DNA of 64,000 nt from Polytrichum commune (lineage: Eukaryota; Streptophyta; Polytrichopsida; Polytrichales; Polytrichaceae): positions 31,653,666 to 31,717,665 of the forward strand of contig OX485807.1 of assembly GCA_950295325.1 (NCBI GenBank). The letters run 5' to 3'. The first letter of the stretch is position 1. Each line of letters opens with the position of its first letter. This document shows, piece by piece, positions 1-64,000 of this stretch. The position numbers and the translations under genes are program-made. The notes under the pieces were generated by a model. The model did not search any database, was not told where the DNA came from, and saw only the letters and a program-made list of their open reading frames with translations.

Positions 1-900
1 AGAGTGTTGGCCGCATGAACATAGTGCAGAATGTGTTTAGAGTGCGATGTCCAATTGTGCAGTGTTTGGTTGCTAGTAATCGGGAGCAATAAGGAGAATC
101 TTGTACATGATGTACCGTTCTTTGTGAAATATATTTATACAGTTCATGATGTTGATTTTGTGAAGTTCTGAAGTTGTGAATATGAGTACCAAATCGTGAA
201 ACTGTTCACAACATGTAGTGAAACTGGTTGAAAGTTCAAGTTAAATTGGTTGTCTATATAGTGAACTTGGTTCATAATTCCAATGAAATTGGTAGAACCT
301 ATTGGTGAATTGGTTTGTAAAATCATGAAATTGAGTTTGCACTTGTGTGAATTCATCTTACCAAAGGAGTATGATAGAATCCGATACAAGTCATGGTTCA
401 TGATAGCTGCACTCACCTTAGTAGGCTACCAAGGGCACTTTACCTCTCAAAGCAACCCATTTCACTAAGGTAGAGGGTGCTAAAACCAACACCTATAAAC
501 GCCTCCCAATTGCCAACACTCTACAACCTTGAACCGTACCCAGCGGTGTAGGAGTGTCTAGGCCCACGGAGTGACGGTTTTAGGTGTCATTAGTGGTGCC
601 ACCTCATAGCGGCCTTCACTACCTTCATGTAGGGTAGGTAACGGGCTCCACTTTATCTCGGGTTGGTTCAAGGTAGGATTAGGGTGGCTTGTTAATGCCT
701 ATCCTAGCCATTATATTCACAATGCCAAGGAGGTAGGCCCACAAAGCACAAAAGGATCATTGCCCGGGATGCAAGGGGGTTGGTTCCCGGGATGCAAGAT
801 GATGGTTTTGCAAGCGAACCGGGTGGGATCATGAAGGTAGCTATGTGGCTTTGCATACCATTACTGCTTGGGCTTCGATGTAGTTTGGGTGAGGGAAGCT
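1..900. other. Non-coding stretch, no gene seen
   Basis: No convincing coding exon on either strand. The first 350 bases hold loosely repeated TGAAACTGGTT/TGAAATTGGT-like words, and a short duplicated word (CCCGGGATGCAAG) occurs twice around 766-800. Probably degraded repeat DNA flanking the large element that follows. Confidence 0.5.
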
Positions 901-914
901 AAGACATGAGCGAT

Positions 915-935
915 GAGCGGTGAGCAATGAGCAGT
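915..935 (+). repeat. Left inverted GAGC-rich (sub)terminal motif
   Basis: GAGCGGTGAGCAATGAGC plus three bases; the exact reverse complement is at 12144-12164. It lies in a wider cluster of GAGCRRTGAGC words (about 905-942). Possible transposase-binding subterminal repeat of the large element. Confidence 0.55.
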
Positions 936-1200
936 GAGCAATAACATGTGATTGATGGTGCCAAATATAGTAACTGGGCACGGTTTTAGGGTACATATTC
1001 TAATATTGGCATTTTTTCTTTGCAATTTAAGAATTATAAAGTACTCACATTTTGATTGAACAAGAGTGAAGGGAGCACATTATCATAGATATTTAAAAAA
1101 ACCATCAGTCCTTTGCTGATTTTTATTATAAAAATCCACACTAATTACATGTCACTTACCAAAATTCTCAAACATGCGGTTGAATACAACACTTGGAATA

Positions 1201-4200
1201 TTACTCACATTCTACAACACTTGCAAGTTCAAGGAGTTGCATAACCTCATTGTAGGAGTATGTTGGAGCGTGAATGAACTTGTCACTACTGTAATCCACC
1301 TTACACAAAAATCTAAACACATAGTAAAGATGTTTGCAATACACCCATTTCCCTTTCTTTCCCAAAGATTGAGATGACATTTTCGTGAAGTCAGGGCATG
1401 TACAATGTGGCATGTCAGCAATTGTGACACAATATTTGATGTTATCCTTGGAGACGATGTTGAGTAGCACTCCAAATCCTGGATATGGAATGGCAGTTAC
1501 TCCAACCACATAGTAACCGTCCATGAGTCCAGCGCTCTCCCATTTGTTTTTGTGATCTGCCGTTGGTGCTCCTAGATTGCGGCGCACCGTCTTTCCAAAC
1601 CTGGAAGTTGGATGGGCATCTGGTTTTTGTGCTACACGTAAATCCGTCCGAGGAATCGGGAGTGTCGCAATTGTGGAAAGCCTACGGCGAGGAGAGAGAA
1701 CCTCCCTTTGTTGTAATTGGAATCCAGCATCTTCGAGCGCCAATACCTCCTGCCTTGAGAGATTGGTACCTATCTTTACAGGCCATGTGTTGGGTACTAT
1801 AGGCCAGTCTAACACGTATTTCTTCTTGCTACCACTTACACAACGTTTGATGTTGTCATGGCAAAACCAAAACTCGTATTCCACATTGTTGGTGGAGCGG
1901 TATTCTTTCTTCAATCCCTTGTATGTAGGAGCAGGGGTGCCATGTTTGTAAGTTCCAACTTTGGCATTGCACAAAGGCCCTGTATTGGCTTGCATTGCCC
2001 AACATCTTTTGGCAGAGTTGGATGGCAATCTTGCAATATGCCAATGAGAAGAAGGGCAATCAGTCTCTAACACCGATGTGGTATGTGTCACACCATACTC
2101 TGCAGAATTCAAAGATTCCTCTATGCATGCCATTTTAACCCTAGTGTTAGGACGAGGAATCGAGTAGTTCACTTTGTCGGGTCGATGTGAGTCGCAATCT
2201 GCACCTGGCGGCAGATCAAGTTTTTGTTTGGTAGATCCAAACAGCTCAGACCCCTCCAAAGCACAATCCCTTGTATTGAGATCTTCAGCCCCCGGATAGG
2301 ATTTCATGGCATCTGCTAGTAGCTTTGGATCTCCACACCGGGCAGCAACCTTCAACTTCAAGGACGTAGAATCAGGGCCTTTACCAGTAAAACCTCCTCT
2401 CAACCACGATCTATAATCTGCAATATGCATGAATGCACGGATCAAATCGTCCACTGTTGCTTCATAAAGACAAGTCATCTTGTTTCCAGACTGTTGGAGC
2501 CATTTGTTGTGCATTGTCTCTGCAAGGTTACACGTCGGCATTTCTGCACGTTCATCTATATTCATTTCCTGCAAACATTACACAAATTATAGTAGATTGT
2601 ATATATCATGGATATTCAAAATTAAATAATATTGGAAAAACATAGTAATGATGCACTTACAAGAATCATATGACCATCCCATTGCCTATAACGGAAGTGC
2701 CAAAACCCCAACCACTCGGAGAGCCCGTGAATGTCTTCTTTTGTGGCAGCTCCAGATGACAACCATCATGAACGAATAACATGATATTTGGTTTCGGCTT
2801 CGTCCATTGTTTTCGCGTCTTTGTAATCTTTGCATAGATGTTTGTGCTGAAACTGCAAAGATGCCTTGATATATTTTTGCGTCACCTTGTCCAAGTTTTG
2901 TGACCAATGGAAAAGACAAGTGCGCTCACGACCCACCATTGGCAGACTTGGGTCGCCTCCACCATATATCTTCCTGACCGCATTCAATTTGCTTGAGCAC
3001 TGTCCACCATAAAATCTTTGAAATTCACGGTTAACACTCCATTCTCCGCCATAACAGTATTCAAGTTTTCCCAGAAAAGAGTTTGAGCTACACCATCTTC
3101 AGATTGCATGTCACAACACGCAATGGTCAACACCTTACAATACTTGCTATCGTACACATGACACGCAAGGGTGGTCCAGTCCTTCAAACGTTTAACGTAG
3201 TCAAACATTATCCATGAATTCTTCATATCTCCTCCCTCCTGTATACGCATAACAAGATCCACACCACTCCCCGGAAGATCTACTGACATTTTGAAGACAA
3301 ATACTTTGTCTTTGGACTGTCCGGGGAACCTACTAGCATGAACGTACTTAAAGCTCGAATGGTCTTTGAGCGCCATGATACTATCCATCGTACCCATTCC
3401 ACTACGAACAAATCGCTTTGAGCCGGATACGAAATTCCGACAATTTGGAGAGGCAAGAGTACTAAATTTATCCATGACGACCTCCAAAGACGAACCTGTC
3501 AAGTGATGTCTTTCACTGTTTGATGGAGATTTTAGGAGGTAGTCTGCCAAAAATTGTTTGCTCACTGCCATTACTATAGCGGAGTTTTTGGCAGTGGGTG
3601 TTTTTGTGACCTCATTGGCAACACATTGGTATGCAATGTCCAAAGATTCACGGCATGTACCATTGGACACAGGGTGGTCATGCACGCCTAGATGAATACA
3701 AACCCTGGCCATTTCAGAAGATAAGGAGTGCACATATATTATGCGAGCATGGCATAAAGCTATGCATATAGGTGTGGAATGACAAACCTTACATTCCAAT
3801 TTGGACCTCTCAGGGGCAATAATACCCATAGAGAATGGGGTAGGAGTTGATCCGGCCCATTCGGTGTTGTTGCGCTCGCCTGCATTGCGATGCATATAAT
3901 CACAAAAATCATTAGAGCATTGGAGATGACCTGCACAAGTAGAACGTCTGAAGGTTAATCCAAAATCATTTTGGATATTTGTGGTTTTGGTGGTGCACCA
4001 AGGGTGTCCGTCGCACATCTTATCCATGCCATCCATTGAACGACCATAGGCGTTTGGAACTCCAAATGGCACAGGGGGCAATACAAACAAAATGTCACCG
4101 TCAAAAGAGGAAGGCAGATACTTAACATCTCGCACCTCTATGCTGTCAAAATCAATGGACGCAAGATCTGACTTGGATCTTTTCCTAGACTTTGTTTGTT

Positions 4201-4795
4201 TCAATGCGTCGACAATATTCATACCCACTGATGAAGAAAAATTGTGTAGCGGGGGACGTTGTGATACTGAACCATGGTGTGCCACCTTCACATACAGAGG
4301 ACTGTAAGGAGATTTGGGAAGATCCATAGGGGGGTTTGAAGGGATGAAATCTTTACTTCTAAATGGAAATGGTGATGTATCAGAAAGGTCAACAACAGCA
4401 CAAATGTCATCTTCAGAATCCGACAACACTATTACACTATCATCAGTAGGTTCCAATTTAACAGTGACGATACTTGGAACTTGAACAGTTGATGTACCAG
4501 ATTCATTTGTCAAAATGACAGTAGAAGCTTGCATCTGAGAATCAGAGAGTCCCATAACTCTATATGAACCAGGTCCTAAACTCCACATAGAACCACCATC
4601 ACTTCTATTCTTTTGCATCAAGATTGTTCTAGACACCTCTCCACCTACAGAGTATATCTCTTGCTCGACGTACATGGTTCCTACTTGGAGGTTGAATCTC
4701 AAACCAAGCAAATCTTCTAAAACAACTACACAACCATCACTTTCAAGAGGCAAAATGAAGGGTATAAAGGATCCATGAGCACGGATGGTAGCCAT
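1201..4795 (-). pseudogene. Mutator-like (MULE) transposase with SWIM zinc finger, frameshifted and nonsense-mutated
   Basis: Reads from an ATG at 4793-4795 to a TAA at 1201-1203, on the minus strand. The first exon runs 4795-2661. The donor GTAAGTGC at 2660 and an acceptor at 2569-2570 give a 92-bp intron in phase 0. The second exon is 2568-1201. The order of features is as in MULE transposases: a long N-terminal region, a DDE-type core with the segment FKDFMVDSAQAN followed by AVRKIYG and the FHWSQ block, then a C-terminal SWIM finger (CTCPDF ... CKH). Two lesions are visible. There is a one-base frameshift at about 2985, inside the core just after SAQAN. There is also an in-frame TGA at 2766-2768, after which the same frame continues into the exon end. 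Either the copy is dead or these are sequencing errors; two separate lesions favour a dead copy. The passenger gene is divergent from it. Confidence 0.8.
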
Positions 4796-5217
4796 GAAGA
4801 ATGTGTGGATGCAATGTACATCATGCTATGGAAAACATGACCTATTTGTATTGTGTCTTGGCAATCTTAATCCGTGGACTTGAAAAATATACTATATGAA
4901 TGTCTATTGAAAGAAATGGTGCACATGGGCTGGTAGGTGTAAAGAAGGTAATGCCAGTTGTTGATTATATTGGGTAGACAATGACCAATGTAAGGAAGAT
5001 ATTTTAATAGCGTATCTTTAGCTTTCAAATAAAATTCAATATCTTAATATTTGGGTTCTAAAGATGGTGGTGGTGGGCCTTTAATAATTCCTAAATCCCA
5101 AAGAAGAAGAAGACATAATGAGTGATGATCTGTTTCAAACTTCTTACAGCTTCAAAGTGAGGTAGAGCTTTTAGGTTATGCAAAAAGCGAATGTAGAGAA
5201 TTGATAGATTTTTAAGG
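4796..5217. promoter_or_regulatory. Divergent intergenic region between transposase and methyltransferase-like genes
   Basis: About 420 bp separate the two opposed start codons. The sequence is AT-rich with no long ORF. By position it would hold both promoters if the two genes were once expressed from the same element. No specific motif was identified. Confidence 0.35.
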
Positions 5218-5987
5218 TTGCAAATGCAAGAACGGGATTATGCGACACCAACAAAGCGGAAGAGAAAGAGGGGTGGTTTTAAGTACTCCACCAAAAAAGC
5301 ATTGGCGAGATCAAGAATGGGGAAAATATTGAGTAAGGTCGATGAGGGAGAGGCATTTTTGACATCGAGAACTATATTGTTTAAGCCCGGAGACGAAGAT
5401 ACTTACACCGATGGGCTCGGCTCAACACCTTACATTGGAGGCGAACCTAATACAGAAAGAATTACGGACACCCAAGAATCTTCTAGAGCCGAGGATGAAG
5501 GGGAGACTCAATATACAAGAGAACTAAGACTCAATATTCATTTCTCACTTTGTAAATTCAATTGCAAGTTTTATACACATGTTGAAAGTACAATTGATAT
5601 GAAGGTGGATACATATATTTTTTGTGGGCAAATATATGTTAAAATTTTGAAATTTGAGATTTTAGGTAATACCTAAATGAAGTCGTTCTTGAAATGGATG
5701 TCATTGAGGTGAAGGTTATGTAGTTGACCATATACATTATTACATTTACGGTTTAGAACTCAAATAAGTCATAGTTGACGTGTGTATCCTTGACGGTGGA
5801 GGTAAACATCGAGGACGAGGAAAAAGAAGACAATTTGAATGAAGATGAAGAAGGAGAGGACGGTAAAAAAGATGAACTAAGAGGAGGCTTGATAGACGAA
5901 GCAAGACGAAGCATGGAAATCGATGGAGGAGGCGACTTCACCGCCGTCCAAAAATCTCAGGCAAGCATTTTGAAAGTGAACTTGAAT

Positions 5988-7070
5988 GCTTGAAATATTT
6001 CTTAAAGATTGAGGACATGGATTTCATCACTTCCTCCTTACCCTTGGTTTCATAAGGTGCTGAGAATGAGACATTAACCCACAAAATAAAGAAATAATGA
6101 AGCAAGAAAACCCTAAAATGAGTCTTGGTTCCGAGATTAGGTTTTTTGAAATTTCAGGGTTTTCTTCTTGCCTCTTCAATTCTTGCTTTTGTGTTTTTTT
6201 TCGCACTTCTTTGTGTTCATTGCTTATGTCTTGCTTTGATATACATGCTTAGAAGTTATTATGTAGTTTGCTTGATGGGTTTGTAGTGTATTCAAAAATT
6301 TCAATGAAGAAGCTTCATTGTTGAAATTGAAGCTTGAAATGGTTCTATAAGGTTAAGAACACGGATTTGATCACCTCCATCCCACCCTAGGTTTCATAAG
6401 GTTCTGAAAATTAGGCATTTGTGACCACAAAAGCAAGAATTGAAGAGGCAAGAAGAAAACCCTAAAATCTCAAAAAAATGAGTCTTGGTTCCAAGACTAG
6501 GTTTTTGAAATTTCTGGGTTTTCTTCTTGCTCTTCAATTCTTGCTTTTGTCTTTCTTTTTGCACTTGTTTGGGTTCATTGCTTGTGTCTTGCCTTGATAG
6601 GTATGCTTACAAGTTATTGATAAGTATGCTTGATGGGTTAGTATGTGGTTTCAAGAATTTCAATGAAGAAGCTTCAAGCTTGATATTCAAGCTTGAAATG
6701 AATCTATAAGTTTGAGGTCACGGATTTCATGACCTCCCGCTCACCCTTGGTTTGGTAAGGTGCTGAAAATGGGGACATTAATGTGTACAAAAAGAAGAAA
6801 TGAAGAAGTTAGAAAAAACTTCAAAATTCCGAAAAAATGAGTCTCGGTTCCAAGACTTGTTTTTTTGAAATTTATGGGTTTTTTTCTTGCCTCTTCAATT
6901 CTTGCTTTTGTCTTTATTTTTGCACTTGTTTGGGTTCATTGCTTGTGTCTTGCTTTAATGTGTATATTTGGAGGTTGTTAGATTGTTTGTTTGTTGTTTT
7001 TGCGGTGTATCCTAGAATTTCAATGAAGAATCTTCAAGGTTGAAATTGTTACTTTAAATGGTTCTAAGAG
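5988..7070 (+). repeat. Three-copy tandem repeat, ~345-360 bp period, each unit a long hairpin
   Basis: The word ATGAGTCTYGGTTCC recurs at about 6118, 6478 and 6837, and GCTTGAAAT at 5988, 6332 and 6691. This gives three units of about 344-360 bp inside an intron of the methyltransferase-like gene. In unit 2 an arm at 6429-6462 is reverse-complementary (one gap) to 6516-6548, with a smaller inner palindrome (AGTCTTGG/CCAAGACT) between them. The third unit is the most diverged in its left arm. Confidence 0.85.
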
Positions 7071-8359
7071 GTTGAGGGCTTAGTTTTTTTTCCTTGAATG
7101 GTTAATTTTTATGTAATTTGATTGAATGTTATTTGTGGTTTCATAGTTATGTGTTAATTTGATTTCGTTTGTTATTTGAATTTCAGGATGGTGGAGATGA
7201 CGATGGCGGTCCCCCACTGCCCAATGATTTGTTAAATGTGGAAAAAACTATGTCTCATATGCGAGATTTACAAAATACAAACTTCAATTCTTTGATTGGA
7301 GGACTTCGTATGAAGCCGTTCTCAAAGTCAAGAGTTTCAATCCCTCTTTGTCGGTTAATACCGTTGCCTATTGTGAGGCCAATCTTGGAAATCGATGTCC
7401 AACTTTTGGAGAATGAATTTGTGAATGGTTATAGAGAAGGTGATAGGGTACTGTATATATCTCCATATAACAAAGATGGAAATACTATGGATATTTGGGA
7501 CGAAGACACTTGGAGAGAACATTGGCAATCTTCCAATAAATCATTTGAGGAAATCCTTAAGAATGATAAAGATTATGAAAGGTTTTGTGGTAAAATGTTT
7601 TTTGTTTGGAAGGGTAACCATCGGGTGACAGCTTGGTGCCGCCATATCGATAAGGTCCATGGAGAAGATAAAGAGTGGCATTACTCCGTTGATTGTATAG
7701 TACTTGAATCAACCGGTTCGGTGGCTCTTCTTCTAAATGCTATGCATGATGTGAACATGTATATTTTATTTTCCGATGTTTTTTTATATATTTTTTGTTT
7801 ATAATTATCAAATTATCAAATTCATTGATCTTTTTTTTGTCATCTTTCTTAGATCTACGGAATCATATCATATCAAGACAAATTTAGTTCACAAACTCCA
7901 TCGTGTCCAAAGTTTTGGAATCAGAAAGTTGGAGGAAATTTAAAGACCTTCTTACCCCTGATCAATATTCCAAGTGTTTAAAGAAAGATGGAAAGGAAAC
8001 TTGGTATACCCTCACTTTGGAAGTCTTACTCAATTTCTTTACAAGGTGGGTATTCTAATTCATGCTAAGTTCTGTTATTGAATATATTTTTGCTAAAGGA
8101 TCTTAAACTAATTCTTAGTTTTTGGTTGTGTAGCGTGAGATAACATCTATGACCGAAAAGACATCTCATAAATACAATAAGAAAACTCTACTTCAATTAA
8201 GGACATCAAAAGGTATTTGGGATATCATGCAGAATGCAACAAAGAAAGCAGTATCATTAATTCGTGAAAAAAAATTCGAAAAACTTCTCGCTGTCGTAAA
8301 TCCAGCCAATGAACACCATATTCAAAATTTTGGGAGATTTCCAGTCTCCCAATTTGATG

Positions 8360-8428
8360 ACAGTTTAGGTGGAGTCGACCTAAAATGTACCCAGTGGATA
8401 CATTTTAGGTCGACTCAACCTAAACTGT
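8360..8428. repeat. 30-bp inverted repeat (hairpin) inside an exon of the methyltransferase-like gene
   Basis: Arms 8360-8389 and 8399-8428 match 29 of 30 as reverse complements, with a 9-bp loop (CCCAGTGGA). Each arm contains GTCGAC. It interrupts the reading of the exon 8134-8499 shortly after the residues FPVSQFDDS, and the open frame happens to run through it. Short GGGAGA/TCTCCC and CCCAAAAT words flank it. Most likely a small fold-back insertion or a palindrome formed by templated repair. Confidence 0.85.
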
Positions 8429-9896
8429 ATTTTCCCAAAATCATGGAATTTTCCCAAAATTTCGAATATGGTGTTAATGGCTTCGATTTCTTGGAGGAAG
8501 TAAGTCATTATGTTTTTTTATGTAGCATTCATTTCGGTATCCTATATGAGAGATTTTTATTATTTTCACCTTCCATTTCGTAGATCAATAAGCATTTTGG
8601 AGATCGCTCTGAGCCTACCATGACCCTAGAGAAACTGCAAATGATTGCAACTCCTTCAGTGAATTCGGTGTTCAAAATCAAATAGTTAAGGTGGTGGAAT
8701 TCTAGCAATATGTCTCGTGAATCTCTACGCTTTCCATTGGAAGATATCAAAGAAAAAGAACTTGAGAAATAGTTTATCAAAGCGTCATTTTGGGCCCAGG
8801 TTATCCCTTATTCTTAAATATCTAAGTGTTTTCATTTCAATTTTTGAATGTTTTATGATTTATTCAATGGTCGTGATGCATATGTATCATTTTGCATTTG
8901 GAAGATGGTTTTGTGAAACAATTTGAGGATATAGAAAAGGAAATGAATGTGAAGATTATTTGGAATGCACATATACTTATGCCTTCTGAGTACATTGAAA
9001 AGTGGCGTATTATGCTTTGGACAAAAACATTCCGACCTTTTTTTGGTGGCATGAGTACAATTACAAAATCTACTCTACTCGGTAAAATTTTTGGAGGAGG
9101 CATTGCTATCAAACGAGTGGTATTCAGGTAATTTATCTTTTCTTTCTCTCATAGCTTCAATTCGTTCATTGCATACTTGAAGTTTGCCTTGACGTAATCG
9201 ATTCACTAACTTCAATCAAATGGTTATTTTGTCTCAAATGTACATAAAAAACGAGCTATTGGCTTCAAACGCCATCCCCCTTGCCTCCATTCCGAGTTGT
9301 TTCTCTTCATGGGCTGACAAATCTAGTGACCTTTGTATTTTTACGGCAACCCAGATAAGAGTTTGGGATTATGCCACTTTGCAGTCTTGTCCATGGTTTA
9401 TTAAGTGTCCTCTTACGTTTTGTCCAAGTGAGGAGGAGGAGCTCAGGAAACAGTCATATCCAATAGACTTGCCTCCTGATGATATTGACATGATGAACAA
9501 CGAGGATGTGTGTGTGGTGAAAGTAATCAAACCGGAAGGAAAAACTAAACGTAAGCGTGGCTCAAAGGTAGATGAGGTTAATCCAGCACCTTCATCTCAA
9601 ACCGGTGTTATGGCACACAATCCTAGTCCTTCAACACCTACACCTAGCACTCAAGATAATGATGGACCTAAGTTTTCTTCCATTTCAAGATCACTATGAT
9701 TTCAACATGTGTCAAAAACCATTGTCAGTGGTGCTTCACCTTCTGGGGCAATTTGTTCAATGATGTTGGAGAAGATTTCAATTCAAACATTGATGGAGAA
9801 TGGTGGTCATGAGCATCCGTTAATGTTGAAAACATTTGAATTTGTGACTAAGGTCAGTATATTCAACATTGAACTTATTTTTATTTTATGATATAT

Positions 9897-10229
9897 CACT
9901 AGTAGAAAACATGGTAAAAAAGATTCGCAGTCGTTTGTCCATTGCGGTTCTTTTGACCACCCTGATCTGCAGTCACTAAACGACTGCAGATTTTTCTTTT
10001 TTCTTTTACGACTACAATTTTAAAATTTTGGGGGCATGTAATACACCGTTGGAAAGGTATTTTCAAGACCTTTCCAGCGATATTTAAAAGCCCCCAAATT
10101 CCTAAAAATTTAGTTGGTAAACCAAAAAAGAAAAATCTGCAGTCGTTTAGTGACTGCAGATCAGGGTGGTCAAAAGAACCGCAATGGACAAACGACTGCG
10201 AATCTTTTTTACCATGTTTTCTACTAGTG
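9897..10229. mobile_element. Fold-back MITE, CACTA-like ends, 106-nt identical arms
   Basis: Begins CACTAGTAGAAAACATGG and ends in its reverse complement. The arms 9897-10002 and 10124-10229 (106 nt each) appear identical, and the 121-bp centre is itself partly palindromic (GGAAAGGT ... ACCTTTCC). The CACTA-type terminus suggests an En/Spm-derived MITE. The flanking trinucleotides are TAT and CAT, so the expected 3-bp target duplication is imperfect. It sits in the intron between the exons ending 9852 and starting 10298. Confidence 0.8.
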
Positions 10230-12091
10230 CATGGTGTTGATGTTGCAACATGTTTTGGACTTGAGTGTAATATTGTTTTTTGGTTTTTTTTTTGTAGGTG
10301 GGTTCCGGACCCAATAGGAGGGTTTCTTCAGAGGATTGTAGTTTTGGAGGTTTTGACCTTATTATTGCAGATTTGCCAAAAGGTTTGCCTGTACCTAACG
10401 TTTCATCTCCTCCACATATAATTCCAGCTTGGAACGACCACAAGAGAAAGAACATTGAGGCTCTATTTGAATTTGCATGTGCATATCTCACCAATGATGG
10501 CCCCTTGCTTTTGTTTGTTCCTGAGAAGAAAGATGTCAGAGAGGATGTAAGGACATTCACAGCCTCCTATGATTTTGTATTGCGAAAAGATTGGTGGGGC
10601 TTCAACGAGTTGCCTTTGTGTTATCCACTTGACACATCATTGACGGTATACATTAAATTCTATTATTTATTACTTTGAATTCTACTTTTTCATTGTATTG
10701 CAATGTTCTCATCAATTTTGTAATTGATTCCCCCGCTGAAGGTTTTCTCGTGGTTTATAGACTCGTCGTTTCCGCATCATGTTGTTTCTTCGTTCTACTC
10801 CCAAGTTGGAGTTTGTTTTTCAAAAAAAGAACGCAAATACTGAGGTGGATGTGGAGGCCTTGGATGTGTTCTTCAATCTCACATCGGCAAGCACTCAACT
10901 CATGAACGGAAAAGTGTCATAGAGAGGTGGTAGGGAGAAAGACTCAGAATCGATGCAAATCTTAATAGAGGCTTTAACAACTCCTGCATCGGTTGTCCTC
11001 GATGCTTATGCATCTACAGGTTGGTTTATCTCTTACTCAAAGGACCTATTATATCATCTCCCAATGTGTTTTAATGAAATCATTGTAGTGTTATCAGTGG
11101 CTTGTGCAAATTAACTGACATTTCAACATTTCATTGGTAGGTGCATCTATTCATGCTTGCAGAAATAGTGGCATATGAGGAAGATTCTGCATTGTTTGAT
11201 GTCATTCTATCCCCATTAAGTGATCCACCACCAACTGCTACTGTAGGTGGATTTATGCCATATAATGCCTCCATCGATTCCGATGAAGAGCCTGTTAAGA
11301 AGGTTGTGAGAAAAAGTCGATTGAGTACGTAAGTTTTCAATTTCTCCATATTGTTTGTTAATTTGGCCCTCCAATGTCTGATATGTGTGCACTAGAAGTC
11401 TAACACTTATGATGTCAATTCGCAGAAAAAAGAAAAACATGACTTCATCTCCGAATATGGGTTTGCCAATATATGCAAAAAATGTTGCTCAGATCATGGC
11501 AAGATCAGTGACGCCAACTCCTCGCCGTATATCTACACGAATTGCTCGTAACCCGTATGTAGATGATGAGGCGATTCAATGCGATGATCTAAGTGATTAA
11601 GCTAAACTAGTTTAGGGACATTTAGGTAGTTGTCAATACCATCCACTATGTGTTTGATTGGATTGGATATTATTTGGTGGATGTGTGACAAAGTTTGGAT
11701 TCATCATTTGAAATTACCACAATTAGTGGACATTGAATTGTGTGAGCAATTTCCTCTTATTCCTAAACCCTATATCCTAAAACTTAATTACCTCTATCAA
11801 TCCATTTCTCAAACTTACATGAATTTTAGAAATACAGTTTAGAGCAATACTTGGAAGGTGCTTGCATTGTTATTACAATTGGATGTTGCATCCAACAACA
11901 ACATTAAAAATATTTTTCAAACCCTCATGCCAAGCTTGCAGTTGTTGAATTTAAAAGTAGAGTTAGGTATTCATGAGGATAATTACATTTTTTGACTATC
12001 CATTAATTTTATTATAGAAAAAAATATTATTATTTATGCCAAAATACCACGGATATAGGGTACTAGTGCGTGTATTTCCAAAAATCTTTCC

Positions 12092-12155
12092 TCACCTACC
12101 GTTCACAAGTTATTGCTCATCGCTCACCTACCGTTCACAAGTTACTGCTCATTGC
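12092..12155. repeat. Two-copy 32-bp tandem repeat in the right GCTC cluster
   Basis: The word TCACCTACCGTTCACAAGTT followed by AYTGCTCAT repeats twice (from about 12092 and 12124) immediately inside the inverted GCTC motif at 12144-12164. It belongs to the right subterminal region of the large MULE-like unit. Confidence 0.7.
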
Positions 12156-12164
12156 TCACCGCTC
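12144..12164 (-). repeat. Right inverted GAGC-rich (sub)terminal motif
   Basis: Exact reverse complement of 915-935. It marks the right side of the proposed 11.2-kb unit. Confidence 0.55.
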
Positions 12165-12170
12165 ACATGA

Positions 12171-13319
12171 TAGCACTCCCCTAGTTTGGGTCTAGTACCC
12201 AACTATGTTGTGTTGGTTCTAGGCAATGAAGGTGGGAGTCCTCATCATATGCGAGGTTGCCATACACGTAGTTTAAAGAAGCTACTAGTTTTGACTTTGA
12301 ATATTCATCAAATATTCAATTGAGACTAAAAATAATTTTTCTATCTTGATACCTATAATTAGCCCAAAGGCTATTATGAATATATATTTTATATATCAAC
12401 CATATAGCCATATGTATGTGCAATAGCTTAAAGTGTTGGTTTAAGCACCCACTACCTTAATTAGTAGGCCTTTGAAGGACCAGTAGCCTCAAGAACACTC
12501 AAATTAGGAACTGCAAATTACCAGTAATTAGAACAACTTGTCATACAAGAAGTTGCATCCCAAGGGGTTTAATTCAATCCTCGATGACACATTACATGTT
12601 TCAAATTCTTAACTAAGACAAATAGCACATCTATCACTACTAAGCATACGAGTCCTATGCGATTGTCCCATGTCAATGAAAGAACAATGCAAATCTACCA
12701 TTGTGCTAGATTTGCAAATTCTTTAGTCACATCGGCCAAGTTTCGAGTGATGTAGGTCGATTGCAAAGAACTCATAAGCTTGTATTCAATGCACATAAAT
12801 TGTATTTTCACGGTCACATCTCGTGTGGATGGCAACATTCTCTTCCTACTAAGACATGTCATGCAATGTGCAAGCACACCACAATCGTGTCAATTAATCA
12901 TCTTCTTGGGTTTTACGATTGTTAAAATCCACATAGGGTGCTCGAGAATTTGATCTACATCATGGTGCTGACGTTGAATTGATCACATAATATAAGCAGC
13001 TACATGCAAGGAAAAGGTAAAAAGCAACATTCGGACTCACATGATCAACAGTGTAGACAACATGCTAAAAGCTGAAGGATATGGGGATCCTCACCGCCCA
13101 CTATTCTATAAAATCCAGTTTCTTTAGCTTCATTGACACATAAAGCTACATCTTGGGACTAATTTGATGTAAGCATACCTATTCAATCCCTTAAAGTTGC
13201 TTCCCATTAGGTGGCATTTTTCTTTTTGCCTTTTTGGATCAATGGAATGTCTATTGCTAAAAAACAAATGCACCATTGGTGGCATATTTCTTGGCAACGT
13301 CTGCCAACAAGTGAGAAGG
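12171..13319. other. Gene-free repeat DNA
   Basis: No supported exon. A segment around 12630-12700 (AAGCATACGAGTCCTATGC...) resembles 16770-16820, so it belongs to a diverged dispersed repeat family also present elsewhere in the window. Confidence 0.45.
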
Positions 13320-13392
13320 TCCTTCATAAGGCGTTGGCTGGGTTTGCCTTCTGTCTCCAAAAAAAAAAAAAAAAAAAAAATCCTTCATAAGG
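13320..13392 (+). mobile_element. Minute retro-insertion with poly(A) tail and 12-bp target duplication
   Basis: TCCTTCATAAGG occurs at 13320-13331 and again at 13381-13392. Between the copies lie 27 bp of unique sequence followed by a run of 22 A. Flanking direct repeat plus terminal poly(A) is the signature of LINE-type target-primed reverse transcription of a severely 5'-truncated RNA. Confidence 0.7.
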
Positions 13393-13416
13393 TGCATACT
13401 ATACAAACTACACTAA

Positions 13417-14478
13417 GGGCCGGTTTACACCATGGACCATGCACGATGGCCTTTTTCATGGTCCAACTTGATGGTCCAACTTCCATGGTCCAATTTTGAA
13501 ATATCAATATACAAAGCTTTTGGGCTCCGCACTAGCCCAGGGAGTGCACTATTCATTAAAACCAAGCATCACGTGCGTGCATGCCCCTTATTAAAACACC
13601 CCTGTATACATTTTATTTTTGCTAAAATCAAGCAATATACTTACAAATCTCATTGCTTCAAAATACATTTCCATACGTACACAAGGGTCCAAAAACAAAT
13701 ACAGAAATTGTATATAACATGTGTACAAATGTTTGGAAATGCAAAAATATGGCCCTATTATATGTATAATATCAAATCATGGATTTTTAGTTATAAAGTC
13801 GTTACTTGGTGGATGAAAAAACACATGATTCTTGGTCCAGGTCTGACTTGAACGCGTAAACGCGTAAATGCGTACTTTACATATATTTTTCTATAGCCTC
13901 ATGTATATCTACTTCTTGCTTAATAGCAATATGTCTCTTGTACGTACATTTTGTACATGCTTGTTTTAAATAATACCCCTTTTGTTCACCCACGTGTATA
14001 AATACAGTACTTGAACAGTGCACACCCTGGGCGCACTAGGTGTAAAGCAAATTGGACCAAGAGGAATGACCATGCACCAGAAAGTGAATGTGTTGAATTT
14101 TTTTTAATATATGTCCAAAAAAGACAGTTTTGAAAAAAATTCAAGTTTGACCATTCTGTTGTCTTCATTTGTCGTCTTCTTCTCTTCCCCAGGAAAAAAA
14201 TTAGCAAGAAATTATTGTAACATTATTTCTCTGCCATGGGCCCTTGCTTTCTTCTACTAAAGCACCTCTTTTGCCTCTCCCACTGCAAAACCCGTTCGAC
14301 CATGTCAGTGGATAATGTAAGCCTTAAAAATATGTCTTTTGGGGACCTCGAACTCCATGGTCACTCTAATATTTTTTTCTTAGCATAAACCAAAGTGGTC
14401 CCAGGACGAGTTCAACAACCAATCATAGATTTTACAAGGCCTTGGGACGACTTCATGGTCCATGGTGTAATCAACCCC
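13417..14478. mobile_element. Non-autonomous PIF/Harbinger-like element, 1,062 bp, TAA target duplication
   Basis: Left end GGGCCGGTTTACACCATGG and right end CCATGGTGTAATCAACCCC are imperfect inverted repeats, extended by ACCATG on both sides. TAA flanks both ends (13414-13416 and 14479-14481). A 3-bp TWA duplication with G-rich termini is the hallmark of PIF/Harbinger. No transposase is seen; the interior is AT-rich with no credible ORF. Confidence 0.75.
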
Positions 14479-14907
14479 TAAATATGATATCTAGTGTGAC
14501 CAGTTCTAATTCATTGGTCTTGCTCAATACTAATTGTAAACCGCAGTATAGTGTCACCAACATTCAATGTTAACCCAACATTATTTGTCATTTCTTGTAA
14601 TTTGGGGGGATGGGGGGGATATTATAGATTTACAGTGTTGCAATTACTGTCACTTACCAAGTGATTTTTCATCCAAATTTCAATCATCCATGACAATATT
14701 TCATCACAAGTTGCTGACAAGAGAAGGTAGGGTTTTTGGCCAATGGATGAAGTCATCCGTCGTCCATGACAAAAAAGTGTTCACTTATTCACAAGTGTCA
14801 TCCGAACATGTCCCATAGTTTCATAAAATAGCATATGACACCAAATACCATATTTAGTGTACTAGCCTTTATCTTAAATTTGAGCTCTTCTTTACAAGTG
14901 TGTATTA

Positions 14908-15439
14908 GGGCCGCTTTACACCTAGAGGCCGGGCCAATTCCCCTTGAGGCCAATTGCATGAAATTTCAACCCCTTTTGGGTTGGAGGCCGGCCTCAACTA
15001 CACATTATAATAAGATTATAATGGGGGCCAATTTTTCCATATGTAAAGGTCTTAGGGCCAAGAAGCTAGGCTGATTCAATCAAATCTAGCATAATCCAAC
15101 AGATCTAGCATAATCTAGCATAAAGCCGTTCATATTTCCACATAATCCAATTGATATAGTTCGTTGAAAGAATCATATGTTATTAAGAAAAAAATTATTG
15201 AAATGTGACATTGGTCCCAAGACCAAGAATTGGCCTACCATTTTGGGTGCACCTAGTTCAACGAACTCGGGCCCTGTCATATCATGCATTTTTTAATTAA
15301 AAAAATCACAACACCAAATCGATCCGGCCTTTAGGTGTAAAGGGGTTGGGGCTGATTTTAGCCTTTTGGCCAATCACAAGTGAGGATTTCAAACCTCTTA
15401 CACAATGAAATGGCCCGGCCTCTAGGTGTAAAGTGACCC
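14908..15439. mobile_element. Non-autonomous PIF/Harbinger-like element, 532 bp, TTA target duplication
   Basis: Left end GGGCCGCTTTACACCTAGAG and right end CTCTAGGTGTAAAGTGACCC form terminal inverted repeats (with the following GCCGGGCC also matching). They are flanked by TTA at 14905-14907 and 15440-15442. Its ends resemble those of the 13417 element (GGGCCGSTTTACACC), so one transposase probably mobilised both. Confidence 0.8.
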
Positions 15440-15485
15440 TTATACATGTGTAATCTGAAAATAGGTGTTTGTAATCCCTTTGGTA

Positions 15486-16544
15486 CACCCTAACCTTGAT
15501 AATATCACACTTGTTAATAGAACACCTTGATATTGTCACCTAAAAGTTTGAAACCGATTTCCATAGTGTAAAACTCCCTCGTTATTATCACTATCACCCT
15601 TGATAATGTCACATTTTTTTTTCAAAATTTGTAGTGTAAGTGTGATAATAACAAGTAACATGGATGAAAAAAGGCCGGATGGACAACAAATTCTATGGAT
15701 GACGTCGGCATGTTCACCTGCTTCTGCTTGAATCTTGGGTTCTTGAATCTTGAATCTCATGTGCCGAAGAAGCAACGGTTTCTCTCGCAAATCAACTTCT
15801 CGCAGCTCCGCCTGCATCGTATGCTCTCTCCTCTCGCCGCTCCACACACTGCTCTGCCCCTCATCTTCTTGCCGCTCTCCTCAACAAACTACTGCATCCA
15901 CAAGGTTGTTGAAGGCAAGCCTGTAGAAAAGCTTTGTCCTTTGGAGTACATAAACATGGAAGGTGAAGATGATTTTGAGGTGGAATTTTCTACTGAGGAG
16001 CTTGTGCAATTAGTGCAAGATGGCGAACAGGTTCTTGATTCCATGGAAGTGGACCCATTGATTGTTGATAGCAGTGATGATGAGTCTAAAGTAGTGAAGC
16101 TAAGCGATGCACAAAAATATGCTAAAGATGTTTTGAATTTTATGGCCAGCCAAGGTTCTCAGATTTTCAGCACTCATGAGTTGTTAGAAATGGAAAAAAT
16201 CCATGACAAACTCATTAGAATTGGTGTTGCACATTTAACATCAACAAAACAATGTGACATTAGAAGCTTCTTTGTCTCTAGTGAGAGGTCTTTACCTGAT
16301 CTCAATGACACATTATGATGTGCTCTTGTTGTTATTCACAATTTTGAATTAGATTTTACATTCAAAAACATTGAAGTCTCGTATTTGTTATTATTTTTTA
16401 AATTGTAATTATATTTTGATTTTCTACATATTTTTTGATAATATCACATTATGCACAAAATGTGACATTATCAAGTATGTCACACCTTGTTTATATCACA
16501 CTTTTTGGTGAAACGGAGGGTGTGACATTATCAAGGTTAGGGTG
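15486..16544 (+). mobile_element. Pogo-like (Tc1/mariner) element, copy 1, 1,059 bp
   Basis: Ends CACCCTAACCTTGATAAT and its near reverse complement ATTATCAAGGTTAGGGTG, flanked by TA on both sides (15484-15485 and 16545-16546). The subterminal region repeats CTTGATAAT/CTTGTTAAT/CTTGATATT words. TA target sites and ends of this kind fit plant pogo/Lemi-type elements. It carries one 207-codon ORF that looks like a transposase C-terminus only, so it is probably an internal-deletion derivative. A near-identical copy lies at 29850-30908. Confidence 0.75.
15695..16318 (+). CDS. Residual pogo-like transposase C-terminal ORF (copy 1)
   Basis: A 207-codon ORF. The natural coding part probably starts at the internal ATG 15956 (MEGEDDFEVEFSTEELVQ). 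The upstream 87 codons lie over what looks like a former leader. The C-terminal half has an acidic SSDDES patch, a helical segment with KYAKDVLNFMASQ and LEMEKIHDKLIRI, and then KQCDIRSFF. Endings of the form KQ-x-I-x-x-FF are typical of pogo/Tigger-class transposases. No DDE core is present, so catalysis is not possible. The identical ORF in copy 2 shows recent duplication rather than selection. Alternative: a separate element-encoded protein of unknown role. Confidence 0.5.
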   Translation: MDDVGMFTCFCLNLGFLNLESHVPKKQRFLSQINFSQLRLHRMLSPLAAPHTALPLIFLPLSSTNYCIHKVVEGKPVEKLCPLEYINMEGEDDFEVEFSTEELVQLVQDGEQVLDSMEVDPLIVDSSDDESKVVKLSDAQKYAKDVLNFMASQGSQIFSTHELLEMEKIHDKLIRIGVAHLTSTKQCDIRSFFVSSERSLPDLNDTL

Positions 16545-16546
16545 TA

Positions 16547-19094
16547 TGTCCAACACCAATTTATGAAGTTGTTTTTTTGGGGTCAACTATGCACACAACA
16601 GGGTGACAAATTAACTTGGAAGGATATTTACTCCACTTCATCGGCTGCCACTTACACCAGATTCCAATGCATGGAGTAACAACGGCAGGCAGAGCTTGAG
16701 TTTAATGTATCTCCTTTTTGGTCCTCCTACCACTTTTGAAGTAGGTAAGATAGAGTTGTGTTATTTGGGTACTCACCACAAGCATATGAGTCCTAGGCAA
16801 TTGACCTATGTCACTGGGAACTTGTCTTTTGCAACTGAAAAATTTGTAATCTAGCACAATGATAAATTGTTGCATTGTTCTTTCATCGACGTAAAATGTT
16901 TGCGTAGGACTCATAAGTTAGTAGTGACTTTTCTCGATGCACTCACCTCTCATGGGATATGGAACACATAAATCAATGGGAGATGATTGGCGAATCCAAA
17001 TCTCATCCATAGCCATTTGCATCATGATTTCTGGAACTTATATGATTATCTTATTCATTATCAAACGGAAGATTTGTGTCCTCATTAAGTGGTCATATAA
17101 GTCCCCCGCCCCAATCCTGTTGTAGTGTGTCCTCTACATACCACTCAAATATTGGTGTCCAATATATTGTTTTGTTGGAATTAGACACGTCTACTTTAAT
17201 GACATTATGATCGTCAACGGTGTCCATTCTTGGATCCAACAGAATGTGCCTCATTTTCACCTTCATTGTAAGAAAAAATGGCATGATTTGTTGTCACTAG
17301 GGATTGGGATATTTGACCAATCGCCAATTTCAATGACAAGTCTATAATTCTAGGTGCAGTAAGTAGCAATGTGATTTTGCATTGGGGTGGTGCCAATGAT
17401 TGCCTCAAGTACAATACACATTCATAGACAAGAAAGCCTTGAGGTGAAGGTAATCTAATTTCTTTCCCCATGAGGTGGAAGAATTCCACTTTGTAACAAG
17501 AAAAGCTTCCTTTTGGGGATCAAATGTGATTTTTGGTAGTGTTTGGATGTCATGGGTTCCCATTGAATGTGAACCATACCTGCAGCAACCATTGACACCA
17601 CCCCAACACAAAGTCATTGTTGCTTGCGACACCTCAAATCAAAGCTCACCACTGAAATTAGCAGGTGGCTCACTAGAACCAATCTCTAAAAGATCATACC
17701 ACTTACAACGTAATTGGAAATGAGGCCCATTACAACTCTTCTAGGGTCACTGGCAAACTATTGTAGGTGACTGCCAAGACATCACGAGTTTGCAAATGTC
17801 GCCAAATCTGAAACAGCTTTCCTATTTTAAAAACTGAGCACGAAGTACTTTCCACCTTTAACACCCTGATTGCAACACTATCCAACTACTTTTCACCTTC
17901 AGTCAGTGAAGTGGACCTCCAATTGCAAATCACTGAGCTGTGCGTAATAACAATTGCACAAATCATGCATTCAGCAACATACAGTATTTTTAAAACGAGC
18001 ATGAAGAACTGAGGACACACCTAAAAATCTCAAAAGAATGTGGGTTTTGGTCATACTTCCAAGGAATACGCATGCTGGGTACATTACTGAACCTCCTAAT
18101 GGTTGGTACCCACTTCCATTTTCACAAACAACATGCTGAATAAGTTAGAGGCAGCAAAGGCCATATCTTTCACATCTTTCGCCACATTTTTGGAGAAGAT
18201 ATTAGTATAAGAGTCCCCAAGTATGTCTGTCACATACAGGATACAACCTTGTCTCCAACTCCTTTCTCTGGTTTATGAGCCAATGACACTTCTTTGCACT
18301 GGCTTCAAGATTTTAGTTTAACAAAAGGAATTGCTGTATGCAAGAAATGCCAAGTGCACAAAAAGGACCAAGATTTGTTGATGCACACCAAACAATTACA
18401 AGTGATACGTAAGTTCTTCCCAAGGGATAAGACAGATACCTGGTGCTATACAGTAGTCAACACAAGCATTTATCAAGCGTTTATCTTGTAGAGTACGTCC
18501 ATTTTGCTGCGGGTGTTGGAGTGAACCCTACTTGGAGTGAGATGTAAAATTTTGAAACATTTGCAACATTCTGTTATCTACAAAGCTAGCAATGATCCCT
18601 ATATATGGAAATCCAACAACCATCTCTTGGAATACAGTGTCTTTATCACATTTCAGATTAACCAATTTCAACTAACAAGTATGTCCTACTGAGTAACCTT
18701 CTGAGCTGCAAATCCAGCCAACAAGTAGCAATGACAGGCTGCCCAGGTTCTATAGAAGTATTGATGAACATCACTGTACAAGTCGCCCTGCAGAGCTGTA
18801 CAACTCACTCCACCTGCAGAGGGGGAACCTGTTATCATATACATCTAGAGACAAAGATCCTCACCAAGAACAGGGCCACTGAAGTCGAGTCTCCAAGGGA
18901 GGTCCATCCATCCATAGATTGATCGTCACAAGCTGTACGAGAGCAGGTGACCGTGACCATTACTGGTTTACAGGCTGAGCGAAATAATGGTTATTCTAGA
19001 GATCTGAAATGCCTGGGTTTCCAACAATGGACATCAAACTTACCTGACTCACTTCACTAGCAGTTGTTAAGGAACAACATAATGGCTTAGTCCA
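16547..19094. other. Repeat-rich intergenic region downstream of the BSD gene
   Basis: A dispersed repeat occupies about 16750-17170 (CATAGCCATTTGC ... TTATTCATTATCAAA ... GGTCATATAA), with relatives at 26730-26870 and 63870-64000. On the minus strand, two overlapping frames at 17632-17405 and 17489-17214 read like one frameshifted protein fragment, but I recognise no family. The part from 17720 to 19090 shows no exon; part of it may be 3' UTR of the BSD gene. Confidence 0.4.
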
Positions 19095-22000
19095 TCAACT
19101 TGAGGCTGTCTCAGCTGATTTGTGAGCTGTATCACAGTCTTGGTCTGGAATTTCCACCATTTCTCCATCAGAAGAAGCTTCACTAATGGCCGGTTTATTT
19201 GACTCCAGAGTAATCTCCGCACCTGATGCACTCCCACTTCTCTTTGTCCTGTTTGACCCCAAGCCCTCTTGTGCAGCCTCCTCTCCATCACTGTCCAATG
19301 CCTAGAGTGTCCATACACCAGTTAATGAGGTCAACCACAGCCTGACTGCCACAGGTATGGAAAGCACATTTTGATTTCACCACTAAGCCACAAAGCATTC
19401 CACACACTTTATTTCTGCATTTTGTGTTGACCTTTAATGCTTTGGAACTTAATTGGTCCATAATTGAATGTTTGATAGGCTCCAATGGCATGTCTATCAA
19501 AAAGAATTCTAGACCAGTTATTTAAGTGTCTACATCACCTTCTCAAGAATCAGCGTACAGAATTGAGGATGGGCACAGTTCATGGCAAGGTCTAAAAGAT
19601 AAACACTACTCTCTAAAAAGGCTATATTGGTTAAAGAGGTGGTACAATATCAGATGGTATGTCTTTGGGAAGCATAGGCATTGGTAAAAGGATTCATAGT
19701 GCACAGAATTGTCATTTTTAAGTACAAATTGGTCTTCATGATGCCTACTTGCGCAATCACAAAAATTTGGACTTCCACAAATTCGAGGGAAAGCTTCAAG
19801 TCATGTAGTATATAAATTGGTGTAAATCATTATTGCACATATGTATCAACCGCAAATCTTTGCACACAAACTGCTCAGTTTCATTCCTTTACATGACAAG
19901 TTTTAACTTGAACTGGCAAATGCTTCTCCCACCTGCCCCACATGGTCATTCTTTGTGATTTCATTGATAAAGAACAAAAGGGTACACGTGATAAACACAA
20001 AAACAAGATTTTGATCTAGATTGATGTGACATGAATTTGTGAGGAATCTTCAATCTTGAAGTTTGAACATGCCTACATGGAGCTCACGGGATTGACTGTA
20101 AGGAAAACAGTCTACAACGAATCAATACCAACAAACCTGCTTCACAAAGATTCACTTTCTATGCTTGCAACTCTCAGTTAATGATTCATCTCAAAACTTG
20201 TAGAAAGCCCTAGAGAATCTAAGATTTAAATGATCATCAGCAGGAGGAATATATGCATAGTTTCAGCTCATGTAGATTTTTTAGGACAGATTGACTGAAG
20301 GGGCTGGAACTATCACAATATTCTCCACTCTGCAGAGCACACATTTCTAATACTTATGATTCCAGAAATTCCACACAACCTGGTGAGACTTGTCAAGATG
20401 CACTTACAGCACCATTCACAAGTTTGTCGAAGTCTTTATCAAAGTCATCATCTAGACCCTCTGCAAAACAATAACACAGATCCCTAAAGTGAGATAGTAT
20501 TTGTTAGACATGCAAACACAGGCAATACCAGATAGTCAACTCCCTGGTAGGATCAAGACTTAAAAACCCTAGGCATGAACCCACCAACATGTAAAAGAAT
20601 GGGTGCTAGGTACTTGAGTAGGGACAGTGGCAATGCTACACCTGCTCAACAGCCATATATCTACTTAATTCTCTAAAAACATACCATAACAGAATCCAGC
20701 AGTTCACTGCAGATTATTAAAACAAAATCCTTCAGTCATTAGTAAGCATTTCTAACTGATGCATCGTTTACGTAACTGACTACACTCTCCAGAACTACCA
20801 GAATGACCATATGTATAGTATGGGCACAGTGGTCAATACCTGCAGCCTCGTCATCACTACCCAGAGCTCCCATTAGATATGCATCGAGGTCAGCGTCATC
20901 ATCTCCAGACTTGACTGATTTCCCAGCAGCAGCACCTTCAGCCTTGGCCTTTGCCCATACAGAAACGCCTGACAACGATCTTGAGAGCTCCTCATCAATG
21001 GCCGCTTTCTTCAGTTCCTCTTCCTCTGCCTTGGCCTTGGCTGCTGCTCGCTCTATTGCCCTTGCCTCAAACCTACAGGCAAGATGATTGTTTGCAACGT
21101 ATATTTAGGCCCCCAATTTCTCAAGCCTTCTATACTCTGTCTTGCACCAGCTGCTGGTGCAACATCACTTTTAAATTGTAAGTTAATTAAACAAGATGTG
21201 CAGTTGACATTATTTATCTTTTATTCAAAGACTTTCAGCTTTGTAAAAGAATCTCTAGTAAGATTTCACTCTGGCATCACCCTACAATACTCTCGGTGTG
21301 AATTTAAAAATCAGCAATGGCAAAATCAAGTACATACGGTGCAATGTATGACTGGACCAGGATGAAGTAGATCTTCCAGAATTTGCTTTCTCTCATCCGA
21401 CGTGGACACAGAACATATCTGAAATCTGAGATCTCCTGCATCCCGCCCACATGAATGCTACTCAGCCAAAATGAATGATTGCACATACCAGTAAAACAGA
21501 AAGACACAGCTTATTTTCTCAAAAAACGTCAGCTAACCTACTTCAGGCCATACAGTGGTGTCAATGCTAAAGGCAAGATACTTGTCAAAAATATGGAATA
21601 TTAAAACCAGATTTGTATTATCGAAAACAGAATTGATATTCAGATAAATTAGAACTAAGATGGTGATGTAAAACAAGATAATCACTGCCACTTGGAACCC
21701 TACTGTTCCTATAATATACATCTCAATTGATTCGCAAGTTTGACCCCATTCTTTTCCAGGAGTCAGAAATAGTACTCTCATTGTAGTTTGAGCAATCACT
21801 ATTCCAAACATGCCCTCATGTATAATATGCCCCTTTGCCCCTCGACTAGCACTCTCCTACACTAACCCTCTAACAAAACCACTCAAAATCAGAGGCTAAT
21901 CCTTAAGTGGTTTCCCACTTCAGATTAACCCTGCTCTTGCCAGTCGATTTTCTTCTTTATACCCTCAGTTCCTCAGATGAAGATGGCATTTTGGATGCCA

Positions 22001-24692
22001 GCTTCAAGGAATCTTCCATATATACATGTGTGTGTTGCAATCACAAATTCTCTAGTTTTTTCTAGACTTGTTTCGGCCTAGCTGCCGATACAAGGACACT
22101 CACTGTCAGCTTCAAATTGTTGCAGTTGGTAGTATTTTGAGCCAACAACAGCTTGGAGCTGAAATATACTTCTTCGTCATGATAAATTACAAAGGTAAAG
22201 CACATGTCAACCATATGATGTACATCTAGAGAAATATGCAAGGACTTTCTTTTTGTGGATAATTACATGTTTGGTTTATCATTGACTTCGCTATTGAAGT
22301 CTTAGAAAAAATGGTCTGCGTTCAAGAGTTACCACATTAGATAACAAAGTACTCGTCCTCGGGAGACCCTACAAAGGTGGTTTGACTATCTTCAATCAAT
22401 ACTCTTCCAAACTCTCTTCGCACCTCCACTTAATATATTGTTGACATCTCTACATCTGAAACCTACCCATATTCTTTCATTACATCTCATGTGGATGAGC
22501 AAGAGTTGCAATGAGATAACTGGCTTGTCCTAGGCATCAGCACAATACAACAAACCCCCACAGAAATCTATCTGAACAATACTGGCACCTTGGAGTGCAC
22601 AACATGGCCTTTAAAGATGGGATATCCCAAAAAGTTGCCAAGCATATAATATCCAAGTAAAGAGGGATGCCATATTACCGGTACAGTCATGAGAACCAGT
22701 ACTCCATGCCGTTCTTGCCACTCAGAAAGGTCTTGGCGCACCTGTTCACTACCCTCAGGAGTGTACTCTGTCTTCTTCCCTGAGCAGAGAACAAAAATTA
22801 TCAGTATCTCAACACTCGATCACCAAAACAGTACATAAGCTGAATTCCTAGCACTCCTGGATGAGTGCCACAGTAAAGGCTTCTTGGAGTATCTGGGAAG
22901 AATCATGGAGAGGGATCCACACAAGTCACATGTTCCTTATCAAAGGCTACATTCCACCCCTGGAAACCATACTGTCAATCACCTAAATTAACAAAGTCCA
23001 CATTATTTTATTTTAGTACAAAGCAAAGCCTGCTGTCAATTTTGACCCTTACATTCCTACAGTCCATTGCATATAAAGGATAAGATGTTAATTGTCCTCC
23101 ACAGTCCTAAGCTTAAGTGTTAATTTTTTCAAATGGACTTTACATGATGGAAACAATTTGAAAGATTGGATGTAGTACATTTATACAGGAAGAGGCCAAA
23201 GGATAGAATCAATAAAGTCCTCAATACTAAAGGCAACTGCGGGTGCATTTGCCCTCCAATCTCCAGAAAATTGAGAACTAAAAGGATTGCTCCTTGTATC
23301 TTTTTTGATGAAGGAAAGTCAGTTAAATCCATCATTTACTGCATCCCATTGGATGTGAAAGATAGCCTCTCTTTGCAAGAAGTTTCTGCATAGGGCTGCA
23401 CTGATACCAAATGGAATACACTAACCAGTATAGTATCACCTTTCATCTTAGCCCTATTTTAGGGCTGCATTTCAATATGATGAAACCCCTTAATTATGCA
23501 GATGCCTTGATTTTGTTAGTTGAAGTCAATGCCACCTTACACCTCTAAGAATGAAATCCCCACCAGTCTGAATAGAAACCATTTAACAAACAGAAAGGAA
23601 GGATGTTGATGTACATTTGCAAGAACTAAGTTGAGGTTTCTTTTTGAGAGGAAAGGTCGATTAAACCCATTGTTTCCTGCATCGCATTGGATGTGAAGGA
23701 TAATCTCTCTTTGCAAGAAGGTTCTGCATAGGCTTTACTGAATCCGATTGGGACACTAACTGGTATTAGTAGCACCATTGATCTTCACCCTATTTTGGGG
23801 CTTCAAATCAATATGATGAAACCCCTAAATCATGCAGGTGCATTGATCTTGTTAGTTGAGAGTCGATGTCACCTTACGTCTCTAAAGTCTGGCCATACCA
23901 TGTGTTAGCAGTCCATAATGTTAAGTCCCTAATAACACCAATTGGAAATGCCACGTTGACATCATCATTGGTAGCACTTATGCCATTAGTATCATAACAC
24001 ATCTATGTCCACATCTTAATTGTTCCCTCTTTGAACATATAAAAGACCACCACTTTATTTTGGGCTAAAACTTGAGAACTTAACAATATGAGCTGATGAT
24101 AAATTAGCAATAAGTGATATCTTACCACTTTGCTTGACACGAAGTGTCACATCACATACCACATAAGATTCAATGGTAACTCCAATATTAGGTGTGGATG
24201 CGTTGTATGTTTGATATTTTCTAACGTTGTTTTAAAATTGACTCAATCACGCCAACACAACGGTGAGGGAAGAAGGGTTCAGCCTTGTGAGCAGAGAATG
24301 AAGAGAAAGCATACAGAAGGATTGGTGAGCTCACAATTGGATTCCTCTAAAGGGAAATCACGGAACGTCCGAATGGTGAGCCCTTTCACAAACTCCCGAA
24401 GCTCAGGCGTGATGCCGTACTCTTCAAGCTCCTCCTCCGAAGGCATGAGGGGGGCTGCATTGGGGATGACGCCACGTGCGACCATTCCCGGTGACAGCTC
24501 ATTCGCCAGCGTCTTGATTTGGTCAGCCTTTTTGGATGCCTCTACAACAAAGTCGTGGGACAATTCGCGAGATCTCTTGGCAGTCTCCTGTGCAAGATCC
24601 TGCGACAATTTGGCTGCCTCCATGGCAATCTCTTGCGACTTCTTGGCTGTCTCTTGCGCGAACAGCTTCGCCTTCTGGATAAACATCTCCAT
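19095..24692 (-). CDS. BSD-domain protein, 349 aa, six exons, intact
   Basis: Exons (minus): 24692-24335, 22779-22679, 21435-21338, 21072-20840, 20460-20408 and 19301-19095; all GT-AG, phases close, stop TGA at 19095. The N-terminus (residues 1-65) is a charged, alanine-rich amphipathic helix built of AKxxxQE-like repeats. Residues about 84-115 (PSEEELEEYGITPELREFVKGL) and 135-187 carry the BSD pattern: DLSEWQERH, the YVLCPRRM stretch and the hallmark FW at 172-173 followed by Y176. The C-terminal third is acidic and low-complexity (DDDADLDAYL, DDDFDKDFDKL). BSD domains were named from BTF2-like, synapse-associated and DOS2-like proteins. Plants have several small uncharacterised members with this N-helix/BSD/acidic-tail layout. 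The molecular role is unknown. The start was chosen at the ATG opening the helical repeat; a second ATG follows two codons later. Intron 1 is 1.55 kb and hosts repeats. Confidence 0.88.
23105..23250 (+). repeat. Intron-1 copy of an inverted repeat shared with the BSD 5' region
   Basis: This stretch (TAAGTGTTAATTTTTTCAAA ... AGAATCAATAAAGTC...) matches the reverse complement of about 24815-24962, by eye at roughly 80-85%. The two copies face each other across exon 1 and part of intron 1 of the BSD gene. Confidence 0.7.
23300..23890 (+). repeat. Direct duplication of ~245 bp in BSD intron 1
   Basis: The blocks 23300-23552 and 23644-23887 share CATTGGATGTGAA, CTCTCTTTGCAAGAAG, TTCTGCATAGG, CAATATGATGAAACCCC and the TTGTTAGTTGA segment in the same order. 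They are diverged direct copies about 345 bp apart. Confidence 0.75.
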
Positions 24693-25810
24693 TGCGACCA
24701 GCAGCCCTCGCGCTACTACGCTTCTTCTTGCCCACCCGCTTCACTGCTTCCGATTTGAGAGCCTCCCGGTCACATGCGCCACTTGTGAATGCGGCTACGC
24801 TGGCAATTGATCTGGCACGAAACAAGGCAGAACACAGGTTGCCATTGATGTTCAAGACTTTATTGATTCTGTCCTTTTGGCTTCTACCTGTATAAATGTA
24901 CTACATCCAATCTTTTAAATTGTCTTTATCATGTAAGGTCCAATTTGAAGAAATTAACACTTAGCTTGTTGATCCTAAACCTCCAAGAACTTACGATCCT
25001 TTATACCACCTGGCTCGTACTGTTGCAAGATTCCTCCTACTCTACAATTAATCTAATGTACAGTAATTCGAAAATTATTAAAAACAAAAAAACCCGTTGA
25101 TCAAACCTTAGGGCAAAGGAACAGGAACCCGGTCCAGAGCGCCACCAAGTCGAGGATTCGCACTTCCTATGAAAGTCGGTGTGGAAAATTGCGTGCGCTG
25201 ATAGTGTAGCCTCTCGCAACGCATACAGATGAAACCTAAGGCTCCTGTTCGGACAGATCTACCGCAATGCCACGGAAATTGAGACAAGCAGCAAACTCCA
25301 ACAGGTCCAAAGCGCTCCAAACCTCCACCAGGAACAAAATATCCTTCCTCTGCCACACCGAGACGCAAACTCGCAAGGAGAGGGAGGCTGGCTACAGAGG
25401 AGCAGGCTGGCAAACGAGGGGGTGAAAACCGAGCGTGAAATGGTGCAGCATTTATGAAAGGGGGCGCGAAGTGGCTCAAAAGAAGCGCAGGGACGCAGCG
25501 GATGCGGGTGTGGGATGTGAGGTGAGTGCGCGACAAGGGGCTGATGAGATGAGGTGCAGGAGATGGAAGATGGCGTCGAGGAGATTGCGCCGGAAGGGAG
25601 ATCGGAGACGAGAAAGAAAGAGACAGGGAGCGAGAGAGAGAGAGAGGCAGAGGGGAGCAACTCCACGAAGAGTTCCACATGCACACACAGCATGATTGCG
25701 AGAGAGCCCGGACGTGGTCATTGGAATCCTGGGTATCTCCGGTTATCGAGGCCATCGGATACCCGATGAATGACAGCCTCTATACCCGGAGATACCCAGG
25801 ATTCCACGTA
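24693..25810 (-). promoter_or_regulatory. Putative leader/promoter of the BSD gene with a GC-rich block
   Basis: Immediately upstream of the BSD start. 24815-24962 is an inverted copy of an intron-1 repeat. 25130-25700 is clearly more GC-rich than its surroundings and includes a GA run at 25631-25646. Overlapping long frames on both strands here look like by-products of base composition. No TATA element could be assigned with confidence. Confidence 0.35.
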
Positions 25811-25870
25811 TATGTATTCTAGTTGAATACTAACCCCATTAGGTTTTTTGAGTGCTTAGTTCTGCGTTTT
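25663..25870 (+). repeat. Dispersed repeat copy A with a ~30-bp palindrome
   Basis: GAGTTCCACATGC ... ACAGCATGA ... GAGCCCGG ... GGGTATC recurs, diverged, at 27036-27235. In this copy GGAATCCTGGGTATCTCCGG (starting about 25720) is repeated in inverted form at about 25775-25805, around a core CATCGGATACCCGATG. Confidence 0.7.
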
Positions 25871-28800
25871 ATGAGTATTTGCATGTTGGCTGCACAATGC
25901 ACAAATGAAGAATGTCTTTTTTTTTAATTTATTAATCCGATATTTAGTTTGACAATAGATAAGAGCTATCCTTACATGGATGGTTACCCTAGACAAAGAC
26001 GCGGAAAAAAAAAATTCAAGTAGCCACCGAGTGCTATTCCAATGTCATGTCAAAGTGCCATATTGGGACATGCCACCACCATGGCACTAAACTCCGAATG
26101 CTCCTATTTGCGAAGTGGAAGCTTGATCGTTTCAAAAATAAATAAAAATCGGAGTTAAGTCACAAGGGAGTCGCCAATATGGTAGATGTATGGGCAATTG
26201 GGATAGATTATGTACATGGCACTTAATGTGGAATTAGCAGTGACCCACCAAGCCATGTTACGTTTTTTTTTTTTTTCCTTTTTCAAATTTTTACTCTTAA
26301 GGGGGGGATCACCTTATTATCTTTTTGTAGTCTAGCCTTATGAAGCCCCTAAAATTTTAATATTTTTATTATAATTGATATGCCTAGTACCTAATGTGTT
26401 ATCCACTAGGTGCCATATATATATAGTTTCATCTTATTGGCTTTGGACCATAATATTACTTAACTAATTAATTGTGTTCATGGGCCCAATAATAGATTCA
26501 AGAATAAAGACTTTGGATGCCAAAATCCCACTACTTTCAACTAAATCTAAAGTCATGGCAGTTGAACACAACTCACCAACTAAGTGATGTTATGACATGG
26601 CAAGTTTCATATCTACCTTAAGAAGTTTAAGTTAATGCCTTCGATAAACACTTTTAGCTTTGCACCCACTTATCCTAAGATGCGAAACACACAAAGTAGT
26701 GTGAAACGGTTCCCATTCCAAGTTGTGCCCATAGCCATTTGCCTCATAATTTTTAGAGCTCATATGAAGATCCTATTCATTATCAAGGTTTAAAAAATGA
26801 TGAGCTCATTAAATGGTCATATAACCCCCCCCCCCCTCCTCCAAATTATGTTGACTATTGAACCTACAATAATCAACGAATCTTTTGAACACATGATCCA
26901 AATTCTTCTAAACACACCTCTATTTTTATATTTGTTCTTAGATCCACACTTAATCACACACCACCAAAACATAGTTGTCTAATCAACCAATCAAGAAATA
27001 GAGTTTACCATGGAAGGTCCGCATACCTTATACTATTCTTCCACAAAGAGTTCCACGCGCCCCACAGCATGACAGAGAGGCCCGGAAGGGGTCACCAGGT
27101 CCCGGGTATCAACAGGGTATCAGACCTATGGGCTACCCAGTAACAGTACATCCGCTTTCGAAATGGCCTGTATTATATAGTTAAATGCTAATCCCATTTT
27201 TGGTACTTGTACGCCTAGTCATGTTTTAAAACCAACCCACTAGGTACCTTATATATTTTATTTTAGTTTTTAGTTTTTTTAGTAGCTTTGACCATGACAA
27301 GTTCGTTAAGAAGATCTGGATTCGTTCTCTTTCTTTCTTAATCCCGAAAGGGCATGGGGGAATGTTGTATGGCCTATGGACACCATTTCTATGGGTGCTC
27401 ATTGTATAAGGGCCACTTCACACACGAGCCAAGAGCCGTGACCATGAAATTGTGAAAGCCCAAAAGAAAGTGTCCAAAGGCCATCCCAACACACCTCCAA
27501 AATTATGTAGTGTGGTCATGGATCCTCAAGTGTAGTGTGGAGTCATATGTGACCGGGCCCTCAACCAAATGCTATTTCAATGAATTTTTATTCATGCGGG
27601 TCCTCTCGCATGATAAAAGTGGAATAAATCAAGGGTTGTGAGCATTCGGAATGCCATGCTCTCCCGTTTTGTGTTATGCCTACCTTCAAGAGGTGGTTTT
27701 TGTGTATTTCAAGCATGGTTTTTTTTTGGGGGGGGGGGGGACTGCATGGAAGGTTTTGAAATAGGTTCAACTTTTTAAATGGCCAGCCTTAAGAGCATTG
27801 AATGTATATTTTAACAACATCTAGCTCTAGAAATTCCTCCTTGAATCCTCAAAAACCTACTTGTTCATAAAATGCCACTTGTCACATATGAAGGTCATCA
27901 AAAAAGAAAGGATTTTTTTAAAAGTAAAGGAGATGAAACCATGGGTTTAGTCCCAAACTTTGAGTTTATGAGAATTAACACAAAGCCACCTAAGTTTGTT
28001 TAATGCTTCAAAAACCATACAGAAAGAGTGGTGTCGGGCTATTAGAAATCAACTTCCTAGCTTGCCCTACTAGATGGGTGGATCAAACTAGCCTTGCATA
28101 GGCCAATTCAAGATTTAAGATAGTGGGTCCCATGCACATACCCTATTTTAAATCCTGAAATTCTCTAAAAGTTTGAGAGGTGGAAAGAGGAGGTCCCAAA
28201 AATTTCACCCAACTTTCACAATAAGGTCCGATGTACAATGAGCTAACAAGCTCCTAATTGAAAGTTTGCTATTTTTACAACCCATAGAAGGGTGACACGT
28301 GTGCGATATCGAGCATAGCGTTCATCATGTCACAAGTGTTGATTGTCGCAGTCTATATTTGTTATGTTTACAATATCCAATGAAGACACAACATATCAAC
28401 AAGATTTGAGATGGTGAGCACTACAAAAATCTAGTATACAAGACATGAGTTGGTCGTTGTGATCAATGTGCACATGTCTATTGTGTTCAATAAAACTGTG
28501 CAATAAGTTGCCATGGTTGCCATGAAATTTGAGGATCCTTGACCTTCTCAATGAGGCTTAACTGCGATAAATGATGAGGAGCGACAACTTGTTTACGTGA
28601 TTCTAGAAACTATAAGCTTTTTAAAGTAAGTGGCCTAATTGTGGGCACCATCAAGTTCCAACTCCATAGACAATCATGTCCATTGGATCAAATTGGGTAT
28701 TCCCTCATCCGGTTAGCAATTGCGAATCGCACAAATTATCATTTCAAGTTTAAAATCTAGAGTTGAGGTGCAAAAGTTACAAGACTTGTCTTTAAACAAT

Positions 28801-29849
28801 CACATATGCTCTCCCAATTGTCTTAACACTTCAACCTACAATTTTGTCTATATTTTGAGTACATAGACCAATCTCATCGTAACATGTGCTTTTGAAAGGT
28901 TTGCTCTTAAGTACAAGTTGTGCCATATACGACTCAAATATTGGTGTCCAATTAAAAATAAATAAATAAGTCACCGGATAAGGCCTATATACATAGTATT
29001 GGCAAACACACTCCTACACAAATACAACAACACAAGATAGTTTGACATGTTTTGCCAAGAGTAACAACAACATGTATGTAACTTATTGGTTGTGTTGATG
29101 AAAAAATGTGCATTTTGTGGTAACTCATGAGCATGCAAATTTCACATAAACATTCACAACACCTACCAATGAGGAGGGTGAAAATGATGATTCGTATCTA
29201 GAGCATAGAGTTTGCTACTTTTATGCACATAAACATCTAAATTGGGGCCAAAGACCCCAAATTAGTTTAATGAGCTTAGGTTAGAATAAATCAATAATAA
29301 TCCTATAAGAAACATATTTTTACAGCACCCGATGATGGGTGTTGGGATTCAAATTCCACAACTATCTCACAACATTTAAATTTTAACCAAGCTTAGCTAG
29401 CGCTTGAGAGAGAGAGAGAGAGAGAGAGAACTAGCCTAAGGGTTGGCATGAATAATGGGCGCTTCTTTGTTTACGGGTACATGTGCTTGTGATGTTGGAA
29501 AGTAAATCAATATTTAGATATGTGTAGATGAATATCGTGATTACATTGGAATGCTTACATTATTTAATGCACATGTGATTATTGATTGCCATGAGTGGGA
29601 TGGGGGATGGGGCCTATGATTTCATTATGTGGCATTCTCATACATACTACATGGACATGTGCAATTAAGTTGCCCCACGCTAATTTTATTAGCATTCCAC
29701 ACTATTTCTACCACGATAACAAAATACACAAAACGTTTTTTTTTTCATACTGTCACGATTGATGCAAATTTGTTTGTGTTCTAGTTTCGACCCAAGGTAA
29801 TCAATCTGCATGGGTAAAGAGGCAACCCATTCGCAAAGGAAACCTAATA
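25871..29849. other. Gene-poor repeat DNA
   Basis: No supported exons over about 4 kb. It contains homopolymer tracts (T run near 26265, C run 26826-26838, G run near 27729), a (GA)n tract at 29405-29429, dispersed-repeat copy B at 27036-27235, and members of the CATAGCCATTTGC repeat family at 26735-26870 and about 28920-28955. Confidence 0.45.
27036..27235 (+). repeat. Dispersed repeat copy B (relative of 25663-25870)
   Basis: Shares with copy A the ordered words AAGAGTTCCACRYGC, CACAGCATGA, GGCCCGG/GAGCCCGG, CCGGGTATC and GCTAATCCCATT/ACTAACCCCATT. It lacks the long palindrome. Confidence 0.6.
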
Positions 29850-30908
29850 CACCCTAACCTTGATAATATCACACTTGTTAATAGAACACCTTGATATTGT
29901 CACCTAAAAGTTTGAAACCGATTTCCATAGTGTAAAACTCCCTCGTTATTATCACTATCACCCTTGATAATGTCACATTTTTTTTTCAAAATTTGTAGTG
30001 TAAGTGTGATAATAACAAGTAACATGGATGAAAAAAGGCCGGATGGACAACAAATTCTATGGATGACGTCGGCATGTTCACCTGCTTCTGCTTGAATCTT
30101 GGGTTCTTGAATCTTGAATCTCATGTGCCGAAGAAGCAACGGTTTCTCTCGCAAATCAACTTCTCGCAGCTCCGCCTGCATCGTATGCTCTCTCCTCTCG
30201 CCGCTCCACACACTGCTCTGCCCCTCATCTTCTTGCCGCTCTCCTCAACAAACTACTGCATCCACAAGGTTGTTGAAGGCAAGCCTGTAGAAAAGCTTTG
30301 TCCTTTGGAGTACATAAACATGGAAGGTGAAGATGATTTTGAGGTGGAATTTTCTACTGAGGAGCTTGTGCAATTAGTGCAAGATGGCGAACAGGTTCTT
30401 GATTCCATGGAAGTGGACCCATTGATTGTTGATAGCAGTGATGATGAGTCTAAAGTAGTGAAGCTAAGCGATGCACAAAAATATGCTAAAGATGTTTTGA
30501 ATTTTATGGCCAGCCAAGGTTCTCAGATTTTCAGCACTCATGAGTTGTTAGAAATGGAAAAAATCCATGACAAACTCATTAGAATTGGTGTTGCACATTT
30601 AACATCAACAAAACAATGTGACATTAGAAGCTTCTTTGTCTCTAGTGAGAGGTCTTTACCTGATCTCAATGACACATTATGATGTGCTCTTGTTGTTATT
30701 CACAATTTTGAATTAGATTTTACATTCAAAAACATTGAAGTCTCGTATTTGTTATTATTTTTTAAATTTTAATTAAATTTTGATTTTCTACATATTTTTT
30801 GATAATATCACATTATGCACAAAATGTGACATTATCAAGTATGTCACACCTTGTTTATATCACACTTTTTGGTGAAACGGAGGGTGTGACATTATCAAGG
30901 TTAGGGTG
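29850..30908 (+). mobile_element. Pogo-like element, copy 2, 1,059 bp
   Basis: Same length as the copy at 15486-16544 and nearly identical to it. I noticed only two substitutions, near 30768 and 30775. TA flanks both ends (29848-29849 and 30909-30910). The close match implies recent mobilisation by a transposase encoded elsewhere. Its right TA also serves as the left TA of the next element. Confidence 0.8.
30059..30682 (+). CDS. Residual pogo-like transposase C-terminal ORF (copy 2)
   Basis: Its translation is identical to the ORF in copy 1: acidic patch, helical segment and KQCDIRSFF near the end, followed by SSERSLPDLNDTL. The likely functional start is the internal ATG at 30320. It lacks a DDE core. 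Confidence 0.5.
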   Translation: MDDVGMFTCFCLNLGFLNLESHVPKKQRFLSQINFSQLRLHRMLSPLAAPHTALPLIFLPLSSTNYCIHKVVEGKPVEKLCPLEYINMEGEDDFEVEFSTEELVQLVQDGEQVLDSMEVDPLIVDSSDDESKVVKLSDAQKYAKDVLNFMASQGSQIFSTHELLEMEKIHDKLIRIGVAHLTSTKQCDIRSFFVSSERSLPDLNDTL

Positions 30909-31548
30909 TACAGTCTAACCTTGATAATGTCACCCTTGTTAATGGGACACCTTGATACTGTCACCTAAAAGTTTGAAACCGATTTTCTTAGTGTAAAACT
31001 CCCTCGTTATTATCCCTATCACCCTTGTTAATGTCACTATTTTTTTCCAAAATCCGTAGTGTAAATGTGATAATATCAAATATGGATGGATTGTATGTGA
31101 TGGTTGGATGGACATATTGTAGTAGCCAAAAGGGTCATGAGCCACCCCTGTGATAAATGCAATGTTATTCAAAGGGTCATGAGCCGCCTCTGTGCACCAA
31201 CCCTGAACGGTGCTGTCTATACACGGCACTCAAAGGTGTTGTCTTTGACAGCACTGCCAAGACTTCTTGGCCTCTATGCACCCCACCTTCCGTCACATGT
31301 GTTCACCTATGTGTCTTTGAGGGTTTCAGCTTGTGTGAAGTAATTTAGGATGTTAAGTTCTACGGTTTAGCTGAGCTGGTACAGAGTAGTGTCGACTTAA
31401 GCTACATTAGTTCAATTGGTTTGCAATGTAGAAATCTCAAGATATGTGGCACAGTCTTCACTGTTTCTATAGTCAATAGTCGCATAGGAGAATCTAGTAA
31501 GATCATAAGTGTTAGCCGCTCATCCTAAGTGGGCATTCAATTAGGAAC

Positions 31549-31695
31549 AATCTTCTAGATTAGTTAGTCAAGCTCATAAGTAGAAACAATCTTCTAGGTA
31601 GGTTAGTCAAGCTCATAAGTAGAAACAGTCTTCTAGGTAGGTTAGTCAAGCTCATAAGTAGAAACAGTCTCCTAGGTAGGTTAGTCAAGCTCATG
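31549..31695 (+). repeat. 39-bp tandem repeat, about 3.5 units
   Basis: GTTAGTCAAGCTCATAAGTA starts at 31563, 31602, 31641 and 31680 (the last truncated or altered), giving an exact 39-bp period. It lies inside the 1,632-bp pogo-like element. Confidence 0.9.
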
Positions 31696-31929
31696 GTCGA
31701 GCTCACTTGTATATAATGAACCATTGTTCATTTGGAATTTAAATGCACACTTTCTATCATAGGCTTGTGTTTCTTCATGCAGTGCAGGTGTTCTTCGTTG
31801 TGTTGTTGTTTTTGTTGTTGTTGCTACATTGGAAGCTAGTGATTGGCTGGTTTTTTGCTCTTGTAAGCCTTCGTTGGCATTGTTGCATAGCTTTGTGAAT
31901 TCGGTAGCGTATGAATTATTAAGGACAAG

Positions 31930-32304
31930 GTGCGAGATGTATGTCAAGTGGAATATTCTATTGAGGTGGAATATTCTACTGAGGAGCTTGTGCAATTAGT
32001 GCAAGATGGCGAACATGTACTTGATTCCATGGAAGAAGACCCATTGATTGTTGATAGCAATGATGATGAGTCTAAAGTAGTGAAGCTAAGCGATGCACAA
32101 AAATATGCTAAAGATGTTTTGAATTTTATGGCTAGCCAAGGTTCTCAGATTTTCAACACTCATGAGTTGTTAGGAATGGAAAACATCCATGACAAACTCA
32201 TTAGAATTGGTGTTGGACATTTAACATCACTAAAACAATGTGACATTAGAAGCTTCTTTGTCTCTAGTGAGAGGTCTTTACCTGATCTCAATGACACATT
32301 GTGA
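31930..32304 (+). CDS. Residual pogo-like transposase C-terminal ORF (third element)
   Basis: 124 codons. From about residue 12 (EVEYSTEELVQLVQDGEHV) it matches the C-terminal part of the ORFs in copies 1 and 2, with scattered substitutions (for example SSDDES becomes SNDDES). It ends in the same SERSLPDLNDTL. It has no catalytic core. The substitutions mark an older or separate subfamily. Confidence 0.45.
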   Translation: MRDVCQVEYSIEVEYSTEELVQLVQDGEHVLDSMEEDPLIVDSNDDESKVVKLSDAQKYAKDVLNFMASQGSQIFNTHELLGMENIHDKLIRIGVGHLTSLKQCDIRSFFVSSERSLPDLNDTL

Positions 32305-32544
32305 TGTGCTCATGTTGTTATTCACAATTTTGAATTATATTTTACATTCAAAAACATTGAAGTCTTGTGTTTTTTTTTTTTTTTTTACATTGTAATTTCA
32401 TTTTGATTTTCTACCTTTTTTTTTTTGATAATATCACATTATGCACAAATCTTCAAAATGTGACATTATCAAATATGTCACACCTTGTTTATATCACACT
32501 TTATGGTGAAACGGATGGTGTGATATTATCAAGGTTAGACTGTA

Positions 32545-34750
32545 GCGCATATCATTGCAGAGCCTGCCAGAGAGTCAGAGACTACATGACCTGCCAAAAC
32601 AGAATCAGAAAAGCAGGAGGAGGTTATGGGCATGAAGAATTGAGAGTCCACAAAGTCAATAGCACAGTTATATTAGCATCTTTGCCCGAGATCCAGCACT
32701 CATGCAGGATGAGATAGCACGTTCAAGTCAATTCAATTATATAAAAAAAAAAGCAGCCCAAAGTACGGTATGTGGAAACACGCACAATCGTCCTTTTTAG
32801 CATTTAAGCATGACAACTCCCATTATTAGAATGAGATTACTTTTTATCGGCTCTTGTTATTAGCAGTCGAAAGGGGATACCAACACATCTTAGCATGTAT
32901 TATTTGGATACCGTATGAATAAGTTGTGAATTATCAAAGTGTTTCATATACATGTTACCTAAAATCGACCCTAAGCTCTCACAAGTTTGCGTGTTCTGAA
33001 TTGTGTGCATCTTTGTGATCAATTGTAGGTTTCAGGTCGATCGGAGAAACACAATGTACCCAATTTACTCTCCTCCTTGGCCAATGTTGCATACTTGTTG
33101 GTTGTTATTTGTGAACACGAGTCAGAACAACCAAGTTATTTATCTAGGAGTCAATGCTCAAATTATATTGCCAAGGAAAAGGGCACTTTAAACCCAAGGC
33201 CTCGCCCAACTTCCATGGGAACTCTGAGGTGGAGTTGCCTAAGGTCATTATCATGTTCGGATGGATGGTCTTCCTAGCACTTGAGATTTGGTGCACCCTG
33301 CCACATATGATCCACCCAATCATGTTGGTTGTATTTTCAGCCAACCATGTCACAACCTAAGGGCTTGCCTTTGGGGGAAATAGGTGCATCTTTGCTTGTT
33401 TGTGCCCGTTCAAAGTGTTGACCTTTGAAGGGAAGTAATAGTCTCTAGAGGCTCTTTAACTCTCAACCATTATGTAGGTAAATCTAGACAATTGTAAAAT
33501 ACCAATAACATATTTGTTCTTCAGGGAATGAGCAAGTAAATGTAAGACCTTATTAATGGCTTCACCCCTAAAGGTCGAGGCGGGCGTTTTTGTCCATGCA
33601 ACAACCCTGCCCAACCATACCAATGTGCACATTTATGTTATAGTCTTATGATTTTGGACATGTGGGCATGCAATATTTTTTTTGTGAACAATCTCAACTT
33701 TGGCAAAGGTGTCAACCATGTGATGTTATCTACTATAAGAGGTGATGATTTCCTTTAATAAGCGTATGAACTAGATTGAACCATCTTCAATGATTTTGGG
33801 GAGTATTGGCTTCGGCCTTTATGGGGTAACCCCTAAGCACTTAAGAGGCCCTCTCCAAGCTTAAAAAAATAAAAATAAACTAACGTATTTGAGCTACATA
33901 CTTCCATTTTTAGGTAATCATGTCAAAAGCGACCCTATCTAAAACCAACTCATTCCTCAAATGCACTACTTGAATAAGTTAAACACTTTGATGTTACTAA
34001 ATATTTTATTTCAAATACACAATGTGGGGTGCCTTTGGATGCAAATATATACGTTGTGTTTCGATCACCAATGTCTTGTATGAGTACATTTTTAATTTCT
34101 CCTTGACTTAAGACACAACATATGATAAGGTTTCAAACACCTAAACATGTAAAATATGATTTGAACTTGGTGAAGCATGTATAATTTGCATATACGGCCA
34201 TACATGGAGACCCCACGCCCTTTAAGGGTTAGCTTGGGGATCCCTGAACATAAACATATTGCAACTACCATAGTAGGTGTGGTAAGGTTGCAACATGCAT
34301 TACGTTTTATCACCTCATGGGTCATGGATTGCATACATATTGCAACTACAATATATAGTAGCTTAAGTATAAGCATTGAAGCCCGATTCATGACAAGCTT
34401 TGGACATGCTGTGTATAAAAAAACATAGCTGCAGTCCGTTTCCCAATCCCCTCCACATCTGCACTTTTTGTCAGTGTATAACTGCCATTAACCCATACCT
34501 GTGTGCACAAGGTGTGGCCACCTTCTGAATTAATTGCAATTGTTTATCACCGAGCGCAAATAATTGCGACTGATCCATCAATCCAGCAGTGGACGAAGAC
34601 AAGCAGACCTTTCAGCAGTCCGAGCGTACTTACAACTCTAGAGCCTAGAGCTAGCCAAATTTTGACTGCAATTTTATTGTCATCATTTTAGACGAAATAC
34701 CATAATATATAGCTGGCTTTCTAGGGTTGAATTTCAACTCTGATGTAATG
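32545..34750. other. Intergenic region, no gene seen
   Basis: No exon with a consistent splice context or recognisable protein on either strand. A few short frames (for example 33003-33360) overlap in several phases and look accidental. The right end abuts the 3' end of the DHH gene. Confidence 0.45.
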
Positions 34751-37484
34751 CTATACAAAGGTTTTCAAGCCTTTCCAATACTCAAACTCGTCAGCAGGTA
34801 ACAAGAAGGAGCTAGCATTTCGATGTCCTCCTCCACCATAGGCCTGCAACATGGAAATCGAAATTGTCATTTGACATATCTGAGTTAAAAATGGGAATGA
34901 CTGCATTGAAGCTAACGATTCCTGCTGATCAGGATGATATTAGGCTACAAATTATATGTTGTGTGGAACTTTGAATGCATTTCTCTTTGCTATGCCAGAA
35001 ATCAGACGTGACTTGCAATGAACAGCATGGACGACATTGTAATTTCATCATCCAGACAGTTTGAACATCAAGGGCCTGCAACATTTCTTCTGAACAGCTG
35101 AGCATGTGATCAAAACTTACACTGTCAGTTCAAAAAAACTAAATTGCTGTATAGCCACCAACAGCACAATCACAAACCTGTGAAATGGCTGTAGTATCAT
35201 CATCTTTGCCAATGCTGCGAAGACTTATTTTAAACATATTATCATTCTTCAAAGCTTCCTCCACATACACTACTGCTCCAATAGGTCTGAACAGATGCAA
35301 GTTTCAGAATATGAGCACAGGCCAAATCACTGAGTTAGGGCCCCGCTTTTCACTCATTTAATTGGCCCAGAAAGCATGGTCAAGCATTTGCACTGAGCAG
35401 GACAACACCGTATTAGCCAAGGCTTTACATAAATCTAGATGAAATACAAGCTAGTAATATATGATATATCTGCCCAACAGCTCATAGAGATTCCTGCGTC
35501 CACTGTTCATTGAAGTATGGAATCTAACTTCATAAGGTTATTGATGCTTGCAAAAAACTTAACTTCCCTGCAAATCACTTAACCTTCCTGAGAACCTAAG
35601 ACAGTTGCTGCAATGACTTGAACAAACAGTTGGTTGGCAACATGTTTGAGAAGATTGCTACTTACCGAAGACCGTCATCACGACTTTTTGCCGCGAGTTG
35701 GTTGCCAACTTCGCTTCTTAAATTTGATATTGAATCTGCTCGCACTCCCTAAAAGACCCAATTTTCTCAGTGTCAGCAAAGTTTACTAACCCTCCCATAG
35801 ACATGCATTTCAAAGTCCTCTCTCCAACATGCAATACTCAATTTATACCCCTGCCCTATCCTATCAAAGTATCACAGGCTCACTGCACACCATTTGACAT
35901 TCTGAAGGGCAAGGAAATAAGAAATCAAATTTTAATGATATGGTAATAGTATTATGATATAGTAGAAATGAATATATATATATATATATATAGATAGTAT
36001 GTTAACTCCAGAATCCTCAAACAACTAGAGACAGAGCTTACCAGGCACTGTCCGAACTTCCCCTGGCCAAGTTGAACTACAAAGGAATTTTCAAGGATTT
36101 GATCTATCAGTCTCTGCTTTTCAATAAGGCTTGCCTTTCCTTTCGCTACAAGAGTTTGAGCGTCCAATTCCAGAAGCTGTACAAATCCATCAAAGTCAGA
36201 TAGATCTGCTTGTGAAGACATTGTATCACATCTAAAGTAACTATGATTTCTAAAAACAAAATACATACTAAGAGATTCTAGCTTTCGGTGCTCAAGTATC
36301 ATTACATTTTGCTAAACATTTGGGATATTCTTAGCGATGTTCATGTACCTGATCAAAGACACTTGAATTTTCCTGCACACTATATTCAATGACAGAGTCG
36401 CTTAAACCGCTGCTGAATGCTTTGCTATCTGGTAGGGCCCAGGTCCACAAATCTGCATCCTCAATATACTTGAACAGGGTTTCCACACGCGTAATCTTGT
36501 CACCTTCAACCAAATTTCTGGGTGAGGATTGCGCTTGAAGTTTTTGTAGGAAGTAATCATAAGCGATTGTGGCACCACTCCTTGTCATGTCGAGTTCTAC
36601 ATGCAAGTTCGCGGGACCTGTCCCCATGGGAGGCAGTGTCTCCAATGCTGTCTTGTGATGATCTAAAACCACAACTCTTTGTGTTTTGAACCACTTTTGT
36701 TTTGTTAGAACCGGGACTAGTAATTTGGTGGCCATGTTTTGGATGGTACAATAGATAGACCAGAGGTGAGTCAATGTATATTCCATCACCACCCACAATC
36801 TCTTTTTGCTTTCAAGACAAGATGACAATTCTCATTTCCAAGTCAACCTGGGTGCAAATTCACCAAGAAAGTAACCCTTACAAGCAAGTACAAATGGCTT
36901 ACTGTTTGGCCCTTTTAGCAAGCTCCACTGCAAACTCTTGTGGACCTGCGAAGTCCAAGAGATAAAATGTCTCCACATTCTCAGTTGAAATGTCTTCAAC
37001 CCTGCTCAAAAGATTCAAAGACATATGCAAAAGAGTCAACTTTGTGTAATAATCCTCAATTACCATAAAGAATTTGAGCAAAAAAAATTCTACAAACACT
37101 ACCCCGCAATTGAATATCCCAGGTGAACATACTGGGTCTTACTATTAATTGAAATCAATGTCAAAAGTGACGCCAAACCCCAAATGCTTGGAATTTTAGG
37201 GCACTTTCTACTTCACCCCAAGGCTTGACGAATCACTTAGCTCTAACTTAAGTCTTTCACAATCTACAACCAACACATAGACTCCAGAATGATGGAAGGG
37301 ACTCTTGCAGCTAATGTGTTTACCTTATTGGATCATAAACCGTATTGGGAAGAAAAGTAACAGGACGAGCGACTGCGGTGTGATAGAGATGCGCAGCCAA
37401 AGCGGCAAATATGCCGTCAGGACATGGGTAGTGGTAGAGAACCACATTTTTGGTCCGTTGATTTATAACCTTCAGTTCTTCCAT
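34751..37484 (-). CDS. DHH/DHHA1-family phosphoesterase-like protein, 335 aa, seven exons, intact
   Basis: Exons (minus): 37484-37324, 37001-36903, 36676-36349, 36176-36042, 35748-35666, 35286-35178 and 34843-34751; GT-AG throughout, phases close, stop TAG at 34751. Residues 18-28 (HYPCPDGIFAA) are the N-terminal metal/nucleotide-binding motif. DHH itself is at 92-94 in VVVLDHHK. Residues 308-318, GGGGHRNASSF, form the C-terminal DHHA1 signature (GGGH). DHH enzymes hydrolyse phosphodiester or phosphoanhydride bonds with Mn2+ (RecJ nucleases, exopolyphosphatases, NrnA-type oligoribonucleases). The plant members of this compact type have no experimentally assigned substrate that I know of. The first ATG was taken as start; an acceptor-like CACAG just upstream (about 37527) leaves open an additional 5' exon, perhaps with a targeting peptide. 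Intron 4 contains an (AT)n run at 35971-35992. Confidence 0.88.
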
Positions 37485-37554
37485 CTGTGATAGTAATGTT
37501 GCAAAGCTCCGACCAGGTCTCCAAATCTGTGACAAATTTGGGCTGCTCACCTTC

Positions 37555-37980
37555 TGGAGAATGCTGCCAGGGAGTCACGAAGAAGACTTCAAATGTATGT
37601 TAAGTCCGCCCATGTGCAATATGCATCTGACATCATCATCTCCCTCTTCTAAACCCACGTAGATTTCTTACAAATTGCAGTGAGGTATATATACAAAGAA
37701 TCTGTTACCTGCTTGGATTGCTCACATTATGGAAGATGTTGCCAGGGATTCACGAAGAAGTTTTCAAATGAAGTTAAGTCCACCCATGTGCAATATGCAC
37801 CTCACATCATCTTCGCCCTCTTTTAAAACCCCCGAAGAAAATTACAAATTGCAAAGAGATGTATATGCAAATAAATCTGTTACATATTTGGACTGCTCAC
37901 TTTTTGGAGAATGTTGCCAGGGGCGACGAAGCCTTGATGAATGTTAGCTTAGCTCCAGCCATGCGAAATGTGCATCTCCA
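37555..37980. repeat. ~175-bp tandem repeat, about 2.4 copies, between head-to-head genes
   Basis: GGARRATGYTGCCAGGG recurs at 37555, 37731 and 37906 (periods 176 and 175). Each is followed by CACGAAGAAG..., CCCATGTGCAATATGCA and CTTACAAATTGCA-like segments. It occupies the space directly upstream of the DHH gene and upstream of the RING gene start at 38787. Confidence 0.85.
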
Positions 37981-38786
37981 AGTTCTCCCTCGGGTAAAGT
38001 CCCAACCTGATTAAGAGCTATGCACTACAAACAGGGCACTCTGGCGTAGCCCGCTGTTTCAGGGGGTGATTCTCCAAGTCAGACCCAGTGGTTGGGAGGG
38101 TGAGTCCTCTTGAAAACACTAACTGCTCTTCATTACCAAGGTAGGTTAAATGGAGGAATATAAGTTATGGTTCTTCGGAGGTAGCCTGTTTCCGACTTCT
38201 CCTCTAACCCTAATTTCCTCAAAACCCATTATTATGTGGACCCAAAAGTTTAGGACCCGTATCATAGGTACTGCATTTTAGTGTGTCTCGAAGATTCTTG
38301 CTGCCGAAATTCTATGAACTTTAAATAGTATGTGTATGTGGAATTCGGTTGAAAGAGCACTATGTTTCTACCCTTCCACCTTGGTTGCGGACCTTTTTCG
38401 CTTCCCCCCTTTGTCAATGGACACAAAGCTTGTACATGCACTTTTGTTGATCACAGTGACACAGTTCCTCACTGCACTTTGCCTCTCCTGAACTTCATAA
38501 GCACGTAAGAAATTGGCACACGTTTGACCCACTTCCATCTTCTAGGATGAAAGTGACGCTGTAATCTTAACATATAGTGTAGGCATAGTGCGTTGTGGAT
38601 TTGTGGTTGCCAGTTTTAGCGGTTAGTTTGAGATTTGCACATGTATTGAGAATCGCTTTCCTTTCTTGGGATGACCATGACCAGACCTGCCAGGAGTAAG
38701 AAGCAAGCAAGAATGTTGTACATCAGAACATCATCATAATAAGATCAAGTAACTCAAATTCCTCCAGTTTGAAGGTTAGCTAAGCT

Positions 38787-41700
38787 ATGGAGAAGGATTC
38801 ACTGCCTGCAGGGTGGCCATGCACTTCAGGTTTGTTTGAGGGGTAAAATCCTAACCTAAGATTTCTAACATTTCCTTTGACATAGCTCTTCACATAACTT
38901 ACAACTGCTTGCTTGCTTCAAAGGAATAGTCCGCACATATGTAGACTTATCTATCCTCCTTCTGGCATCATAAGTATTTTAGGATCATAAGTATTTTTGA
39001 AATCTGAAAAGTTTTGTTTGGTTCCAGGGAGGAGTTTCCCAGCTCCTTAGTGGACGCTGGCAGTGCATGCCCCATCTGTTTCTCAATCATGAAGCCTCCT
39101 CATTTGGCACCCATTGTCCTCTCCCCATGTGGTCACACATTTTGTGCCAAGGTACTACCCACCCTCTCTCGCTCAATTCTTAACTTCTTGTGAATACCAT
39201 ATGCCTAAATATCTAAACTTGCTACACCTTTCATTTCAATTAGTGTGGATTACCATTTGGAGTTACGAAGTGCTATAAGTTTTCACTGATGATGCAATTC
39301 TTCACAAGTACAACACAAATAGATAGTATATGCAGCTTATAGAACGTCACAAAAATGTTGAGCTTAACAAGTTACAGTATCCTCTGTAAGAAGTTATACC
39401 ACTGCGTTGTAATTCCAAATCCCAAATCACACTAATTGAAATAAACAGTATTATATCTGAAAATAATGGATTCTACATTCTTGCAGTGCGTGGCTGTGCA
39501 TACAGCAGTTCAAAGGAAAAAAGCCCGCCTTCAAGGAGGCCCCATAGATGATCCACCATGCCCACATTGCAAGAAAAGGATTGTCGCGCAGAGTGTGAAC
39601 ATCACATTACAAAACATAATCACGGAGAGGTTGTCTCTACGACAAATCATGCGACAAGCCAAAGTGCAAAGCGTCTATCCCAAGCTACCTGTGCGAGGCC
39701 AACAATTATATGAGGATTTATTGACACCTGCAAGGACTTCAGTTAATATAAACCCTCCTCCCTCCCTCCCTCCCTCTTAATTATTCAAGAATCTGTCTTC
39801 ACACTGCATCCTTGTTGACTTTTTGCTCAAACTTTCTAAGCAGAATATAAGAGTGCATGACACATAGTGGGTAGCTAAAAACATGATTTTGTAGGTGCTC
39901 AAAGATGACAATCTATATGTTGTCATGAAGTGAAATTGCGGTTGAATCCATCTGAGTCTGGAATTTATGTACGCAAACCCCATTGTCATGAAAAGCAAGA
40001 TTATTTCAGCACTATATATGATTGGGTCAGAGTTTCAACATTGTTGACATCCTTGCCATACGTGTCCAAGTCATAAAAATTTCTTGACATAGTTGTGCAC
40101 CTCCAGTTTTTTTCTTGGAATAGCCTTGCACTTGTAGGGCACTTTGGACAATGACAATTAGGTACCCCTAACAAGCTCGTTGAATTGAAAGCAATGGAAC
40201 AAGGAGAAGAACTCCAAACAAGTTTCACTTCCCTCATTGCATGCCATTTATGTGAACTTTCTCCATATGCAGGGGGCGGCAAGGGACAATTTTGGAACTA
40301 GAGAAAACAGTGCACCGGGACTATTCCACTGTCAGTCATTACAGGACGTATTATCAGAGACAAAAAACAGACAAGATGTAAGGTTCAATGATAGTGATCT
40401 CATCTTTCTATTGCACTAGTAATAAGCAGTAAAGTGCAAAGCCTGGAATGAACACATGTCGCCTTGAGATGTTCCCATCAGTTTCCACTAAGTAGAACAC
40501 CTGCAAATATCAATAATAACTTCTTACAAATCAGTGCATCGAGGTATTTGAATATCACTTGAAAACCTTGAACATAGGTAGAAGACAGATCTAGACAAAG
40601 AAACCTTGCGACTAAAACTCTTTCATTGTGTAACTTGTTTCCCAGAGGCTAGAAGGTGATATAGCAACAGCAGAGCAGAAAGTCACCCATTTGGAATGCA
40701 AAGAAAAGGAGTTGAAGGAGGTACTTCAGAAGGTATAGCGTTCAATTTGTGTTCAATTTGTGTATACCTATATGCTCAATCAACTAGAAATATAGCATAT
40801 TGTATACACGTATGAGGTTCAAGTACTAATAACATTTTTATCCGAGCTTTGTGTCATGTACATGCCCACATTGCTTGGAGCTTTAGGACCTTTGAAACTC
40901 GCATCTCGGCTAAATATTTCTGGGAGTTGTGTAAACTCATAGGCCCTTATGGTACCTATTCAGAAACTTACAAAGGGTTTGAGAGTTGAGTCTCAACTGT
41001 TGTTTTGTGGGATAGTTATCAAATCCTACATGTATTGTGATCCAGTGGAAAGGTTGGTAGGTTGGTGCCATTGGTTTCAAATCAAAGGACCAAAATGCTC
41101 ATGGCAACTACAGAATTCTAGAGCATCTGAGTCATTTTAATGCCGTCTTCCGGGTTTCTTTTGATATTTCTGGGAAAACAGGTCAGCATGGAGTATCGAA
41201 TGGTGCAAACTGAGTTGGAAGATACAAAAAGCAAACAGAAAATGTTGTACCAAGCACATGCTGAGACAGTGCAAAAAGCAGACCTTATTGAAGCATCTGT
41301 GGTGGCCTTGAAAAAGGTGACTAAACTACTCCTTCACCTGTTGACCTTATTGAACTGTGACCTTATTGTGAGCACTTCAATCAATTTTGGCAGTTGGAGT
41401 GGATTGAAAATTACTCATCTGGTTACCAACTGTAAATCATGAAGATTGTCATTCAAGTTTTAGAATAGAAGTGCCCACAATAAGGCAACACACAAAGTCA
41501 TGCAAACCTATTAAAGTCAAAGTGGATATTATCTTCTCTTTATAACCTGGACACATGGCCTCCCTGTCAATTGCATTCACTTTTGAACCATAATAATTTA
41601 TATGTTTTGTGAGCCCATAATCCAATCTCATTATAACAAGTGTCTTTTTATGTCCATTCTTAACAACAAGCCTTACTGCTCAAATGTGATTGTCCTATCA

Positions 41701-42207
41701 AGAAGAGTGATCACATAAGGACCACAATTCCTTACATGTCATTGAACCGCAACTAACAAGGAACTTGACTCCGGCAGGAGCACAATGAATTCAATACACT
41801 TGGAACAAGAGGAGAAATTCACTTACTCGATGCAAAACGATGAAATTCACAAATGTTACTGGCATCAGAATGTAATCACCTACTAATTTGTACATTAAAA
41901 ATGATACTACAGACATGCACCAAAGCTTGAAAGGTGAACAAATTTTGATAGAGGTCTTTGAATAAGTCACAATTTTGGGGAAAAACTCACATCTCAATAC
42001 ACATCCCTCACCTATTTAACCTATTCTTGCCTCAAGTTACACTTGGAAAGAATCAACCACTAGTTGTAAAATATGTTATACAGAGCCACGCTTTAAAATT
42101 ACTTCAAAGCTTTTGAGTATGTCCTGCACAGTCTATTTGCCTCCAGCTACTTTCAGTATAAGCTGGACACTGACATTATGCCGCACTCTCAAATAAAATG
42201 TAATTAA
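38787..42207 (+). CDS. RING-finger coiled-coil protein, ~270 aa, putative E3 ubiquitin ligase
   Basis: Exons: 38787-38842, 39028-39151, 39487-39741, 40273-40377, 40646-40732, 41182-41316 and a tentative last exon 42157-42207 (stop TAA). All junctions are GT-AG with closing phases. Residues 33-88 form a C3HC4 RING: C33-x2-C36, C53-x-H55-x2-C58-x2-C61, C85-x2-C88. The C58/C61 pair is split by intron 2. After a basic stretch, residues from about 165 (LQDVLSETKNRQDRLEGD) to 255 are a continuous coiled coil rich in E, K and Q. RING domains recruit E2-ubiquitin; the coiled coil probably dimerises or binds the target. I do not recognise the specific family. The last exon is uncertain: read-through of intron 6 would give a different 44-residue tail. 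Tail to tail with the HD-Zip III gene. Confidence 0.75.
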
Positions 42208-42588
42208 GAAGCTCAACTTCGTGGTCAGAGGAAAGAAAAACTCTCAAAAGCTTGTAGTATACTGGTCAAAGTGTTGGAGTTCTCTTTGATATCAAAGTAC
42301 GCGCAATGGAATGCATATGAGGTGGCTGGACAGGAAGTACTTAACGAGAATCTCCATCCACTCAAATATGACATGGCTTCATAATACCAAAACTGATCCA
42401 GTCCAGGAGACTGAATTCAACGTCAACTCATTGGAGGCTTGAGTGTGTGTGAAGTCCTAGCGCACAGCCTTGTCTCGAAATTAGCAGCCTTTTTACTACT
42501 ACCCAACAAAAAGGAAGGAAGACTCCTCTCATCAATAAAAATCACCGAAACCACTGAAACATGGAACTCTTTGTATCTTGAGCATCTG

Positions 42589-45500
42589 TCAAGTCACAAA
42601 GGACCAATTCATGAAAAGGAATGCAATGCACTGAATGGAGTCATCATCATCCAACACCTTCCATGCCAAACCTCGGTCGTATGTTGTCGTGCGCCCTGTG
42701 CTGGAAATACGAACCCCTGCAGGCAGATAGCTGTATCCCTGTTCCAGGATAAGACAAACTTTCAGAAACAGGATGGATGTTTGGGCCCAAACTCCTTTGC
42801 CCGCATTTAAAATTGAATGATGAAGTATTCTCCCTTGAAGGACCAGGTGTGTGTTTATACAGGATACATGGCAATTTGTACAAACCCCCAACAAGTATTG
42901 AAATACTACTTACTTTGAGTAGAGGAAGTGAAAGTGAAGTCATATTATGTGACAATACGTGGGATATATTTGAGTCTAGCTCATTTGCATGAGCTCCAAT
43001 CTTCCTATAATTCATTTGACATATTTGTATGCGGCTCTGATTAAAACTATGCAAGTGATAAATGGGCTAATATGAGATAGGATCACTTTCGACATTCAGT
43101 TAGAAATATCAAAAAGTGTTCTTGAACCTGTTCGTATGACACCTTGAGGCCCAAGAGGTCTAAGTGATCATTTTCTGTGCAATGCATGGTAGAGAAATGT
43201 TGTCATTCAACAAGAATAACTCAATAAAAATTTGGTGATAATCCATGTAATGCAACTTTGTTTAATTATTGGGAACACACCTGCTGCAGCACTTGTGTGA
43301 ATGTGGCGTAAGAAACTTTGCGGTCATTCTCATCAAGTGTCTTCTCCCAAGCCAAGTCTTGCAAGGATCCTGATTTAGTTTCAAACATCTCAAGCCCCGC
43401 TCGGTTTGCAAACACAAACTCTGGCATTCCCTGAACACAAGTGATACAGTCCAAAAATTTCTTCAGGGCTTCAACAATTGTACATTTGAATCAGTCCACA
43501 AGTAATCAATGACAGCAGAGTGAAAAACATGTATATAATTAATGGAACAGTTATGTTCCAAGATATTTGACCATGCAAAAAATAATGAAAACACCCACAA
43601 AGAGAACCACAAGTACCTTCCAAGCACAACACACAATGGCATCTGTGTGATGCCAAAATGCCTTGAACAGACCTTCATTCCCTCCACCCTCGGGCCGAAT
43701 AAGGTCCATTCCTAAGTGCACTCTGGATAAACAAAATACACATCAAACTCATAAGATTACTGGAAATCCTTGGTCCCAATCATTTGTCAAAGAGTACGAA
43801 AATTCCATAAACGTTCTATGTTCTAATGTGAAATAGATATTGTAAGAAGCTTACATGATATTTAGTCAATATCAATATCAGAGGCTTATGGAAACAGTAT
43901 AGAAGACACAAAAGAGTCTCCTAGAAGCACCTAAGGTATCTGGGCCTTATGTGGTCGGTCTTCTAAATCAGATGGCTATATTTGAGGTGTATATGGCAAG
44001 ACTAGTTGTCAAGAACGGACACCCAAAAGACGTGTGTCACAATGAGATTCGACTATGTGCTCAAAATATAGACACCATTCTAGGTTCAGTAGTTAACATC
44101 AAAATTGGGGGTCTGTGTGAACGCTTTAAATACCAAGACAATCTTCACTTTAACCGCTTATAACTTTTGCATCTCAAGTCAGATTCTGAAACATAAAATG
44201 GCCATCTTTGTGATTCATCATGAGACAATTTCCGAGCTGATCAACAGCCTTAAATTTTAGTGGAGTTGGAAGTGCCCACAGTAGGTCCACATAACTTTAA
44301 GTGAACAAATAACTGTATAATGCACAAAATTGCAAAAATATGAAGGTTTTCTGAAAAGATAAAGAAAACAGCACACCTGTAGCTGCTCAGTATTTGGCGT
44401 GCCAAAGTAATTGCATCTGGATTACCAGATGATTGTCGGGCTTGAGCCTGAGGTGCCCCGCGAGAAGGAGCTAAAGCCATTGCAACACGCTGTACCGATG
44501 CTACAACTGTGCGCACATACTGACGTGCCATTTGTGCACAGGTTTCACGTGTGTGAACTTCGTATGCAAACTGGAAAGCTATGGTTAGCACAGACCGCAT
44601 TTGACCCGCACTACTGGTTTTAGTTTCTCCATTCAGCCGTAGGTCATTTCCATCTTCCAGAGTGGAAGCTAAGTCCAATGTGCGGTCAAGGCCAAAGCCA
44701 TCCTACACAAGTGATCACACACATTGGTCACTCTCAAATGTCTCTTTTTATTTTCGTCATTCACCTTACAATATGGGTATATTTAGCAGGATAACAATGT
44801 GACCATTCTTCCTGCAGGTTTAAAAAGACAAACATACAGAAAATGGCAAAAAAACAGAAGTACTTACCACGACGTTGCTGTCAACAGGAATCACACAAAA
44901 GCCTGATGGAAGGAGCGGGATATCCTCAGATACGGCAACGTCCACTGGAGCGAACACAAGCTGGGCACATGCACCAATTGCACCTTCTTCGATGCCGGTA
45001 CAAAGCTATTTTTCCAGTCCCACGAATTTTGTCAGCCTGATGCAGACAACCAACCTTGAAGCAGGATTGCACATAAATGTATGCATATTACAAAATATGA
45101 ATATGGCTACTTATGCACGAAAAGTAGTGTTTGTTATCCACAAACCTGAAGTAGGAAAGCGTCTCTTGAGAGGATTGAATGTTGCACTGAGCTCTGGCTT
45201 TCCAACTTCACAACCTCCAGAAACTGCACAACCGTTAACAAGAGTGTAAATACGTGCACAAATTGACTCCCTAAGGAACATACTGAAGAAGCATCGAGAC
45301 ACTAGAGTTATTCTTTAACCCAATGGGAATTTCGTTGGGAGCTGGTCCCTTATGAATTTCCATTGGATGTCTTTCCACTTGTGGTGCATGCTTGGAGGTA
45401 GTGTTAGAATTTCAACAAAGAGCAACCTATATCGGTTTATTGAGGACCAAACTCATTTTAGCACCTCTTGGCATGCCAAAGTTAGTCTGACTCTCAATGA

Positions 45501-48500
45501 TCCGAATTAGGATGTTCTTTACTCAAACCTCCACACTACCTCCAAGGATGCACCAAAAACTTACCGAATGTGTTATATGCAAAAAAACTAACTCCTGACC
45601 AAAAGTCATGTTGAGTGAGAGGTTAACTCTACTATTGTGTATACTGTTGTGTAGAACCTTCAATTTACCATGCTGAAAGGGCAGAGTAGGTGACAGCGAG
45701 ATAATTTTTACATAGACTTCAGTGCTCTCTGCACATGATCATAGAGATTCAAATTGCATAACTTGAAGATAGGCTTAGTCTTTGCAGTACACTCTGCATC
45801 CCCATCATACATAGCAAGAACAGATTTTTCATCTGAATCAAGATCCCTTAAGAGAAAGAGAATTTATTAATCTATTCTAAGACACAAGATTGACAACAAG
45901 AAATTTCACCTCTCCATGATCTCCAGAATGAGCCAAAGGAAGGGGCAGCTGCACATGAGATAGACTGCCACCTCGAGAGATATAGCCATTACTGTTGCTC
46001 CGAAAAGCAGTAGCCGCGTTAGCATCAATATCATGATCAGCCCACTCAGATCGATGTTCTCGTAAGAATCTGATGAGAAGTGACGGTGGTACATTCTGCA
46101 TACAAGAACCAAATCATCATGTATAAATGGCTCATCAAATAAATCCTATCCAGAGCAATATTCCAATGCCTCAGACGTAATTTCCATCAGGAGGAAATTA
46201 TGCCCTCCACCTAAAGTTTCTTAGCAAACCACACATTCAAGCACGTCCATCTCACTCAAAAAAGATCATATGATTCAACAGATTCTATACAAAAGTTCTA
46301 AATGATGTGCATCAGCTCTTCATGGAAATTACATTACATAATGGCCATTTGGCAGAACCCGGTTTGCTTGGCCAGGTTCACCCAATGGCAGTTATACAAC
46401 ATCATGAGCGAATATGTTGCCAATAATAATTTCAGACTCTTCAAAATGCACAGAATGAAGAAAATAAGTATACTGAACATGGAAGCAATCTACTACCTGC
46501 AATAACATGGAAGCTTTCGCACAGAGTATGCCTCCACCAAGAGAAAACAGAAGCTTGTCTGTCGCAATCTGACCCTCCATAGATTTAGGTGTTGCATTAA
46601 GCATAACGCTGACGTCGTCTAAGCCATCACTAACCATTGGCACCCAGCCATCGTCTCCAAATCCATTAACGGCATTGTTGAAACCCCTGTACCACCAAAA
46701 GAGAGTGAGCAGAAGAAGGTGTCATTGGGTGTGAGTAAAATTTATAAGTGACCTCATTGCGAAACTGCTGAAAACGCTGACACTCATATGTCTACATAAA
46801 CCAATTGGATAAGGAATTACTTTGCAAGTCTTTGGCTAAGTGTGCGAAGCACCACTGGATGGTGCCCATTTCGAGGAACTCCTTCACCACTCTCTTCTGC
46901 TGCTAGCCGCCTCAGATGTCGTAATGCCTTTATTTAACAACCACCACATTATATTAAATTAGATTGGAGACCCAAATATTGTTCAAACTCTAATTACGCT
47001 GTCTCCGATCACCCTCAATACTGCCACCATTTGATGCCTCCACTCATGTGAGGGTCACACATACCTGAAAATGTCATGTTCAAAATAGAGTTCGGTGGGC
47101 TGAGGTGAAAGAATTTTGATCTTGACATGTACCTAAACTTGGGGAGCTTGGTTTCCAGGTTGGTCCTCTTTTTCTTGGGTACAAATGTCCGTTTTCAACT
47201 CTGATTCAAGGTGGAGGTTTCGTAAGGCTTTGAACCTCCAATTCCATTCAGAGATGAAATTGGACATTTCGATGCAAATGAAGAGGGACCAACCTTGAAA
47301 CCAAGCTCCCCAAGGTTAGGCACATGTCAACGCCACAAATCCTCTACCTTGACCCAAAGAACTCCATTTCGAAAACAATGTTTTCAAACGTGTGTGAACC
47401 CCAGAACAATGTAAATTTCAGAAACAAAGGAGTCAAATATATCTAAAATACAGATTTGAGCTTTTGACCATACCCCAATTGTGGACTTCTGAGCCAGAAC
47501 AGCTGGGGACTCATAGAGTGGACGCAATACTTCTGGCACGCTCCAAGGCTGGAAATACCAACAATTCCACATAGCATCAATATACACTAGGACAGTTACA
47601 TTTCCAGTCTGATAAAACTAAGAACATCTTGAAGATCAATTTTCAGCAGCACTAAGTTGTATATACCCTTGCTGCCTCTTAATAGGTCCTCATTAAAAGA
47701 AGATAACGTACTTCCAGTAGTTAATTTATCTACATTAGTATACATAGGAAACAGACCTCATAGTCCACATGATCCACAACATGAATGATGCATCCTCCTC
47801 CTTCACATGGTCGAATCAAGTAACCGCTAGGAAACATTTCTGCTCTCACAAAAGATTGGACAGGTGGCATTGTAGGTCCGTTCTGTGCACCAGTCAGCGA
47901 CCGCTCACAGATCTGCACAAAACAAACATCTCTGCTGAATATTGAAGGGGCTCCAAGGATCCCCAAGTAACCTCTATCAATCAATCCAGAAGAAACACCT
48001 TCTGGTTCTTTTGACATGCTGCACAATTTAGACAGAGAAAATGAATACTATCGGGAATCATGGATTTCACGTGTTCAGAAACATAGAAGTAGAGAAGAAG
48101 TTGCCCACCACCAAGTTCCCATCTTCCAGAATTGTAGTGTATCTCAGAGTGCAGAAATCCCGAGCTGGGGCCAAAGTTGTTGGTGCATACATCTGCCAAA
48201 AAAGGAGGCATATTTTAGTGGAATAAACGATGACCATCTTATCAAAACCAACCCTACTATCCATGGAAACACCTCAAAATACTAAAGGTAGTTCACAAGA
48301 GAAGTCAGAACTACAAAAATGATTTTCTTTTGGAAGTTTTATCATATTCAGTGGCAACAATCAAGCACCTGTGTGTATAATAGCTCTATGGTCCCCCCAG
48401 TACCCGTTGGAAGAGCTCCAAGAACATCCATGCGTCGACAGTCTTGCAGCCACGCAGGACGGTCTTTCAGTATCTCTGTTACTTTACTGGCATCGAGCGC

Positions 48501-50126
48501 CACTAGGCCGCAGGCTCGAGCCGCTATACCCACACAACCGTGGGAAATAGCAATGATGCCAACGGCATCCGGACCAGGCTGCAATGTACCACATGGAAAT
48601 GAATGATCAAATAATTTGAGGTGAGAGGTTTCAAAACGTCTAAGCACAAGGATCGTGCCAAATTTCCATGCACACTCGCAGCCTTATGCCAACCACCACG
48701 TCATGAACAAGTTTCTCTTTTAATACCGTATTTAAGAACTTTTAAAAACGAAGATAAAAACCTTCCCCTCAACGCTGTAACTTGATCACACACAAAGAGA
48801 CGAAACGAAGCAATAACATACCTTCATACCAGGTAACTGTATCCAATCCACTGCTGTTCCTGTGGCCTTCGCCAGAAACTCTGTCAACGTCTCCTCCGCA
48901 ATAGATAGCAAACTACAAAGCGTGCCAGAGGGTTAGATAGGTAAACTCCTCAATTCAACAAAAAAAGTCCTTCAGTGGCACCAGACATGATGTGTCCGAA
49001 ACAAAGTAAAGGTCAGTGTTACTACTCACCCTGCAGGGCTCGCATCCCGAGGGGAATGCTGTGGAGTTAGACGTTGCGGCAGCCCACCGGTAACAGCAGA
49101 GTCGCAGCTGGTATCTGTGGAGGCCACACCGGCCTGCCCATGTAGTTTTACACAGATACCACCTATCGTAGAGCTCTCATCTCCGCCATTCACCGCCCTT
49201 TCCTTCTTCAGGGAATTATGCAACACCTGCAACCAAGCAAGTGAAGAGATCCATTACACTGCTTACAATGTGTCGAGGTTATGTTAAGGTTCTGACAATA
49301 TGGGACCAATGGGTTTTATTATTCCTCTTGCAAAATTTGCAGCAAAGTCAAAAAAATTATGTAAACTGACCTGTGTTGATAGGCGATGCTTGCCGTCAGG
49401 TAAGGGCAAATGCGGTAGTTGCTGGCGGAGGGCATGATTGTCCAGGGTAAGCTGCGAGGTATGCTTCGCCAAACGCTCGTTCTCTTCCATTAGAAGCTTA
49501 TTCAAGGCTGTTAGCTTTGCATTTACACTTACAAGCCTCGTTGCCTCCTTGCGTTGCTTCTCTCGGCACCTGACACAAGGAATCCACAAAACCGTCAATT
49601 ACAGACCTCTCTACATCACCACCCACAAAAGTCTTTACGATTGCCAACTTCTACGCTGATGACTTATTTTGATGAAAGCTAATCCATTCAGGCCCTAGAA
49701 GGGGAATTTGGAAGGATCGAAGGTAGGATTGGCCACACTATTCTTTCTGTGAAAAGCTTAGTAGTGAAGTCTGTATGGCACCGTTGTTTAGCAGCTATCC
49801 GTCTCTCATTAAGTGAAGTAAATTCAAATATAAGTTACTGATTAGTGCGAGACTTATTCAGTTGCTCACAAGTATCTTCTCATCAATGTCATTAGCACCA
49901 GTAATTAGTTACCGACTTAGCTGTCATTTCATCACAAAACAGTTTCGTACCGGCGATTCTGGAACCAAACTTTGATCTGCTTAGGCTCGATGTTTGATAA
50001 GATGGGGCATTCTTTGATCAGCTGATGACGCCGGATGGAGCTGGGCTTCGGACATTCGTGATAAACCCGCTCCAGAGCTTCCACTTGCTCATTGGTATAC
50101 CGCACATACTTTCCTGAGGCATCCAT
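42589..50126 (-). CDS. C3HDZ: Class III HD-Zip transcription factor, 872 aa, 17 coding exons, intact
   Basis: Exons (minus): 50126-49951, 49569-49371, 49226-49030, 48912-48822, 48578-48369, 48192-48109, 47912-47757, 47548-47474, 46927-46821, 46686-46497, 46095-45910, 45223-45146, 45005-44868, 44702-44377, 43722-43617, 43430-43281 and 42738-42589. The total of 2,619 nt closes in frame, and the length fits the family (about 840-880 aa). Residues 5-65 are the homeodomain (KQIKVWFQNRR). The leucine zipper follows at about 66-115 (LTALNKLLMEENERL). A START domain begins near 192. The C-terminal MEKHLA domain (about 727-872) ends in LFMNWSFV. Residues 218-225 (PGMKPGPD) encode the miR165/166 site. 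These nuclear dimeric factors set adaxial, vascular and meristem identity in vascular plants and influence leaf and sporophyte growth in mosses. No lesion is visible. Confidence 0.95.
43951..44290 (+). repeat. Dispersed repeat in HD-Zip III intron 14
   Basis: ATGGCAAGACTAGTTGTCAAG ... AAATATAGACACCAT ... TGGAGTTGGAAGTGCCYAC ... TAGGTCCACAT aligns in order with 56826-57165 (ATGACAAGACTCCTAGTTAG ... AAATGTAGACACCAT ... TGGAGTTGGAATGCC ... AGGCCCCACAT). Two diverged copies of one repeat family. Confidence 0.65.
48578..48822 (-). promoter_or_regulatory. miR165/166 target site, split by intron 4 of the HD-Zip III gene
   Basis: The spliced mRNA joins CTGGTATGAAG (exon 4, ending at 48822) to CCTGGTCCGG (exon 5, starting at 48578). 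The 15-nt core ATGAAGCCTGGTCCG is fully complementary to positions 2-16 of miR165/166. Differences from perfect pairing lie only at the extreme ends. The site codes PGMKPGPD in the START domain. In other land plants this site also spans the junction, so only mature transcript is cleavable. Confidence 0.93.
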
Positions 50127-53100
50127 CGTTTCCTCCTTTGTGCCTAACCTGCACATTACACAATGCAAGTGGCTTCCATTTGGTAAAATTATGAAAAGAT
50201 CACATGCCAGCTACACACACACACACCTTCCATAAAATGCAAGAGGAAGTTCGGGTCCACAGAAACCATTAATGAGCATGGGCCAGTTCGAGGTGCTATA
50301 CAAGATCATCTGGGAAACTCCCAACTCACCCGGACTATCAATCAGATCAGAAGCAGTAGGCAGTGTCTTTTAGCTAGGAAAGGTGAAACTCGGCACTTTC
50401 AAGCACCAAAAGGAAGGAGTCCTTCTGCGCAGGGGCAAGACCGTTGCCTGCTTTAAAATTTAACCGTCTGACCAATTTCTCATTTCGGATCGTTTAGTGC
50501 AACCTCTCTTTCATGTCTACGAACTTATAACATCGACTTACATCAACTTTCGAATGCCTCAACACCTTCATCAAGTCCAGTGTGCACGTTCACTGAGCCT
50601 GTCAAAATTCTTACTACCTGGGCCTAACTACTATTAAACAAAACGATAACTTCTAGGCAACTGCTCCTCACCATATGAGGTCCACTGGATCTGGAGCACT
50701 TCGAAGACTGCGAAGCAAGTCCCTCCAAGTTTTTTGAGGGTAGAGCATTCTTCCTAGATTGAAATATCCGCAACCCAGACTCCAGTCCTGGTGATAGGCC
50801 AGTGAGTTGCACAAATTCTAAAACTCACTGCTTATCTACGGAAGCACCTAGTTTGAGAGCAGAGAAGGGGCCTACTAAGGTTATCCTATCAAGAAAGAGT
50901 GTAAAAGGAATTGAAAGGCCACTCTTTGCCTAAAATGTGAACGTGATCCCAAGTGAACGTGATCTCATCATCATCAACACTCTCCATGCATCAACTGCTC
51001 CGGTCCAACACTCAGGTTTTCACCAAGAATTTACTGCTTTTTGTTCAGACTGATTCAAGGACTGCCTGTCTGAAGACATGCTGTACTCTCAAACATTGGC
51101 TTGAAGGCCGTGTCGACCTCATTCGTGCGCAAAATATCTCAATGCAGGAATTGCATGTATACACTTCGGAGGGATTTTGATCTATGAACCACCTGACTTG
51201 CCCACATTAGCAACACAGTGCCCAGGACATGTATGCGGTGGGGGATTTATATCACCTCAATGCTCAGTAGGTTCGGTACGTTCAGGTTCCGAGGCTCTCT
51301 CTACCTAACCTGCTCACAACAAAATTTAGTCCTGCCAACTGCCATCGTAACTTCAGAAGCATTGCAATGTTAGACATCCGAACGCACATCTCTCACTATG
51401 TTCAAACTTAAGAGGTAGGTCACTGGGTGGATCCCCCATTGCCAACAAGACCTCGTAACTTTTGGATACCTTGGGTTTTCTCTACTTCGTCACTTTCCAA
51501 ATTGCCCAACCTGGCTAGACACGACCAATATTCTCATATGGGGAATCATCAACACAAAAAGAAAAGGAAACAAAAAAAAGACAAAAAAAGAAAGAAAAAA
51601 GGTTAAAAGGCGGCGAAGGGGTACCAATGGGTCGTCGTGACGAAGCTGGATGGATTAACTTTGTTGGAGCTTGCACCAAAAAGAAAGTTCTTTGCCTTCG
51701 ATTTTAATTCTGTCGCCACGAAGCCAATACTGGACGCATACCCATACCCTCTCCCACTCCACTAATTAAACAAACAAGAAGAAGAAAAAAAGGTCCAAAA
51801 TGTCGATGAGCAGGCTGGCTAGCTGACTAACTAGCTAACCCATCCACTTCAGGTTCGCTGCTGCAATAAGCTTGGCGGAACAAGGAGCTTGATAGGCATC
51901 AGATGATGTTTCGCAAAGGGTGTCATCCACTGCAGTGTGGAGGAGCCGGCCTGTAGCCCCATGCCGCCGCCCCACTCTCATATCATCCGCCTAACCCTCC
52001 AAATTATATCCCACCACAACAACAAATAGCCCAAACCAAACCAAACCCCCCCGATCGATGGTAGATAGCCCCAACACCGGTGTGCTTGATACTGTAACAA
52101 CACCACTAAGTTACAACCACAATAGGTAGAATAGCTGGGGTCGGCATGGAAGGCTAATGATCTCCTTCTTCCGCCTGCCGGAGCTGCAGGCTGTCGAATG
52201 ATCCCTCCGCCACCCTACACCACCATGCCACCACCACATCCACCGTGCATCATATCATCAGAACCAAAATTCTCAAACCACTCTTGCACACTTCGCTCCA
52301 CATAAACCTTCCCTGGAAATAACCACTTCAAGTACGGGTGATCATGACGCACTCGTAGAACCCACTCAACACCATATCTAACTTACCGCCAGACACACAC
52401 TCAAACCCACATTAGTCCCCGCAATTTCACCTCCACACTCAACTCCACTGCACTGCACTCCAAACCCAAACCAAACCGACCCGACCCATGATGATCATGA
52501 CTCACTTCAACTTCGTGGACCCGGTTATCAACCGCACTCACACTCGAGCTATCTACCTACCGCCACTCTCTATCACAAGCTCAGTATCATCCTGACCTCA
52601 GTACCCCAGCCGATTATGATCTATCCCAGCTCTCTCTCTCTCTCTCTCTCTCCTCCCAGTACCTGCACACGATCATGACTTCTAATACCTCTCCAGAGAC
52701 TCTCCACCGCATCATCATCCCACCAGATCTATTAAACCCGCCACCATGGTGCCACCTGATGCTCCCCCCGGACACCACATCATCCTCATCATGACTTTCT
52801 TCACTACCTGCCTCGCACACCACGCCATACCCACCCCCGCATTCCTCAACATCCTCCACAATCCTCACACCCTCTCGACCCCACACCCAAACCCAAACCC
52901 AACCCCAACCTTCTCCTCACTCAATCCCTGAGTCCTCCCCTCCCCTCCCCTCCCCTCCCCTCCAAGTTCTTGAACTCCCAGAAACCTTCATCACTCACCC
53001 ATGACTCCTCCAGACTCCCCTCCCACCACTCCATGTCCCACACTTTACACATCAAAAGCCACCCTAAGAAACTACCATCCCCCCCATCCCTCCGTCCACA

Positions 53101-54165
53101 TACTCACCGAAACTAAGTTAAGAGTCTTCGAATGAGCTCCGCTGCCAGCCAGCAGCAGCAGCAGCCGCAGCAGTCCTCACAGTTTGGCTTCTGAGTAGAA
53201 AACTCTCCCCTACTACCCACGAGTATGATCACGACATACTTTTCTCGTAGAAAATACTCAACCACCCCCCCCCCCCCCAATACAGCATACGCCAACAGAC
53301 GAAACCTATTCCTCCCCTCCCCTCGCCCTTGCCCACCAGCTTGCCCCTCCACTCCCCTCCCCTCCCCTCCCCTCCCCTTCCTTCCCTTCCTGTGTCAAGT
53401 ACCAACACCAACCAACTTACATGAAGCCACACTCTCCCCCATGATAGCCCACCAAATCCTGTACTATCATGACCTCCCCCTGTGTCACCACTTTACCCCC
53501 TTTCCACAAAGAGCTCTAAGATTTCTACCCCTCCCTCCCTCCCTCCCTCCCTCTCTCTCTTGCTCAAGCGACACACACATGCTGCCCACAGAAGTGAGCT
53601 GCTTATTACTTACAGTATGCAATATTATTATGATTATTATTATTATCTTTGCGTCCGTCTGTCTGTTGATGAGAGAGATGAAAGTGAGAGATGATGGCGG
53701 CGGAACACTGCGCAGTAGTACTCCAACGGCGTCAGTGGCAAGGAAGGGGGAGGGATGGGGAGGAAGGGGGGGGGCTGGTAAGAAAGAGTGAAGGGGGGGG
53801 GGCAGCGCCAAAAGGGCAGTCAGGGCAGGGCAGGGCCATAAATAAAAGGAGAGGGAGGGGGTGTACTGGGAGGGGGGTAAAAGGGGGTGATGATTGAAAG
53901 GGGCGGAAGGGGAGTAGTGGGGAGGAGGAGTAGGGGGGGTCAGGGGTTGGCCTGCTGCTGCCCCTGCTGCCCAGTGGGTGAGTAAAAAGTAAAGGGAGGG
54001 GAGGGGGAGGGGGCAGGGGGCAGGGAGGGGGCAGCAGCAGAAGAGGATGATGGGTCAGGCCAAAAGTCTGACGCCCCTGCCCACTTCCACCCGCTGCTGT
54101 ACGTACCCGCTCCCTCCCTCTTAACCCTCCCTATTGCCCCCCCCCCCCTCGACGATGAGGGAAGG
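50127..54165 (-). promoter_or_regulatory. HD-Zip III 5' leader and promoter region, low-complexity tracts
   Basis: A splice acceptor (TGTGCAG at 50149-50155) 22 nt upstream of the ATG indicates an intron in the 5' leader, as is common in this family. Further upstream are (TC)n 52631-52652, (CCCCT)n 52935-52963 and 53353-53378, a C run 53264-53278, (CCCT)n/(CT)n 53528-53560, CAG repeats about 53150-53173, and G-rich tracts 53745-53803 and 53930-54030. On the gene's sense strand the pyrimidine tracts are GA-rich, typical of plant core promoters and leaders. The transcription start cannot be placed. Confidence 0.5.
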
Positions 54166-57100
54166 GGGAGGGGGTTTCCCGATCGTGGCACCAAAACGTT
54201 CATTGTTGTGTGTTTCGTTATCATTATGTTCACGGGGTGGGGTAAAATGGTATAGCAAAACAAAATGTAGAATGATTGTTTTTTTACTTGACTGTGAGGT
54301 GTGCTATGATATGATCTCCCTTTTGAAATAGAAGTCATGGAAAGTGTATCCGAGGCTCGACTGGGGTCCAATATGGTATTACTTTGTGTGTGATGTGCAT
54401 CACAACCTCTCGTTTGAGCATGTCGTGCATCGTTGTGGTCTCCCCCCTCTCCCCAACACAAAATATAAAAATAGAGAGCGGAAATAGTGGTGTTGTGTTG
54501 TTTGCCACTTGTTTTTCATCTTAAAAAATACCTTATTTCAACCCGGTTTCGGGTTGTTCTCCCCCTCCCTTGGGGGACGTTTATGCCGATGCCACCTTGG
54601 ATGCTAGCGTCACTCATTCTAGTAGCGTTAGTGGGGTGTGAGGTGAAATGGAGAGCACAAAAAAATGCCACGTTTGGAACCTTGTTTAGCATACTTATAT
54701 CTCTCAAACGTCGGGAGGAGATGTTCATGTGACCATGCCACTGCTTCTTAAACCCCGGGAGAGTCCTTGGCAATCTTGGCGTGCAAGGAACATTGCCATG
54801 GCATTCGGATCTCTTGCTAAATGGAGGAACATGTGCCCCGGGCCTCCCTCCAAAAAGATTGATGCGATAATTATACCTCAGGTGAGGGTCATGTCCACTA
54901 TGTTGTAACACAAAATTCATCCTTATGTAGTGGATCTGACATTGTAATTAGCTTGAGAACTCTCATATTAGTCTAGTATGATCTGGTATTGTTGAAATTA
55001 AGCACAAACCTAAAGGAAGGCACAGGGTTTCCTAGCCCCCCTTCCCTTGGGATGTTTTTTTTTTTTTGGGGGGGGGGGGAGGGGAGGGACGGGCATGCAA
55101 ACACATACCCATCTCTCTCTCTTGGGTCTAGTCTCTCATGGGGAGAGGAGTCTTCATTGGAAACCTAAATGATGTGTGTGAGTCACTATGACATTAAACC
55201 TCCTATATAGGAGAAAAATCAAGAGAAAACAAATGTATATGTACTAATGAGAAGCTCGAAAATGGACTCGTATACTTACAATATATTTTTTTCATTTTAG
55301 TATGATAAAACCCTCCACTACATATACAATACAAGTCATGCAATAAATAGGCCTTCGATTAATACATACATACATATATAACACATCTACTTCCACTTTC
55401 AAATGAGAAAGTCATTGAACACTTTCTCACACATAGGACATAACTCTATGATAGCATCAAACAAACAAAGCCAATAACACGATAAATTAGCCATAACATG
55501 GAGAGCAAAACTCAAGGGAGCCGACAAGCACTCTAAAAAGCTCGGGTTTATAAAATCCTAAAACCCAAATGCAAATCCTAACAAGAATGAGCATGGTAGT
55601 CATCGGGGATTATTACCATATGACAATAATGGATGAAAATGTAATCTAAATGAAATTGATACATCTATTGTCAATTCTTTTTGCAAACCTTAGGGCCCCT
55701 TTTGTACATCCACCCTTATTTGAAAATTCTTAATAGCCTTTTCAAATATACACCTACAAAACAAAAAACAATACTTCTCCCTTATATATACTATGTATAC
55801 TAAAGCCTTAATTAATACCCTTTCTTACACTCACATCAATTTATATGTGGTCTAAAGAGTCCACCCCCTGGGCACTCTCTATATGATATGGCAATTACAT
55901 GCTCCTGATGGGTTTTTTAAGGTGCTATAAGTAATACCACATGGGGAGGTCACTATCAATATATTTTTTAAACAATGCGAGAAAGAAATATAATTTGATT
56001 CAAGAGTAAAATTTATATAGATTTTGGAATTACTCTAGCTTGGATGAATTGACCCATACAATATTATATCCAAAATAAGGCAAGTGTAGAATATAGGTAG
56101 TGTTTAATTCTCATCAATAAAGTAGGGTCCAATATATTTGGAGGAACAAAGAATTTGTGTGAGGTTAAATGAATGTCTTTGGATTGGATGAGAAGTTGCT
56201 TCCATGGACTAAGAGTCATTGAATATCGATGCTAGCAAGCTTGGGGTGGTCACTAAGAGTTTTAAGATAGTGTTGCAACCAGGTCTCATTCAATTTTATT
56301 TGCATGTACCGTCAATGTATTGTTGTTGTTTTATTATGGATTAACATCGTTTTATGTCAAAATTCCAAAATTATGATGAATGATACAGTTTACAAACCAA
56401 ATAGAGTCTATCAAATAAGATCATGGTGTAATTTATTTTTAACTATAGGGTCTTGCAAAACATCTCAAAGTACCATTTTATCTATTTTTAGGGTTCCAAC
56501 TATTCAAGAATTATTCAAGACACATAGCCCATCTTTAATTAAACCCCACCGCATGTGGTTCACAATTGTATCTTGTGATCTCCCCAAGTAATACCCCTAG
56601 ATTTAGATAGTACCAGAATTTATTCCAAAATCTGAGGTATTTAAAATGAACATTCTCCCATACAAATTAAGGGGGACCTTTGTTATTCTTAAACGTCTTA
56701 GGTTTCTTACTTGGTAGCTATAATCGATACCATGTCTTTAGACTCACCTATATTTCTAAGACTAAGGATCCCTCTCTCTCTCTCTACCTTCTCTGGTCAC
56801 TTTTCTTAATTGAACACTTAGGTTTGTGATGGGTACCTACATGACAAGACTCCTAGTTAGGAAGAAACACCCAAAACACACGTGTTGCAATTTAATTAAG
56901 CTAAATAGTCAAAATGTAGACACCATCCTAGTTTTACAGTGGTTAACACGTATGGAAGAGCTTTGTGTGATCATTATAGAAGAAGAAAAAAGGGAAAAAA
57001 AGAGAAGAGTAAAAGGATTTAGATTAGTTATAACTTCTACAATCTCAACCCTAATCCTCTAAATATTGAAAGTACAAGCTTCCCTTCGTGATTTACAATA

Positions 57101-60100
57101 GCGAATCCAACGGTCGAGATCGTGTGTGGAGTTGGAATGCCTACGATAGGCCCCACATAAGCACGTACCTTGGAGCATCGTTCTTAGAAGGTTCAGTTTC
57201 AAGAAGTTTGTGAAGGGAGTGGCTCCATGTACTTACTTACACCCACCTCTCTTTAATCGTACCTTGTTACAGCGCCAGTCCCTCCAGTTGCGTGGGTTTT
57301 GGCCTCGAATTTTGTCACATGTCAATTTTCATTGGTTTAGACCCTCTTGAATCCCATGTGGAAATTACAACTCGGCACAATGGAATATGAAATAGAGTGC
57401 TTTCTACAGTAGCTTCAAATGGGGAAGATGTACCATGGAGATTGGAGAGAGAGGGAATTATCATATACGAGTGTACCTGAGTCTCATCCATCCAACATGA
57501 AAACTTTTGATCATGTATAGGTTTGTCATCGATTCATCTCAAATGACCTCAAGTAGACTTAATTTGGGGTCTTTAAGGCTAATATTGGCACCAAATCAAT
57601 TCTTAAAACTGACCTCCATGTTGCATTCCATTTCAAGGCTTTATGTTGGATTCTCTCTCTCTCTCTCTCTCTGTGTCTGTGTCTGTGTGGAGATTGAATG
57701 ATGACATAGTTGGGTGCCCACCAACCTTGGATAGGTATCATCTATTTTTTATATCATTTGGGTCTGTATACCCTGAATTTTTTTCTCATCTAGGTAAAAT
57801 TGTCATGGTATCCACACGGTTTAGAATGATATTGACCTAATAATAACTTGGGTACATAGAGTTTCTCTCACCTTGACATACCTGCCAAATATCAACATTT
57901 GATTGGTATTGTGATTTTGATATCCATGAGTAGGTTATTCTAAATCCATGGTTGATGTTGATTATTGAGACTATGCATTCTCTTCGATACCATGCGTACA
58001 ACTAGAACCCCATGCCCAGGGAAGGGAGATCAAGATTTATCTAGAGTTATGTCCGATATCCATGTCTTCTTCTCGTTTTTGTTATATTTTTACCCACACA
58101 TGTCAAGCCTTTGGTATTCTTCTCTTTATACTCTCTATTCATCTACATTTAAGTAAATTAATTTCCATATGGAATTGTATTGCATTGGGCATGTGTTCAT
58201 TTGTGCATACATTGCATGATACTTGTTATTCATCCACAAATTCTATACAAAAATGCACTCCTTTCATCAAAATTAATAGTAAATTAAATTACATATGGAA
58301 TTGTTCTATATTTTGCATGCATGGCATGAGGTTCTTCTTTGACAACACTCTACGTAAATCTAGAGAACATTGGTTTTGAGTCCTCATTGCCAGGGTTGGT
58401 TCCAATTGAAATATTCCCATGATGCTATACGTGGCATAGGTCTTATATGCATAATGGTCAATGGAGGGGGTCGTCATCGAGCCTAATGAACCGTTTCAAG
58501 CACTTATAAATAGGATACTTTAGAATAATAATAATACAGGGTTCATGATTTCCAATGTAAAATTTTTGAACTTGGCAATGTGGATTGGAAAGTTTGCAAA
58601 TTAGAAGACATTTGCTAGGGAGGCGTCTTCCAATTTTAAGACCCACGACACAAACAATGTTGGGGGTGTTTCATACTACAAATGGTTACAAAGGTTGGTT
58701 TTCGAAGGAAGATACACTTCAACTGCACGCATGGACTTTGTTAACGAAACTCTTTCTAAGCTTTTCTATGGATATCATTCAAATGCCAAGGTTTGGGTAG
58801 CATTTTAACCCCTAAACATTCAAGAGGCCTTACATGAGCCTTGACATGCACACAAACATGCATTTGAGCCAACCCACTTATTGCAAGGTAGGCAATAAAC
58901 CATGCCATGCATGATGGGGACTCTTGAGCACGGCTAGGCTAACAGGCTCAAATTCACATCCAACTACTTGACGTTGGTTCTTCTTTTCTTCTCTTGCATT
59001 TGAGCCACTTGTGTCAACACATAGCCCTATTTATATCTAATAAACGATGCATCGAGTACATCAAGTTTTTACAAAAGTTAAATTCCTAAATAACCCTTTC
59101 AGTGTTGCGGAAGGCTTTATACGGGATATATGATGTTTTGTACCTTGGGGGGTTCACTCCCTCTTATATTTTGCATACACGTGCGTTTGGGACCTATTTA
59201 TTGGGGGGCTATTTACCTTGCAGAAAAGATTATAAGGTATGGTATTTTTCAAAATAAAGGTGTGATGGTATTTTACATGTAATCCTTTTTCATTATTTTA
59301 AAACCCCCTATATTATATGTAAGTTTTTTACAAAATTTATCTACAATGAATATATTAGACCCTATTTTTTATCGCATGTTGTTCTACGATTTTTCGCCAG
59401 TGAATTCCCCGAGGTTTTGTACGAAACTCATAACAATGCTTTATTTTGGACTATTGCATTATTTCCATAAACGGCACAATGTGTTTAAGAGTGGTTGAGG
59501 AAATAAAGTCATGTGTGACACTGGTGATTATATGTATGTGGGGCCTTGTAATTCATCCAATAAAAGGATGTTCCGATTGGAACAATGCATATGATAAATA
59601 GCCAATCTTCGATAGGGTCACTTGTGATGGTTTAAGCCATAAATATCAATTAGTATTCTTGAACCCCTTTGTACAACATCTTGAGGTCCATAATGGGCTT
59701 CTTGAATCTTAAAGGGTCATTTGCTTGAAAGTTGAGTCCAAATACATAGCATGGGTGCCACTAAATGCAAATTGCATACATACTTTGTTATATTGACCAT
59801 CAACTTCAAGTTACATGATTTTTCTCTTAATCATGGTTATTGACACAAGATAATTTGCGAAAGTAAATTCCAAACTTATGAACAAGGAGATTTAATTCTA
59901 AATTCAGTGAGGACTACACTGATTATCCCAATTAGTGTGTGTTACTATTCGGAGTTACACAATGTAACAACGTCTTACTCATGAGTTCAATAGATTGTTC
60001 ATACATTATAGAACATAACTGACTTTGCTTGGTAAGATATTACATTCTCAATAAATAATTATAGCATTGTGTACCTCCAAATAGTTACATGCATTAATTG

Positions 60101-60360
60101 GGATAATCAATGTGGTAAAAAGTTGCATATATAGGCCATACATACATTAGACCTTCATGGGTGAACTTTAGACTTAGTCACATGTAACTTTTGTTGTCAT
60201 CATTTGCTACAACTTACAATAGGTGAATCATAAGTAAACCTTAATGCTTCCTTGTGACACCTTGAGCCCTTTACACCTTTAAGGGTTTGGGGCTAACTCC
60301 CATGTCAATGAAAGGGGAAAGTATTGTGGCTTATCCAACAATACATAACCATACTCCCCA
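54166..60360. other. Intergenic repeat DNA
   Basis: No supported gene in 6 kb. It contains a T run plus G run (55050-55080), a (CT)n/(GT)n tract at 57650-57690, the repeat at 56826-57165 related to the HD-Zip III intron, and 59540-59710, which resembles 43010-43180 (TTCTTGAACC ... CTTGAGG). Several overlapping frames at 54490-54920 on both strands have no recognisable domain. Confidence 0.45.
56826..57165 (+). repeat. Dispersed repeat, relative of the HD-Zip III intron-14 repeat
   Basis: Diverged co-linear copy of 43951-44290, with insertions (for example a purine-rich GAAGAAGAAAAAAGGG patch near 56980). Its age exceeds that of the pogo-like copies. Confidence 0.6.
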
Positions 60361-60369
60361 AGAAAAAAT

Positions 60370-62660
60370 CCAAAAACATACTACCAAATAACCTACATCA
60401 CACACACACCCAGACATTACCAAACTACTAATAGAATCCTATAAAATCACACACTCATACTATTCATCCCCCCTCACATGCCCTATACAACTTACACAGT
60501 ACAACTCACCCCACAACCGAGACATATTATTTGGCTTCATGGGACACGCGAAGTCCTCCCATTGGAAAGGAATAGGCCTAGCATTCCCCACGGACCACAA
60601 CACAACTCTAGAAGCTATCCACTGGGCTAGAATGGCAGCCAAGGAAGATCTAGATACACATATGCTCACCATTCTAATAGTTAATCACAAGGACTGGACA
60701 ACACAATCGCTACCACTCAATACAAATGTTGACACCCACACAATCGCAACCATACCCCCACACACCATACAATACGCTCCCACACCGAAATGCCCAAATT
60801 ACTACCAATACACATAACCATCGCTCACATCAATAATTTGTGTACACAACCCAACACAACTACCAATGAATATACAACCCCCGCAAGAATTACAAAAAAT
60901 TCTAAAAAAAACATTTAACATACACATAGACATCCACCTCATAAATCCCAATACAAAACCATACAAAGTTAAATTCTCCAACTCATGGAACAATGCCCCC
61001 AAGGCCACCTCCCCACCAATACATACAAACCATAATACAACACCCCTCCCTACTGAATTTAACTACACCCACCCACTTAAATTCCAACCACAACAATGTA
61101 CATACACGGATGGATCATTTATCACACCCACCAAAAATTCTGAAGGCCAAATAGAGGGAAATAAGGCAGGATCAGGAGTATACAGTCCCAACAACAATAC
61201 TCACATATCAGAGAGACTACCAAGATACCAAAACATCCTAAGAGCATAACTCAATGCAATACTCCTAGCCACCAAAAACATAAAAAATACCCAAACATAA
61301 ACGCATATATTTATAGAGAGTCTTAACAACATATTCCTAATCAATAACCATATACAACACCCGACATCACAACATCACCACCCAGATAAACTACTCATAG
61401 CAACCATCATTCGGCAAATATACTGGACCCCACACATAATACACATACACAAGGTATGTGCACACACAAACATTATTGGAAATGAAATAGCCAACACACT
61501 AGCCAATGACGGAACCCACAAGGAGAAACCATCCCCCACACCCCACATACACATAGCACACCCAACCCCATATTGGTTGGCAGGTTGCCCAACAGCCACA
61601 CATAATGGAGCCATACGCAACCTTAGCACATTCATAACAAAAGAACGTGAATCTCGAGAAACGCTAATAGCCAAACATAAATTCCCATATGTCGACAAAT
61701 GGCTATCAAATGAACAAATAAACCAAAAACTCTCTAACTACTCTTGGATAAATGACAAAGTAACTGACGCACAAATCACTCAAACACTAAAATTCAGATA
61801 CGCCCAATATATGGGCAACCACAGGAAAAACATCTTCTGGCCCCTCACACACCAAAACCCCAACTGCACCCTATGTCACAAAAATGGCAGAGACACTTGG
61901 CCCCACCTTTTATCAACATGTGAACACCCATACCTAAAAGGACTAAGAATTGCAAGACACAACAAAGCGGTACACCTCATCACCCAAACGCTCCAAGCCA
62001 ACAAAAACACTCGGTACTTCACACTAACCAATGCAAAGAAACTTAACAACATAATACCAAACAAATAATCCCCGATTGGCTTATTAAATGCTCGTGCCAA
62101 CAAATGCCATGCAGTTGCCAAGCTAAACTAAGACCAGACATCCTATGCATAATTGGTGCACCCAACCATACACAAATGCCAATATCGCCCTCCCCAACAC
62201 ACACAATCCAATTTATTGAATTCATATACTGTCATGACAGATTCCCATAACAAGCAATCACTCGAAAACACACAAAATATGACCCATTAATAAACACCAT
62301 ACAAAACAATGGGTGGAAGACCAACCCCATCGTTACCATCACAACTGGAGTCAGGGGTGCCATTCACGAACACTCCATTGAAAAACTAACCCAACAAAAA
62401 ATCCCTAAATCCAGCATCAAACTCCTTATGAAACATATACACCAAAACGCCATCAAATACCTCACATACCTGGTTCTAGATAAAAGGAAACTAGATAACA
62501 AACAAACACCCATCCCCCCCCCCCCCGCCTTAGAAATGTTAGATATACTTAATATTACACTAGAGCCCACCTCCCCACGGAGGCAAATCACCTTATATTG
62601 CATCACGGTACACCGTGATCAATACAAGGTTAACAGGCTCACATTCATGCCAATATAAAG
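60370..62660 (+). pseudogene. Non-LTR retrotransposon 3' half: RNase H, CCHC and restriction-like-endonuclease-type region, inactive
   Basis: Plus-strand coding remnants in two main frames. 60866-61249 reads TDGSFI and AGSGVY, the opening of an RNase H domain. Its expected catalytic glutamate position is a TAA (61247) followed by LNAILLA. The frame continues past another TAA (61298) to AHTNIIGNEIANTLAND, where A-D-x-L-A has become A-N-T-L-A. 61577-62068 ends with CTLCHKNGRDTWPHLLSTC, a C-x2-C-x9-H-x4-C finger. After a frameshift near 62068, RPDILCI and FIEFIYCHDRF match the R/K-P-D...E pattern of restriction-like endonucleases found C-terminal to reverse transcriptase in R2/NeSL-type elements; a TAA interrupts it just after HDRFP. 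No reverse transcriptase was found upstream, so the copy is 5'-truncated. A short frame at 60539-60817 (SHWKGIGLAFP) may be an upstream piece. Confidence 0.65.
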
Positions 62661-64000
62661 ATACGGGCGTTATTTTTTCTTTTCTTCTGTCAATGAAAGG
62701 GGATTTTTTTTTAAATTTATTTAGGAGAGAGTGCCTGATTATAATAGCATGTCCACACTAGGACCAGTGATTGGTCCAAAGGAGTGGGAGAGTTTCCCAT
62801 CTTGATAGGAGTGTTTGTCTTGTGTGCAGCGGAAGTGAATGGGGAAAAACTGTAGTATGGTACATTACATCCAACAAGGGTCCCATGAGTAGGACGAAAA
62901 AATCATATTTGATAGCGAATATTTCAAAAACAGAAGAACTTTTTTCTATCAAGAGGGGACTCCTCTTGTTGCCAAGGAGCAACGATTGGCCCTCGTGTGG
63001 TCATGGTATAAGGAAAGCGGTGTTTGTAAGTTGTAAACCCTCCATAAAGCCACATTTATTAAGGAGCTTTTTTGGGATAAATTTTGATTGGTATCAAAGA
63101 TGCTGGCCCTTTTTGTTGTCCTCTTGGACCGCTTGGGAAACTAAAGATTTTTCCGGGACCTTTTCATTTCGGAGCCAAAATGAAGGGGAAGAAGACAAAC
63201 AGGTGAGTAATAACCTTTGCCATGTAATAGCTATTTTCTCATCACTCGCACTACTTTGTCCCCTCATAACCAGAATATATTTGGACTACATCGTGGGTTT
63301 TCTTTTATTTTCTTTCTCCTTTTGTTTGGTCTCCTTTTGACCGCTTCTCTAAATCAAAGTTGGCCCATGAGTTTAAAACTTATCCAAAACTTATGGAGTG
63401 TCCGATTTCTCTACATACTATATTCATCATATGACAAGAGTCATTAAGCAGTCTAATGTTAGTGGGATGTTTACTTGGGAGTTTATCACATAACTAATGA
63501 GAGGCCCTCATTGGATTGCCACTCCATAAGGTAAGTGGGTCTTAAACGGACACTCTTTCTCTTTGCAACCACTTCTTGTAATATACGAGACACCCAATTA
63601 GAGCAAGATGATTAACAAGTCCAAATCATGCATGTAGCCACTCACAACATGAGTTAGCGAAAGAGCTCACTTCATGCCCATAATAACCCCAATTTTTTTT
63701 ACCTTGGTGTTGTGCTACCGGCGGTATAAGTTGCGTTACATTCCACTAAAATCGAGCTGACATTGTTCATTGTTCAAGCTATGTAATTGTGAATTTAGCT
63801 TATATTATTGACATCTTGAAAGATTTGTCCATGCCCACCCAACTCACCAAGGGGGCTGGGTAATGTTATGTTTCCTCATAATTTTTGGAGTTCATGTGAG
63901 TATCTTATTCATTATCAAAGTGAATATTCTAACTCATCAAATGGTCATTCAGGTTCCCCCCCCCCCTTCCTTTCATGTTGATTACCCTAGAGTAGTATCG
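62661..64000. other. Terminal stretch, no firm gene
   Basis: A 189-codon frame (62771-63340, plus) with a possible donor after GEEDKQ (63200) matches nothing I recognise and may be chance. 63870-64000 is a copy of the dispersed repeat also seen at 16990-17120 and 26730-26870 (TTATTCATTATCAAA ... ATGGTCAT, then a C run). Confidence 0.35.

Follow-up and report, generated by a model that had tools for sequence, protein, structure and literature searches.

A long-lived but exchangeable gene pair, transposase and methyltransferase-like partner, in MULE-type elements of Polytrichum commune

The comparison of one MULE-type element of Polytrichum commune with its copies and diverged relatives shows that its two genes, a transposase and a second gene with ParB-like and beta-class methyltransferase-like parts, form a long-lived partnership with partner exchange and that the second gene is no simple passenger. 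The element is located at 891-12181 of the stretch of DNA analysed here (the window, 64,000 nucleotides). Regarding the divergent partner of this MULE-type lineage, we favour a reading in which the protein no longer methylates and would bind element DNA as a dimer. The candidate sites are lineage-specific, namely the palindromes that form arrays within intron 1 of its own gene and/or the heptads of the termini, and from there the protein would shield its own element from silencing or help transposition, in the manner of VANC of the VANDAL MULEs though assembled from other components. Judging from sequence comparison, we give this reading a probability of about 0.45.

The window element is confirmed as a single MULE-type unit of 11,291 bp, with ends set by comparison with eight other copies. 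It is bordered by a 10-bp target-site duplication (TAGTTTGGGT; 5' copy at 881-890, 3' copy at 12182-12191), opens with a 5' terminal repeat on the plus strand (GAGGGAAGCTAAGACATGAGC..., 891-951) and closes with a 3' terminal repeat on the minus strand (12103-12181, ending GATAGCACTCCCC). These repeats are imperfect and composed of TGAGCRR heptads, all facing inward, with heptad pairs at 907-938 in the 5' repeat. The original prediction had placed an exact 21-nt inverted motif outside both genes. The motif is indeed exact (915-935 on the plus strand, 12144-12164 on the minus strand; 22 nt counting 914-935) and, allowing up to 3 mismatches, occurs at just these two sites within the 64 kb, against 0 expected from 100 shuffles, but it consists of three 7-nt repeats within the terminal repeats, and the true element ends are 891 and 12181. 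Inside these ends the two genes stand back to back as predicted, with the transposase ORFs on the minus strand and the exons of the second gene on the plus strand from about 5226 to 11601. The proposal that 900-12170 is one mobile unit also holds, given the MULE-sized target duplication and the same gene pair in nine of nine close copies and in the diverged elements read.

The host genome gives 34 WRKY matches, split exons counted, which suggests a land plant with a small WRKY complement. The elements for reading were picked from a first genome search with 71 matches; the sample comprises eight close copies, three diverged transposase loci, six diverged second-gene loci and the pieces L036-L045, taken from longer match lists. 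All eight near-identical copies beyond the window (with the window copy, the W family) contain the same two head-to-head genes. Both ends and target duplications of 8-10 bp are seen in eight of the nine. A script found six of these duplications, and inspection of the flanks found the two of c1a and c6b; that of c6a has 8 bp with one additional mismatch. The ninth copy is 3'-truncated (c1b breaks off inside the final stretch of the second gene). Copies with the same gene order, shared termini and MULE-sized duplications are found as anticipated. Because ends and duplications are shared, a reading as two separate neighbouring insertions is ruled out. Termini between the genes, near 4.8-5.2 kb, were also considered: no terminus seen lies there, and among the nine close copies the eight with both ends have them beyond both genes. 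Similarity breaks nevertheless fall at about 4.1-4.8 kb. Among the diverged elements, target-site duplications of 8-11 bp flank m5, k1 and d1a, and none was seen for d6; terminal inverted repeats rich in TGAGCRR are present at both termini wherever both were read, d6 having few heptads.

The transposase gene (1201-4795, minus strand) is broken in the window between two long ORFs, at 1201-2577 and 2984-4825, which measure 734+458 aa in copies c5a and c7a and 742+455 aa in m3. Its description as a SWIM-domain MULE transposase remnant is borne out in part: the frame is broken and a SWIM-like CxCx(n)CxH is visible by eye near the C-terminus, but the SWIM finger stays below the Pfam cut-off (10.3 bits versus 19.6, with 14.0 bits in the best relative; E-values 0.039-0.53), and Pfam detected no MULE domain in the window exons or relative sequences searched.

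The second gene (5226-11601, plus strand; exon borders approximate) encodes a protein of roughly 1,170 aa, with an acidic N-terminus, a ParB-like exon, a middle region and a beta-class methyltransferase-like C-terminus. The term remnant fits its window copy, which is pseudogenised. In the exons with SAM motif I (10764-11331, plus strand; VLDAYASTG / GASIHACRNSG...), an in-frame TAG at 10920-10922 replaces the TGG of all eight other close copies and 14 nt are deleted relative to the same eight, both changes being private to the window copy among the nine; a foldback-containing insert of about 165 bp (8312-8475) is likewise missing from all eight. A further foldback insert (9897-10229, ends CACTAGTAGAAAA) is missing from copies c7a and c6a. 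A private exon-3 frameshift of the window copy was considered and dropped, the exon having one extra base relative to all eight copies and one missing relative to six. The gene of m3 is open and splices through 8 exons into 1173 aa.

By its profile matches, the C-terminal part of the second protein is a relative of the beta-class amino-methyltransferases, in agreement with the original prediction. PF01555 matches at 32.4 bits over positions 1-216 and 35.3 bits over 163-216, above the cut-off of 26.7 (E-values 1.1e-7 and 1.5e-8), and profile comparison gives DpnA/M1.HpyAVI at 9.1e-9. The PF01555 match follows the permuted order, with motif IV first and the SAM motif last. Single window exons of the element gave no above-threshold domain in Pfam, and a phage tblastn search returned 11 weak matches (E 0.08-0.9, about 60 residues), all annotated methyltransferases. 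The ParB-like exon (7187-7757, plus strand) carries the motif FFVWKGNHRVTAW and owes its label to the resemblance of its GNHR motif; Pfam, PHROGs and PDB profiles contain no match for this module. AlphaFold models were poor for the ParB-like exon (pLDDT 40.4; Foldseek nothing below E 1.6) and for the methyltransferase part (pLDDT 42.6; Foldseek top matches N6A methyltransferases, E at least 0.089).

Homologues of the second gene are carried by the complete elements m5 (14,942 bp, AGTAGGATC) and k1 (15,167 bp, TCTGTTACCT) and by the partly read MULE-type elements m3 and m1; the sequence read revealed no 5' end for m3 and no 3' end for m1. Both genes show purifying selection across long divergence: among pairs of W, m5, m1, m3 and k1, dN/dS is 0.09-0.2 for the transposase and 0.14-0.73 for those second-gene exons whose dS is unsaturated. 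Near copies have dN/dS near 1 in several exons, and the transposases of d1a, d3 and d6 have 0.17-0.61, i.e. decay. The broken window copy and the near-1 ratios of close copies are what a captured host gene without function, as in a Pack-MULE, might leave behind. This explanation is highly improbable, as lineages with saturated dS carry the same gene at the same position and in the same orientation, between-lineage dN/dS is below 1, the 8-exon m3 copy is open, searches with the ParB-like exon and with the methyltransferase-like exon give at least 150 matches each, and the two chromosomal PF01555 matches above cut-off both fall within such second genes. Simple Pack-MULE capture is rejected, since the second gene is conserved across lineages.

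The synonymous divergence of the two genes differs, showing that lineages have exchanged them; the similarity breaks at about 4.1-4.8 kb point the same way. The C-terminal transposase exon of m3 and k1 is 92% identical in amino acids with a dS of 0.42, while their second genes share 33-35% of amino acids and dS is saturated in two of three scored exons; the pair W/d2 presents the opposite pattern. The 5' terminal region and the transposase remain similar across swaps of the second gene. MURB and TnpA of En/Spm are transposition accessory factors, and by analogy the second protein could bind the terminal heptads and aid synapsis with no role in silencing, which would agree with the occurrence of heptads at the termini of the families read and with the constancy of the 5' region and transposase through the swaps. 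We judge this unlikely: the heptads stay constant while the second gene drops to about 33% identity, so that they would suit the conserved transposase better than its diverging partner.

The original prediction further held that the protein could mark element DNA with 4mC or 6mA. Motif IV of its relatives is DPPY. The corresponding exon of the window (10298-10642, plus strand) has DLPKG at 10370-10384; the W family has DLPEG in seven of the eight other close copies and YLPEG in c1b. Elsewhere the motif is DLPEG in d1b and m5, DLPEG/DQPEG in p5, NIPEG in m1, QFPDG in m3 and DIPDG in two of three k1-type copies read, with deviating forms in d2 (DLPED), d1a (DLPQG), d6 (YSPEG) and L036 (k1-type, DIPYG); d7 (L026) is omitted, its motif region having decayed. 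No copy read has the PP of [DNS]PP[YFW], motif IV of active enzymes. Genome-wide, D[LI]P[DE]G, the acidic form, is counted at 92 places and the form with an aromatic at 5, while reversed-pattern controls give 0; these are pattern counts whose places are not individually assigned to the second gene. As D[LI]P[DE]G has taken the place of motif IV in most cases, self-marking of the element with 4mC or 6mA is unlikely, and the second protein resembles a helper that binds DNA more than an enzyme that marks it.

An amino-methyltransferase active with an unorthodox motif IV would explain the clear beta-class homology (PF01555, DpnA), the aspartate of motif IV retained in most copies read, the near-canonical SAM motif FxGxG of L037 (DLFVGTGAS) and the single k1-type DIPYG, and methylation has been suggested for the algal proteins described in PMC12477816. 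The predominance of acidic over aromatic places, the changed FxGxG of m3, m5, p5 and W, and the rotifer enzyme N4CMT, in which replacing SPPY by APPA is reported to abolish activity (PMC8885841), render this improbable. If our favoured reading of a non-methylating partner is true, it advises caution in calling transposon-borne ParB-methyltransferases 4mC/6mA writers before motif IV is checked.

Tandem arrays specific to each lineage are found in intron 1 of the second gene. In the window, a 359/360-bp repeat (6115-6953, 2.3 units) has a unit with AGTCTYGG-TT-CCAAGACT, and its copy number ranges from 2.3 to 6.3 units across the nine copies. Four of five lineages are rich in long palindromes: those with arms of at least 11 nt number 37 in m1, 16 in m3, 7 in m5 and 6 in k1, where shuffles reach at most 2, 1, 1 and 1, and the rest of each element read has 1, 3, 0 and 1, respectively. 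The W family has few (W 1, c2 2, c5a 3; an 18-nt motif occurs five times in c2), and d1a, d2 and d6 have none with such arms.

By analogy with ParB and parS, a plant MULE superfamily may have turned a bacterial ParB-methyltransferase to non-catalytic targeting, the protein of each lineage recognising the palindromes that stand by the dozen in its own intron 1 and marking the element for anti-silencing. Protein and array would then act as one cassette, so that cassettes swapped between transposases would give new specificities, as VANC and its arrays do independently in VANDALs. This extension is doubtful. The anti-silencing action of VANC is demonstrated, and the likeness here is one of functional analogy; we know of no methyltransferase or ParB-like part in VANC.

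The arrays could also be independent satellites that settle in introns and are unrelated to the ParB-like proteins, a tenable possibility to which we give rather less than even odds. Three palindromes have 9231, 490 and 2909 places in the genome, one of them is shared with the introns of another gene family that has no detectable similarity, a different palindrome forms two clusters with no known exon alongside in the 3-kb pieces read, and the centre is constrained in the second m3 palindrome, the k1 palindrome and one m5 palindrome. Against satellites, the arms of the m1 palindrome and the first m3 palindrome vary less than the 2-nt centre and most positions of the flanks. Of the nine GTTTGGGTCGNNCGACCCAAAC clusters among the first places listed on C1 (up to 21.2 Mb), eight are in or beside elements of the two ParB-like families, three of them judged by reading and five by their closeness to an m3-type exon or transposase match; the ninth is unplaced. 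If the favoured reading is true, partner and sites constitute a directly testable protein/DNA-site system, with sites, an open gene and near-identical copies in hand.

ParB-methyltransferase accessory proteins of transposons are already known from algae (PMC12477816): Sola1-1_Ec32 of the brown alga Ectocarpus encodes one of 1104 aa, on the strand opposite to the transposase, and such proteins are said there to occur in green and red algal transposons too. The likeness, by description and not by sequence, lies in the ParB-like module and N4C/N6A-type methyltransferase domain on the opposite strand of a large DNA transposon; in contrast, the host there is Sola1 and here MULE-type, and the algal protein is predicted to methylate (PMC12477816), whereas motif IV here is mostly D[LI]P[DE]G. 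The view that no plant MULE with this cargo has been described agrees with our literature search, but transposons of another kind are published with such proteins. A literature search over titles and abstract openings found no MULE with a ParB-methyltransferase gene, and the words methyltransferase and methylase are absent from the main text of a MULE survey (PMC6446971) and a gene-capture review (PMC13317346). We found no published account of the MULE setting, the altered motif, the module exchange and the arrays.

The VANDAL MULEs of Arabidopsis, with VANC, are alike in carrying extra genes and in having arrays of tandemly repeated motifs within introns of their own genes, with copy number varying between copies (PMC5735166); the elements described here have a diverging second gene with arrays in its intron 1. 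If the favoured reading is true, plant MULEs would possess two independently built modules for anti-silencing or targeting, the second being a pseudo-methyltransferase that selection has maintained. DNA-methyltransferase genes are likewise carried by other mobile elements, namely retrotransposons with DNMTs and DIRS elements with Dam-like N6A methyltransferases, but these are retrotransposons whose enzymes are of the C5 or Dam type (PMC5890265). Bdelloid N4CMT is also an amino-methyltransferase of bacterial origin in a eukaryote, yet it is a host gene outside transposons, with a catalytic SPPY and shown 4mC activity (PMC8885841).

Based on a search of the 408-Mb host genome (64 contigs, the window being G000:C5:31653666-31717665), we obtained 71 DNA matches to the transposase part: nine long ones at 97–100% identity (the window and eight others), seven at 81–85% and then a large group at about 78–79%. 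The second-gene query led to the identical nine places, with gene order and orientation kept. When the eight other close copies were read with their flanks, homology began at window positions 886-891 and ran to 12181-12184. The exceptions are c1b, whose 3' end is lost and which breaks off near 11495, and c1a and c6b, with offsets of up to 53 bases. Target duplications of 8–10 bp flank eight of the nine copies (six detected by script, those of c1a and c6b by eye; that of c6a is 8 bp plus one mismatch). Because close copies have common borders and flanking duplications, window 891-12181 is a single element with the duplication TAGTTTGGGT, and the original prediction of one gene pair, in one order, holds at all nine places, eight of which keep both termini. 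The 21-nt inverted motif that it described is present but not free-standing, being three TGAGCRR heptads of the terminal repeats.

The window copy has a stop codon in the second gene where all eight other close copies have TGG, together with a 14-nt deletion and a 165-bp insert relative to all eight. This copy is therefore dead, in agreement with its earlier description as a remnant. Its second gene also contains a 333-bp foldback element (9897-10229) with CACTAGTAGAAAA ends, missing from c7a and c6a, which we take to resemble a CACTA-type foldback. Elsewhere in the window, the ORF at 61301-62068 contains ARHNKAVHLI(T/A)QTLQANKNTR, with a near-repeat in an ORF spanning the 3' end of the diverged element m3; our guess is that it is probably part of a LINE-type repeat.

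The methyltransferase-like nature predicted for the second gene is borne out by contiguous 577-aa ORFs of the type of k1, another diverged element, which match PF01555 (N6_N4_Mtase) above the curated cut-off (1.1e-7 in L036 and 1.5e-8 in L037), by a four-row profile of the second protein that matches DpnA/M1.HpyAVI at 9.1e-9, and by the permuted beta-class motif order, which opens with motif IV and closes with the SAM motif. PHROGs DNA methyltransferases match the protein at 3e-5, and the typed, spliced C-terminal segments of m3 and m5 match PF01555 at 1.5e-4 and 4.8e-4, below the cut-off. On contigs C10 and C12, PF01555 matches are strong (down to 9.6e-26), whereas those on the chromosomes are weak; the DNA of these two contigs is possibly that of a contaminant or symbiont. 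The N-terminal exon carries a GNHR motif reminiscent of ParB/sulfiredoxin domains. Profile searches and fold comparison of this exon gave no support for a ParB assignment, and the putative ParB label stands by motif and likeness to algal proteins only.

The L036 sequence DLIIVDIPYG aligns with DLIVADPPYG of methyltransferase 9c3u (M.BceJIV), so that its motif IV reads DIPYG; the other two k1-type copies have DIPDG. The W family (the window copy and its close copies) has DLPEG in seven of the eight other copies, YLPEG in c1b and DLPKG in the window. Among diverged loci we found DLPEG in d1b and m5, DLPEG and DQPEG in p5, NIPEG in m1, DLPED in d2, DLPQG in d1a, YSPEG in d6 and QFPDG in m3. Genome-wide, a degenerate nucleotide pattern encoding D[LIM]P[DE]G[LIM]P occurs at 92 places and its aromatic version at 5, counted as pattern places rather than as members of the second gene; reversed-pattern controls of both gave 0, and the pattern excludes TTR leucine codons and so misses the W family. 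That lineages of 30–50% identity share so uniform a change suggests selection for a different role, or loss before the radiation, rather than random decay. PMC8885841 reports that an SPPY-to-APPA change abolishes the activity of a related enzyme. The p5-type locus L040 (C5:7880000-7889000) holds two tandem partial methyltransferase-like gene copies, with DQPEG and DLPEG; the 9 kb read there gave no match to the transposase.

Two diverged elements are complete, m5 (C5:38.65M; 14,942 bp, duplication AGTAGGATC) and k1 (C1:9.65M; 15,167 bp, duplication TCTGTTACCT), and both carry the transposase on one strand and the second-gene homologue on the other. The same gene order was found in m3 (C3:25.35M) and m1 (C1:16.40M), each with one end not found in the stretch read. 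Elements m5 and k1 have heptads at either end, m3 has them at its 3' end and d6 has few copies. The gene pair is old. The m3 second gene has eight exons with GT-AG borders (one acceptor at CAAG) encoding 96+1077 = 1173 aa, and the m3 transposase ORFs (742 and 455 aa) are open. Its ParB-like and methyltransferase-like exons gave at least 150 scored genome matches each, of 1203 and 1346 candidates respectively, which is not 150 copies since some matches fall at one locus. Many m3 methyltransferase exons elsewhere in the genome are 97–100% identical, indicating recent spread of this subfamily. Between the transposase and ParB-like exon of k1, plus-strand protein-kinase-like pieces (L036:842-2264, GRGSYGVVWKC...; Pfam Pkinase weak, E 0.21) are possible extra cargo. 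At L026 (C7:30243000-30252999), a plus-strand transposase relative of about 30% identity lies upstream of a second-gene piece and adjoins, by eye, a retroelement integrase-like ORF; this is a nested or rearranged locus.

NG86 estimates gave transposase dN/dS of 0.09–0.2 in W/m5/m1/m3/k1 pairs and 0.17–0.61 in d1a, d3 and d6, and 0.14–0.73 for second-gene exons where dS is unsaturated; a number of the dS values exceed 1.5 and are approximate in their own right. Near copies show dN/dS near 1 in several exons, indicating decay after insertion. Between m3 and k1 the C-terminal transposase exons share 92% identity over 457 codons (dS 0.42), but the second genes 33–35%, with dS saturated in two of three scored exons and 1.72 in the third. 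W versus d2 is the reverse: dS is 0.07–0.20 in the second gene and saturated in the transposase, and windowed identity is about 70% to ~4.4 kb and mostly 75–94% beyond. Against m5, m1, m3 and k1, W shows 72–88% to ~4.8 kb and almost nothing beyond. These conflicting histories and identity switches show that the two genes change partners.

Intron 1 of the second gene contains a 360-bp tandem repeat in the W family (2.3–6.3 units across nine copies) and differing arrays in m1, m3, m5 and k1, with one unit type common to m1 and m5. Palindromes include GTTTGGGTCG-NN-CGACCCAAAC and CCTGTGCGTTAACGCACAGG in m3, TTTACGAACG-NN-CGTTCGTAAA in m1 and TTTGTGCGC-NN-GCGCACAAA in k1. Within analyst-set intron borders (arm of 11 or more, no more than one mismatch, G+C content of 30% or above) we counted 37 in m1, 16 in m3, 7 in m5 and 6 in k1, against maxima of 2, 1, 1 and 1 in 40 shuffles each, a control that ignores tandem copying of arrays; the remaining element read holds 1, 3, 0 and 1. 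Intron 1 has one of arm at least 11 in W, two in c2 and three in c5a, and none in d1a, d2 and d6; a shorter palindrome, AGTCTCGGTTCCAAGACT, occurs five times in c2. In the m1 and first m3 palindromes the arms vary less than the centre and less than most positions of the flanks, a difference inflated by picking sites on arm match; no freer centre was seen in the second m3, the k1 or one m5 palindrome. Among the first 50 listed of the 490 genome sites of CCTGTGCGTTAACGCACAGG, all on C1 below 21.2 Mb, 45 sit upstream of a listed m3-type ParB-like exon at a distance of up to 5.5 kb and 5 do not, and all ten such exons listed in that stretch have at least one site. This shows that the palindrome array belongs to the element; binding does not follow.

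A transposon-borne ParB-methyltransferase protein is, as a kind, already published, since PMC12477816 describes the 1104-aa ParB-like and N4C/N6A methyltransferase protein of Ectocarpus Sola1-1_Ec32, encoded opposite the transposase as in these elements, and refers to relatives of it in green and red algae. The prediction that no plant MULE with such cargo had been described agrees with a limited open-literature search, in which we found no description of the MULE setting, of the altered and probably non-catalytic motif, of an exchange of modules or of the palindrome arrays; algal transposons are known to carry proteins of this kind. The second protein may be a sequence-specific, non-catalytic binding factor, whose binding would help the element escape silencing or move; VANDAL/VANC (PMC5735166) is the nearest functional analogy.

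The 22-bp palindrome GTTTGGGTCGNNCGACCCAAAC, with a free 2-nt centre, has 9231 genome sites and TTTACGAACGNNCGTTCGTAAA has 2909, with 0 for reversed-pattern controls of both; they form a large class of palindromic arrays. For two clusters of the m1 palindrome, the 3-kb pieces read contained no known exon. Another repeated gene family (C1:617300-625299, C1:2117000-2121999 and C1:1182000-1186499) has a DGQHS motif and a WLIDGQHSVEASKKI region that we take to be ParB-like by motif. Tblastn gave no match between this family and the window second gene, and GTTTGGGTCGNNCGACCCAAAC arrays lie among its exons.
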